46,322 nt of DNA from Bacteroidales bacterium (GTDB lineage: Bacteria > Bacteroidota > Bacteroidia > Bacteroidales > UBA932), in contig JAKSKD010000013.1 of NCBI GenBank assembly GCA_024401925.1, positions 1 through 46,322 of the forward strand, given 5' to 3'. The position numbers were made by a program, and so were the translations under genes. Below are positions 1 to 46,322 of this stretch, one piece after another. Below the pieces are notes generated by a model that had not been told where the DNA came from, did no database searches, and was given only the letters and a program-made list of their open reading frames with translations. The stretch's first letter is position 1, and each line of letters begins with the position of its first letter.

Positions 1-30
1 AGGATAGGTACAAATTGTACCCACCCTATA

Positions 31-94
31 GAAAAAGGGGCTCGAAACTGCCGAAGCAGAAAGGGTTGTCATCCCTTACGCGAATTCCCCTGTG
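31..94 (-). ncRNA. Candidate small structured RNA or attenuated leader
   Basis: Read on the minus strand, the roughly 64 nt downstream of a good promoter fold simply. A GGGG (87-90) can close with a CCCC (37-40). Inside lie a stem AAGGG/CCCTT (73-77 with 61-65) and a CTGC-TTCG-GCAG hairpin (48-59) with a stable UUCG-type tetraloop. The closing CCCC is followed at once by five U residues (32-36), as in an intrinsic terminator. This could be a free small RNA or the attenuated 5' leader of a leftward gene beyond the window edge. I do not recognise it as a known riboswitch class. Confidence 0.35.
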
Positions 95-141
95 ACGATG
101 CAAATGTATAAACAAATTTGATAAAAACAAAAAGGGGCTCG
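32..141. repeat. 13-bp direct repeat flanking the leftward promoter
   Basis: The 13-mer AAAAAGGGGCTCG occurs at 32-44 and again at 129-141, bracketing 84 bp that hold the leftward promoter and candidate RNA. Read leftward, each copy is CGAGCCCC followed by T5. The right copy overlaps the -33 box. It may be a duplicated terminator tail or the trace of a small insertion. Confidence 0.5.
101..131 (-). promoter_or_regulatory. Leftward promoter, TTTG-N19-TACATTTG
   Basis: On the minus strand the -33 box TTTG (131-128) and the -7 box TACATTTG (108-101) are exactly 19 nt apart, matching the Bacteroidota primary-sigma consensus. The expected transcription start is near 94. It reads into the candidate structured RNA and off the left edge. 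Confidence 0.6.
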
Positions 142-159
142 GAAAACCACAGATTCGAT

Positions 160-207
160 ATTCTCTTTGGAAGAGAATGATTGAAAATTCTGTATAGCCG
201 TGCTATA
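160..207. repeat. Two short perfect hairpins
   Basis: Two perfect inverted repeats lie between the divergent promoters: an 8-bp stem with a TGG loop (160-167 with 171-178) and a 6-bp stem with a CGT loop (193-198 with 202-207). Neither is followed by a T tract, so I do not call them terminators. They may be regulatory or structural. Confidence 0.3.
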
Positions 208-229
208 TTTATTGATATTCATAAAATAA

Positions 230-290
230 TTTATCGTTTATCGTAAAATTGGTATTATCTTTGTGACCTGGTTCTTTCAAAAACGATAAA
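230..290 (+). promoter_or_regulatory. Promoter and candidate operator of the DUF2975-HTH cassette
   Basis: A perfect -7 element TATCTTTG lies at 256-263; no convincing -33 box is seen. The octamer TTTATCGT occurs twice head to tail (230-237 and 237-244), and its inverted copy ACGATAAA lies at 283-290, just before the start codon. TTTATCGTTT (230-239) and AAACGATAAA (281-290) form a perfect 10-bp inverted repeat bracketing the promoter. This is what an autoregulatory operator for the downstream HTH protein would look like; that role is inferred. Confidence 0.5.
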
Positions 291-295
291 TCATT

Positions 296-772
296 ATGAA
301 ACTATCAAATCAAAAGAGTATCAAAACCATCAGTCTCATTGCTCTTGCAATCGGAGCCATTTATCTGTTCTTTGTTTACTATCGCACAATTTGCTGTCTA
401 TGGCTCAACGAAGCACCTGACAGAATTGTCTGGAGTGCTGTGCAAAAACCATGGCAGATTACCGTCTTGATTGGTTATGTATTGGGAGCGACAGCAACTT
501 TCGCTCTATGTGCAACCATCGAATTAACCATTCTTAAAGGCTTTAAGACAGGGAATCTCTTTCCTTCCAGAAATTTTATCCTTATTATCTTGACCGCCAT
601 AATGGTAGGTGTCACAATATTCTTCAAAGCCAATGTCAATGATGTTATGAAAGGAGTCGAATGCTCTGTTCTTGACAGCAATTGTGTCTTTGTTCCTCTT
701 ATCATTGTCATCTTCGGGCTTCTATACAAACAGGCATCACTTGCCATGGAAGACAGCAATCTGGCCATATGA
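296..772 (+). CDS. DUF2975 family membrane protein
   Basis: A 158-residue protein with four strongly hydrophobic segments at about 12-30, 51-75, 92-110 and 128-147. The length, the four-helix layout and the immediately downstream small HTH gene fit the DUF2975 family, whose biochemical role is unknown. The stop overlaps the next start as ATGA, so the two genes are translationally coupled and probably act together, perhaps with the membrane protein sensing or sequestering the regulator (inference). The ATG at 296 is 33 bp after a perfect -7 box. Composition looks more AT-rich than the gene-dense remainder of the window, in keeping with an accessory cassette. Confidence 0.8.
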   Translation: MKLSNQKSIKTISLIALAIGAIYLFFVYYRTICCLWLNEAPDRIVWSAVQKPWQITVLIGYVLGATATFALCATIELTILKGFKTGNLFPSRNFILIILTAIMVGVTIFFKANVNDVMKGVECSVLDSNCVFVPLIIVIFGLLYKQASLAMEDSNLAI

Positions 773-999
773 TTACAATCAATCTTGATATAGTGCTCGC
801 CACTCGTAGAATGACTTTGAGCGAGCTTTCGGAAAAAGTCGACGTGAATCTGACAAACCTCTCAATATTAAAGACTGGGAAGGCAAGGGCTATCCGTTTC
901 ACCACTCTCGATGCTATCTGCAAGGTATTAAACTGTAGACCGGGAGACATACTTGATTACCAACCTGATCCGGAAGGCCTTGAGATTATTGAAGAATAA
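769..999 (+). CDS. Small HTH (Xre/Cro-C1, HTH_26-type) transcriptional regulator
   Basis: A 76-residue DNA-binding protein starting MITINLDIVLATRRM. It is essentially one Cro/C1-type helix-turn-helix fold: LSELSEKVDVNLTNLSILK covers the recognition region, and CKVLNCRPGDILDY is the typical C-terminal signature of the small regulators paired with DUF2975. A longer reading of the frame begins at 682 inside the upstream gene. I chose the ATG at 769 because it gives the ATGA stop-start overlap and the family's usual length. Probable target: the operator-like repeats around 230-290 and possibly a CGATAAA half-site at 1012-1018. Confidence 0.85.
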   Translation: MITINLDIVLATRRMTLSELSEKVDVNLTNLSILKTGKARAIRFTTLDAICKVLNCRPGDILDYQPDPEGLEIIEE

Positions 1000-1008
1000 C
1001 TAACTTTG
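980..1008 (+). promoter_or_regulatory. Promoter of the acetyltransferase, TTG-N18-TAACTTTG
   Basis: TTG at 980-982 and the perfect -7 element TAACTTTG at 1001-1008 are 18 nt apart, at the end of the HTH gene. The expected start of transcription is near 1015, giving a leader of about 24 nt before the ATG at 1039. CGATAAA at 1012-1018, the half-site seen upstream of the DUF2975 gene, would sit on the transcription start. Confidence 0.5.
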
Positions 1009-1038
1009 CCCCGATAAATTGCTTTAACACACTTAAAT

Positions 1039-1674
1039 ATGCGCCCTGAACCGAACAAGGTATTCCCGAATCCATCTATTCCGAGCTTGTGCTATATTAA
1101 GAATGTTGTCAAGAATCCGAACATCATTGTTGGAGACTACACCTACTATGATGACAAGGACGGAGCAGAGCGGTTCGAGGAACACGTAACCCATTTTTAT
1201 CCGTTCATTGGAGACAAACTCATCATCGGAAAATTCTGTGCTATTGCCAGGGGAATAGAGTTCATTATGAATGGCGCAAATCACAGGATGGACGGAGTAA
1301 GCACCTATCCTTTCTACATCATGGGCGGCGACTGGGGAAGCGCAATCGCTCCAGTTAAGGATGAACTGCCATTGAAAGGGGACACTGTTGTCGGGAATGA
1401 CGTCTGGATAGGCCAGAACGTAACCGTGCTGCCAGGTGTTCATATTGGTGATGGTGCCATCATCGGGGCAAATTCTGTTGTAGCAAAGGATATACCTCCA
1501 TACTGCATTGCAGTAGGCAATCCCTGCCGCGTCATCAGGAAACGTTTCGATGATGAACTGATAGACTACCTGCTGGAACTTAAATGGTGGGACTGGCCCA
1601 TTGAGAAGATTGAGGCCAATTTCAAGGCACTATCCAGCGGAGACTTGTCTCTGATTCGGAAGATTGATAAGTAA
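1039..1674 (+). CDS. Vat/CatB-type xenobiotic O-acetyltransferase
   Basis: A 211-residue acetyl-CoA-dependent acetyltransferase of the left-handed parallel beta-helix (hexapeptide repeat) superfamily. The segment [12 protein letters not shown] places His82 where the catalytic histidine of streptogramin A acetyltransferases (VatD) lies. The hexapeptide coils run from about 112 to 160 ([26 protein letters not shown]), and the C-terminal [10 protein letters not shown] is typical of Vat enzymes. It could inactivate streptogramin A-like compounds or chloramphenicol by O-acetylation, but many chromosomal members have unknown natural substrates, so resistance is not shown. It has its own promoter and the same orientation as the DUF2975-HTH cassette, suggesting co-acquired or co-regulated DNA. 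Confidence 0.88.
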
Positions 1675-1719
1675 ATTCCCATTTATCAAATACAATTTAG
1701 CCCGGAACCAGAATAACAA

Positions 1720-1802
1720 CTTTTCTTATATCGTAAGCGTCAGTTGTGATGCTTTATTCTGAATAAGTCGGCAAAAACTCGGCAACAATTTTATAAGAAA
1801 AG
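1720..1802. repeat. 11-bp inverted repeat around a 61-bp spacer
   Basis: Left arm 1720-1730 and right arm 1792-1802 are perfect inverted complements. The spacer carries the tandem heptamer TCGGCAA twice at an 11-bp period, a spacing typical of binding sites on one helix face. It might be an att core or a regulator site; nothing nearby proves either. Confidence 0.4.
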
Positions 1803-1924
1803 AGCGAAAACATTGTAAATCAATACTTTGGCTCTTAAAATCGTGCGCGAGATGAGTCTCATTTTCACGATTGGATAGACTGGGAAATGGCAAATCTCAA
1901 AAATATTCGTATCTTCGCAGTGCG

Positions 1925-2032
1925 ATGAACCGTTGCACACTTTACGTGAAAATATTTCATTTTTCTGCAAAGGTTGCCAAACGGTTGACAAAAAGCAAGA
2001 GTACAAAACGCTATATAGCTAAAAGCCAATAA
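1925..2032 (+). CDS. Possible 35-residue basic peptide (uncertain)
   Basis: An ATG lies 7 nt after the near-consensus -7 element TATCTTCG (1910-1917) and opens a 35-codon frame rich in lysine and arginine, ending at TAA 2030-2032. I recognise no family. The peptide could be real, a leader, or a chance frame in AT-rich DNA; the promoter-start spacing is the only support. Confidence 0.15.
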   Translation: MNRCTLYVKIFHFSAKVAKRLTKSKSTKRYIAKSQ

Positions 2033-2064
2033 CTTACCTGATGGCGTCATATTCGCCTAGGGAG

Positions 2065-2100
2065 TACAAGAAAAGCAGGCAAACGCCTGCTTTTCTTGTA
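2065..2100. terminator. Strong bidirectional intrinsic terminator
   Basis: A perfect 16-bp stem (2065-2080 with 2085-2100) with the loop AAAC. The stem carries a GC-rich top (GCAGGC/GCCTGC) and A/T-rich bases on both sides, so it can stop transcription in either direction. It follows the leftward VKOR gene (stop at 2119) and separates it from the rightward genes. Confidence 0.85.
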
Positions 2101-2118
2101 TATTCCGTAGGATGACCC

Positions 2119-3237
2119 TTATTTTAAAAGATCAAGTATTGATTGCAGGTCAGACGGGGTCGAGATATCAGGAATAATCCATTTATTCCCCGACACAATG
2201 CGCGGTAATCCGCTTTTGCCTTCTTCCAAGGTGCGGCCGAAAAGGTCTATGCAGGCTGTAAGAGTTCTGAACAGCTCTTCCGAGCCAAGCATATCGGCAA
2301 TCCTGTCGACACCGACCAGTTCTTCTGCGTACTTCCTTGCGGCTTCCACTCCCGGAGTATCCCAGATGAAACTGTCAAACGCTTCAAAGGCTTTATGGTC
2401 ACAGATCCATACGGAAAGAGCCAATTTGGCGTAATCGCAGGAGTACTCAAAACGATAGTCATCTGCCGGAATATAATGGTTGCAATCCGGGCAGAGCGGG
2501 GTTGGGCAAAGAATGAATGAAGGACTGTCCGAATTGGAAGAAACCAAATCCATTGCAAGCTCGTGAAGTCTGCGGCAATGCGGACATCCGTAGTCATAAA
2601 GAAGGATGACGGAGTTCGTGTCACCCGGTTCACCTATGACTGGAAGATCTATAAGTGAAAGGTCCGGAAGACCGGAATCTGAATGCCCTTCCTGATAGGC
2701 AGGCTTTCCTGAAAAAAGGATTTGAACGATTGCGAGGATGACCGCTGCCGAAATACCGGCAAGCAGGCCCTTTCCTCCGTGAAATTGTCTGAAACATCCG
2801 GCTCTTATGGCGGAGACAAGGAATAATATCGAGGCGATAATTCCTATGCTGTGCGCGGCTATGCAGTATTTGCAGAAGCTTTTTATCACGAAAAGCTGGA
2901 GGGACATAAACCACAGTGCGCTTCCAGTTATCGCTCCCGAGATAAGAGTTGCCAGAATGAAGGAAATCCTGCGTGTTTCTTCATCTTCGGTATCTATGAA
3001 CAGGATAGTGCAGATGAAGGCTGCATAGGCACCGGCTGCAAGGGCGCTGACTGGGATTATGCCAAGAAAACGCGACCATTTCCCACTCAGGACATAATCA
3101 CATCCGGAACCTGCCGAGCAACCTATCAGGGCTGTTCCGGCGAAGGAGTGGGCTGTCATAACAGCACATAGGCAAAGGGCTATGGCCCCTAGAAGGACCA
3201 AAGCCCATTTGCTTTTTATGCCAATTGTCTTATTCAT
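2119..3237 (-). CDS. VKOR-DsbA fusion, thiol-disulfide oxidase
   Basis: A 372-residue membrane protein that forms disulfide bonds in exported proteins. The N-terminal half (about 10-175) is a vitamin K epoxide reductase-type quinone-coupled oxidase with several membrane helices, loop cysteines C40 and C46 and the active-site motif CKYC (122-125). After a last helix (about 158-176) comes a periplasmic thioredoxin/DsbA-like domain with CPHC (218-221) and further cysteines. The start is the ATG at 3237: the GH54 stop overlaps it as TGATG. An alternative TTG one codon earlier is less likely. Being translationally coupled to a disulfide-bearing secreted enzyme, it may serve that enzyme. It is followed by a strong terminator. 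Confidence 0.9.
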   Translation of the reverse strand: MNKTIGIKSKWALVLLGAIALCLCAVMTAHSFAGTALIGCSAGSGCDYVLSGKWSRFLGIIPVSALAAGAYAAFICTILFIDTEDEETRRISFILATLISGAITGSALWFMSLQLFVIKSFCKYCIAAHSIGIIASILFLVSAIRAGCFRQFHGGKGLLAGISAAVILAIVQILFSGKPAYQEGHSDSGLPDLSLIDLPVIGEPGDTNSVILLYDYGCPHCRRLHELAMDLVSSNSDSPSFILCPTPLCPDCNHYIPADDYRFEYSCDYAKLALSVWICDHKAFEAFDSFIWDTPGVEAARKYAEELVGVDRIADMLGSEELFRTLTACIDLFGRTLEEGKSGLPRIVSGNKWIIPDISTPSDLQSILDLLK

Positions 3238-6200
3238 CAATATACGTTAGGAAGTCCCGGAGTCGGCAATGATGTCGACAAAGGAGTACCTGCAGGATAT
3301 GAACCCTTTATAGGTGAGGAAAGATAAATTTCAACAAAGCTGGTCTCAAACCCTCTGCGGGCTCCGTCTCGCATTGTCATATAGAATACTTCCGTCTTAG
3401 GCTCGCTGAATGTGGCGGCGAGAACTTCTTCAGAGCCTATATAGAATTTCTGCACACGCTTGAAGAGGCTGGCGTCGGCATTGACATAAAGGATTGTGTC
3501 ACCTTCAACTGCAGCTTTGAAAAGATTTGTGTAACGCTGTACGCTGAAGTCCATCTTGTTGTCATCCGTATCGACTCCGTCACTCTTTCTGCCTGAGCTT
3601 AGGTATGGAGCTGTTGTGCGGGGACGACCCCATACGGTTCCGGCAGCTGGAGCAGGAACTATGCTACCGTCAGCACCGGCTCCGGATTCTGTATGGAATC
3701 CTTCACCGAGCCAAGGATCGACTACAAGACCGTAATTGACGGCATCAACTATCAAACCTTTCGCATTACGAAGCGTTATGTTTCCTTGTTCTTCGAATGC
3801 AGGACCGCCGAAATATTGGTCTGCATTGCCCTGGAAACCTGCTGTAGTAACGCCTGAAGCCATTACAGCATCGTCAATGCTGTGGTCCTTTTCAAGAGCG
3901 CCATCGAGCTTGATTTCGAAAATCAATGCCAGTACAGGCTCATTGCTTGAGTGGTCGAATTGTGTTGCAGGAGTAAAGCTGATACCTGTTCCGTTAACGC
4001 TGAAAGGCATATTGGATGAGTGGTCGAATTTAAGCGGCTCTTCCAGCTCAAGGCCTGTACCCGGATCGTCATTCGGCCCCAAAGGACCACCGAAAGTACT
4101 GCGGGATGAAGGTGTCCCAACGGCTTTAACAACTACAGTCTCGATTCCGTGCCCTTTGCTTTCAATGTCAAGACGTATCTTATCTCCAACGCTTATGTTT
4201 TGAGTGGATGAGACTTTGATGTTGGTGTCCCCGGCCTTTGCATCCATAGAGAGCCAGGCCTGAGTTCCAGGTTTCCCGACCTCAGTGATTGTTACGACCT
4301 CATATTTCTCTGTATGGTTGCCGACTGCAGGGTATTGTGCGCCATATCCTATGGCCATCTTTCCTCCAACCTTGAATTCGTTGACACTTGCAACAGGAAT
4401 GTTGTTGGATCCGGCAGGTATTGTGATTACAGGACCCTCAGGAAGAGGTTGCCACAATGTTGTAGGGGTCCCCTGACGCAATGTCCTTTGTCCTACCCAA
4501 GGTCTTCCTTCAGGGATATTTTCAGCTTCCGGAGCATTTATCGCAGCTATTTTATGCGTTTCTGCATTTTTACCTGTGCCGACTGTTATTTCATCTCCGA
4601 TCTTCAATCCTTCCGTAGATCTTACGTAGATTGTTTCTTCGCCCCTGGCTGCATCTACGGCAAGTCCTGATGTGGCAAGACCGAATACATAGAAGCTCTT
4701 AGGTTCAAGCCTGGTTCCCTTCGGAACAATTATCTTCGAGAATGAAGGAATGTTTACCGTGTGGGCTGTTACGCTCCATTCTGAAATGTTAACTGCTTCG
4801 TTGCCTGAGTTATAGATTTCAATGAATGAATTGGTGCTGTTATTTCTGTCACCTTGTGCGAATTCATTGATAGTTACAGGTTGTACGTTTCGTACCTTCT
4901 CTACAGCGGTCTCGCTGCGGCTGATGCCGGCTTCGTTCCATTCGGCGATTGCCTTGAGGTCTCCGTTGAATTCCTTCTTTCCGGAACGTACTTCGAAATT
5001 TGCGACTACGGTTTGTCCTGGATTGATTTCATCTGTCTTCCAACTTCCTACAGCCGATACTTTCCATCCCTTAGGCGCTTCTATGCCGAGTGAAAGATTG
5101 TTTATCTGCTTGTCGCTGGTGTTGACGAATGTTACTGCTACATAGTCTGTACATTCCGGGTAGAAAGTCTGCAGTCCGTTAGGGGTATTGCTCTTGTCGG
5201 CTGCACCGACAGCGAGTCTTTGAACATTGTAACCGGCCGCTACGACATTGGCCTGGATGGCCTGGTTGGTTTCCACGCTAGGGAATGTCCCGGCGGCTGT
5301 CATCGCTCCTTCATAGAAGGTTCCTGATGAACCGTTGGAGTTGTCACCTCCATTGGCAAGAAGGATTGCTCCCTGCTTGCGCATTGGGTCATAGCTGCTT
5401 CTGTCGTTCTGTATGCGCTTGCCGTCATACATAACTATAAGTTCACCCTTCTGTGCGTCTCCGCCCATTGACCTCCAGTGATGAGGCTCACCATCGGCTG
5501 TTGCAGTTACGAAACGCCAGTTGACAGTAGGCAGATCCTTGCACTCCTTATCATTAGGGTCAGGATTTACGCAACCTACAAGGTTGTTTTCCTGGTCTGT
5601 CATAATCCAAGGTCCCGGACCGCTTCCCCTGTACCAGGAAGGCTGGTTGCCGTAGTAAGTCGTTTCCATAGTTCCGTCGCCATCATCCCTGCTGTCGGTT
5701 TCAGCATTGCCGTAGTCGAAACAGCAGCCGGTGTTGTAATGGTGTCCGTTGATTACCCAGTACTGGCCTTCGGACTGGTCATCAACTGCAGTACCTTTGG
5801 CGTCATTCCACCTCAGACCCATTCCCGGGATGAAGTATGCTCCATATACCTTGTGGCCCATAAGGGTTACAGGGGCCATATCGGCTATAGGAATATTGTT
5901 GAAACCTCCCATTGCAGGGCCTTTGAATCCGCCGTGAGGGGCCTGAACAAGGTGGTTTTCCTTACCTGACTGGTCATAGATGATGCTTATCCAGCAGGTG
6001 GTGTTTGCACAGAAGTCATCTTGCGCTTCCGCATCAGCATAGCCGCCTCCGTCATTTTCTGAAGGCTGTACAACGCCGATGTCAAGGGTCTTGCCGTCTG
6101 AAGCGCGGACAACCTGATAAAGGGGTCCGTTGTAGGATGCATAAAGGGCTCGCGTGGTACTATGAGCGGCAACACAAGGTGCTCCGGATGCATCATATAT

Positions 6201-6326
6201 ATCACAAGGACCTTCCGGCCTTGCGAGTTTCTGGCTTTCAGATGTAGCGAGGGCAACTGTTGCAACTGCTATAGGAAGCAGGGCTGCCGCTGTGGCCAGA
6301 ACGATGAATTTGGTTTTAGTTTTCAT
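3237..6326 (-). CDS. Secreted GH54 alpha-L-arabinofuranosidase with NEW3-like and split lamin-tail domains
   Basis: A 1029-residue exported enzyme expected to release alpha-L-arabinofuranose from arabinan or arabinoxylan. Signal peptide 1-28. GH54 catalytic domain about 38-370: GPCDIYDASGAPCVAAHSTT, then CCFDYGNAE, WIMTDQENN and GGDNSNG. Cysteine pairs 41/51, 106/111 and the vicinal 201/202 have the same spacing as the three disulfides of the fungal enzyme AbfB; E246 and D328 sit where its nucleophile and acid/base lie. A NEW3-like beta domain (about 385-475) follows, then a lamin-tail domain (about 484-550 and 845-935) interrupted by beta repeats of about 40 residues (560-598, 637-683, 697-737), with a fourth at 939-977. 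The CBM42 found in fungal GH54 is absent. The gene is coupled by TGATG to the VKOR-DsbA gene. Confidence 0.87.
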   Translation of the reverse strand: MKTKTKFIVLATAAALLPIAVATVALATSESQKLARPEGPCDIYDASGAPCVAAHSTTRALYASYNGPLYQVVRASDGKTLDIGVVQPSENDGGGYADAEAQDDFCANTTCWISIIYDQSGKENHLVQAPHGGFKGPAMGGFNNIPIADMAPVTLMGHKVYGAYFIPGMGLRWNDAKGTAVDDQSEGQYWVINGHHYNTGCCFDYGNAETDSRDDGDGTMETTYYGNQPSWYRGSGPGPWIMTDQENNLVGCVNPDPNDKECKDLPTVNWRFVTATADGEPHHWRSMGGDAQKGELIVMYDGKRIQNDRSSYDPMRKQGAILLANGGDNSNGSSGTFYEGAMTAAGTFPSVETNQAIQANVVAAGYNVQRLAVGAADKSNTPNGLQTFYPECTDYVAVTFVNTSDKQINNLSLGIEAPKGWKVSAVGSWKTDEINPGQTVVANFEVRSGKKEFNGDLKAIAEWNEAGISRSETAVEKVRNVQPVTINEFAQGDRNNSTNSFIEIYNSGNEAVNISEWSVTAHTVNIPSFSKIIVPKGTRLEPKSFYVFGLATSGLAVDAARGEETIYVRSTEGLKIGDEITVGTGKNAETHKIAAINAPEAENIPEGRPWVGQRTLRQGTPTTLWQPLPEGPVITIPAGSNNIPVASVNEFKVGGKMAIGYGAQYPAVGNHTEKYEVVTITEVGKPGTQAWLSMDAKAGDTNIKVSSTQNISVGDKIRLDIESKGHGIETVVVKAVGTPSSRSTFGGPLGPNDDPGTGLELEEPLKFDHSSNMPFSVNGTGISFTPATQFDHSSNEPVLALIFEIKLDGALEKDHSIDDAVMASGVTTAGFQGNADQYFGGPAFEEQGNITLRNAKGLIVDAVNYGLVVDPWLGEGFHTESGAGADGSIVPAPAAGTVWGRPRTTAPYLSSGRKSDGVDTDDNKMDFSVQRYTNLFKAAVEGDTILYVNADASLFKRVQKFYIGSEEVLAATFSEPKTEVFYMTMRDGARRGFETSFVEIYLSSPIKGSYPAGTPLSTSLPTPGLPNVY

Positions 6327-6371
6327 TTTGTTAATGGTTATTGTTGAATAAATATTAATCTGTTGATCGGG

Positions 6372-6638
6372 TCAGGGCTGGGTACATAGGCCGCGGAATT
6401 CTTCCGGGATTTCATCAATGATGTCCTCCAGTGCTACGGGTTTGAAACGAGGCCCTGCATATCCGTCCCGTTTGACTTCACCGAAGAACATTTCCACGGG
6501 ACGCACCCATATGCTGCCATCATAAAGAGTCTGATAGACAACAACTTCTTCGAGTGTCTCACTATGACGGGCAATGGTAATCAGGCGGTAAAGCCTGCCC
6601 TTGAAATGTCTGTAATATTTTGCTTCTGGCACTTCCAT
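6372..6638 (-). CDS. DUF1653 domain protein
   Basis: An 88-residue cytoplasmic protein of the DUF1653 family, whose function is unknown. Family features seen are the N-terminal YYRHFKGRLYRLI, the central VVYQTLYDGSIWVRPVEMF and the C-terminal RFKPV. A longer reading begins at 6680 inside the upstream peptidase gene. I prefer the ATG at 6638 because it lies 13 bp after that gene's stop and gives the usual family length. It sits in the leftward run recG - S9 peptidase - DUF1653 - GH54; a 45-bp gap separates it from the GH54 start, and no terminator is seen there. Confidence 0.8.
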   Translation of the reverse strand: MEVPEAKYYRHFKGRLYRLITIARHSETLEEVVVYQTLYDGSIWVRPVEMFFGEVKRDGYAGPRFKPVALEDIIDEIPEEFRGLCTQP

Positions 6639-6651
6639 ATTGCTTTTGTGC

Positions 6652-8820
6652 TTATTTGCACCAGCGGTCAAGCCAGTCATAGACTTCCCTGTGCCAGAAG
6701 AGTGAGTTCTGAGGCTGGAGTACCCAGTGTGTCTCTTCCGGGAAAATGAGGAGTTTTGACGGTACTCCCATCATCTGAGCGCAGTTGAATGCTGCCATCC
6801 CCTGGGTGTAAGGGATACGGAAATCCATCATTCCGTGGATGCAGAGGATAGGCGTGTGCCACTGCTGGACTTTCGTGAGAGGTGAGTTGGCGTAGTGCCT
6901 TACAGCCTCCGGATAGCTGCTCCAAGGGGAACCGCTGAGGTATCCGCGCCCGAGTCCGCCGTTGTCCCAGTCTGCAAACCACATTTCTTCAGTGGTATAG
7001 TAGAGACCAGCCTCATCGAAGATGCCGGCGTGAGCTATGAAGCAGTCATAGAGGTTTCCGTGAAGGCCTTCGAGCATATAAGCTGAGTAGCCGCCATATG
7101 ATGCACCCACGCAGGCCAGTTTGCCTACATATGGCTTGCTCTTGATCCAGCGTCCTGCGCTGAGGTAGTCCTGCATGTTGAGACCGCAGTAGTCTCCTGA
7201 GATTTCCTCCTTCCAGGCCTGGCCGAAGGCGGTAGTGCCGCGGCGGTTTGGAAGGATGACGATGTAGCCCTGCTGCGCCATCAGCCTGTAGCACCATCTG
7301 TAGCTCCAGTCTTGGGAATTTGTGCCCTGAGGGCCTCCAAGGACGATTTCTATTGCAGGGTATGTCTTCGTTTCGTCGAACTTCGGAGGGTAGAGCACCC
7401 AGCACTGCATTTGCTGATGGTCAACAGTCTCCACGAAGACACTTTCCTGGCCTATTTCGTCAAGCTGTCCGATGATGTGGGCGTTCTCGTTGGTAATCTG
7501 CTCGAAGGAAGTCTCTCCGTCTGCGGCAACATTGAGGGCGATGAGCTCGGTAGGGAAGTTCGTGCAGTAGTAGGAAGCAAGCAATGTGCATCCGTTTTCT
7601 CCCTTGATGTATGCGAATGGGGAGAAAAAGTCGAACCACCATTCCTCCTTGGTGAGGCGCCTGAGGTTCTGTTCTCCTTCGATATTGACGGAAAATAGTG
7701 CCTGGGTGCCTCCGATCATTGCGTTGAAGATTATAGTTTCACAATCCGGAGTCCAGAATATGCCGGCCGCATCCCTGTCGAGCTCTGCTGCAAGTTCACG
7801 TATGTTGCCGAATTCCAGACCGAAGCTCTGGCCTTCGCTCTCCTGGGAGTATGTGATGTCTGCGACCATAAGTCTCTGCTTGTCGGACTCGTAACCGTTA
7901 CGTGGCATTGAAATCCACGCGAGATGCTTTCCGTCAGGGCTCCATACCGGGTCTGTGTCGTAGCCTCCGCCCATAGGAATAACCTTCTCGCTGCCTGTGA
8001 CGACGTCATAGATATAGATTTCGGTATCTGTTGAGAATGCGTATTCCTTGCCGACCTTCTTGCGGCAGCTGTATGCGATATATCTTCCGTCAGCGCTCCA
8101 GTCCAGCTGCTCCACTCCTCCGAAAGGCTCTGTAGGAAGTTCGTAAGGCTCGTCTCCGAGGATGTCGAAACTGTTGTCGGAAGTGATTTCATTACCGTTC
8201 AATGCAGCAACATATGTTCTTGGGGTTTCGGTTACCCAATGGTCCCAGTGACGGTACATCAAATCTTCAGTTGCATAGGCATGGGCTTTGTCGAGCGCAG
8301 GGTCCGTATCTGAAGGCTGTATGACTGCTTTGTTCTTGATTGTGCTGATATACAGGATATTATCCTCATTAGGGGAGATCTTGAACTCGCTGATTCCGTT
8401 CTCTACATTGCTGAGACGGACTTTCTTGCCGAGTTTATTGCCGGTGAGAGGTGCTTTCCATATCTGGCCGTCCTGCAGGAAATAGATGCTGCTGCCGTCC
8501 TTGCTCCAGCGGGCATTGTTCACACTCTTTGAGAATCTGGTAAGCTGTACGTTGTTGCTGCCGTCGGCATCGCAGATGAAGAGGTTGCGGCAGGATCGGT
8601 TTTCGCTGATGGATGTGTAGCTTACACCATAAAGAATCCGGCTGCCGTCAGGGGATAGCTGTGGGTCGCTGAGCCTTCCGAGGGAAAGGAGTGTTTCCGG
8701 GGTCATTACCCCGTCTTCAATCTGGATGTCCGAACGGCCAATGTAGCCGGAATCGTCTTTTTTGCAGTTTGTCATAATGAGTACGCACAGTGCAGTGCAG
8801 ATCAAGCTAAATTTTTTCAT
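6652..8820 (-). CDS. S9 family prolyl oligopeptidase-type lipoprotein
   Basis: A 722-residue serine peptidase of family S9 (acylaminoacyl-peptidase / dipeptidyl-peptidase group). A lipoprotein signal peptide ends at Cys19 (IMTNC), so it is probably anchored in the envelope facing the periplasm. Residues about 40-440 form the TolB-like beta-propeller (LSPDGSRILYG, WSADGRYIAYS, WSPDGKHLAWIS repeats). The C-terminal alpha/beta-hydrolase domain carries the catalytic triad Ser574 (GASYGGYS), Asp666 (MMDFRIPY) and His698 (EETHW). It would cleave short peptides, often after proline or from blocked N-termini; the exact specificity cannot be read here. It lies 19 bp downstream of recG. Confidence 0.92.
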   Translation of the reverse strand: MKKFSLICTALCVLIMTNCKKDDSGYIGRSDIQIEDGVMTPETLLSLGRLSDPQLSPDGSRILYGVSYTSISENRSCRNLFICDADGSNNVQLTRFSKSVNNARWSKDGSSIYFLQDGQIWKAPLTGNKLGKKVRLSNVENGISEFKISPNEDNILYISTIKNKAVIQPSDTDPALDKAHAYATEDLMYRHWDHWVTETPRTYVAALNGNEITSDNSFDILGDEPYELPTEPFGGVEQLDWSADGRYIAYSCRKKVGKEYAFSTDTEIYIYDVVTGSEKVIPMGGGYDTDPVWSPDGKHLAWISMPRNGYESDKQRLMVADITYSQESEGQSFGLEFGNIRELAAELDRDAAGIFWTPDCETIIFNAMIGGTQALFSVNIEGEQNLRRLTKEEWWFDFFSPFAYIKGENGCTLLASYYCTNFPTELIALNVAADGETSFEQITNENAHIIGQLDEIGQESVFVETVDHQQMQCWVLYPPKFDETKTYPAIEIVLGGPQGTNSQDWSYRWCYRLMAQQGYIVILPNRRGTTAFGQAWKEEISGDYCGLNMQDYLSAGRWIKSKPYVGKLACVGASYGGYSAYMLEGLHGNLYDCFIAHAGIFDEAGLYYTTEEMWFADWDNGGLGRGYLSGSPWSSYPEAVRHYANSPLTKVQQWHTPILCIHGMMDFRIPYTQGMAAFNCAQMMGVPSKLLIFPEETHWVLQPQNSLFWHREVYDWLDRWCK

Positions 8821-8839
8821 ATTGTAATTTTATTGATTA

Positions 8840-10957
8840 TCAGGATATTTTACTATAGTCCTTGAAATAATATCTGTCTTTCTTCATTTCGTCTGCAAGA
8901 GATTTGTTGACAGGGTCGGACAAGGTAGGATCCGCCTTGAGTATCTTTTCCGCATATGCCCGCGCCTCTCCCAGCAGTGTGCCGTCCTTTGCAAGGGAAG
9001 CTATGTTGAGACTTATCGGAAGTCCGCTCTGCTGTGTTCCCTCAAGGTCTCCCGGCCCCCTCATCTTCATATCCTCCTCGGCGAGTTCGAACCCGTCCTC
9101 GGTGGTGCATAGAAGATCTATCCTTTTCTTGGATTCCTTGCTCATCTTCAGATCCTTGACAAGGATGCAATAAGACTGGTCGGCTCCGCGTCCGACTCTG
9201 CCCCTGAGCTGGTGAAGCTGGCTCAGACCAAAGCGTTCGGCGCTCTCTATCACCATCACCGAAGCGTTCGGTACATCGACCCCGACCTCTATGACCGTCG
9301 TGGAAACCAGTATCTGGGCCCTTCCGGCAACGAATGCATCCATATTGAATTTCTTGACTTCCGGCGTCTGCTGTCCGTGGACGATTGCGACCTTGTACTG
9401 TGGCATAGGGAATGCGGCTGCAATTTCCTCATATCCTGTCTCCAGATTCTTGAGGTCCATCTTCTCGCTCTCGAATATCAGCGGATAGACAACGAATACC
9501 TGCCGTCCCTTTGCAATTTCCCTCTTCATAAAGTTGAACAGCTCAGGTCTCTTTCCCTGACCTATCTGGAGGGTCTGGACAGGCTTTCTGCCCGGAGGCA
9601 TTTCATCAATCACGGACACGTCAAGGTCTCCGTAGAGAGTCATTGCGAGTGTCCTTGGGATAGGTGTCGCTGTCATGACCAGGACGTGCGGAGGCACTTC
9701 TTTTCCGTCGGGGCCCGTCGCGGCGCTCTTTGACCACAGCTTGGACCTCTGTTCCACTCCGAACCGGTGCTGCTCGTCTATGATGGCGAGTCCCAGTGAA
9801 CGGAATATCACATCATCTTCTATGAGTGCGTGGGTGCCGATTATCAGCCCGATACTACCGTCCTCGAGCCCACTGTGGATTTCCCTGCGCTCCTTTGTCC
9901 CTGTCGTTCCTGTAAGCAGGGCACATTTCACGCCCGTCGGACGAAGGTATTTCTGCACATTTGCGTAATGCTGCTGCGCCAGGACCTCGGTCGGGGCCAT
10001 TATGCAGGACTGGTAGCCGTTTCCTATAGCTATGAGCGCGCTGAGGATGGCAACCATAGTCTTCCCCGATCCCACGTCTCCTTGCAGCAGGCGGTTCATC
10101 TGACGTCCGCTCATCATATCCGAGCGTATCTCCTTTATCACTCTCTTCTGTGCTCCTGTCAGTTCGTATGGGAGCGCATTGAAACAGTCATTGAAATCCT
10201 TACCCACTTTCGGCATCATCAGACCGTTCTCGGCCCTGCTGCGTATGTATTTCTGCTTCAATAGGGAAAGCTGGAGCAGGAACAACTCCTCGAATTTCAG
10301 CCTGTATGATGCTTTTGCAAGGGTGTCCTGGTCTTTCGGAAAATGGATGTTCTGAAGAGCGAACCTTATTGGAACAAGTCCTTTCTCTTTCAAGACATAT
10401 TCCGGCAGGGTTTCTTTGATTTCAGGCAGACAGGCTGCGAGTGCTGCGCTCTGGAGGCGGTTCATCACCTTGCCTGTGATTCCGGAATTCTTGAGTTTTT
10501 CCGTGCTGGTGTAAACTCCGGTAAGCACTCCGGTCATCGATCCCTGCGGCGTCTGTGGCGGGGCGTCAACCTCCGGATGCACGATGTTGATCTTTCCGTT
10601 GAACACCGTCGGCTTTCCGAAGAAAAGGAATACGTTCCCGGGCACCATCCTCTCGGCATTCCATTTGAGCCCCTTGAAGAATACCACCTCCATCTCTCCG
10701 CTGCTATCCGCGATTATGACACTGAGACGCTTTTTCGCGATTATTTCAGCTTTCACGACTCTTCCCATTACCTGTACGTATGCCAAGTCCGGACGAATAT
10801 CGGCAATCCTCTGGATGCTGCTGCGGTCTATGTAGCGGAACGGGTAAAGATGAATCAGGTCGGAGAACGTTCCGATCTCCAACTCCCGTTTCAGCAGTGC
10901 CGCCCTCTTGGGACCCACTCCCGGAAGAAACTGAATGTCTGAATCAAGCCCTGCCAT
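8840..10957 (-). CDS. recG: ATP-dependent DNA helicase RecG
   Basis: A 705-residue branch-migrating helicase that remodels stalled forks and recombination junctions. It contains the N-terminal helix-hairpin and wedge OB region (FLPGVGPKRAALLKREL; VMGRVVKAEI), Walker A GDVGSGKT, the DEQH box (IIDEQHRFGVEQR), MTATPIPRTLA and the motif VI region QLRGRVGRG. An upstream extension to 11131 is open but is not RecG-like and overlaps the divergent YugP gene, so I start at the ATG at 10957, giving the usual length. A perfect -7 element lies only 8 nt upstream, hinting at a leaderless or nearly leaderless transcript. It heads the leftward run. Confidence 0.96.
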   Translation of the reverse strand: MAGLDSDIQFLPGVGPKRAALLKRELEIGTFSDLIHLYPFRYIDRSSIQRIADIRPDLAYVQVMGRVVKAEIIAKKRLSVIIADSSGEMEVVFFKGLKWNAERMVPGNVFLFFGKPTVFNGKINIVHPEVDAPPQTPQGSMTGVLTGVYTSTEKLKNSGITGKVMNRLQSAALAACLPEIKETLPEYVLKEKGLVPIRFALQNIHFPKDQDTLAKASYRLKFEELFLLQLSLLKQKYIRSRAENGLMMPKVGKDFNDCFNALPYELTGAQKRVIKEIRSDMMSGRQMNRLLQGDVGSGKTMVAILSALIAIGNGYQSCIMAPTEVLAQQHYANVQKYLRPTGVKCALLTGTTGTKERREIHSGLEDGSIGLIIGTHALIEDDVIFRSLGLAIIDEQHRFGVEQRSKLWSKSAATGPDGKEVPPHVLVMTATPIPRTLAMTLYGDLDVSVIDEMPPGRKPVQTLQIGQGKRPELFNFMKREIAKGRQVFVVYPLIFESEKMDLKNLETGYEEIAAAFPMPQYKVAIVHGQQTPEVKKFNMDAFVAGRAQILVSTTVIEVGVDVPNASVMVIESAERFGLSQLHQLRGRVGRGADQSYCILVKDLKMSKESKKRIDLLCTTEDGFELAEEDMKMRGPGDLEGTQQSGLPISLNIASLAKDGTLLGEARAYAEKILKADPTLSDPVNKSLADEMKKDRYYFKDYSKIS

Positions 10958-10965
10958 ATTACTAA

Positions 10966-10982
10966 CAAATATAGTATATTTG
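10966..10982. promoter_or_regulatory. Back-to-back -7 elements for recG and the YugP gene
   Basis: Minus strand: TATATTTG at 10973-10966, 8 nt before the recG ATG. Plus strand: TATATTTG at 10975-10982, giving the YugP gene a leader of roughly 75 nt. Both match TAnnTTTG perfectly and are separated by a single base, so only one polymerase could bind at a time. Neither has a good TTG at the expected -33 position. Confidence 0.45.
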
Positions 10983-11065
10983 CTGACAATTTGTCGGTGT
11001 TTCCGATATTTTGGCGCAAGGAATAAAAATTGTATGGAATGATACTGGCATAAAACAATACGATT

Positions 11066-11734
11066 ATGGGAATCTGGATAATATTGATAGCTGTGATGAT
11101 ATTCAGTTTTATCATCCAGCAGACACTTCAAAGCAGGTTTGACAAGTACAGCAATGTGCCGTCATCGATGACCGGTGCCGAGGTGGCCGCAAAGATGCTT
11201 GCCGACCACGGAATCACTGACGTATCAATCACCTGCATAGAGGGAAAGCTTACGGACCATTACAATCCTCAGACGAAGACCGTCAACCTCAGCCGTTCTG
11301 TCTTTGGCAGCAGAAGTATTGCTGCAGCCGCAGTTGCAGCCCACGAATGCGGACACGTCGTACAGCACGCAACAGGTTATGCTCCTCTGAGATTTCGCAC
11401 GGCACTTGTCCCTGTAGTATCATTTGCAAACAGGACCGTCCAGTGGGTGCTTCTTCTTGGCGTGCTTTTGATCAATATATTTCCTTCTTTGATTTGGATA
11501 GGTATTGGATTGTTCGCTATGACGACACTCTTCAGTTTCGTTACATTGCCTGTTGAAATTAATGCCAGCGCCCGTGCCACTGATTGGCTTGAGAACGCCG
11601 GCATTACAAATTTCGAAACTACACCGATGGCCAAAGATGCCCTGAAATGGGCTGCTTATACCTATGTGATTGCGGCAATCGGTTCACTTGCGACGTTGAT
11701 TTACTACATATCAATCGCAAACCGGCGCAATTAA
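11066..11734 (+). CDS. YugP-type membrane zinc metallopeptidase
   Basis: A 222-residue integral membrane protein of the neutral zinc metallopeptidase family (YugP-like). An N-terminal membrane helix (2-20) is followed by the motif HECGH at 93-97, the HExxH zinc site in AAVAAHECGHVVQHATGY. Further hydrophobic segments lie at about 123-165 and 190-215. The family is widespread but its substrates are poorly known; membrane-protein quality control is a guess. It is divergent from recG with a back-to-back promoter and convergent with the esterase gene 7 bp downstream. Confidence 0.88.
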   Translation: MGIWIILIAVMIFSFIIQQTLQSRFDKYSNVPSSMTGAEVAAKMLADHGITDVSITCIEGKLTDHYNPQTKTVNLSRSVFGSRSIAAAAVAAHECGHVVQHATGYAPLRFRTALVPVVSFANRTVQWVLLLGVLLINIFPSLIWIGIGLFAMTTLFSFVTLPVEINASARATDWLENAGITNFETTPMAKDALKWAAYTYVIAAIGSLATLIYYISIANRRN

Positions 11735-11741
11735 TTATCAA

Positions 11742-12614
11742 TTAGAAAGAAAGCTCTCTGAGCCATTTTTCCACTTCTGCTGTCCATTCACGCTTGTAAA
11801 CGAAGTGGTCCATATTACCATATCCGTGTCCGCCGATAGGATAGATATGCATCGATGCGCTGACACCGGCTTTCTTGAGAGCGTAGAAGTACTCTATGCT
11901 GTTCTTAGGGTCAACTGTGTTGTCGTCAGTGGAGAGTATCATAATTGCTGGAGCCGTTTCGGATGTAACCTGTTTTTCGTTGCAGAATTCATTTACAAGT
12001 TCTTCTGAAGGATTCTGGCCGAGCAGGTTGTTGCGTGAACCCATATGGGTGTAGGATTCCTCCATAGTGATGACCGGGTAGAGGAGTATCTGGAACTCAG
12101 GCCTTGTCTCCGGTGTCGAATAATGCGTTGCGAGTGTTGAGGCAAGGTGGCCTCCGGCAGAACAGCCCATTACACCGATATGCTCAACACCCCATTCTTC
12201 TGCGTGTTCACGTATGATTGACATTGCTCTTTCTGCATCGTGAAGAGGAACGTATGAGAATCCGAACGGAAGTCTGTATTCAAGCACACAGTATGTGATG
12301 CCGAGGGAATTGAACCACTGTGCCATCTGTCTCCCTTCGTGTGAGTCGGAAAGCATAGTATAGCCTCCTCCAGGGCATTCAAGTATGCACAAGCCGTTAG
12401 GTTTTGCTGCCGGATAGATTTCCAGTTTCGGCTCCATAAAATCTTTAGGAAGCACACGCTTCTGGAAATCGTCCGGACGGGCCTCATATTCTTTTTCCGG
12501 GAATCCGTCAGGCCAGAGAGGAATAGGAGCAACGCCCCTTGGTCCGAACATCTGGGCGAAAGAAGTTAGTGTAAAAAGAATCAGTGCGGATAATGTTATT
12601 AGTGTCTTTTTCAT
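11742..12614 (-). CDS. Secreted alpha/beta-hydrolase esterase
   Basis: A 290-residue exported hydrolase with a Sec signal peptide (1-20, ending SFA-Q). Features of the alpha/beta-hydrolase fold: the oxyanion motif CPGGGY (80-85), nucleophile Ser152 in GCSAGGH, an acidic residue in STDDNTVDP (230-235) and His263 in GGHGYG. The resemblance is to the BD-FAE/acetyl-xylan-esterase-like group encoded in polysaccharide-degradation loci. With the divergent GH127 gene it may remove acyl groups from arabinose-rich plant glycans (inference). The two genes share a 70-bp divergent promoter region. Confidence 0.8.
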   Translation of the reverse strand: MKKTLITLSALILFTLTSFAQMFGPRGVAPIPLWPDGFPEKEYEARPDDFQKRVLPKDFMEPKLEIYPAAKPNGLCILECPGGGYTMLSDSHEGRQMAQWFNSLGITYCVLEYRLPFGFSYVPLHDAERAMSIIREHAEEWGVEHIGVMGCSAGGHLASTLATHYSTPETRPEFQILLYPVITMEESYTHMGSRNNLLGQNPSEELVNEFCNEKQVTSETAPAIMILSTDDNTVDPKNSIEYFYALKKAGVSASMHIYPIGGHGYGNMDHFVYKREWTAEVEKWLRELSF

Positions 12615-12632
12615 AGAAAATTTGTTTTAGTG

Positions 12633-12663
12633 TTTACGAAAATACTGTTTTTTCATATCTTAG
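12633..12663 (+). promoter_or_regulatory. Promoter of the GH127 gene
   Basis: The plus strand has TTTA (12633-12636) 19 nt before TATCTTAG (12656-12663), each one mismatch from consensus. It overlaps the esterase promoter on the opposite strand, so the two genes may be co-regulated or in competition. The start codon follows at 12685. Confidence 0.4.
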
Positions 12664-12666
12664 CAA
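12637..12666 (-). promoter_or_regulatory. Promoter of the esterase gene
   Basis: On the minus strand a TTG -33 box (12666-12664) and a TATTTTCG -7 box (12644-12637, one mismatch to TAnnTTTG) are separated by exactly 19 nt. The leader would be about 16 nt. Confidence 0.5.
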
Positions 12667-12684
12667 GATAAAACCACATATTTT

Positions 12685-15078
12685 ATGAAAAAATCTGTAA
12701 TCGTTGTACTTTTTACCTTGTTGGCGATTTCTTCCTCACAGGCGCAGGAAAAACTCTACAAAGACGAATTTCCAATTTCTGACGTAACCCTTCTTGACGG
12801 GCCGCTCAAACGGGCCAGGGATCTGAATGTGGCAGTGCTGCTGCAGTACGACACGGACAGGCTGCTCGCTCCTTTTCTCAAGGAGGCTGGGCTGGAACCG
12901 AAGGCTGAACTGTATCCGAACTGGGCCGGGCTTGACGGACACGTGGGCGGACATTATCTTTCTGCGCTGGCTATGAATGCCGCTACAGGGAGTAAGGAGT
13001 GCGAAGAAAGGATGATGTATATGATCAGTGAGCTGAAGCGTTGCGCTGAGGCAAATGCTGTCAACCACCCTGGGTGGGGCAGGGGATATATTGGTGGTGT
13101 GCCGGAATCAGACAGGATATGGAGTGAATTTAAGAAAGGAAATATCCGGCCTTATGCGGCTGCGTGGGTGCCTTTCTATAATGTGCACAAGGTGTTTGCC
13201 GGACTGCGCGATGCCTGGCTGTATTGTGGCAATGAAGATGCGAAAGAACTCTTCCTGGGCTGCTGTGACTGGGCTCTGGACATTACTTCAGGCCTGGATG
13301 ATGCCACTATGGAGAGGGCTCTTGATACAGAGCAGGGAGGAATGAATGAAGTCATTGCAGATGCCTATGCAATTACCGGGGATACGAAGTATCTTGAAGG
13401 GGCGAAGCGATTCTCCCACAAGTGGCTCCTCAATGCGATGGCATCGCATACGGATGTGCTGGATAATGTCCACGCTAATACCCAGGTGCCTAAAGTTGTC
13501 GGTTTTCAGAGAATTGCTGAACTGTCCGGGGATGAGGACTATGCTTTCGCAAGCCGTTTCTTCTGGGATATTGTGACCCGTGATCGCACTGTCGCTTTCG
13601 GCGGTAACAGCCGTCGCGAACATTTCCCGAGCAAAGAGAGCAGCATAGATTTGATAAATGATGTCGATGGACCTGAGTCCTGCAACACTAACAATATGCT
13701 GAAGCTTACCGAGGAACTCCACAGGGTCGATCCGGGAAATGCCCGCCTTGTGGATTTCTATGAGGTCGCTACATTCAATCATATCCTTTCCACGCAGCAT
13801 CCGGAGCACGGCGGATATGTCTATTTCACCTCCGCCCGTCCACGCCATTACAGAAATTATTCAGCACCTAACGAGGCTATGTGGTGCTGCGTCGGCACGG
13901 GAATGGAGAACCACGGCAAATACGGCCAGTTCATCTACACTGTCAGTCCCGACCGGAGGAACGAGCTCTACGTCAATCTCTTTGTTGCTTCTGAATTGAA
14001 CTGGAAAGAAAACGACATCGTTCTGCGTCAGGAGACAGTTTTTCCGTATTCGGAGACCAGCAGAATCAGTATTGTCAAAGGCAAGGGGACTTTCCTTATG
14101 AATATCAGGTATCCGGGCTGGGTCGATGAAGGTGCATTGAAGGTCAGCATCAATGGCTGCCCTGTGCAGGTAAAGGAAATGCCGGGAAGCTATGTGGGAA
14201 TACTTCGACAGTGGAAGAAGGGGGATGTCGTCGAAGTCACTTTCCCTATGCATAATTCCATCGAACATCTTCCGAATGTGCCTCAGTATGTGGCAATCAA
14301 GCATGGCCCCGTACTGCTCGGAATGAAGACCGGCACTGAGGACTTGGCTCATCTTATCGCGGATGACAGCCGTTTCGGACAATATGCCAGCGGCGCGAAA
14401 CTCCCAATCGACCAGGCTCCGTATCTGATAGCCGACGAGGTCGAGGACATTGCCGGAGACCTTGTCCCTGTGGAAGGCAAGCCTCTGCATTTCACCCTGA
14501 CTACCCGGATGGAGAATAAGATAGAAGGGGAACTGCAGCCTTTCTTCGAGATTCACGATTCACGTTATATGATTTACTGGCTGGCTCTCAGCAAGGACGG
14601 CTATGCGGACTATATTGCAAATCTGGCGCGGGTTGAGCAGGAAAGGCAGGCTCTTGATGCCAGGACGACGGACAAAGTGCAGCCCGGGGAACAGCAGCCG
14701 GAATCCGATCATTTTATGGAATCATTCAACTCCGTGAAAGGCGTCACCGAGGATGTCTCGTTCCGTGATGCCCGCGGTGGAGGATGGTTCAGCTATCTGA
14801 TGAGTACGGGTGGCCGTTCGGACCTTTCATTGAGGCTGAAGTACTGGGGACAGGACGAGTGGAGGACCTGTGAGTTTGACATCTATGTCGATGATGCCCT
14901 CATCAAATCGGTCAACAACACACGCAAGTGGCGCACTTCCCAGTTCAAATATGAGGAGTATCCTATCCCGGCGGAACTGCTGGAGGGCAGGGACAAGGTC
15001 CGCATCAAGTTTGTCGCCAAGCCCGCCCGCCAGGTCGGCGAACTCTATGAGATCAGGCTGGTGACTCCGGAGAAATAG
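12685..15078 (+). CDS. GH127 beta-L-arabinofuranosidase
   Basis: A 797-residue exported glycosidase with signal peptide 1-20 (SSSQA-Q). The opening VTLLDGPLKRARDLN and PNWAGLDGHVGGHYLSALA are hallmarks of the DUF1680/GH127 family, whose characterised members release beta-L-arabinofuranose. The catalytic (alpha/alpha)6 domain spans about 30-450. Zinc and catalytic residues known from HypBA1 are recognisable: Glu331 and Cys333 in PESCN, and the vicinal Cys401-Cys402 in MWCCVGTGMENHG, where Cys401 matches the cysteine nucleophile; Glu312 (GGNSRREHF) is a candidate acid/base. The C-terminus (about 690-797) is an extra beta-sandwich domain. It complements the GH54 alpha-arabinofuranosidase about 6 kb away. 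It converges on the TamB-Omp85 gene with a 7-bp gap and no visible terminator. Confidence 0.92.
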   Translation: MKKSVIVVLFTLLAISSSQAQEKLYKDEFPISDVTLLDGPLKRARDLNVAVLLQYDTDRLLAPFLKEAGLEPKAELYPNWAGLDGHVGGHYLSALAMNAATGSKECEERMMYMISELKRCAEANAVNHPGWGRGYIGGVPESDRIWSEFKKGNIRPYAAAWVPFYNVHKVFAGLRDAWLYCGNEDAKELFLGCCDWALDITSGLDDATMERALDTEQGGMNEVIADAYAITGDTKYLEGAKRFSHKWLLNAMASHTDVLDNVHANTQVPKVVGFQRIAELSGDEDYAFASRFFWDIVTRDRTVAFGGNSRREHFPSKESSIDLINDVDGPESCNTNNMLKLTEELHRVDPGNARLVDFYEVATFNHILSTQHPEHGGYVYFTSARPRHYRNYSAPNEAMWCCVGTGMENHGKYGQFIYTVSPDRRNELYVNLFVASELNWKENDIVLRQETVFPYSETSRISIVKGKGTFLMNIRYPGWVDEGALKVSINGCPVQVKEMPGSYVGILRQWKKGDVVEVTFPMHNSIEHLPNVPQYVAIKHGPVLLGMKTGTEDLAHLIADDSRFGQYASGAKLPIDQAPYLIADEVEDIAGDLVPVEGKPLHFTLTTRMENKIEGELQPFFEIHDSRYMIYWLALSKDGYADYIANLARVEQERQALDARTTDKVQPGEQQPESDHFMESFNSVKGVTEDVSFRDARGGGWFSYLMSTGGRSDLSLRLKYWGQDEWRTCEFDIYVDDALIKSVNNTRKWRTSQFKYEEYPIPAELLEGRDKVRIKFVAKPARQVGELYEIRLVTPEK

Positions 15079-15085
15079 ACAATTG

Positions 15086-18000
15086 TCAAAACGGATAACC
15101 GATTCCGAAGTTGAGCCTTAAACCATCTTTCCAGAAATTTAGGATGTTGTAGTATCCGTCACGTCCCGTATCATAAGGGGCGTGAAGGGCGACTCCGAGG
15201 TCAAGGCGTATGACTATGGATTCGTAGTCCAGACGCAATCCCGCGCCAGTTCCAAGTGCAATCTGGTTGAGGAACGTGGCGGCATCAAGGTGGCTGTTGT
15301 ACATCCGTGGCAGATTAAAGGCCTTGAGGAGAGCCTGAATATCTGTGGCAGACAGGTAATCTTCCGGGTTTCTTTGATTCCAAACGTTTCCGGCATCAAC
15401 AAATACTGCTCCGTTGAGTTTCCAGACTATTGGGAAACGTAGTTCGGCGTTAAGTTCCAGCTTCATATCTCCGGTATGGAAAATCTGTGAACTGTAGTTC
15501 TGATTATGGAAGTCTCCCGGGCCGATTGAGCGGGGAGCAAAGGCCCGGATACTGTTCGGACCGCCTATTGAGAATGCTTCGGAAAGAGGTGAGGCTACGC
15601 TGTTTCCATAAGTGATGACCGCTCCCATCATTGCCCTCGTGGCAAGTTCGAGTTTGTCGCTGAGTCTGAACTTGTTTCTGAGTTCGAACTGCATTTTTAC
15701 GAATTGGTCGTAATTGATGCCGAGCAAAGTCTTGTTTCTTTCGTTGAAATCCTTTCCGCAGGCTGCCATTATGCCGGAGATAAGATTGGCTGATTCCTTC
15801 AACTGAATATCCAAGGCCGTATTTACATCTCTGCCTTTGTCGCGGTAGTTGTTGTAACTGAAGGCATATCTTGCGGACGGGATGAATTCGTTGTTCGCAA
15901 ATAGTTTAAGAAGGTCAACGAAACCGATGTCAGTAGTCAGTTTTTCTGATGCTCTGTCAGCAAGAATAATCGAAAGATAGAGGGGAGAAAAACTGTGGGA
16001 AACATATTTGCTCTGACGGAGACCGTAATCGACACCTCCGTAGAGTTTGTGCAAGCCATAGTCGCCGGATATATTCTGATTCAGATAGCCAAACCGATAG
16101 GCTGTCTGGCCTATATACTTCTCCGACCAATTCCCAAGCTGCATAAATGGGAAGGTGAGAGCGAAATCGGCGCCCAACTGGTATGTGTCGTTTCTGGAAG
16201 GGTCTTTCAATTTTTTCCTGTCAAGGTTCCAATAGTATGCTCCATTGATTTTTGCCGTGAAAACATCGCCCTTGCTGAAAAGATTGTTCTTTGTGAGTGA
16301 GACGGCAGCATCGGGTCCGAACTGATTGTTGCTTCTTTCTACAAGATTGGCTTCAATGCCCAGATCCACCGACCTGTCCAGACTGTCGCGCTGATGTTCA
16401 ATAGTCTTGTTGTAAAGAACACCTATGCCGGATTTTATGAGTTCTCCCTCAACGATATTGTTGTAGTCCTTCATACTGAACAGTCTTGCCCTGAATGTTC
16501 CGGCAGTGTCGATCTTGTATTCCGCAAAGAGGTTATTCAGAAAGGATGCGGAGTTCTTGTTGACTTCCGCGTTATCGGAAACGCTGCCGCCCAACTTAAC
16601 GTTGAGTCTGTCATTGAAGAAACTCTTGGATACGTTCAGGATATAGTCCGTTGTTTCAATGCCCCTGTTGTGCTTTCCCTTGGCAACGCCGAAATCCAAA
16701 CTGATCGTATTACCCAATTTATTCGAGGCGGCGGCATTCAATTTTGACTGGACGATACTCGAAAGGGCATAACCCTCCATTTGCGCAGCTTCGTTACTCT
16801 CTGAGGCATACATTCCCGTTGCAAGCAATACAGCGGCTAAACCTTCACGGTCTTCCTCCGGTATTTCCGCGAGTTCTTTTTGTATTTCCTTATCCTTAGG
16901 CGCATCAATGTAGAATCCTATATCGAGTTTCTTGAGCGTGCCCCCGACTTTGACTCCTGTGATGAAATCTACCATTCTTGAAATTTCGCCGACCGGCTTG
17001 TAGGTCGCCTTTGCCCCTTGGGATGCCGAAACGGCAAGTTCTGTTTCGTCAATGGCGCCTTTGAATATGATATGACTATCCTTATCGATGGTGAACGGTA
17101 TCATAGGATACAGTTTAGGTGAGAAGAATAGCCTTCCTTTCGGGATGTCCAGCCGGCCATCGAGGCTGAGTCCGGTCCTGGTGTTGACCCCGACCTTTAC
17201 CGTGCCGGAAGGGCTGACCTGCGCAAGGTTCTTTTCGTCAATAGGGTAGGTAATATCTGTCTCGGGGAGGATGCTGACATCTATGTTGGCGAGCAAACTG
17301 TCCACAGGACCGGTAATGTTGCCATCCAGCGCTGTGAGGAGTTTTCCATAAACAGGAATGGGACCGCCCTGTGGAAGTTTTACGGGCTCAAAACTGTCTG
17401 ATTTGAATGATACATCAAGAAGCATAGTATTGAGGTCCAACCCTCCATCCATCGCAATGGAAGTGCTGTCTGCCCCTATGATGGAAAGACCGTTCAGATT
17501 AATTATGCTGTCTTCCATCGTGATTTCCTGCCCTCCTAGCCCCAGCCAAACATCATATGGAAGATATGATGCAGCTACGTCCACTGGGGTAACCCCGGCG
17601 AAAATCCTCATCTTGTCGGGCAAACCCGAGACTGTGGCACGGGCTCTGATTTTTCCCTGAATGTCCAAATCCTCCGGAAGAGTGGCGAATTGTCTTGCCA
17701 GTTCGACTGGTATGTCGTCCAGATTGGCTCTTGCCACAAAATGATCCGGGTCGTCACTATCCGGACGAAGGTTGAACAGGATATTCCTGTCACCGATATC
17801 CTTGCCGTCATATACGAGTTCGGCAAGTTTGAGATCTCCATCCAGTTTGAGGTCATCTTCGTTGCGGGAAAGAACTGCCACCAGATCAACTCCTGAATCA
17901 ATCCCATATACAGACATCAAACCGTCCTTTATTTCAGAGTTGAACTTAAGCGTTGCGTTCATACTGCTTCCGGACAGGCCGGCTACGAGGGCGGCGCTCA

Positions 18001-19705
18001 TCGCCGGAAGCCTGTATTCTCCGTATATATCCGGGGTTTTCAAGGAGACCTTCATATTTCTGGCTGCTCCGTTGGAGTGCAACGCCGCTGAAAGTTCCTT
18101 CAAATCGAAGCCTCTCTTTTGCAAAAGAGGTCTCAACGGATTTTCTTGAACTATTTCAAGATTGGCGTTGACTTCCGGAATGACTGCAATCAACGAATCG
18201 AGACCACCGAGAGTCTTCAGCTCGGATGAGAAAGATGGAAGGAGCGACGGTATTTCCAGTGCGTGAGCCGGGACATTGGCGGAAATACTGATTCCGGGCA
18301 TATTGATGGCGATATCGCTCAAATCTTCGATGGTCTTGAAATCAATGTCCAAATTACTAACTGCCAATGTGTCACCGGGTATTATTGCATCTATGTCCGC
18401 GAGTTCTGCATTTAGCTCGATTTCGGGGAATTTTTCGAGAAAATCGCTGACGGAAAAACGACTGTCAAGCATCAAGGTGGCGTCGAAAGACGAATCTTTA
18501 TAGTGGACCGGGCTGGATATCGTGCCGTTTATTGAACCCTCCCGAAGATGGGCGAGCAGGTTGATTCCGGAGACGTTGATGCCGTTGAATCTGCAACTGC
18601 CAAAGCTTGCGGAGAGATCTGCGGCCATTTTCTTGTCCGCCGGATTTATGCCGACACCTGAAGCGTGAACGTGCCCGGCAACTATCAGTTCGTTACCGGG
18701 CATCTTGAGAATTTTCGCCAGATCCGTCCTGTCCAGATCAAGATCGGCCTTGAATATTTCGTCGTCTATGTCATATTCGCCATTCAGCGAAAATCCAGCC
18801 CCGGCAAAACCTCCCTTTCCTGTGGCACTGACATGCATTTTTTCCAGATCAAGTCTGGTATCGTGGAGTTCGGCTTCTGCCTGCAACGCAGGTACGCTTG
18901 TATAGAGGTATTCCGAGGAAATTAGAGAATTTTTCAAATCCACGACGGCATCTCCTGTAAGTTTCCCGAAAGGAAGTTCAAAAGTCTCTATGCGCAGATT
19001 CGCATCTGTAACATCAAGGCGGCGAACAGTGTAGCAGGATGCTCCCAAATCAACCAATGCGCTGGTCTCAACCTTGTCTATATCGAGTTTGAGACCTGTA
19101 GGTTTCAGCCCGAATTTCACATTCTTGAGTACAATGTCCTGAATGTCGATAGCCAAGGCCGGAGAACTGATATCGGATGGATTCTCCTTCCCGGTATCCT
19201 CTCTGCTTGTCAATTCAAGCATAATGTCGGCATCTTCCAGAACGGCATCACTTATCGGGAAAGTCAGTTTGTCAAAGGAAAAAGATCCGACTCCTGCTCT
19301 CATATGGCCAAGCTTACCGTCTATTTTCAGTTCCGGTATCAAATCTCCAGTGTGGGCTGTCAAATTTTTAATTTCCAAATGTTTGACTGCCACAGAATCC
19401 GGCAATGCATCGATGCGAAGGCGGACATCCAGGCCGCCCACGAAAGCAAGGGTGTCTCCTTGTCCATCACCGGCGAAAACATCTTGAAGAAGCACGTCAA
19501 ACGGGGGTCTGACTGAGAAATGTCCCACTGAAGCTTCGATGCCAATTTTCTCGGACAGGATGCGTGCGGCTGTCGTTGCCGCCTTCTGCTGCACGGACGG
19601 TATGGTCAATGCTATCAGCAAACATATAATAACTACAATGGGTACGCCAAGCAAGCAACCCATTGTAATTTCGAAACCCTTAAGCAGTTTCCTTTTTGAC
19701 GACAT
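15086..19705 (-). CDS. TamB-Omp85 fusion: TamB (DUF490) protein ending in a TamA/BamA-type barrel
   Basis: A 1539-residue envelope protein. It begins with a membrane anchor (about 18-35) and an AsmA/TamB-like start (PSVQQKAATTAARILSEKIG), followed by some 900 residues of beta-rich TamB repeats. The DUF490/TamB C-terminal domain lies at about 790-1105 (GTVKVGVNTRTGLSLDGRL, KGRLFFSPKLYPM, FVLNV-like strands, NDRLNVKLGGS, FLNNLFAEYKI). Instead of stopping there, the frame continues into a roughly 430-residue Omp85 barrel (1110-1539) with GGPNSIRAF (1381-1389, the conserved lid-loop motif), VFVDAGNVW (1434-1442) and a terminal GIGYPF BAM signal. No POTRA domains are visible. TamA and TamB normally are separate partners in outer-membrane protein or lipid traffic; here they are covalently joined. 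It is last in a four-gene leftward run. Confidence 0.85.
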   Translation of the reverse strand: MSSKRKLLKGFEITMGCLLGVPIVVIICLLIALTIPSVQQKAATTAARILSEKIGIEASVGHFSVRPPFDVLLQDVFAGDGQGDTLAFVGGLDVRLRIDALPDSVAVKHLEIKNLTAHTGDLIPELKIDGKLGHMRAGVGSFSFDKLTFPISDAVLEDADIMLELTSREDTGKENPSDISSPALAIDIQDIVLKNVKFGLKPTGLKLDIDKVETSALVDLGASCYTVRRLDVTDANLRIETFELPFGKLTGDAVVDLKNSLISSEYLYTSVPALQAEAELHDTRLDLEKMHVSATGKGGFAGAGFSLNGEYDIDDEIFKADLDLDRTDLAKILKMPGNELIVAGHVHASGVGINPADKKMAADLSASFGSCRFNGINVSGINLLAHLREGSINGTISSPVHYKDSSFDATLMLDSRFSVSDFLEKFPEIELNAELADIDAIIPGDTLAVSNLDIDFKTIEDLSDIAINMPGISISANVPAHALEIPSLLPSFSSELKTLGGLDSLIAVIPEVNANLEIVQENPLRPLLQKRGFDLKELSAALHSNGAARNMKVSLKTPDIYGEYRLPAMSAALVAGLSGSSMNATLKFNSEIKDGLMSVYGIDSGVDLVAVLSRNEDDLKLDGDLKLAELVYDGKDIGDRNILFNLRPDSDDPDHFVARANLDDIPVELARQFATLPEDLDIQGKIRARATVSGLPDKMRIFAGVTPVDVAASYLPYDVWLGLGGQEITMEDSIINLNGLSIIGADSTSIAMDGGLDLNTMLLDVSFKSDSFEPVKLPQGGPIPVYGKLLTALDGNITGPVDSLLANIDVSILPETDITYPIDEKNLAQVSPSGTVKVGVNTRTGLSLDGRLDIPKGRLFFSPKLYPMIPFTIDKDSHIIFKGAIDETELAVSASQGAKATYKPVGEISRMVDFITGVKVGGTLKKLDIGFYIDAPKDKEIQKELAEIPEEDREGLAAVLLATGMYASESNEAAQMEGYALSSIVQSKLNAAASNKLGNTISLDFGVAKGKHNRGIETTDYILNVSKSFFNDRLNVKLGGSVSDNAEVNKNSASFLNNLFAEYKIDTAGTFRARLFSMKDYNNIVEGELIKSGIGVLYNKTIEHQRDSLDRSVDLGIEANLVERSNNQFGPDAAVSLTKNNLFSKGDVFTAKINGAYYWNLDRKKLKDPSRNDTYQLGADFALTFPFMQLGNWSEKYIGQTAYRFGYLNQNISGDYGLHKLYGGVDYGLRQSKYVSHSFSPLYLSIILADRASEKLTTDIGFVDLLKLFANNEFIPSARYAFSYNNYRDKGRDVNTALDIQLKESANLISGIMAACGKDFNERNKTLLGINYDQFVKMQFELRNKFRLSDKLELATRAMMGAVITYGNSVASPLSEAFSIGGPNSIRAFAPRSIGPGDFHNQNYSSQIFHTGDMKLELNAELRFPIVWKLNGAVFVDAGNVWNQRNPEDYLSATDIQALLKAFNLPRMYNSHLDAATFLNQIALGTGAGLRLDYESIVIRLDLGVALHAPYDTGRDGYYNILNFWKDGLRLNFGIGYPF

Positions 19706-19722
19706 CTACCCGAGTTTTAGAA

Positions 19723-20388
19723 TCAGAATGTCTTGACCAGACCTATTCCGTAGTCGGCAAGACCCTGGGCGATACCTGCGAATCCACCCTTGTGAAGATC
19801 CCAGTTGCTTGTCGTGACAACCTTCTCGGGATAATCGGCTCTGGTGCCGTACCATCCCAATGAAATAAAGCCAAGATGAAGTTGCAGCGCTAGTTCTTCA
19901 TTAAGATCAATGTTTACCACAGGGAGAATCTGAAATCCGTATTCCATCTGATTACTCCATTCCGTAGCATCAATTCTTTGCTTATTTACATTGTAATATT
20001 GACTTATGAAGGCGTTGGCTTCAGCCCAGACACTTATTACTTTCCAATCCAGTAACCTGTATCCAAAGAACGGAGACAACGACCAGCCAACAGCCCTGTT
20101 TACACTGATAATCTTATCTTTATCTTCGGATTCGTAGACACCCACATTGTTAAGACGGCCGAAAGCGAAACCGATCCGCCCTCCGACTTGCATTTTTTCG
20201 CCTATATTCCAATATATTTTCGGATAAAGATTTATCAAATAGGCGTATTCCTTATTTTCAGTGAAACCGGAAATATAATCGGTGTGTTCGTTGGCGAAAT
20301 TGATGCTGAACTGTCCTCCCAAATGGAATTGTGCATTCGCGGCAAAAGTAGCAAATGCAAACAGTAGTGTTAATAATATCTTTTTCAT
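19723..20388 (-). CDS. Small outer-membrane beta-barrel protein (unknown function)
   Basis: A 221-residue exported protein with signal peptide 1-19 (FAANA-Q). The mature part is built of alternating amphipathic strands rich in aromatic residues and glycine (HLGGQFSINFANE, KIYWNIGEKMQVGGRIGFAFG, WSLSPFFGYRLLDW, FGFISLGWYG-like), and it ends with GIGLVKTF, a C-terminal phenylalanine as expected for a BAM substrate. I recognise no specific family; an 8- to 10-stranded barrel is plausible. It lies 17 bp upstream of the TamB-Omp85 gene and 17 bp downstream of the carboxylesterase, so it is probably co-transcribed and could be a client of that machine. Confidence 0.75.
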   Translation of the reverse strand: MKKILLTLLFAFATFAANAQFHLGGQFSINFANEHTDYISGFTENKEYAYLINLYPKIYWNIGEKMQVGGRIGFAFGRLNNVGVYESEDKDKIISVNRAVGWSLSPFFGYRLLDWKVISVWAEANAFISQYYNVNKQRIDATEWSNQMEYGFQILPVVNIDLNEELALQLHLGFISLGWYGTRADYPEKVVTTSNWDLHKGGFAGIAQGLADYGIGLVKTF

Positions 20389-20405
20389 GGTCTGATGATT
20401 CTTGA

Positions 20406-22082
20406 TTATTTCTTTAAGAAATAGTCATAATAAGTCGGCAGAAGCAGTTCTGTCTCCTTGGCGAGAGGATTCTTCTCTACATAAATCTCCGAATCGCGAC
20501 CCACAATGATGGTGCTGCGATCTTTCTTCTCGTACTCGGGAATCTCAAGTCCTTCGATGCTCGGATTGCCGGTGCGGGCGAAATTCACGAAGATGTTGCT
20601 GAAGCGTTTGGAAAGAACCGGATCGTAAGGCCCTTCATTCTCGAAATCGGCATTATTGAAGGCATAGGTGAGTTCACAAGCGTGACAGGCCTTTACGTAA
20701 TCCTCTCCCGGAATGGCACCCTTCTCATAGCCCTTGCCGAAAACATACATATAGGTCTTTCCATTGCCACCAGCTTCGGAGTGATTCTGGGCTATGGTGA
20801 TGCTGCCGAGTCGGAAATTGTAGTTGTTCAGAATCTCGGTATATTTCCAGATTCCCGGATGTTTTGCATCCCACTCATCGGTGTCGGGGTTAATGATTTT
20901 GAGACTCTCGTCTATGCGGCGGGCCGTCTCAGGGCCACCAATCTTCTTGATTCCGTCCACCTTCGCTTTCGCCCATTCGTAATAGAACGCAAGAGGCCCG
21001 GCCTCATCAGTAGGGTCGTACTGTAGATGTGCCCAGTACCTGATTTCGTCCGCAACAATGCCTATCATTACGTCTACATCCTTGGATTTTCCTTCCATAA
21101 TGGCCTTGTATCCATCTGAAGGGAGTATGCTCCTTTCGTCACTGCGCATAGGCCAGTTGTTGAAGTCGCCCACGCGGCCTCCCACGCCTTCGGCACTCCT
21201 TCCTCCGGCTTCCGTGTTCAGAGCCTTTAGAAGTTCCTCTTCAGAAAGAGCCATCAGACCGTCCATATCCTTGCACCCTGTAGCGGCAAGCAGTTTGACC
21301 GCCTGGCCGTTTGCCTTGTAATTTTCAGGTGTATGCTCAAGACATATTTCGCCGGACATAGGAATGGCCCTGCGGAAAAGGCCTTCGGAACCTTTTGCGA
21401 CTAGATGCGCACTGACAGAACCGCCGCCTGCCGACTCCCCGAATATAGTCACGTTGTCGGGGTCGCCACCGAAGGCGCTGATGTTCTTCTGAATCCAGCG
21501 AAGTGCCTGCTGCTGGTCAAGTATTCCGAGATAAGGAGCATCAGGGAATTTCTCTCCACCGGGAACATCCACAAAGTCTATGAATCCCATGGCATTGACA
21601 CGGTATTCCACTGAAACAAGTACAACGTCGGGATATTCTGCAACAAGGTATTTTCCTTCATACAGCGAGTCTATGGTACCGCCCCAACCGTATGAGCCAC
21701 CGTGGAACCATACCATTACAGGACGGCCTTTCTGCATTTGAAGGTCTTTTGTCCAGACATTCAGATAGAGACAGTCCTCGCTGAGTTCGCCGTGGCTGGC
21801 CACCTCCCCCTCGTCGTATGACTGGAGCCCGGGAAGGCCGTTAATCTTGGCCTCAAAGACCTCATCAGATGCTTCCACTGGCTGCGGAGCCTTCCATCTG
21901 AGTTCTCCTACAGGAGCTTTGGCGAAAGGGATTCCCTTGAAAGTCAGGACTCCATTGTCCTCGATATATCCCACAAACTGTCCGTTCTCACAGACAGCCA
22001 CGGTGCCATTCTGCTTTACGGAACAAGATAGTGCAAAAAGGCTAAGGACAATTGCAGTTGCCAGAATATTGATTCGTTTCAT
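20406..22082 (-). CDS. Type-B carboxylesterase lipoprotein
   Basis: A 558-residue carboxylesterase/lipase family protein. A lipoprotein signal ends at Cys20 (LFALSC). Diagnostic features are FKGIPFAKAPVGELRWKAPQP (49-69), SEDCLYLNVW (101-110), the oxyanion motif WFHGGSYGWGG (125-135), and the nucleophile elbow FGESAGGGSV with Ser217. A later acidic residue (VADEIRYW) and histidine (KACHACELTYAF) would complete the triad. It hydrolyses carboxylic esters; the natural substrate is unknown. It is 6 bp downstream of the amidohydrolase fusion gene and in the same run, so the two may process the same acylated compound. Confidence 0.9.
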   Translation of the reverse strand: MKRINILATAIVLSLFALSCSVKQNGTVAVCENGQFVGYIEDNGVLTFKGIPFAKAPVGELRWKAPQPVEASDEVFEAKINGLPGLQSYDEGEVASHGELSEDCLYLNVWTKDLQMQKGRPVMVWFHGGSYGWGGTIDSLYEGKYLVAEYPDVVLVSVEYRVNAMGFIDFVDVPGGEKFPDAPYLGILDQQQALRWIQKNISAFGGDPDNVTIFGESAGGGSVSAHLVAKGSEGLFRRAIPMSGEICLEHTPENYKANGQAVKLLAATGCKDMDGLMALSEEELLKALNTEAGGRSAEGVGGRVGDFNNWPMRSDERSILPSDGYKAIMEGKSKDVDVMIGIVADEIRYWAHLQYDPTDEAGPLAFYYEWAKAKVDGIKKIGGPETARRIDESLKIINPDTDEWDAKHPGIWKYTEILNNYNFRLGSITIAQNHSEAGGNGKTYMYVFGKGYEKGAIPGEDYVKACHACELTYAFNNADFENEGPYDPVLSKRFSNIFVNFARTGNPSIEGLEIPEYEKKDRSTIIVGRDSEIYVEKNPLAKETELLLPTYYDYFLKK

Positions 22083-22088
22083 ATTGAC

Positions 22089-24893
22089 TTATAATTTGAA
22101 TTTGTAATGATTTTCGTACTTCTCGCGTACCGTTACCCAAAGAGTCCTGTTCGCAAGGTCATATACACTGTTATGTGCGGTGAACCACAGATTCAATTCA
22201 GGGTCGTACTCACCAGTTTTCTCATACACCTTGAAAGCCTCCACCTCGATTGCTGGCATCTCCTGTTTCAGAACCTTTTCCTTTGTCCAGTATTCCCGGG
22301 AATGCTCGTTGAATGTCGGGATTACATCATAGTATTCCGAGCACCAGAAAGGTTCTGTTGACTCCTTGTATGCTTGGGTGTATTGCACCTTCTTCATAAG
22401 TTCCCACATTCCCTGCATCGTGTTGCTGCCATCGTAGTTCGCCTTGAGAATCTCATATCTCTCCACGCCACATGCATGTTGAGGATACTCTCCTGCAGCT
22501 TCATACAGATGATTGTAAAAGTTGGTCATAATTTTTGTGTCAATAAACTTGACCTCTGAACCTTCTTCACCAGTGAACTCTACAATCACTGTATTGTCAG
22601 CATCCGCAATCATGATATGTCCGTCCCACATTTCCCCCAATTCTGCAGGGATAGGGGTGATGTCGTGATTCTTGATAAACTCTTTTGCCTCCGCCACGCT
22701 GCCGCAGTTGTCAAGAATCGCACGGACCAGATTCATAACCATTATCTGAGGCTTGCCGGGGTTGGTGTGAGTGTGCATGTTCTTCTCAATGTCATACATA
22801 TTCACGACATTGATGTTACACACCAGTCCGGCATCATTGATGCCATCCATAGTCATCCACGGAATGAAATTCAGCTCCTCTTCCGTGAGCCCGGCCAGGA
22901 CAGCTTCATTCGTAATGTTCCGGAACACAGGGTTTGCCACACCTATTGATGCGTGTTTGCGAGTCTCGGTGGCTTTCGTCCTGACTATGAATTCACATAT
23001 TTCATTAATACTGAGGTCAAGATTCCTTCCGTAGAAGTTTCCGTTTCTGACAGCGCTGCAGCCGAAGGATACAGGTCCGTCGTCTGTCAGGAGTGCAGCA
23101 GGAGCCTCAGTGCCGTAGTCGTCAGCTTCATATTCATACAGATAGTCAGCAACTTTGACCATTGCTGCCTGATAAACCTTCTCTCCTTCGAACCAGGTAG
23201 AGACAACCTTGGTATTGTGGATGTCCGTCACAGGACAATTAAACACATCCTGGTCTGCGAGCACGAAGTCTGCGTATTTGCCGACCTTGATGCTGCCGCG
23301 CTCGGTCTCAAGGCCGAGCTGCCAAGCACCGTTGATGGTGAGGGCCTGAAGTGCCTGCTCAAGAGTGATGAGTTCCTCTGTGTCGAATAAAGGAGTAGGA
23401 TTTCCTGTAGTTTGATCTATTCTCTGACCAGTTAGGGCAATTTCCATAATCCCGAAAGGATCCTGAGGGCAGGCACCGTTGGCAGGGTAATCGGTATGGC
23501 TGGAAACCTTGACTCCCGCATCGAAGAACGACTTGATAGGATATCCATGCTGTACATATTCCTCATCTATGTATTCAGGCAATACCGCCAGACTCAGTTC
23601 GTCCGTCACGTGCCAGGTCAGGCCAGCCGTGCAAGCGATGTTGCTATCGGCGAAGCGCTGAAAGTCCTCTTTGCGCACATTGCGCAGATGAACCAGACAG
23701 TTGCGATGCTCTCCATCACCACCCTTGATATAGGCATCAGCGGCCTCGGCAATGGCTTTATCGCCCATTACGTGAGTATGAACAGTTATTCCCTTGGAAT
23801 TGCATTCGCGCGTGATGTCGGCAAGACGATTCACAGCCCAATGGCTGTTGTATGTATTTCCGCTCTTGTATGGCTTATACATCGAGCCCGTGGTAGCTTC
23901 CACGACACCGTCCATAAACACCTTCAGATATTCAGGACGGACATGGGATGTGCCGTATTTCTCCCTGAGGGACACAAGGTTGTCAATCTGCCCGCTCATA
24001 TCCTGCTGCCAAGGTTCAACCTCATATGTCATAGAGAGAAGCAATTTGAGTTTGCCTTCTTTGTCGAAATGGTTGGCAACTTCATAGAATTTGGTCGGGT
24101 GATATGCATTTGACCATCCTTCCATATATGACACATAGCCGTTGGAAATCAGCAGTTCCTGCGATTTTTCAAGAGCGATGCTTGCGACCTCATCATCTAT
24201 GATTTCGTCTGAGTCGATGCCTCCCATACGCATCGGATACCCCGTCACGCGCTCATCTATGAAGCCTGTAAGCTGTCCGTTTTCATCCATCTCGAGCAGT
24301 CCGCCCGGTATTTCCTTGATAAGCACATTGCCCTTGTCGTCGATGATGCCCGAGCGGCGGAAACATTCCGTGTTGCAGTACATATTGTGTCCGCCAGAGT
24401 CAAACAAAGCGACAGACAGTCCGTGTGAGACAGCGTCAAGTTCTGCCAAGGTGATATGGTCGGTCATTCTGTTCTTAAACATGTCCCATCCGAATCCGAA
24501 CAGACAATGCTTGCCAGAATTGGCGGCTTCAAGAGCAGCGGCATCGACTTTCTTCAGGATTTCGGCCTTTCCGTCTTCGTGATCAAACAGCAAACCGCCC
24601 TTCATATGGGCAAGACAAATCGTCATCATATAATGTGCGTGACCGTCATAGCAGCCTGGCATCACCATTCCCTTACCGGTGTGGTCAATCACCTCAGTTA
24701 CACCTTCTTTGATATAGGCTTCGGCCCCGTCCTTGTCACCTACGTAAATGAACTTGCCGTCCTTGACAGCGACAGCTTCAACTACAGGGTTGTCTTCCTC
24801 TGCCGTGCGGATGGTTCCGAAAACAACAGTGTCAGCGGCCTTATTGCAGCCGACTGCCATAAAAATGGCGATTGCGTAAACGATTTTTTTCAT
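22089..24893 (-). CDS. Two-domain lipoprotein: YtcJ-type amidohydrolase fused to a choloylglycine/C45-type Ntn hydrolase
   Basis: A 934-residue protein with lipobox VGC at Cys16. Residues about 20-580 are an amidohydrolase family 3 (YtcJ-like) metal-dependent hydrolase: VMPGCYDGHAHYM (His85, His87), VHTHVMGDKAI (His372, His374), VHLRNV, SSHTDYPANG (Asp468) and the closing GSIKVGKYADFVLAD. Residues about 600-934 are a linear-amide C-N hydrolase of the choloylglycine/isopenicillin-N-acyltransferase Ntn type: SFGCSAVRNGNFYGRNLDL with candidate nucleophile Cys612, and TMDGINDAGLVCNINV. Ntn enzymes need an N-terminal nucleophile, so the enzyme would have to cleave itself between Gly611 and Cys612, or act without it. 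Both domains cut amide bonds, perhaps on one acylated amine or amino acid. It is first in its run. Confidence 0.85.
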   Translation of the reverse strand: MKKIVYAIAIFMAVGCNKAADTVVFGTIRTAEEDNPVVEAVAVKDGKFIYVGDKDGAEAYIKEGVTEVIDHTGKGMVMPGCYDGHAHYMMTICLAHMKGGLLFDHEDGKAEILKKVDAAALEAANSGKHCLFGFGWDMFKNRMTDHITLAELDAVSHGLSVALFDSGGHNMYCNTECFRRSGIIDDKGNVLIKEIPGGLLEMDENGQLTGFIDERVTGYPMRMGGIDSDEIIDDEVASIALEKSQELLISNGYVSYMEGWSNAYHPTKFYEVANHFDKEGKLKLLLSMTYEVEPWQQDMSGQIDNLVSLREKYGTSHVRPEYLKVFMDGVVEATTGSMYKPYKSGNTYNSHWAVNRLADITRECNSKGITVHTHVMGDKAIAEAADAYIKGGDGEHRNCLVHLRNVRKEDFQRFADSNIACTAGLTWHVTDELSLAVLPEYIDEEYVQHGYPIKSFFDAGVKVSSHTDYPANGACPQDPFGIMEIALTGQRIDQTTGNPTPLFDTEELITLEQALQALTINGAWQLGLETERGSIKVGKYADFVLADQDVFNCPVTDIHNTKVVSTWFEGEKVYQAAMVKVADYLYEYEADDYGTEAPAALLTDDGPVSFGCSAVRNGNFYGRNLDLSINEICEFIVRTKATETRKHASIGVANPVFRNITNEAVLAGLTEEELNFIPWMTMDGINDAGLVCNINVVNMYDIEKNMHTHTNPGKPQIMVMNLVRAILDNCGSVAEAKEFIKNHDITPIPAELGEMWDGHIMIADADNTVIVEFTGEEGSEVKFIDTKIMTNFYNHLYEAAGEYPQHACGVERYEILKANYDGSNTMQGMWELMKKVQYTQAYKESTEPFWCSEYYDVIPTFNEHSREYWTKEKVLKQEMPAIEVEAFKVYEKTGEYDPELNLWFTAHNSVYDLANRTLWVTVREKYENHYKFKL

Positions 24894-24949
24894 TAAACGA
24901 TATGTTTTTTTTTTGTTTGATTGCAGATACGAACTATAACTTCAAATCG

Positions 24950-24981
24950 TAAAGTTACTTATATTTCACCAACTTTTCAAA
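24950..24981 (-). promoter_or_regulatory. Candidate promoter of the four-gene leftward run
   Basis: Minus strand TTTG (24981-24978), 20-nt spacer, TAACTTTA (24957-24950; one mismatch). It would give a leader of about 50 nt that includes a run of ten A residues just before the start codon of the fusion gene. Confidence 0.4.
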
Positions 24982-25074
24982 GTAAGTAAAAATTGTTTAC
25001 CTTTCTTGCCTGCGCTTCGAAATTACTATTGCTGGCAAGGAGACCAGAGAAAGAGAATCCGATGCAAACAAAAA

Positions 25075-25101
25075 GAACTGACCCCGTACTGAGGTCAGTT
25101 C
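25075..25101 (-). terminator. Intrinsic terminator of pckA
   Basis: A perfect 9-bp stem, 25075-25083 with 25093-25101 (GAACTGACC/GGTCAGTTC), with a 9-nt loop. Read leftward it is followed directly by TTTTTGTTT. The other side also carries a T-rich stretch (25103-25110), so it may work in both directions. Confidence 0.8.
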
Positions 25102-25141
25102 CTTATTTTTGGTAGCGTCACGGTGGACGCGGAAATTCAGA

Positions 25142-26746
25142 CTAGAGCTGAGGACCAGCTGCTACGAGAGCCTTGCCGGCCTCGTTGGTGGTGTACTTCG
25201 CGAAGTTCTTGATGAAACGTCCAGCGAGGTCCTGTGCCTTTGTCTCCCATTCGCAAGCGCACTTATATGTGTCGCGAGGATCGAGGATGCCTGTGTCAAC
25301 TCCCTTGAGCTCTGTAGGAACTTCGAAGTTGAAGTAAGGAATCTTCTTTGTAGGAGCCTTGTCGATTGATCCGTCGAGGATAGCGTCGATGATTCCACGT
25401 GTGTCGCGGATAGAGATACGCTTGCCTGTTCCGTTCCATCCTGTGTTTACGAGATAAGCCTTTGCTCCGCTCTTCTCCATCTTCTTTACAAGCTCCTCAG
25501 CATACTTTGTAGGGTGAAGCTCGAGGAATGCCTGTCCGAAGCAAGCTGAGAATGTAGGTGTAGGCTCGGTGATTCCGCGCTCTGTGCCGGCAAGCTTAGC
25601 TGTGAATCCTGAAAGGAAATAGTACTTGCACTGCTCAGGAGTAAGGATGGATACTGGAGGAAGTACTCCGAATGCGTCAGCTGAGAGGAAGATGACCTGT
25701 TTTGCTGCAGGACCCTCTGAGTATGGGCGAACGATCTTGTTGATGTGATAGATAGGGTAGGAAACGCGGGTGTTCTCGGTAACGCTCTTGTCGGCGAAAT
25801 TAATCTTGCCTTCTGCGTCAACTGTCACGTTCTCAAGGAGAGCGTCGCGGCGGATGGCATTGTAGATATCCGGCTCAGATTCCTTGTCGAGGTTGATGAC
25901 CTTAGCGTAGCAGCCGCCTTCGAAGTTGAATACTCCGTGGTCGTCCCAGCCGTGCTCGTCATCACCGATGAGAAGACGCTTAGGGTCTGTTGAAAGGGTG
26001 GTCTTACCTGTTCCTGAAAGTCCGAAGAAGATTGCTGTGTTCTCTCCGTTCATATCGGTGTTTGCAGAGCAGTGCATAGCTGCGATGCCCTTGAGAGGAA
26101 GGTAGTAGTTCATCATTGAGAAGAGACCCTTCTTCATCTCACCGCCGTACCAGGTGTTGAGGATGACCTGCTCCTTGCTTGTTACGTTGAATGCAACGCA
26201 AGTGTCGGTGCGGAGACCGAGCTCCTGGAAGTTGTCAACCTTTGCCTTTGATGCGCAGTAAACTACGAAATCGGGTTCCTGGTCGAACTCTGCCTGGTTC
26301 TGAGGACGGATGAACATATTGGTGACGAAATGTGCCTGCCATGCAACCTCCATGATGAAGCGTACCTTCATACGGGTGTCCTTGTGTGTGCCGCAGAAGC
26401 CGTCAACAACGAAGAGACGCTTGCCGCAGAGCTGCTTTACCGCGATGTCCTTGACCTTTGCCCATACATCGAGTGACATTTCGTGGTTGTCGTTAGGATA
26501 CTCAGGGGTGTTCCACCATACGGTGTCCTTAGAGTTCTCATCCATAACGATGTATTTGTCTTTAGGGGAACGTCCGGTGTAGATTCCGGTCATAACGTTG
26601 ATGGCACCGAGTTCGGTAACCTGTCCTTTGTCGAATCCTTCGAGACAAGGCTTGGTCTCTTCGTTGTAAAGAACTTCATAAGAAGGATTGTAAAGGATTT
26701 CGGTTGTTCCGTCGATACCGTACTTTTTCAAGCAAATATTAGCCAT
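25142..26746 (-). CDS. pckA: Phosphoenolpyruvate carboxykinase (ATP)
   Basis: A 534-residue cytoplasmic enzyme interconverting oxaloacetate + ATP and PEP + CO2 + ADP. In fermentative Bacteroidota it usually runs toward oxaloacetate, fixing CO2 in the route to succinate. Signatures seen: [14 protein letters not shown] near the N-terminus, [17 protein letters not shown], kinase-1a P-loop [11 protein letters not shown], the kinase-2 region [12 protein letters not shown] and [10 protein letters not shown]. The length is standard. The gene stands alone, with a consensus promoter upstream and an intrinsic terminator downstream, in keeping with strong independent expression. Confidence 0.97.
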
Positions 26747-26790
26747 AATAGTATTTTTTAAGTTTTGTGATTCTCAAGTCCAAAATCAAG

Positions 26791-26821
26791 CAAAATTACA
26801 GTTTTTATATGACAAGTCAAA
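26791..26821 (-). promoter_or_regulatory. Consensus promoter of pckA, TTTG-N19-TAATTTTG
   Basis: The minus-strand -33 TTTG (26821-26818) and -7 TAATTTTG (26798-26791) are exactly 19 nt apart. This is one of the best Bacteroidota promoter matches in the window; the leader is about 38 nt. Confidence 0.7.
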
Positions 26822-26834
26822 GGATTATTTTACG

Positions 26835-26842
26835 TAAATTTG
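26835..26842 (+). promoter_or_regulatory. -7 element of the recQ-like gene
   Basis: TAAATTTG is a perfect TAnnTTTG match ending 7 nt before the ATG at 26850, so the transcript would begin at or next to the start codon. I see no TTG at the expected -33 position. Confidence 0.4.
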
Positions 26843-26849
26843 TAACGCT

Positions 26850-28721
26850 ATGACCGCGCTGGATGTATTGAAAGAATACTGGGGATATGATTCCTTCCGC
26901 CCTGTGCAGGAGGATATCATATCTGCCGCCCTGGAAGGGGAGGATGTGCTTGCACTGCTCCCGACCGGAGGGGGAAAATCCGTGTGCTTTCAGGTGCCGG
27001 CCATGATGAATGACGGAATCGCCCTTGTGGTAACTCCGCTCATCGCCCTTATGAAAGACCAGGTGCAGAACCTTGAGGACAGGGGGATAAAGGCGCTTGC
27101 CGTCCACGCGGGAATGGCGCGCAAAGAGGTGGACCTCATATTGAACAATGCCGCCTACGGAGATTTCAAGTTTCTGTACGTTTCTCCAGAGAGGCTTTCA
27201 ACGGAATTGTTCCAGTCCTATATAGATATCCTTCCGATAAATTATATCGTTGTTGATGAGGCCCACTGTATCTCGCAATGGGGCTACGATTTCCGTCCGG
27301 ACTATCTCCGCATCGGAGAGCTGCGTAGGCGTATTGATGCTCCGGTGATTGCGCTTACCGCCACGGCCACCCCGCAAGTCGCTGAGGATATTATGGCAAA
27401 ACTCGCTTCCCCCGGGAAAGAGAAAAGGTTCAAGCTTCTTGTATCGGATTTCGAGAGGAAGAACCTGTCATATGTCGTCAGGAAGGCGGAGAATAAGTAT
27501 GGTCAGCTGATGAATGTCTGCGCCGGCGTGAAAGGAAGTGGCATCGTATATGTCCGCAACAGAAGCAAATGCGAGGATATTGCGCGTATGCTGAAGGATG
27601 CGGGGGAGAGCGCTTCATTCTACCACGCTGGACTCGACGGAGCGACGCGCGCCCGCAGGCAGGAGGACTGGAAGACGGGAAAGATACGCGTGATGGTATG
27701 CACGAATGCTTTCGGAATGGGAATAGACAAGCCCGATGTGCGTTTCGTTGTCCATCTTGATCTCCCGGACAGCCCCGAGGCCTATTTCCAGGAGGCCGGG
27801 CGTGCCGGACGTGACGGCAGGGAATCATATGCCGTGCTGATATGGAACGCCAATGATCTAAGGCGCAGGTCACAGATAGAGAAGACATCATTCCCGTCAT
27901 TGGAATTCGTCGAGGACGTCTATCAGAAGATTCATCTGTTCGCCTCCGTGCCGTATGACGCCGGGATGGGACATCAGGTGAAATTTGACATTGCAGAGTT
28001 CTGCAAGCATTATTCCCTCAATACGTCAATGACGCATTATGCCCTGAAATACCTTGAGAGAACGGGTCATATCACGTATTCCGAAGATATTGAAATCGCT
28101 ACCAGGGTGAGAATCAGTGTTGAGCGCACGACTTTCTACGACATAGAATTCCAAAGTAAGGAGATGCTTCAGATACTTGAGGCCCTAATGAGACGTTATG
28201 CGGGGATTTTCTCCTTCACTGTGCCTGTGGATGAGGCCGCCATAGCAGACAGCTGCGGAATCAGCGTAGCCCGGTTCAGACAGACCCTTTATCAACTTTC
28301 ACTGGAGCACGTAATCAATTATATTCCTGCCGATAAGGCCAGCGTAGTGTTCCTACACCATGACCGCTTGCGCCCCGGAAATCTTGACCTCTCGGCAGCG
28401 GAGTATGAAAAATTGAAGGAATCCTTTTCAAGGCGTTCGGAAGCTATGCTGGAATATGCGCAGGAAGAGGACCTTTGCCGTTCACGCTATCTCCTCGCTT
28501 ATTTCGGCCAGGAAAAATCGGAGGATTGCGGGAAATGCGACATATGCAGGAAACATATGCCGGAAAAGGAAGTCAGGAAGGCTCTCAAGGCGTTTGCTTC
28601 CTTACATTCTGACGGATGTGGGACGGAGGACCTCGCCGCATTCTGCAACGATCCGGTAAACGGACTGCCCAATGATGCCATAGAGACGGCTCGTGATATG
28701 ATAGATAACGACGAAATATGA
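26850..28721 (+). CDS. recQ: RecQ-family ATP-dependent DNA helicase
   Basis: A 623-residue 3'-5' helicase. Helicase core at about 1-340: GYDSFRPVQEDII, Walker A LLPTGGGKSVCF, DEAH box VVDEAHCISQWGYDFRPDY, TATATPQV, and motif VI YFQEAGRAGRDG. After about 170 residues including a winged-helix-like region, a cysteine cluster (CRSRYLLAYFG and DCGKCDIC, about 540-570) forms the RecQ zinc site. There is no obvious HRDC domain, and the protein ends about 50 residues later, as in the second, HRDC-less RecQ type found in Bacteroidota. The stop overlaps the GH92 start as ATGA, coupling a repair helicase to a glycosidase, which looks incidental. Confidence 0.93.
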   Translation: MTALDVLKEYWGYDSFRPVQEDIISAALEGEDVLALLPTGGGKSVCFQVPAMMNDGIALVVTPLIALMKDQVQNLEDRGIKALAVHAGMARKEVDLILNNAAYGDFKFLYVSPERLSTELFQSYIDILPINYIVVDEAHCISQWGYDFRPDYLRIGELRRRIDAPVIALTATATPQVAEDIMAKLASPGKEKRFKLLVSDFERKNLSYVVRKAENKYGQLMNVCAGVKGSGIVYVRNRSKCEDIARMLKDAGESASFYHAGLDGATRARRQEDWKTGKIRVMVCTNAFGMGIDKPDVRFVVHLDLPDSPEAYFQEAGRAGRDGRESYAVLIWNANDLRRRSQIEKTSFPSLEFVEDVYQKIHLFASVPYDAGMGHQVKFDIAEFCKHYSLNTSMTHYALKYLERTGHITYSEDIEIATRVRISVERTTFYDIEFQSKEMLQILEALMRRYAGIFSFTVPVDEAAIADSCGISVARFRQTLYQLSLEHVINYIPADKASVVFLHHDRLRPGNLDLSAAEYEKLKESFSRRSEAMLEYAQEEDLCRSRYLLAYFGQEKSEDCGKCDICRKHMPEKEVRKALKAFASLHSDGCGTEDLAAFCNDPVNGLPNDAIETARDMIDNDEI

Positions 28722-31354
28722 TGCATACTTTATTTATCCTTCTGACGTGGCTGCTGCCGTTCGTCAATCCTTTCGTGGGCACGGATGCGCACGGACATAC
28801 TTTTCCCGGAGCAACATATCCTTTCGGAATGGTGCAGCTCAGCCCTGATACAAGACCGTCCGCGGGCGATTGGGACGGATGTAGCGGATACCATTATTCG
28901 GATTCGCTGGTGTATGGCTTTTCCCATACCCATTTGAGCGGTACTGGATGCGATGACTGGTGCGACCTGCTGGTGATGCCGGTAATTGAATATCCTATGG
29001 AGGATGAAATCTCTCCTGAGAAATACCGTTCCTCGTTCATCCATGCGTCTGAATCTGCCGCCCCCGGCTATTACGAAGTATTCCTTGAAAAGCCCGGAGT
29101 TCTGGCACGTCTTACGGTTGGGAGAAGGGAGGGGCGCCACGAATACAAGTTCCCAGCCGGCTCCGAACCTCAGATTATAGTTGACCTGGCGCATAGGGAT
29201 GTCCTGAAGGAGGGCAGGATAGAGCAGACCGGAGAAAGGACTTTTGTGGGTTACAGGTGCTCCAGCAGTTGGTCACCTGACCAGAAACTTTATTTCTGCC
29301 TGGAATTTTCCGAGCCTGTCGGGCAGGTTTCAATTTCTTCCAGGGGCTGTATTATCCGCTTCGGGAAATCACGCTCCGGGAAGTTGGGACTGAGGGTTGG
29401 CATATCTTCTGTCAGCGCTGAAAATGCTCGTCTCAATTTGTCCGAAAATGACGGACTGTCGTTCAATTCCTTGCTGAAACGTACCCAAAAGGCCTGGAAT
29501 GCGTATCTGTCGAAACTGGAAGCCCCTTCTGGCTCCGACAGGAATGTTTTCTATACGGCACTGTATCATACCGCCATACATCCTTCGCTCTACAGCGATG
29601 CCAACGGAGAATACCGCGGAATGGATGACGCCGTCCACAAGGCGATAGGATGGGACAGATATACGGTGTTCAGCACCTGGGACACTTTCAGGGGAGAACA
29701 TCCCCTGCTCCGTGAAATAGAGCCGGAAAGGACAGTCGATTTCCTTAAGACTTTCCTGTCCATATACAGGGAAGGTGGGAAACTGCCTGTGTGGGAATTG
29801 TCCAATTATGAGACCAACTGTATGATAGGGTACAACTCTGCGCCTATCATTGCGGATGCCCTGATAACCGGCGGGCTGGGGCTGGATATGGAGGCGGAGC
29901 TGCTTGAGGCACTTGTGACGTCATCAATGGTGCCGGCGTTCGGAATGGACAGTTTCAGGGCAAACGGAGCCGTTCTTGCCGACGACGAACACGAGAGCGT
30001 GTCAAAGACCCTCGAATATTCATATGATGACTGGTGCGTTGCGCAGGTGGCGTCCCACCTTGCCGGAAGGACTGCCCCAGGGGCGTTCAGGGATTCGCTC
30101 CTCGCGATACGGGACAGATATCTGATATCTGCGCAATACTGGCGCAATGTCATTGACCCGGAGACCGGGTTTGCACGGGCTCGACTTAACGGACGCTGGC
30201 TCACGCCGTTCAATCCGCGGGAGGTGAACAACCACTACACGGAAGCCAATTCCTGGCAGTACTCCTTCTTCGTTCCGCACGATATCCGCGGACTGATTGA
30301 CCTTCACGGTGGTGAAGAATCTTTCTGCCGCGATTTGGAAGCCTTGTTCGAGGCCCCTGACGGAACAACAGGACGCCCCCAGGCGGATATTACCGGATGC
30401 ATAGGGCAGTATGCCCACGGAAACGAACCATCCCACGCGAATGCCTGGCTGTTCGCAATTGCGGGAAGGGAGGATCTGACGCAGAAACGCGTCTCTCAAA
30501 TCCTCGGGACATTGTATGATGCCGGACCGGCAGGCCTGTGCGGGAACGATGACTGCGGGCAGATGAGCGCCTGGTACGTGCTCTCCGCACTCGGACGCTA
30601 TCCTGTATGCCCGGGCCTTGAAAAGCAGCAGATGACGGAAATACCTCATAATATTGTCCTGAATCCGGTATTTGAGATGGACAATGACATATTTGCCGAT
30701 TCACTTTCCGTGTCGATTAAAAACATCAACGATGGCGGTGAGATATGGTACAGGTACGGCAATGACGCTGAGTTTAAAAAATATGACGGACCGTTCACGG
30801 TCTATGAACCTTGCAGGATGCAGGCATACGTGTCAATGCCTGATGGCAGGAGAAGTTTCGTGATAAGCAGTTCCGTGCGGAAGATAAGTTCCGACAGGGA
30901 CATAACCCTGTTCCAAAGATATAATCCTCAATATAATGCCGGAGGGGATGAAGGCCTTATCGACGGCGGTCGCGGCGCATTGAACTGGCGTACGGGCGGA
31001 TGGCAGGGCTATCAGGGGACGGATTTCACCGCTGTCGTGGACCTCAGGGAAAAACGCGCCGTCAGCCGCATTTCCGCCGGGTTCTGCCAGGATGCAAGGT
31101 CCTGGATATGGATGCCTTCGGAAGTGGTTTATTCGGTGTCGGATGACGGTTTGAATTACACTGAAGTCTATCGTGAGACCACGCCTGTCGCTTCTGACGA
31201 CATGACAGTGCAGATATGGGACTGCGATTCGTCCGTCAGCGTGGAGGCGAGATACGTGAAAGTGTTTGCCAGAAACTTCGGAACGATCCCTCAGTGGCAC
31301 CCGGGGGCTGGCTACGATGCCTTCATCTTCATCGATGAAATAATGGTGGACTAG
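28718..31354 (+). CDS. GH92 alpha-mannosidase with C-terminal F5/8-like domain
   Basis: An 878-residue exported exo-alpha-mannosidase, calcium-dependent in known members, acting on N-glycan or yeast-mannan type glycans. A short hydrophobic N-terminus (3-16) runs straight into VNPFVGTDAHGHTFPGA, the canonical GH92 opening. Other signatures are GYHYSDSLVYGFSHTHLSGTG (57-77), TWDTFRGEHPL, HGNEPSHANAW (Glu570, expected general acid) and CGNDDCGQMSAWYVLSALG (Asp611/612 region). Residues about 640-730 look like a small beta domain, and about 740-878 a discoidin-like F5/8 carbohydrate-binding domain. Two adjacent ATGs (28718 and 28721) are possible; the first gives the ATGA overlap with recQ. Confidence 0.93.
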   Translation: MMHTLFILLTWLLPFVNPFVGTDAHGHTFPGATYPFGMVQLSPDTRPSAGDWDGCSGYHYSDSLVYGFSHTHLSGTGCDDWCDLLVMPVIEYPMEDEISPEKYRSSFIHASESAAPGYYEVFLEKPGVLARLTVGRREGRHEYKFPAGSEPQIIVDLAHRDVLKEGRIEQTGERTFVGYRCSSSWSPDQKLYFCLEFSEPVGQVSISSRGCIIRFGKSRSGKLGLRVGISSVSAENARLNLSENDGLSFNSLLKRTQKAWNAYLSKLEAPSGSDRNVFYTALYHTAIHPSLYSDANGEYRGMDDAVHKAIGWDRYTVFSTWDTFRGEHPLLREIEPERTVDFLKTFLSIYREGGKLPVWELSNYETNCMIGYNSAPIIADALITGGLGLDMEAELLEALVTSSMVPAFGMDSFRANGAVLADDEHESVSKTLEYSYDDWCVAQVASHLAGRTAPGAFRDSLLAIRDRYLISAQYWRNVIDPETGFARARLNGRWLTPFNPREVNNHYTEANSWQYSFFVPHDIRGLIDLHGGEESFCRDLEALFEAPDGTTGRPQADITGCIGQYAHGNEPSHANAWLFAIAGREDLTQKRVSQILGTLYDAGPAGLCGNDDCGQMSAWYVLSALGRYPVCPGLEKQQMTEIPHNIVLNPVFEMDNDIFADSLSVSIKNINDGGEIWYRYGNDAEFKKYDGPFTVYEPCRMQAYVSMPDGRRSFVISSSVRKISSDRDITLFQRYNPQYNAGGDEGLIDGGRGALNWRTGGWQGYQGTDFTAVVDLREKRAVSRISAGFCQDARSWIWMPSEVVYSVSDDGLNYTEVYRETTPVASDDMTVQIWDCDSSVSVEARYVKVFARNFGTIPQWHPGAGYDAFIFIDEIMVD

Positions 31355-31359
31355 TCCGC

Positions 31360-31387
31360 CTCGAGCACGAACTTACGAGTTTTTTTT
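31360..31387 (+). terminator. Weak candidate terminator after GH92
   Basis: CTCG (31360-31363) and CGAG (31376-31379) can pair and are followed by T8 (31380-31387). The stem is only 4 bp, so this is tentative; the T run is the main support. Confidence 0.3.
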
Positions 31388-31388
31388 C

Positions 31389-32696
31389 TTACTCTATTAC
31401 TGTCCATTCGCTGATGTTGATGACGGCCGTATTGCCAGGCAATGTGCCCTGCGCGGTGTATTCGCCGAGATAGCGGTGACCTTCATTATCCGTCAGTGTA
31501 ATCCTGAGTTTATTGCCGTAGGAGAATGTCTCCGGAAGGCTCGGGAAGCGAATACTTGTGCCATCGCCACCTGCTATCGCCGTCCCGACATTGTTGGAAG
31601 GCCAGATGGATATTGCAGTGGAGGAATTGTTGTTAATCGATATCGGTGAAAAAGCGTAAAATATCGATAGTCCATTATAGTCGTTAGCGAATGTGGTCAA
31701 ATCTGGTGCAAAGAAATACGAAAAATCTCCGTGGAAGCTGTCTGTGAGATCATGGAGACCATTCGAGGTGATATCCAAGAAAAGGCCATCCGTGATATCT
31801 AAACCGTCCGTTAACCCATAATAGAATATAATGGTTGCATCGGATTCAGTGATATCCATGGATTGGAAAATGTTTTCGGGAAATATAGGGAAGGTATAAT
31901 CGGAACCTTCTGAGGTGAAATCGCCAGGAAAAAATAAAGTGTAATCTGATTTATTATCTGCTATTGTATAAGCATTGAACGTATCGTTAAGAATATCGGA
32001 CTGAATGAAGAACTCCGCCACATCAATACCGACCGTAGCCTTGCCGGCAAGCGGCTTTCCGTCGGCTCTTTCAACCTGGATCCTTCTGATATTCTTCCCG
32101 TCCAGTCCTGAAATATTGATGTTTCCGAAACTGGTGAGCTGTTCCAGTTCAACGCTTGTACTGAAAATATTCTCCGCCTCCTCTTCGCCGTATATTCTGG
32201 ACTTGGCTATGAAACCGTCCATAGGGAGTTCGCTTTCTCCGTTCTCATCTGTCCGGAAATTGGACGGTATGTTGAATACGGGTTTGTCTCCGCTCAGGCT
32301 CCAGTCTCCGAAGGCGGCGAAATATGATATGTTGCGGACCGTAGTATCGTTGTTGGAGACGATGTCGAATGTGAATTCTGCATTTTTCCTGTTGCTTCCG
32401 ACCTTGGTATTCTTTGAGAAATAGTACAAAGTGGAAAAACTTCCGTCGCTGTACTCCCTGATTTCAAAGAGGTGCAATTTGTCGCCCTCATCAAAAGTCA
32501 GTACGGCGGTCTGGTTTTCTTCTCCGACGAACTTGACAGTGGCCTTGGTGCCTTCAATCTGTTCTGATGAGACAGAGATTGTCACGGTTTCCAGTGCGCC
32601 CCTTCCTACAGGGTCAGTGATGGACTGAGGATCTACGTTTGTGCAGGCAGCCAGCAAGCCTGTAAAGGCAATGAAAAGTATAAATCTTGTGCGCAT
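31389..32696 (-). CDS. Fimbrillin-like surface lipoprotein (tentative)
   Basis: A 435-residue lipoprotein with signal MRTRFILFIAFTGLLAAC. The mature part is acidic, rich in Ser/Thr/Asn and predicted beta strands, and resembles the two-lobed fimbrillin-like proteins of Bacteroidales (early VTISVSSEQIEGTKATV, later TSFGNINISGLDGKNIRRIQV, final NTAVINISEWTVIE). The match is by overall style rather than a firm motif. A TTG/ATG extension to 32714 is open, but the -7 box at 32719-32712 puts the transcript start near 32705, so I prefer the ATG at 32696 (32702 also possible). Its promoter lies across the end of the upstream ligase-like gene, so it can be expressed apart from that operon. Confidence 0.55.
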   Translation of the reverse strand: MRTRFILFIAFTGLLAACTNVDPQSITDPVGRGALETVTISVSSEQIEGTKATVKFVGEENQTAVLTFDEGDKLHLFEIREYSDGSFSTLYYFSKNTKVGSNRKNAEFTFDIVSNNDTTVRNISYFAAFGDWSLSGDKPVFNIPSNFRTDENGESELPMDGFIAKSRIYGEEEAENIFSTSVELEQLTSFGNINISGLDGKNIRRIQVERADGKPLAGKATVGIDVAEFFIQSDILNDTFNAYTIADNKSDYTLFFPGDFTSEGSDYTFPIFPENIFQSMDITESDATIIFYYGLTDGLDITDGLFLDITSNGLHDLTDSFHGDFSYFFAPDLTTFANDYNGLSIFYAFSPISINNNSSTAISIWPSNNVGTAIAGGDGTSIRFPSLPETFSYGNKLRITLTDNEGHRYLGEYTAQGTLPGNTAVINISEWTVIE

Positions 32697-32711
32697 ATAC
32701 ATAAAATTCAT

Positions 32712-32741
32712 CAAATTTAAATAAGTTTATCTGACTGTCAA
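32712..32741 (-). promoter_or_regulatory. Promoter of the fimbrillin-like gene, TTG-N19-TAAATTTG
   Basis: Minus strand: TTG (32741-32739), 19-nt spacer, perfect -7 TAAATTTG (32719-32712). The -33 box lies within the last codons of the upstream gene. The position decides the start of the downstream gene. Confidence 0.6.
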
Positions 32742-34292
32742 TGAAAATTCTTCGATTTTTCCACGCATCTCCAGCGTGGCGGTGTGCTTTTCCCTGACAG
32801 GAATTGATAAGGCGAATTCTTTTGTCTCAGAAGCTTCCCGAATCAATCCGTTCTGTTTGTACAATGTCATCAGACAGTACAATGCGGTCAGTCTGGACGG
32901 AGCGATATAATAGGACTTGATGTAGGCCTCCGCGGCTTCGGGTATGTTTCCTGTCATCTGACAGATATTCCCGTGCAGGATATAATAAATTGGATTGGCT
33001 GATATCCGTTCGAGTTTTCGGATCACAGCCAGTGCGTCGCTGTATTTGCCTTCGTTGTTAAGAGCATTGAAATAGAGAAGAAGAAAGTCAGGCTCGTTAT
33101 TCAGGTGTTTATAGTATTCTGCTATCTCCTCTGTGCTTAGGAAACGCTCCTTGACGGCATCAACGCACTCCAGGAATTCATATCTGTAGCGGAACTCCAT
33201 AACACAAAGGGGGATTAATGCGGCGATCACCACTGCCGCGACGGCATTCATTTTCCGTGGATGTTTGTTTTTCAATTCTTCCGATGCAGTTGCGTCTGCC
33301 AGGCAGAAAGCCAGGATAAGTGACAACGCGAATTGCTTTAAAGGGAAAGAGAACAGGGCAAAAGTTCCAAGGATAACCAATGGGTACGAAAACAGCCGTC
33401 TGTTGCGTATCTCTCCAGCCAGTGCGAGCAGATAGATGACAATAGTCAGAAGGAGGCCTGGAACTCCGCATCCCATACCAGCACTGAGGAATTCATTGAA
33501 CGGAGTCTGAGGAGAATCGGCAGCCTGCTGGCGCTCAATGTCTCTGACTCTGTGCTTGAAATAGTCTATCTGGGCCTCGGCATACGCACCCATTTCCGCA
33601 CCGGGTCCGACCCCGAAAAGAGGGTGGTCGGCAATTGCCAGACAGTCGATCTGCCAGATGCAGAGCCTTGCCTTTGCTGATTCCGGCTTCATCATCCAGG
33701 CTCCGAAGCAACCTGCCAGGAATATGACTGCAGCACAGCATACCAGCAGACACTTGTGCCTGATACGGCTCCAGATGTCTGTTTCTTTGAAAACAACTAA
33801 GATGAGCGCCAGGGCTATGCCGAGCCAGACTGCACGGCTGCGGGCAATCACCACCATCGTCATTGACCATAACAGGGTAATCCAGGACAATATTTTAATC
33901 GCCGTTCCACAGTCCCGGCGCAGGAGTCTGACAATGCAGCATACGGCCGTGATGCCAAGGAAACAGGCGTAAGGCGCAGGGTTGACGAAATTGCCTGTCA
34001 GTTTGAAGATGGCGTGACGCGATTCAGCCCAACCGGCCAGCTGCGCGACTCCGAGTCCGCACTCGACTAGGGAATAACAGCAGAGGACCACGAAAAGGAC
34101 CTTCTCCGTGAGTTGCCTGCGTGAAGAAAGACAGATGTGGAACAGTGCAAAAGCCAGGATATATGGTGACAGCCGGCAGATTGTCCTCCGTACTGGAATA
34201 AGATCCCCCATCAATGCACAGAGAAGAGTCCAGCAAAGCGAAACTGCCAGAAGTACAAGCAATAACTGAGGGGCTCTATTATCGTTTCTCAT
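32727..34292 (-). CDS. O-antigen ligase-like (Wzy_C) membrane protein with C-terminal TPRs
   Basis: A 521-residue polytopic membrane protein with about ten hydrophobic helices up to residue 370. The Wzy_C/O-antigen-ligase region is recognisable by ITLLWSMTMVVIARSRAVWLG (periplasmic arginine motif) and ADHPLFGVGPGAEMGAYAEAQ. The large periplasmic loop and GMGCGVPGLLLTIVIYLL follow. The C-terminus (about 390-521) is helical, with TPR-like repeats (FLLLYFNALNNEGKYSDALAVIRKLE, YYILHGNICQMTGNIPEAAEAYIKSYYIAP). The superfamily includes WaaL ligases, Wzy polymerases and O-linked protein oligosaccharyltransferases; which activity applies cannot be told. The start overlaps the transglutaminase stop as ATGA. 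Confidence 0.8.
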   Translation of the reverse strand: MRNDNRAPQLLLVLLAVSLCWTLLCALMGDLIPVRRTICRLSPYILAFALFHICLSSRRQLTEKVLFVVLCCYSLVECGLGVAQLAGWAESRHAIFKLTGNFVNPAPYACFLGITAVCCIVRLLRRDCGTAIKILSWITLLWSMTMVVIARSRAVWLGIALALILVVFKETDIWSRIRHKCLLVCCAAVIFLAGCFGAWMMKPESAKARLCIWQIDCLAIADHPLFGVGPGAEMGAYAEAQIDYFKHRVRDIERQQAADSPQTPFNEFLSAGMGCGVPGLLLTIVIYLLALAGEIRNRRLFSYPLVILGTFALFSFPLKQFALSLILAFCLADATASEELKNKHPRKMNAVAAVVIAALIPLCVMEFRYRYEFLECVDAVKERFLSTEEIAEYYKHLNNEPDFLLLYFNALNNEGKYSDALAVIRKLERISANPIYYILHGNICQMTGNIPEAAEAYIKSYYIAPSRLTALYCLMTLYKQNGLIREASETKEFALSIPVREKHTATLEMRGKIEEFSLTVR

Positions 34293-35728
34293 AATGATGG
34301 CATTGAAACAGGGACGTTGAATTCAGGAAGCCCGTCAGGGATGGAGAAGGTCTCCAAACGGACCTTGTACGTGTAGTTTTCCAAACGCTTCGTTCCCGTC
34401 ACGGCAATGTAACGGCCGGATGGGACATAGGGATAGGAAACGTCCACAAGGGAGCCGTCCTCCACTTTGTATATGGACAATTCTCTTCCCCAGGCGATGC
34501 CGTCATTTGTATTGACATCCAGCCTTGTCCTGCCCATAACGGGCCAGCTGACCTCGGGCAGATACTCTCTTCGCGGTTCATCTATGAAAGATTGCACCCT
34601 GGCTTCGTCGGCCGGATGCGCCTCCAACCTGGCCTTCCTGACCGAATCCAATTGTCTCCAAGCCTTGATATCCGGCTCGACATGTCCCCATTCAGGATTC
34701 TTCTGAGGTGGTGATAACTCAAATTCTGCGGCGGAGTTTCCTGAAATGCTGTGTCTGAGAATTAGTCCGGCTTCATCCTGACTGCCGGATACTTTGGCCA
34801 GGCCGAACAGCCCGTCCTTGTATGCGAATGCTACGACATCGCCCATGCCGAGTTCCACAACGGTACGCCCTCGAATACCCGTAGTCGCCGAAACCAAAGT
34901 ATGAAGGCCTCCTTCGTGGTACATAAGGAACTGGACTGCCGCACCTCTTGCCGGGCGTCCCAGGGAGTCATAGACTGATACCGCCGCTTTTTTGACTGGT
35001 ACGTATTTGCTCAGGTTGCTGATCCGGGTCTTTTTTCCATTGCTGGAAAGTACAGTCTCAGGGCCGTGATAATCTCCGATGACATCAATTTCCGCACACA
35101 TAACACGTCTTCCATTTTTCCAGGCGTTCATATCCAGCTGGGGAAATGGCTCGGCACCGCCCATCATTGCCCAGTGCCCGTTTACATACACTTCCACCCA
35201 CGCGTGATTCGATCTGTAATCAGCCCAGGTGGTTACGACCTCGCGGGCAGGGAATCCTGCGGCGCGCAAAGCGTTGATAACCAAAACGGTCAGATCCGAA
35301 CATAAGCCGTAGCCGTATTCCACGGTGCCCATCGCTGACTGGGTCTTGTTCCAACCATCCAAATAGGTAGCCTGCTTGCGGCACCAGGTATTGATGGCCA
35401 GGGCGGCCCGCTCCGGGTCCATACCCTTGACCAGATTGCACAGGGTGTCGGCATAGACCATCCGGAACCTGTCCAGAGGCTCGTTGGAGACTCTGACGGG
35501 CAGTACGAAGTATTTGAAATACTTTTTCGGATAATCTCTGTCTGTCCTGTCCCTTATCTCCAGGGTCTTGGCGACATTCTCTTCCCAGAACTCCGGCTTA
35601 TATGTCCTCTCATCCTCTTCGGACATATATCTATGAAGATAGCGGACATAACGCGACTGCTCGCTGACGCATCCCTGAAGACACATCATGACAATGACAG
35701 CATACAGTATAATTTGTCGGATCCGCAT
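34289..35728 (-). CDS. Transglutaminase-like lipoprotein
   Basis: A 479-residue lipoprotein with signal MRIRQIILYAVIVMMCLQGC (lipobox Cys20). The transglutaminase-like core has Cys143 in YGYGLCSDLTVLVINALRAAG and His175 in SNHAWVEVYVNGHW; the third residue is probably Glu193 (MMGGAEP), where many relatives have Asp. After the core come beta domains (about 245-340 is Ig/carboxypeptidase-regulatory-like: VSVYDSLGRPARGAAVQFLM). The family includes peptidases as well as cross-linking enzymes, so the reaction is open. A longer frame to 35797 overlaps the hydrolase gene; the ATG at 35728 gives a proper signal peptide and a 22-bp gap. The stop overlaps the Wzy_C start. Confidence 0.82.
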   Translation of the reverse strand: MRIRQIILYAVIVMMCLQGCVSEQSRYVRYLHRYMSEEDERTYKPEFWEENVAKTLEIRDRTDRDYPKKYFKYFVLPVRVSNEPLDRFRMVYADTLCNLVKGMDPERAALAINTWCRKQATYLDGWNKTQSAMGTVEYGYGLCSDLTVLVINALRAAGFPAREVVTTWADYRSNHAWVEVYVNGHWAMMGGAEPFPQLDMNAWKNGRRVMCAEIDVIGDYHGPETVLSSNGKKTRISNLSKYVPVKKAAVSVYDSLGRPARGAAVQFLMYHEGGLHTLVSATTGIRGRTVVELGMGDVVAFAYKDGLFGLAKVSGSQDEAGLILRHSISGNSAAEFELSPPQKNPEWGHVEPDIKAWRQLDSVRKARLEAHPADEARVQSFIDEPRREYLPEVSWPVMGRTRLDVNTNDGIAWGRELSIYKVEDGSLVDVSYPYVPSGRYIAVTGTKRLENYTYKVRLETFSIPDGLPEFNVPVSMPSL

Positions 35729-35750
35729 TCGAGAAAGAATATCCGGACAA

Positions 35751-36611
35751 TCAGTCCGCTTCGAGCACGAGCCCGTCATACGCATAATGCACTCCATCCG
35801 GGAGTTCCGCTTCCATCAGCTCGTACCTGGGAATCAGGTGGGAGATGTGTGTAATGAATGACTGCTCGGCCCCTATGCGTCCGAAGATATCAAGAACTTC
35901 GGCAAGGGAAAAATGCGAGTAGTGCGGACCGCGCTTCACGCAGTTGAGGGTTACGTACTTCACGCCCCTGAGCTTCTCAAGCTCCTCATCTTCAATGAGA
36001 TTCATGTCTGTCAGGTAGGCGATGTCCCCGAAGCGGTAGCCGAGGACCGACAGGTCTTTTTCCTTGTGGTGCCATCCGCGGACAGGAATCACCTCCACTG
36101 GGTTGACTATCTCGTGCGTGCCCGGCTCGATACGGTATCCTTTGCCGGTCTCCCAGACGAGGGTGTCCTCGCTGATATTGGAGTGGAGTGTGAAGGGTTC
36201 GTTGCTGATGTTGTGGACCCTCCATTCCGGCGCTCCGGGATACCTCGGCTCGGCGAATGCATACGAGTAATCTCTGCGGAGTGCTTCCTCGACGTATTTC
36301 TCGCAGTAGATATTGACAGGCCTGTGCTCGATGAGGTTGAAGGCGCGCAGGTCGTCCAGACCGCCGGTGTGGTCCTTGTGGTTGTGTGTCAGCAGCACGG
36401 CATCCAGATGTGTCACGCCGGCCCTTATGAGCTGCTGCCTGAAGTCCGGGCCTGCATCGATGAGGATGGTCAATCCTCCGTATTCCACAAGCGCCGAGGC
36501 CCTGAGCCTCTTGTCCCTTTCGTCAGTGGATTTGCAGACATCACACCCGCAGCCTATCATAGGTATTCCCTGCGAGGTCCCGGTCCCCAAAAATGTCAGT
36601 TTTGCCTTCAT
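35751..36611 (-). CDS. Metallo-beta-lactamase-fold hydrolase (PhnP-like)
   Basis: A 286-residue cytoplasmic metallohydrolase of the COG1235/PhnP group. The N-terminal FLGTGTSQGIPMIGCGCDVC includes the extra cysteine cluster (C21, C23, C26) of PhnP-like phosphodiesterases. The di-metal site is HNHKDH at 76-81, with later histidines (RGWHHKEKD, HYSHFSLAE, ITHISHL) and Asp in YLTDMN. Known relatives act on cyclic phosphodiesters; the substrate here is unknown. It starts 12 bp after the mtaB stop and belongs to the tamB-to-ligase run. Confidence 0.87.
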   Translation of the reverse strand: MKAKLTFLGTGTSQGIPMIGCGCDVCKSTDERDKRLRASALVEYGGLTILIDAGPDFRQQLIRAGVTHLDAVLLTHNHKDHTGGLDDLRAFNLIEHRPVNIYCEKYVEEALRRDYSYAFAEPRYPGAPEWRVHNISNEPFTLHSNISEDTLVWETGKGYRIEPGTHEIVNPVEVIPVRGWHHKEKDLSVLGYRFGDIAYLTDMNLIEDEELEKLRGVKYVTLNCVKRGPHYSHFSLAEVLDIFGRIGAEQSFITHISHLIPRYELMEAELPDGVHYAYDGLVLEAD

Positions 36612-36623
36612 TCTGTCAATCTC

Positions 36624-37856
36624 CTATATTGTTATCTCCACAATCTGTCCCGTAAGGCTGCTGTCGTACGGACGGGTTATCTTGATGTAGTTTTCTGTAT
36701 ATCCGGACATGGTTCCGTCCTTTTCCCTGGACTCGAAAAGCACCCTGGCCTTTATGCCGCGGTTCGCTTCGATGAATTCCGCGTTTAGCTCCCTGCAGAG
36801 CTCCTCCAGCCTGTCCACCCTCTCGGTCTTTATCCTTTCGGGAATCTGTCCAGGCATTGCCGCAGCTCTGGTGCCCGGCCTTTTTGAATAAGGGAAAATG
36901 TGGATGAATGCCGGCTTTATGGATTTAATGAAATTGTATGTTTCCAGGAACAGTTCCTCTGTCTCTCCCGGAAGCCCGACCATGGTGTCGATGCCGAAGA
37001 AAACCTTCCCTTTCCCCGGCCCTTCCATCTTTTCCCTGATGTATCTTATGCGCCCCGCGAAGAATTCTGTATCATATTTTCTTCCCATTTTCTTGAGCAG
37101 GAGGTCGCTGCCGGTCTGAAGAGGGATATGGAAATGCGGTAGGAATTTGGTTCCTGAAGCAATCCAGTCGATGATTTCTTCCGTAATAAGGTTCGGCTCT
37201 ATGGATGAAATCCTGTATCTCTCTATTCCTTCGACCTCATTGAGCGCCTTGAGCAGGTCAAGGAAGCTTTCTGAGGTACTGCGTCCGAAGTCTCCGGTGT
37301 TGACACCTGTCAGGACAATCTCCTTTACACCCTGCGCGGCTATCTCCCTTGCCTGCTTCAGAACTTCACAGGCCGGAATATTTCGGCTTTCCCCACGAGC
37401 AAAAGGTACTGTGCAGTATGCGCAGTAGTTGCTGCACCCATCCTGTATCTTGAGAAACGACCTGGTCCTTTCCCCGCTGCTGTATGCCGGAAAGGCATTG
37501 GCTTCATCCGAACTGGTCCCTGTGCCCAGCACGGCGCTGACCAGGGATGCTTTTGCCCTTGCTCCGAAGACATATGCCACGCCTTCAATCGCCTTAATCT
37601 CGTCCGGGCGCATCTGGGCGTAGCAGCCGGTCACTATAATCTTTGCCCCGGGGTTCCACCTGTGCGCCCTGCGTATTTCACCACGGGCTTTCTGGTTGGA
37701 GTGCTCTGTCACCGTACAGGTGTTGATGAGGTAGAAATCGGCGTCCTTGGAGCCCCAGGGCACGATTTCAGCCCCGGCGGCCTTGAACTGCCTTTCATAG
37801 GTGGATGTCTCAGCATAGTTGAGCTTGCATCCGAGTGTATGGAATGCTATCCTCAT
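36624..37856 (-). CDS. mtaB: tRNA t6A37 C2-methylthiotransferase MtaB
   Basis: A 410-residue radical-SAM methylthiotransferase that converts t6A37 to ms2t6A37 in ANN-decoding tRNAs. The N-terminal MTTase domain holds the auxiliary cluster cysteines C10 (HTLGCKLN), C47 (INTCTVT) and C78 (VTGCYA). The radical-SAM cluster motif is CSNYCAYC (141-148). A TRAM-like C-terminal domain (about 345-410) ends SLTGQIVEITI. CKLN rather than CQMN at the N-terminus favours MtaB over MiaB or RimO. The start overlaps the folB stop as ATGA. TsaD, which takes part in making its t6A substrate, is encoded about 5.4 kb away. Confidence 0.95.
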   Translation of the reverse strand: MRIAFHTLGCKLNYAETSTYERQFKAAGAEIVPWGSKDADFYLINTCTVTEHSNQKARGEIRRAHRWNPGAKIIVTGCYAQMRPDEIKAIEGVAYVFGARAKASLVSAVLGTGTSSDEANAFPAYSSGERTRSFLKIQDGCSNYCAYCTVPFARGESRNIPACEVLKQAREIAAQGVKEIVLTGVNTGDFGRSTSESFLDLLKALNEVEGIERYRISSIEPNLITEEIIDWIASGTKFLPHFHIPLQTGSDLLLKKMGRKYDTEFFAGRIRYIREKMEGPGKGKVFFGIDTMVGLPGETEELFLETYNFIKSIKPAFIHIFPYSKRPGTRAAAMPGQIPERIKTERVDRLEELCRELNAEFIEANRGIKARVLFESREKDGTMSGYTENYIKITRPYDSSLTGQIVEITI

Positions 37857-38206
37857 CTTCTTACGGTTACACTTGAACTTTCCGCCGGACCGTCCACGGG
37901 CGGGTTCATCTTTGTGACCTTCACCTCAAGTGACGGTATGCCGGGATATTCCGATTTTATGGCGTCGGCAATCCTTCCTGCGACATTTTCCAGAAGATTG
38001 GAAGGAATCTCCATATTTTCCTTTACGATACCATAGATGGCGGAATAATCCAGAGTGTCCTCCAGCCTGTCTGATTTTTCTGAGACTGATGTGTCATACT
38101 CGCAGCAGAAGTCCACCTGGAAATCATTCCCTCCCTGTTTCTCCTTGTCCAGACATCCGTGATAAGCTCTGAAACACATTCCGTTAAGTTCAATCTTTCC
38201 CATCAT
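37853..38206 (-). CDS. folB: Dihydroneopterin aldolase
   Basis: A 117-residue enzyme of folate synthesis that cleaves dihydroneopterin to 6-hydroxymethyl-dihydropterin and glycolaldehyde. Family features are the N-terminal KIELNGMCFRAYHGC, the central DRLEDTLDYSAIYGIVKE, LLENVAGRIADAI (containing the conserved Glu) and the late VKVTKMNPPVDGPAE with the catalytic-lysine-containing strand. A longer frame reaches 38266, but the ATG at 38206 overlaps the methylase stop (ATGA) and gives the standard length. The downstream end overlaps mtaB by four bases. Confidence 0.93.
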   Translation of the reverse strand: MMGKIELNGMCFRAYHGCLDKEKQGGNDFQVDFCCEYDTSVSEKSDRLEDTLDYSAIYGIVKENMEIPSNLLENVAGRIADAIKSEYPGIPSLEVKVTKMNPPVDGPAESSSVTVRR

Positions 38207-38910
38207 TTTGCAAGCATTAGAAATACGCAGGGACGTTTGCCTATGGTGATACCTTCTTTCTTCCATTCTGCGACGCTACGTGTCCTGATGAAGGCATCAG
38301 GCATCGTTATGTTGGCTGCGATGCAGATTCTCGTGCTGTCAGAACATATCTGCAGAATGTCTGCCATCAGTGCATCGTTGCGGTATGGAGTTTCAATGAA
38401 AATCTGTGTCTGGCGGTTCTGGGATGACTGCTTTTCCACGCTTCTGATGGCATTTTTCCTCTCGTCGGACTTCGCTGGAAGGTAGCCGCGGAACGTGAAA
38501 CTCTGACCGTTGAGTCCTGATGCCATAAGCGCCAGCATTAGTGATGAAGGTCCTGTGAAAGGTACTACCTCGATGCCTTTCCTGTGGCAGAGCGCAACAA
38601 GCGAAGAGCCCGGGTCCGCTACGGCCGGGAGCCCGGCTTCGGTGATGAGCCCGACATCCTTACCGTCATCGAAAAGTGCTTCCATCGCATCCACTTCCGC
38701 TTGTGAGCTGTGCTCGTTGAGGACGGTGAATTCCAGCTCTTCGATATGTCCTTTCAATCCTGCCTTAGAAAGATATCTGCGTGCTGTGCGCAGCTCTTCG
38801 ACTACGAACCTGTCGAGCCTGCCGATCTGCTCCAGCACCGGTCCCGGAATAACTTCCGCTGGATCGTTGTCCCCGAGAGGGGAGGGTATGAGATATAATT
38901 TTCCTTTCAT
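38203..38910 (-). CDS. RsmI-like SAM-dependent methyltransferase (tetrapyrrole methylase fold)
   Basis: A 235-residue protein of the tetrapyrrole-methylase fold close to RsmI, the 16S rRNA cytidine 2'-O-methyltransferase. Seen are the opening KLYLIPSPLGDNDP, VGLITEAGLPAVADPGSSLVALCHRKGIEVVPFTGPSS (the SAM-binding GLPAVADPG region) and FRGYLPAKSDERK. It departs from RsmI by reading EELRTARRYL where RsmI has EDTRxT, and by being about 45 residues shorter, so it may be a distinct Bacteroidota subfamily with another target. Both ends overlap neighbours by ATGA (tamB stop, folB start). Confidence 0.8.
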   Translation of the reverse strand: MKGKLYLIPSPLGDNDPAEVIPGPVLEQIGRLDRFVVEELRTARRYLSKAGLKGHIEELEFTVLNEHSSQAEVDAMEALFDDGKDVGLITEAGLPAVADPGSSLVALCHRKGIEVVPFTGPSSLMLALMASGLNGQSFTFRGYLPAKSDERKNAIRSVEKQSSQNRQTQIFIETPYRNDALMADILQICSDSTRICIAANITMPDAFIRTRSVAEWKKEGITIGKRPCVFLMLAK

Positions 38911-41900
38911 TGTTCCTCTTCTTTTTTCTTGAAAATATTGCCGAAAAGCTCCTTGAAACTGCTGAATTCTTTTTGGTATGCAACTCCTAAACCATTTCTT
39001 TGGAGATTGTCCAGATAATTGGTGTAGTCGTCGGCTGAATGAGAGAAGAAGGTCATTCGCAGTGCACCGGCCTTGTCCATTTTCACCTCTATGTCAAGGT
39101 CTCCTACTACATCCTGAGCGGAATTTTTCGTATACTGTCTGTTGCCTATTGCGCCGTTGACAATTACCCTGTTGTTGAACAGTTGGGTGGATATGGCGAC
39201 ATCAAAGATATTCGTGCCTCCTTCATTGGCTTGATAGGACAGACCCATATCCAGCGGGATGTTAAGTTTCTGCAAAATATTGTTCAATTGGTTGGACATC
39301 AACTGGGAGACGTTGGAATAGAGAAGGTTGCTGCTGTTCACGACACCAGACTGTTCGTCCGGAAGGAAACTGTTCGTGACAAGCAGCGAGAGAAACTGCC
39401 TCTGCAGCTTGTCCTCTGTATTTAGTGCGCTCTCCACTCTGGTTTTGGTGGACGGATCGAGGTCCGGAACATTTATCTGGAATTCGAGCTGCGGGTTCCT
39501 AAGCTTGTCGAAAATGTGCAGACCGCATTCCACGGCCCTTCTGACTGAGACTGCTGTTGTGTCTGCGATAAGGTTCGATACAGAAGTTCTTGTGGTATAT
39601 GTAGCATTTATGTCAAGCTCCGTGTCCAGAACAGGTCCGTTGAATCTGATGGCGCTACCGTCCTTGATAGCAAAATCCTTGTTTGTTATTCCCAGAACTG
39701 AGAGATGATAATTTCCGTTGGTAAGTGTATAGTCTCCGCTGAAGTTCAGCGATCTTTCTCTGGAGTCAACATCTATACCTATCGTTCCGTTTCCGTTTCC
39801 TTTCAAGGTTGTTTCTCCGATCTTGTCAAAATCAAGGAAGCATGTGAGTGCCGGTGAAGCGTGTACTTTGAGTCTGACCTGCAGGTTCTCGTCGCTATTT
39901 TGTGCCTTATCAAATTCCTTCATCATCTGGAGGTACGGGTCTATCCATTCGTGATTTTCCGGCTGCCTGAACGTAAGCGTGGCTGTCCTGCCGTCTTCGA
40001 TGGCATTCCCTAAAGCCAGATGGAAATTACTCCTGGATGTCGTGGAAGCCTCTCCGTCCACTGTGATTGCCCCTAACGGGCCAAATATCCTGACATTTCC
40101 CGTGCCGAAAATATTACCGTAATATCCTTCCTCTGAATTGGTTCCGGTGTTGAGGACCTCGGTGTTATCGAAATTGATCCTGGTGTCTAAGTTGAGCCCG
40201 TCGTCATTGAAATTGAGCCCACCGGAGACTACACCCTTTCCTGAATAGTTGTCGGACAGTGATATGTTGTTGAAATGAATGCCTTCATTGTCCACCAGAA
40301 GCGGACCGTCCAGATGGTATTGTACGTTTGTGTAGGCGACTCTAAGGAGCCCGTCCTTGAGTGTCAGACCCTTTCCGGAGAGACCTATGTTGCCTGCAGT
40401 GCCGCCAACAGCGAGTTCCCCTGAGAGCTTTCCTCCGACTTCGTTGAAGATTTCCTGTATGAACGGAAGACCTGCCGCAAGGTCGAATTCATTGAACCCC
40501 GCATTGATATCCAGACCTTTTCCTACCGGATCATACGAACCGGCAATCGCCATTTTTTCGATGCCGTCAAGTTTGTTACTCGCCGCAATCTCGAATTTTT
40601 CTGAGACCTCGTTCCATCCTCCATTCAGCTTTATCTCACCGAGTTCGGTTCCGTAAATTGCAAGATTTTCGGCAAGAAAATCCGCGCTCGCGTCAAGATT
40701 GCTGCCAGTAGGAGACATCAGCATAGCTTTTCCTGTAGCAAGACCGGAGACGTCGATGTCGGATCCCAGGAATGCAACCAACATCCCTAGGTCGAATTTA
40801 TCCATTTCGACAGAGAGCGTATCGGTTTGCGTCTTGGAAATCCTTCCGTCAGCCAGCATTGACTGGTCTCCGCAGTCCGCCATCAGGGAGTCGAGCCTGA
40901 ATCCCTCGGAGGATATCCTGTAGCTTGCCGGGTGGATAGTCCACGGATGGTTGTTGAAATACAGAGTCGATTCGAGGTTGCCTGCGTCAAGAATCGCTTT
41001 CCCTTCATCATCACGGGAAAGTCCTCCTGCGAGCAGAATGTTGGATTTGTTCCCCGAGTCGTTATTCTCAAGATAATCGAAACTGAGGCCGAGTTCATTT
41101 TCCTGCGCGAATGCTATCAGGGAGTTGTCCTTTGTGATATATCCGCCCAACTTGTTCTCTTTGCTTCTGAGCTTTCCGTTCAGGCTGCCGGAACCGTTGT
41201 CAATATCCAGTCGGAGGTCTTTCAGGTAGTTGCCCTTGAATGCGAGTCTTGGTGAACTTAGTCTTCCGCGCAGTTCTCCGTCCCTTGATATGTTGATGCT
41301 TAGCCTTGTACTGTCGGCTATATATGCCCCGGGAACGAGGAAAGAAAGGATGTCGCGGCTGTCGTGAAAACTTACGCTTGCCTCATATCTTTCATCCGAC
41401 CATTCTTTTGCGGGTGACGAATAGATGGCGGAAAGATGTTTTTTCAGGGAAACGTTCTGCAGGTCGTCCATGAACTTTATGATCTGCTTTGATCCTACAT
41501 AGGTGGCATTCGCAAATGACGACTCGAAATTGGCCCTGTGTATGTCGTCATTTGAATGGGAGTTGATATGGATATCGCCTATCTTCTTGATTCCGCTCTC
41601 GTCTTCAAGATTGAAGTCCAGTATGTCAATCGTGCCTATCAGATCCTTCTCCTTAAGCCTCATATAGTCGGCATTCAACTCGAATGAGCCTTTGGATACT
41701 TTATGTTTCTTGTCCAGGTTCAACTTCTTGAGGTCGGCATATGCCAGGTTGAAGTAAAATTTGTACAAGGCGTTACGAGAAGTTTTGGACAAGTTGAAGA
41801 TACCCTGGAAAATGAAATTCAAGTTCGGATCCGAGCAGATGATTCTTCCGTCGAAGGCATCGTCGGAATATGTGCCGGCGCCCGCAATTCCGCTGTAGTC

Positions 41901-43226
41901 GTATCCGAGGACATTGAGCCTGTCGATCTTCATTGAATTCAGCCTGATATGATTGTTGCCCTTTTGGATGGAGGCGTCGATATCCGCTGAAACGGTACAC
42001 TCTGCAATCTTGTCGTTGCCGATGAAATGTCCAATGTTGACGTCCTTGGTCTGCACATTACCGTGCACCCCGATGGCTTTCCCTCGGAGAATGTCCTGGA
42101 CGGTGACGTCAGCAGAGACGTTTCCGTATCCGGAGTTGAGTTTTCCTTTGGCTTTCAGACTGTTGACCGGTCCGTAGAGTTTTCCGACAAAGTATACCTT
42201 GTCAGTATTGAACGGAAATACCACATCGGAAACATTCATATTGAAGACGGCGTTATCAATGTCGGGCAGATTCCTGACATTGAGATCCAACCTGCCGGAT
42301 ATGCCCCGCCCTTCGCTGAATATGAATTTGTCTATGCTGAGATTGTCAAGCGGTCCGTTCAGTTCCAGATTGCTGATGCCCAGCTCGATATCCAGCTTTT
42401 TCGCTTCAGGGATGAATACTGCGGCAGTACGTGAGGAAAGATGTGTTCCGCTTATCTTGCCCTCGAATACCGGCACTTCTCCTGTCTCCATCTTCAAGGC
42501 CGGAATGTTCAGGTATGTCATACCGTCATTGAAATGGAAGTCCTTTATCTCTACGCCGTTGATGTCCGCACGCAATTTGGTCGTGAAATCGTTGATGCAG
42601 TAACCGCTCTTTTCGATGGCGCGGAATTTCTTGATTGTTCCCTTCACTCCGTTCAGTTTGATGATGAAATTGCAGGCGTGTAGCATCGCGCTTAAGTCGA
42701 TGTTTTCTGCTTTCCCTACCTTGAATATTCTGACTCTGAAATTCTCTGTTTCGATGTTGCTGAAAGACAATAGCGGTTTATCTTCAAGATAGGGCTTCGG
42801 GAATATTCTGGCTATGTTTATGCCTTCATCTTCGAACACGAGATTAATCTGCCCGTCTTCTACGATTCCCCTGTGAAGGATAGGGATTTCGCTCAGCAGA
42901 CTCCTGATGCTGAAATGGAGGATTACAGTTTTTGCGGCAATCACCGTGTCCTGAGGGACGAAATCTTCTGTAATGACAGGATTCGGGTCGCTGATGAGTA
43001 GGTCTGTAAGGATGATTGTGTTGAATGGCTGCAAACGGAACTCCCCGAAAGAAATGTTTCCCGGTATGATCGTGTTGACGGATTCCAGCAGTTTTTTCAG
43101 CATTGCGTTCTGTACGCGTGGAAGCTGAAATACATAAATCACCGCTGCGATCAGCACGAGGAGCCCGCAGAGGATTGTCGCACTTATGTGTCTTGCTTTT
43201 TTGATAGTCCAGTAATTATTAAACAA
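38907..43226 (-). CDS. tamB: Translocation and assembly module protein TamB (DUF490)
   Basis: A 1439-residue inner-membrane-anchored protein spanning the periplasm as a long beta-taco. An N-terminal membrane helix lies at about 15-33, followed by AsmA-like repeats. The TamB C-terminal domain occupies roughly the last 400 residues (GNVRIFGPLGAITVDGEAS, GNGTIGIDVDSRERSLNFSGDYTLTNGNY, DMGLSYQANEGGTNIFDVAIS, LRMTFFSHSADDYTNYLDNLQRNGLGVAYQKEF). It ends FKKKEEEQ with no barrel, unlike the paralogue at 15086-19705. It normally works with an Omp85 partner in envelope biogenesis. The start is TTG at 43226; the first in-frame ATG lies after the membrane helix. It leads a run of overlapping genes and is divergent from tsaD. 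Confidence 0.9.
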   Translation of the reverse strand: MFNNYWTIKKARHISATILCGLLVLIAAVIYVFQLPRVQNAMLKKLLESVNTIIPGNISFGEFRLQPFNTIILTDLLISDPNPVITEDFVPQDTVIAAKTVILHFSIRSLLSEIPILHRGIVEDGQINLVFEDEGINIARIFPKPYLEDKPLLSFSNIETENFRVRIFKVGKAENIDLSAMLHACNFIIKLNGVKGTIKKFRAIEKSGYCINDFTTKLRADINGVEIKDFHFNDGMTYLNIPALKMETGEVPVFEGKISGTHLSSRTAAVFIPEAKKLDIELGISNLELNGPLDNLSIDKFIFSEGRGISGRLDLNVRNLPDIDNAVFNMNVSDVVFPFNTDKVYFVGKLYGPVNSLKAKGKLNSGYGNVSADVTVQDILRGKAIGVHGNVQTKDVNIGHFIGNDKIAECTVSADIDASIQKGNNHIRLNSMKIDRLNVLGYDYSGIAGAGTYSDDAFDGRIICSDPNLNFIFQGIFNLSKTSRNALYKFYFNLAYADLKKLNLDKKHKVSKGSFELNADYMRLKEKDLIGTIDILDFNLEDESGIKKIGDIHINSHSNDDIHRANFESSFANATYVGSKQIIKFMDDLQNVSLKKHLSAIYSSPAKEWSDERYEASVSFHDSRDILSFLVPGAYIADSTRLSINISRDGELRGRLSSPRLAFKGNYLKDLRLDIDNGSGSLNGKLRSKENKLGGYITKDNSLIAFAQENELGLSFDYLENNDSGNKSNILLAGGLSRDDEGKAILDAGNLESTLYFNNHPWTIHPASYRISSEGFRLDSLMADCGDQSMLADGRISKTQTDTLSVEMDKFDLGMLVAFLGSDIDVSGLATGKAMLMSPTGSNLDASADFLAENLAIYGTELGEIKLNGGWNEVSEKFEIAASNKLDGIEKMAIAGSYDPVGKGLDINAGFNEFDLAAGLPFIQEIFNEVGGKLSGELAVGGTAGNIGLSGKGLTLKDGLLRVAYTNVQYHLDGPLLVDNEGIHFNNISLSDNYSGKGVVSGGLNFNDDGLNLDTRINFDNTEVLNTGTNSEEGYYGNIFGTGNVRIFGPLGAITVDGEASTTSRSNFHLALGNAIEDGRTATLTFRQPENHEWIDPYLQMMKEFDKAQNSDENLQVRLKVHASPALTCFLDFDKIGETTLKGNGNGTIGIDVDSRERSLNFSGDYTLTNGNYHLSVLGITNKDFAIKDGSAIRFNGPVLDTELDINATYTTRTSVSNLIADTTAVSVRRAVECGLHIFDKLRNPQLEFQINVPDLDPSTKTRVESALNTEDKLQRQFLSLLVTNSFLPDEQSGVVNSSNLLYSNVSQLMSNQLNNILQKLNIPLDMGLSYQANEGGTNIFDVAISTQLFNNRVIVNGAIGNRQYTKNSAQDVVGDLDIEVKMDKAGALRMTFFSHSADDYTNYLDNLQRNGLGVAYQKEFSSFKELFGNIFKKKEEEQ

Positions 43227-43230
43227 ATTA

Positions 43231-43268
43231 CAAATTTACAAAAATCCGGCATAATATTTCTATCTTTG
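43231..43268. promoter_or_regulatory. Divergent -7 elements for tamB and tsaD
   Basis: Plus strand: a perfect TATCTTTG at 43261-43268, giving tsaD a leader of about 15 nt before the ATG at 43290. Minus strand: TAAATTTG at 43238-43231, only 4 nt before the tamB TTG. The second sits in very AT-rich DNA and may be a chance match, or the tamB start may be misplaced. No good TTG lies at -33 for either. Confidence 0.45.
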
Positions 43269-43289
43269 CGCGTTAGTTCAGACGAATTT

Positions 43290-44312
43290 ATGGCAGATAT
43301 AATTCTTGGAATCGAATCATCGTGCGATGACACTTCCGCAGCCGTCATAAAGGACGGGTGGCTGCTTTCCAATGTCATAGCAAGTCAGGACGTCCATAAG
43401 GCTTATGGCGGCGTCGTCCCGGAACTTGCCTCGCGCGACCACGAAAGAAATATCGTACCGGTGGTAAGCGAAGCAATCTCCCGTGCGGGAATCCGCAAGG
43501 AAGATCTTACCGCCATTGCCTTCACACGCGGCCCCGGCCTTTTGGGATCTCTGCTTGTAGGCACTTCCTTCGCAAAGACCTTTGCTCTGTCTCTTGGCAT
43601 TCCGTTGGTGATGGTGAACCACCTGCAGGGCCACGTGCTTGCGAATTTCGTGAAGCAGGAAGGCTCCGAGAACCGTCAGCCTTCATTCCCATACCTTTGT
43701 CTGCTCGTATCCGGTGGTAATTCCCAGATTGTGAAAGTGAACAGTCCCCTGGATTTCGAAATTCTCGGACAGACCATAGATGATGCTGTAGGGGAGGCTT
43801 TCGACAAATGCTCCAAGATGATGGGACTCGGATATCCGGGAGGCCCTGTGATTGACAGGCTCGCAAAACAGGGAGACCCGTTGCGTTTCAAATTCGCCAA
43901 GCCTCATATCGAGGGCCTTGATTACAGTTTCAGTGGCATCAAGACATCCCTTCTTTATTTCGTGCGCGATGAGATGGCGAAAGACCCGGAGTTTATGGAA
44001 AAGAACAAGGAAGACATTTGTGCTTCATTCCAAAAGGCGCTGATAGATATTCTTCTCGACAAACTGGTGAAAGCCGCAAAACAGACCGGGATAAAGGACA
44101 TCACGATAGGCGGCGGCGTTTCTGCCAACAGTGGATTGCGTGGCAGGATAGTGGAGGAAGGGCAGAAAAGAGGATGGAACACGTTCCTCCCAGAATTCAA
44201 ATTCACCACCGACAACGCTGCAATGATAGCCATCGCCGGCTATTTCCATTATCAGGCAGGGGAACGTTGCCCTATGGATATTGCTCCGGTGTCCAGAATC
44301 GCTGATTTCTGA
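43290..44312 (+). CDS. tsaD: tRNA N6-adenosine threonylcarbamoyltransferase TsaD
   Basis: A 340-residue metal-binding ASKHA-fold protein that, with TsaB and TsaE, transfers the threonylcarbamoyl group to A37 of ANN-decoding tRNAs (t6A). Seen are IILGIESSCDDTSAAV at the N-terminus, VPELASRDHERNIVP, ITAIAFTRGPGLLGSL-type and VNHLQGHVLAN segments, YLCLLVSGGNSQIV, GEAFDKCSKMMGLGYPGGP, and ITIGGGVSANSGLRG. The frame is open from 43188, but the ATG at 43290 gives the family's N-terminus and lies just downstream of a perfect -7 element. Its stop overlaps the next start as TGATG. Confidence 0.96.
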   Translation: MADIILGIESSCDDTSAAVIKDGWLLSNVIASQDVHKAYGGVVPELASRDHERNIVPVVSEAISRAGIRKEDLTAIAFTRGPGLLGSLLVGTSFAKTFALSLGIPLVMVNHLQGHVLANFVKQEGSENRQPSFPYLCLLVSGGNSQIVKVNSPLDFEILGQTIDDAVGEAFDKCSKMMGLGYPGGPVIDRLAKQGDPLRFKFAKPHIEGLDYSFSGIKTSLLYFVRDEMAKDPEFMEKNKEDICASFQKALIDILLDKLVKAAKQTGIKDITIGGGVSANSGLRGRIVEEGQKRGWNTFLPEFKFTTDNAAMIAIAGYFHYQAGERCPMDIAPVSRIADF

Positions 44313-45994
44313 TGAAGACAATTGAACTTGCCATACCTGTGGAAAAGGCTCTGTCCGTGAAGGGGGTGGAGTCTCTTGCATCACGTCAGAACAATGGGGC
44401 CGAATGTGTAGTGACCAAGAGGTCTCTTGATGCAAGGGGTGGCATAGTTTACAGGTACCAGATCGAGGTGTATGCTCCCGGCGAGCATCCCGAACCTTAC
44501 AAAGTCCCGGAGTACAGGGATGTCAGGGATTCAGAACCCGTAATTGTTGTCGGTGCCGGTCCGGCAGGAATGTTCGCGGCATTGAGATTACTTTCGCTTG
44601 GCCTGAAGCCGATAATCCTGGAAAGGGGAAAGGACGTCCACGCCCGCAAGACTGATATGGCAAAGCTCTCCCGTGAAGGCACTATCAATCCGGATTCCAA
44701 CTACTGCTATGGCGAAGGCGGGGCGGGAGCGTTTTCTGACGGTAAATTGTTCACCAGATCCTCAAAACGCGGCGATATACGGCTTGTGCTGCACCAGCTG
44801 GTGCGTTTCGGCGCTTCTCCTGATATCCTCATCGATGCTCATCCCCATATCGGTAGCGACAAACTGCCTCTCATTGTAGAAAACATTCGTAAATGCATCA
44901 TTGAACATGGTGGCGAATACCACTTCAACTCCCGTGTCGTCGATATTTCAGGGGCAGACGTCGGACGCTGTCCGCAAAACGTCGGCTGCGCCGACCCCAC
45001 CATTCGCTCCGCTTATGGTCCCCCCTCTTATGTCGCCGAGGGTGGCACAGTTTTGCCGGACAAGTCCGACGTCTGCCTTGACATAAAAAAACAGACAGCG
45101 TCCGGAACCTGCAACCTGAAATATAAAATTTTGACGGATAAAGGCGAAACATACACCGCATCGAAGGTAATACTAGCGACCGGCCACTCCGCCCGCGACA
45201 TCTACGAACTGCTGGACAGGAAAGGCGTGACCCTCGAAGCCAAAGGCTTTGCTCTGGGCGTTCGCGTGGAACATCCGCAGGAGACAATCAATCGCGCAAG
45301 ATACCACGGAAGAACCTGGAAAGGGATGCCGGCGGCAGAATACTCCTTCGTAGAACAAGTGGACGGAAGAGGCGTTTTCTCCTTCTGTATGTGCCCTGGT
45401 GGCATATTGGTACCGTCATCGACAGAAGAGAACACCGTCGTTCTTAACGGAATGTCCAACTCTGCGCGAAATTCCAGATGGGCAAATGCAGGAGTCGTCG
45501 TGCAGATAGAACCTGAGGATGCTCCGGAGCAATATAAGTCCGACGGAGCATTCTCACTGCTGAATTATCAGAGGGACATTGAGCGGTCGATGACGCAGCA
45601 TACATCCCACCCTCTCGCCGCACCGGCACAGAGAATGATAGACTTCTGCAAAGGAAGAATATCCTCTGATTTGCCCGAAAGCTCATATTTCCCGGGAACC
45701 GTCCCGGCTCCTCTCCATATGATGCTCCCTCAAGGAGTCTCAAACCGTCTGAAAAAAGCTTTCACTTTGGTGGACAAGAAGATACACGGCTATTACAGCA
45801 ACGAAGCCCTCCTGCTTGGCGTGGAGTCCAGAACATCTTCCCCGGTGCGTATCCCGCGCAATCAGGACACACTCCAGACCGCATCAATGCCGGGACTCTA
45901 TCCGTGTGGAGAAGGCGCAGGCTACTCCGGAGGAATAGTCTCAAGCGCAATAGACGGAATCCGTTGCGCAGATGCTGCGGCTGAAAAAATCTAG
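44312..45994 (+). CDS. FAD-dependent oxidoreductase (COG2509) carrying an in-frame inserted palindromic element
   Basis: A 560-residue flavoprotein of the COG2509 group of uncharacterised FAD-dependent dehydrogenases. An N-terminal extension (1-70) precedes the dinucleotide-binding motif VIVVGAGPAGMFAALRLL (GAGPAG at 81-86), then ILERG, the YCYGEGGAGAFSDGKL segment, VILATGHSARDIY, and the C-terminal GLYPCGEGAGYSGGIVSSAIDGI. Residues about 214-256 interrupt a strand region (RVVDI then KKQTAS) and are rich in Cys, Pro and Gly; they are encoded exactly by an inverted-repeat element (44953-45077). Without it the protein would be about 517 residues, closer to what I expect for the family. The reaction is unknown. 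The start overlaps the tsaD stop (TGATG). Confidence 0.85.
   Translation: MKTIELAIPVEKALSVKGVESLASRQNNGAECVVTKRSLDARGGIVYRYQIEVYAPGEHPEPYKVPEYRDVRDSEPVIVVGAGPAGMFAALRLLSLGLKPIILERGKDVHARKTDMAKLSREGTINPDSNYCYGEGGAGAFSDGKLFTRSSKRGDIRLVLHQLVRFGASPDILIDAHPHIGSDKLPLIVENIRKCIIEHGGEYHFNSRVVDISGADVGRCPQNVGCADPTIRSAYGPPSYVAEGGTVLPDKSDVCLDIKKQTASGTCNLKYKILTDKGETYTASKVILATGHSARDIYELLDRKGVTLEAKGFALGVRVEHPQETINRARYHGRTWKGMPAAEYSFVEQVDGRGVFSFCMCPGGILVPSSTEENTVVLNGMSNSARNSRWANAGVVVQIEPEDAPEQYKSDGAFSLLNYQRDIERSMTQHTSHPLAAPAQRMIDFCKGRISSDLPESSYFPGTVPAPLHMMLPQGVSNRLKKAFTLVDKKIHGYYSNEALLLGVESRTSSPVRIPRNQDTLQTASMPGLYPCGEGAGYSGGIVSSAIDGIRCADAAAEKI
44953..45077. repeat. 125-bp palindromic element inserted within a coding sequence
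   Basis: Perfect 13-bp terminal inverted repeats (44953-44965 and 45065-45077) extend inward to about 28 bp with two small indels (44953-44980 and 45050-45077). Inside are further hairpins: CGGAC-GCT-GTCCG (44962-44974), GTCGGC-TGC-GCCGAC (44981-44995), ACCAT/ATGGT (44999-45003 with 45015-45019) and CCCTC/GAGGG (45023-45027 with 45038-45042). No transposase is encoded, as in a MITE-like or REP-like element. It adds no stop and keeps the host frame open, like the Rickettsia palindromic elements. No target-site duplication is clear, and I saw no second copy in the window. Confidence 0.7.
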
Positions 45995-46322
45995 ATTACT
46001 CCTGACCCTATCATCTCATCGTCCTCCGCATACCATACTGCGAACTGACCCGGTGTGATGCCTCTTTGAGGCTGGTCAAAACGAATGAAAAGCCCGTTCT
46101 CCCTCATTAGAAGCAGCGCATCCTGCAAGGGCTGGCGGTAACGGATGCGCACCTTGTATCTGCGGCATTCCCCGATTTCCATCCTGAGGTCAGTTCTGAT
46201 CCAGTGGATCTCTTCCGGAGAGATACGCAGACAACTGCGGAGCAGACCTTTATGGCTATGTCCCTCACCGACATAGATGATGTTTCTGGCGATGTCGGTA
46301 TGAATAACGAAGACAGAATCGC
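45991..46322 (-). CDS. mnmA: tRNA-specific 2-thiouridylase MnmA, C-terminal part (partial)
   Basis: The last 110 codons of a leftward gene whose start lies beyond the right edge; the first complete codon in the window is at 46320-46318. The segment IHTDIARNIIYVGEGHSHKGL, then EEIHWIRTDL, VRIRYRQPLQDA and the final FDQPQRGITPGQFAVWY...MIGSGVI is the characteristic C-terminal beta-barrel domain of MnmA. MnmA makes s2U34 in tRNA-Lys, -Glu and -Gln. The gene converges on the FAD oxidoreductase, and both stop codons share CTAG at 45991-45994. Confidence 0.93.
   Translation of the reverse strand, partial: DSVFVIHTDIARNIIYVGEGHSHKGLLRSCLRISPEEIHWIRTDLRMEIGECRRYKVRIRYRQPLQDALLLMRENGLFIRFDQPQRGITPGQFAVWYAEDDEMIGSGVI

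What the first reader, a model, noticed from the sequence alone, without database searches (positions are those of the whole stretch)
44953..45077. Palindromic mobile-looking element domesticated in frame inside a flavoprotein
A 125-bp segment with 13-bp perfect and roughly 28-bp imperfect terminal inverted repeats and several internal hairpins lies entirely inside the FAD oxidoreductase gene without a stop or frameshift. It encodes about 43 residues that look foreign to the fold (Cys/Pro/Gly-rich) between RVVDI and KKQTAS. In-frame palindromic elements in genes are known from Rickettsia (RPE); I know of no described Bacteroidota equivalent.
Basis: partly seen in the sequence, partly recalled or inferred. 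Interest (0 to 1): 0.8.

Follow-up and report, generated by a model that had tools for sequence, protein, structure and literature searches.

The report
Flipping palindromic insert inside bacterial genes
A 125-base hairpin-rich DNA element sits in frame inside an enzyme gene of a Bacteroidales bacterium; it belongs to a large family scattered through housekeeping genes of its relatives, and related genomes often carry the same insert turned the other way round with the gene still readable.

Summary
The 125-bp palindrome (44953-45077) is in frame in an FAD-protein gene (44312-45994). Of 30 genus orthologues examined, 4 carry its core in that loop and 26 do not. The own genome has five copies, three in frame in unrelated enzymes. 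A family model finds copies in 126 of 200 genus genomes, 4 of 295 of the order and 1 of 395 of the phylum, the own one. A pseudoknotted core is conserved; the stem arms differ between copies but pair with many double changes. 96 of 126 testable copies lie in open frames. At about 10 of 19 orthologous sites (flanks at least 80% identical) the core occurs in both orientations (grouped by hand). Flipping it in silico keeps the host frame open in 70 of 88 genes, against 40% of control flips and 52% of GC-matched ones. Best reading: a selfish palindromic element, working like Rickettsia RPEs, with arms homogenised and core flipped, probably by replication template switching. Its mover is unknown. 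My paper searches found no description of it.

The parts
44312..45994 (+). Host gene: FAD-dependent oxidoreductase (PF21688 C-terminal domain, N-terminal FAD-binding hits), 560 aa
   Evidence: orthologues
44953..45077 (.). Palindromic element as reported (125 bp), in frame, about 43 residues
   Evidence: core absent from this loop in 26 of 30 orthologues examined
44953..44980 (+). Left arm of the enclosing stem (copy-specific sequence)
45050..45077 (+). Right arm of the enclosing stem
44943..44952 (+). Outer 10-bp arm, perfectly complementary to 45115-45124
   Evidence: I5
45115..45124 (+). Outer 10-bp arm, partner of 44943-44952
   Evidence: I5
44961..45070 (-). Match to the family covariance model R1 (76.5 bits, E 2.4e-20; only match in the window at E 1). 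This copy is one of the 64 the model was built from, so it matches by construction
45017..45042 (-). Most conserved block of the core, CCCTCGGCNNCRTAAGAGGGGGGACC, exact in four copies of the genome
45031..45049 (-). Pseudoknot helix: 45049-45044 pairs with 45037-45034 and 45032-45031 (one base bulged); covaries across copies and crosses helix H1
   Evidence: coordinates derived by hand from alignment A1
45023..45042 (-). Helix H1: CCCTC (45042-45038) with GAGGG (45027-45023)
44999..45019 (-). Hairpin H2 (variable length among copies)
44981..44995 (-). Hairpin H3

Best explanation
This is one copy of a family of short selfish palindromic DNA elements of Bacteroidales. A conserved core of about 85-100 nt (an H-type pseudoknot, two hairpins and G-rich spacers) is enclosed by a stem of roughly 20-40 bp whose arms differ from copy to copy. 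Shown: many copies in unrelated genes, mostly in frame; absence from most orthologues examined; pairing of the arms and the pseudoknot with double changes; the same site occupied in either orientation in related genomes; both orientations usually free of stops in the host frame. Inferred: (1) copies spread by an unidentified enzyme acting in trans, perhaps through a folded single strand; (2) only insertions in loops and domain linkers that keep the frame survive; (3) during replication the nascent strand switches between the arms, which makes one arm copy the other and sometimes flips the whole core in place; because a flip changes no length and both strands are usually open, the host protein merely exchanges one roughly 40-residue loop for another. 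For the flavoprotein the prediction is an exposed loop after the strand ending RVVDI, with the enzyme still active.
For: Copies in unrelated genes of the own genome. Core absent from this loop in 26 of 30 flavoprotein orthologues, from 27 of 30 ArgC rows, and from the L146 orthologue of a GHMP kinase read as IspE, while five relatives have it there. 96 of 126 testable copies in open frames, 90 of them of 200 codons or more. The 13 hosts scanned include DNA polymerase I, FtsK, IspE-like and LytB/IspH enzymes, IPP transferase and 2-oxoacid dehydrogenase E2, several with the core between Pfam domains. Arms: 8 of 8 counted stem pairs change on both sides; all helices 91.7% paired against 78.3% shuffled, covariation 0.356 against 0.127. 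Pseudoknot helix 95.5% paired against 77.8%, covariation 0.406 against 0.096 shuffled and at most 0.068 slid. Inversion with conserved flanks and homologous outer arms: L137/L139, L099/L183, and L099/L106 (sequences, the last compared by eye; orientation). Flips stay open in 70 of 88 genes against 2137 of 5280 control flips and 1467 of 2827 GC-matched ones in 51 genes. Arm homogenisation and spacer inversion by template switching are described for yeast coding genes (PMC8604942, abstract and passages).
Against: No mobilising enzyme, target-site duplication or clean pre-insertion site was identified. The one closely compared site without the element (L217) is better read as a loss, because L157 and the more distant G033 share the element there. 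In several inverted pairs (L011/L101, L109/L150, L015/L038) the arms are too diverged to exclude re-insertion. Template-switch inversions reported in yeast coding DNA change 2-5 bp; a spacer near 100 bp is far beyond that. The evidence that selection keeps both orientations open is partial: given that frame -0 is open, +2 is open in 29 of 33 genic and 8 of 20 non-genic copies (P 0.0005), but given +2 open, -0 is open in 37 of 41 against 8 of 10 (P 0.58), and GC-rich windows flip open in 52% anyway. For the pseudoknot alone, the number of pair types and of doubly changed pairs is not above shuffles (446 and 179 of 500). The copies were collected with a core pattern, so part of the core's conservation, H1 included, is by construction. 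All genomes compared are uncultured or unnamed assemblies; copies are related, so P values are optimistic.
Confidence: 0.7

Rival explanations
1. An ordinary MITE or REP-like element moved by a transposase (for example a Y1/HUH enzyme); the opposite orientations at one site are independent insertions into the few tolerated loops, not inversions.
For: Copies share their arms as terminal repeats in G576 (L259, L263, L267) and in G031. The same loops hold other inserts in other species. Y1_Tnp matches occur in 46 of 61 genomes.
Against: Three inverted pairs keep homologous outer arms and flanks, with inner asymmetries swapped between sides. In the ten stretches around Y1 matches the core pattern occurs once, in L250, about 1.6 kb from the match, and nowhere on both sides of a match. 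Y1 presence does not follow the element: 6 of 7 carriers and 21 of 30 non-carriers of the pattern in the genus have a match, G031 with copies has none (my count).
Confidence: 0.2
2. A site-specific recombinase inverts the core (an intragenic inverton, phase variation), as known for invertible promoters of Bacteroidales.
For: High share of sites with both orientations; invertible DNA is described in Bacteroidales (search listing).
Against: The outer arms share no recognition sequence between copies, unlike recombinase sites. The 13 hosts scanned are enzymes and DNA-handling proteins, not surface structures. Recombinase genes near copies were not searched for.
Confidence: 0.1
3. The core is a functional structured RNA (regulatory RNA, ribozyme, guide-RNA scaffold) and the gene location is incidental.
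For: Pseudoknot and hairpins with strong covariation; a 32-nt core block is 92-95% identical between orthologous copies whose flanks average 75-86%, although about 14 of its 32 letters were fixed by the search pattern.
Against: Gene and core run the same way in 47 and opposite in 49 of 96 genic copies, so the transcript strand does not seem to matter. No Rfam family matches even at E 10. In the arms, G-U and A-C mispairs are about equally frequent (28 and 25 cells, my count), as expected of a DNA-level structure.
Confidence: 0.1
4. The ribosome bypasses the segment (as in Magnusiomyces mitochondria), so it is not translated.
For: Strong hairpin in the mRNA; the bypass case is mentioned in a passage of PMC6649704.
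Against: Bypassing would not need an open frame, yet 96 of 126 copies are in open frames.
Confidence: 0.03

Closest known systems
Rickettsia palindromic elements (RPE)
   Same: About 150-bp palindromes, repeated in a genome, inserted in frame in unrelated metabolic genes (review PMC10969869, passages; original papers not seen).
   Different: Other phylum and no sequence comparison made. Here the arms are copy-specific and stay paired, whereas RPEs are said to lose repeat identity with time (PMC6649704 passage). Here there is a pseudoknotted core, and the core occurs in both orientations at one site.
Coding palindromes of Nematomorpha mitochondrial genes (PMC6649704)
   Same: Maintained inverted repeats inside functional genes; template switching proposed (passages).
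   Different: In the passages seen, no conserved dispersed core is described.
Template-switch arm homogenisation and spacer inversion in yeast genes (PMC8604942)
   Same: Same proposed process: arms homogenise, spacer flips in coding DNA (passages).
   Different: Yeast inversions change 2-5 bp and up to two residues; here a core near 100 bp that is usually open on both strands.
MITEs, REPs and RAYT/TIRYT systems (PMC3733652, PMC10969869)
   Same: Small palindromic repeats, some with terminal inverted repeats, REPs also inside replication and repair genes (passages).
   Different: REPs are 20-40 bp with GTAG or CGTC tags; here 100-190 bp, other conserved motifs, no linked transposase found.
Invertons of Bacteroidales, including intragenic ones (the intragenic work is recalled; not found in the library)
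   Same: Short inverted repeats flanking DNA that occurs in both orientations, some inside genes.
   Different: Here the invertible segment is itself a dispersed repeat family and its outer arms have no common recognition sequence.

Membership tests
Rickettsia palindromic elements | Palindrome of roughly 100-150 bp repeated in the genome | tested here: met
   125 bp; five copies in the own genome, fold z about -6.8
Rickettsia palindromic elements | In-frame insertion in unrelated genes | tested here: met
   Three own genes; 96 of 126 copies
Rickettsia palindromic elements | Sequence homology to an RPE family and occurrence in Rickettsia | not tested
MITE | Terminal inverted repeats shared between copies | tested here: inconclusive
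   Shared in G576 and G031; copy-specific in most of alignment A1
MITE | Target-site duplication | tested here: inconclusive
   No clean pre-insertion site; L157/L217 shows inverted, not direct, repetition of the flank and is probably a loss
MITE | Autonomous relative or transposase with the same ends | tested here: inconclusive
   Y1_Tnp searched in 61 genomes, ten stretches inspected, none with the core on both sides; other transposases not searched
REP (GTAG/CGTC) | 20-40 bp stem-loop with a terminal tetranucleotide tag | tested here: not met
   100-190 bp, no common sequence at the ends of the aligned copies
Site-specific inverton | Segment between inverted repeats found in both orientations | tested here: met
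   About 10 of 19 sites, between species, not within a strain
Site-specific inverton | Common recognition sequence and recombinase | tested here: inconclusive
   No common outer-arm sequence; recombinases not searched
Known structured RNA (Rfam 15) | Covariance-model match | tested here: not met
   0 matches at E 10 or better in window 44700-45300

The most novel reading that the evidence does not exclude
A selfish, pseudoknotted DNA element has evolved to be protein-coding on both strands in register, so that it can live inside essential genes and be flipped there again and again; in these bacteria the loops of DNA polymerase I, FtsK, IspE-like kinase and other core enzymes would switch between two alternative peptides within a population. 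Selection would see both orientations, which implies that flipping is fast compared with point mutation. (Odds lowered from 0.35 in my draft after the fairer controls.)
Probability: 0.3. Interest if true: 0.9.

Novelty: new variant of a known kind. Interest (0 to 1): 0.73.

Why it matters
It extends in-frame palindromic selfish DNA from Rickettsia to a widespread group of herbivore-gut Bacteroidales, with enough copies and species to study how such elements survive inside genes. The combination of a conserved pseudoknotted core, coordinately evolving arms and occurrence in both orientations with the frame open makes a question testable: can replication errors at a repeat reversibly rewrite protein loops in essential enzymes? 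It also warns annotators that peptides such as ATLG.VRGGT and APP..VPPL..PRVA, which recur in the translations here, are repeat-derived.

Tried and rejected
Native protein loop: rejected, because the same core occurs in many unrelated genes. Arms purely derived from the target by inverted duplication: an early idea from copies in G033 with near-identical cores and unrelated arms. It was dropped as the general rule, because copies in G576 and G031 share arms and orthologous copies keep related arms with double changes (L026/L157). RAYT linkage: Y1_Tnp matches do not follow the element, and the ten stretches fetched showed no core on both sides of a match. Phage carriage: no IMG/VR contig with the exact core pattern. 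Known RNA: none. An empty site in L217: probably a loss; L154/L207 also lacks the element on one side but could not be aligned through the site. L155/L178: treated as a rearrangement at the element or an assembly join, not as an independent inversion. Structure prediction of the window protein was not obtained.

Full report
OBSERVATION. The window gene 44312-45994 encodes a 560-aa FAD protein (PF21688 C-terminal domain; FAD-binding N-terminal hits). Inside it, 44953-45077 is an imperfect palindrome: 28-nt arms, 22 of 28 matching without gaps and 26 positions with small gaps, the outer 14 bp perfect. The strand folds into an enclosing stem with three hairpins, z -6.7 to -7.0 in three folds, 0 of 200 shuffles as good in each. 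A further perfect 10-bp pair lies outside. Five of the six frames of the 125 bp are open.

IT IS AN INSERT. 57 of 61 genus genomes have a flavoprotein match; the 30 best loci were fetched and aligned. Four of these 30 (own genome, G008, G082, G015) carry the core in the loop after the RVVDI-type strand; 26 do not, most having a short loop there, while L039, L040 and L061 have other, longer inserts. L053 has a core copy in the open stretch upstream of its start, not in the loop. L039 shows a similar hairpin-plus-GGCCCCTCCC layout. For ArgC, 157 of 400 genus genomes gave a DNA match; of 30 loci read through the loop, 3 (own genome, G203, G237) carry the element and 27 do not. At a GHMP kinase that I read as IspE, L146 lacks the element while L031, L032, L100, L128 and L138 have it.

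IT IS A FAMILY. The own genome has four strong copies and a fifth, weaker one (C34). Three are in frame in the flavoprotein, a radical-SAM protein read as a PFL-activating enzyme, and ArgC; the C12 copy lies between ORFs. The core pattern with up to 2 mismatches hits 7 of 61 genomes, own included, all in the genus. A covariance model from 64 copies finds 126 of 200 genus genomes at E 1e-6 (at most 18 candidates scored each), 4 of 295 genomes of the order at E 1e-4 including the own one, and of 395 genomes of the phylum only the own one at E 1e-5; these large searches used stricter filters that lose weak matches. No IMG/VR contig has the exact pattern. The genus is not named by any search; that it is GTDB Cryptobacteroides is my guess.

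ANATOMY. The core has a conserved block (CCCTCGGC....TAAGAGGGGGGACC), then hairpin H2, GGTGGGG, hairpin H3, all enclosed by the arms. Because copies were collected by a pattern in this block, its invariance, H1 included, is partly by construction. Counting named pairs on the 64-copy alignment gives 91.7% standard pairs (shuffled 78.3%), 280 cells with both sides changed (shuffled 90) and a covariation score of 0.356 (shuffled 0.127; at most 0.113 when slid); the number of further pair types is only marginally above shuffles (29 of 500 reach it). A helix not predicted by the folding program pairs the bases before ACCCTC with the loop of H1 (NNTGCC with GGCA.NN). Its two outer pairs, outside the search pattern, occur as C-G, A-T or T-A, and as C-G, G-C or A-T, in 55 of 64 copies each, and it crosses H1: an H-type pseudoknot. 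Its pairing, double-change cells and covariation score exceed all 500 shuffles and all slides; its number of pair types does not. 43 of 64 copies contain GCGAAGC, which I recall as an unusually stable DNA mini-hairpin. In the arms, G-U and A-C cells are about equally common (28 and 25, my count), so the constraint is not obviously that of one RNA strand. Over a 32-nt block, about 14 letters of which the pattern fixed, orthologous copies average 92-95% identity where flanks average 75-86%.

IN GENES. I hold 160 distinct copies. 16 lacked flank for folding; of 144 folded, 143 have at least 8 enclosing pairs. 18 more were too near a contig end, leaving 126 for the ORF test: 96 lie in an open frame of at least 120 codons (90 of 200 or more), 30 do not. 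The longest frame was taken, so a few assignments may be wrong (L037, for example). Gene and core run the same way in 47 and opposite in 49; one frame dominates in each orientation (41 of 47; 33 of 49). Pfam on 13 of the hosts shows: the three own genes, a TrmB-type methyltransferase, a GHMP kinase, an IPP transferase, DNA polymerase I (two), FtsK (two), LytB/IspH, 2-oxoacid dehydrogenase E2 and an aldehyde dehydrogenase. The core lies between domains in several, for example DNA polymerase I aa 351 between stretches ending at 294 and starting at 376, and E2 aa 107 between 79 and 146. The ten further hosts were picked by me for diversity, not at random.

INVERSION. Comparing loci that share flanks, I grouped the pairs with at least 80% flank identity and an element on both sides into 19 sites by hand; 10 hold the core in both orientations, 9 in one. 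At two more such sites one partner lacks the core (L154/L207, L157/L217). The clearest cases keep flanks and outer arms while the core, and the asymmetries of the inner arms, change sides: L137/L139 (88%, IPP transferase), the L099-6259/L183-3505 site (88.8%), and L099 and L183 against L106 and L135 at a second site (79-82%; compared by eye). L010/L160 (90%) and L162/L170 (84%) fit, with more diverged arms. L011/L101, L109/L150 and L015/L038 could also be re-insertions. Pairs in one orientation include L160/L204 (97%; inverted in G017), L110/L123 (94%) and L033/L136 (91%).

OPEN BOTH WAYS. In 74 genic copies using the two main frames, the frame that the opposite orientation would use is also open in 66 (37 of 41 and 29 of 33); of 30 non-genic copies 8 have both open. 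The fairer comparison, given that one of the two frames is open, is mixed: 29 of 33 against 8 of 20 non-genic (P 0.0005), and 37 of 41 against 8 of 10 (P 0.58). Flipping the element in silico leaves the host frame open in 70 of 88 genes, against 2137 of 5280 same-length flips elsewhere in the same genes (40%) and 1467 of 2827 GC-matched flips in the 51 genes that allowed matching (52%). The window copy flips open as well. So both strands are usually open; that selection maintains this is suggested, not proved, and a founder effect of subfamilies would look similar.

HOW IT MAY WORK. Template switching between inverted arms makes arms identical and inverts spacers; it has been described on a small scale in yeast genes (PMC8604942, abstract and passages) and proposed for nematomorph coding palindromes (PMC6649704, passages). 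It would explain arms that differ between copies yet stay paired, and flips without a change of length. How new copies arise is open: three G576 copies share arms as if recently spread, but no transposase was tied to the element.

NOVELTY. Rickettsia palindromic elements are the nearest described kind (PMC10969869 and PMC3733652, passages; the one original paper asked for was not held). Searches of an open-licence PubMed Central library for a Bacteroidota equivalent or in-gene inverting repeats listed none that describes this (listings only); work on intragenic invertons is recalled. Hence a new variant of a known kind.

LIMITS. Comparisons are between species and between uncultured or unnamed assemblies; inversion within a strain was not observed. 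Copies are related, so probabilities are optimistic. No structure model was obtained.

Noticed in passing
L074, L088, L090 (ArgC loop): The same ArgC loop in other species holds short peptides (SHSGLDPES, CHPERSEGS, ILRFAQDD) that I recall as common repeat-derived peptides in bacterial proteins; the loop seems to tolerate several palindromic repeat families.
   Followed up: no
L039, L020, L028, L038, L207, L214; G576 and G606 copies: A sister subfamily has GGGAGGGGCC-type spacers between the hairpins and reaches other families of the order.
   Followed up: partly
L155 1649-1734 and L178 1176-1324: Flanks about 96% identical, but L178 switches to another sequence inside hairpin H3 and then shows a second element: rearrangement between copies or an assembly join.
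   Followed up: partly
L013, L018, L023, L027 (G031): Four copies, most near contig ends, share arms and further flank, as if part of a longer repeated unit.
   Followed up: no
L157 1364-1482 and L217 2595-2600: Element present in RUG14710 and in G033 at the same intergenic site but absent in G096: probably a loss leaving one GTGAAAG flank.
   Followed up: partly
L053 about 711-780 (G003): A core copy lies in the open stretch just upstream of the flavoprotein start in G003, outside the loop studied here.
   Followed up: no
L248, L251, L252, L255, L256: Proteins of about 210-320 aa with weak Y1 transposase matches, present in 27 of 37 genus genomes searched, not flanked by the element; partner repeats unknown.
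   Followed up: partly
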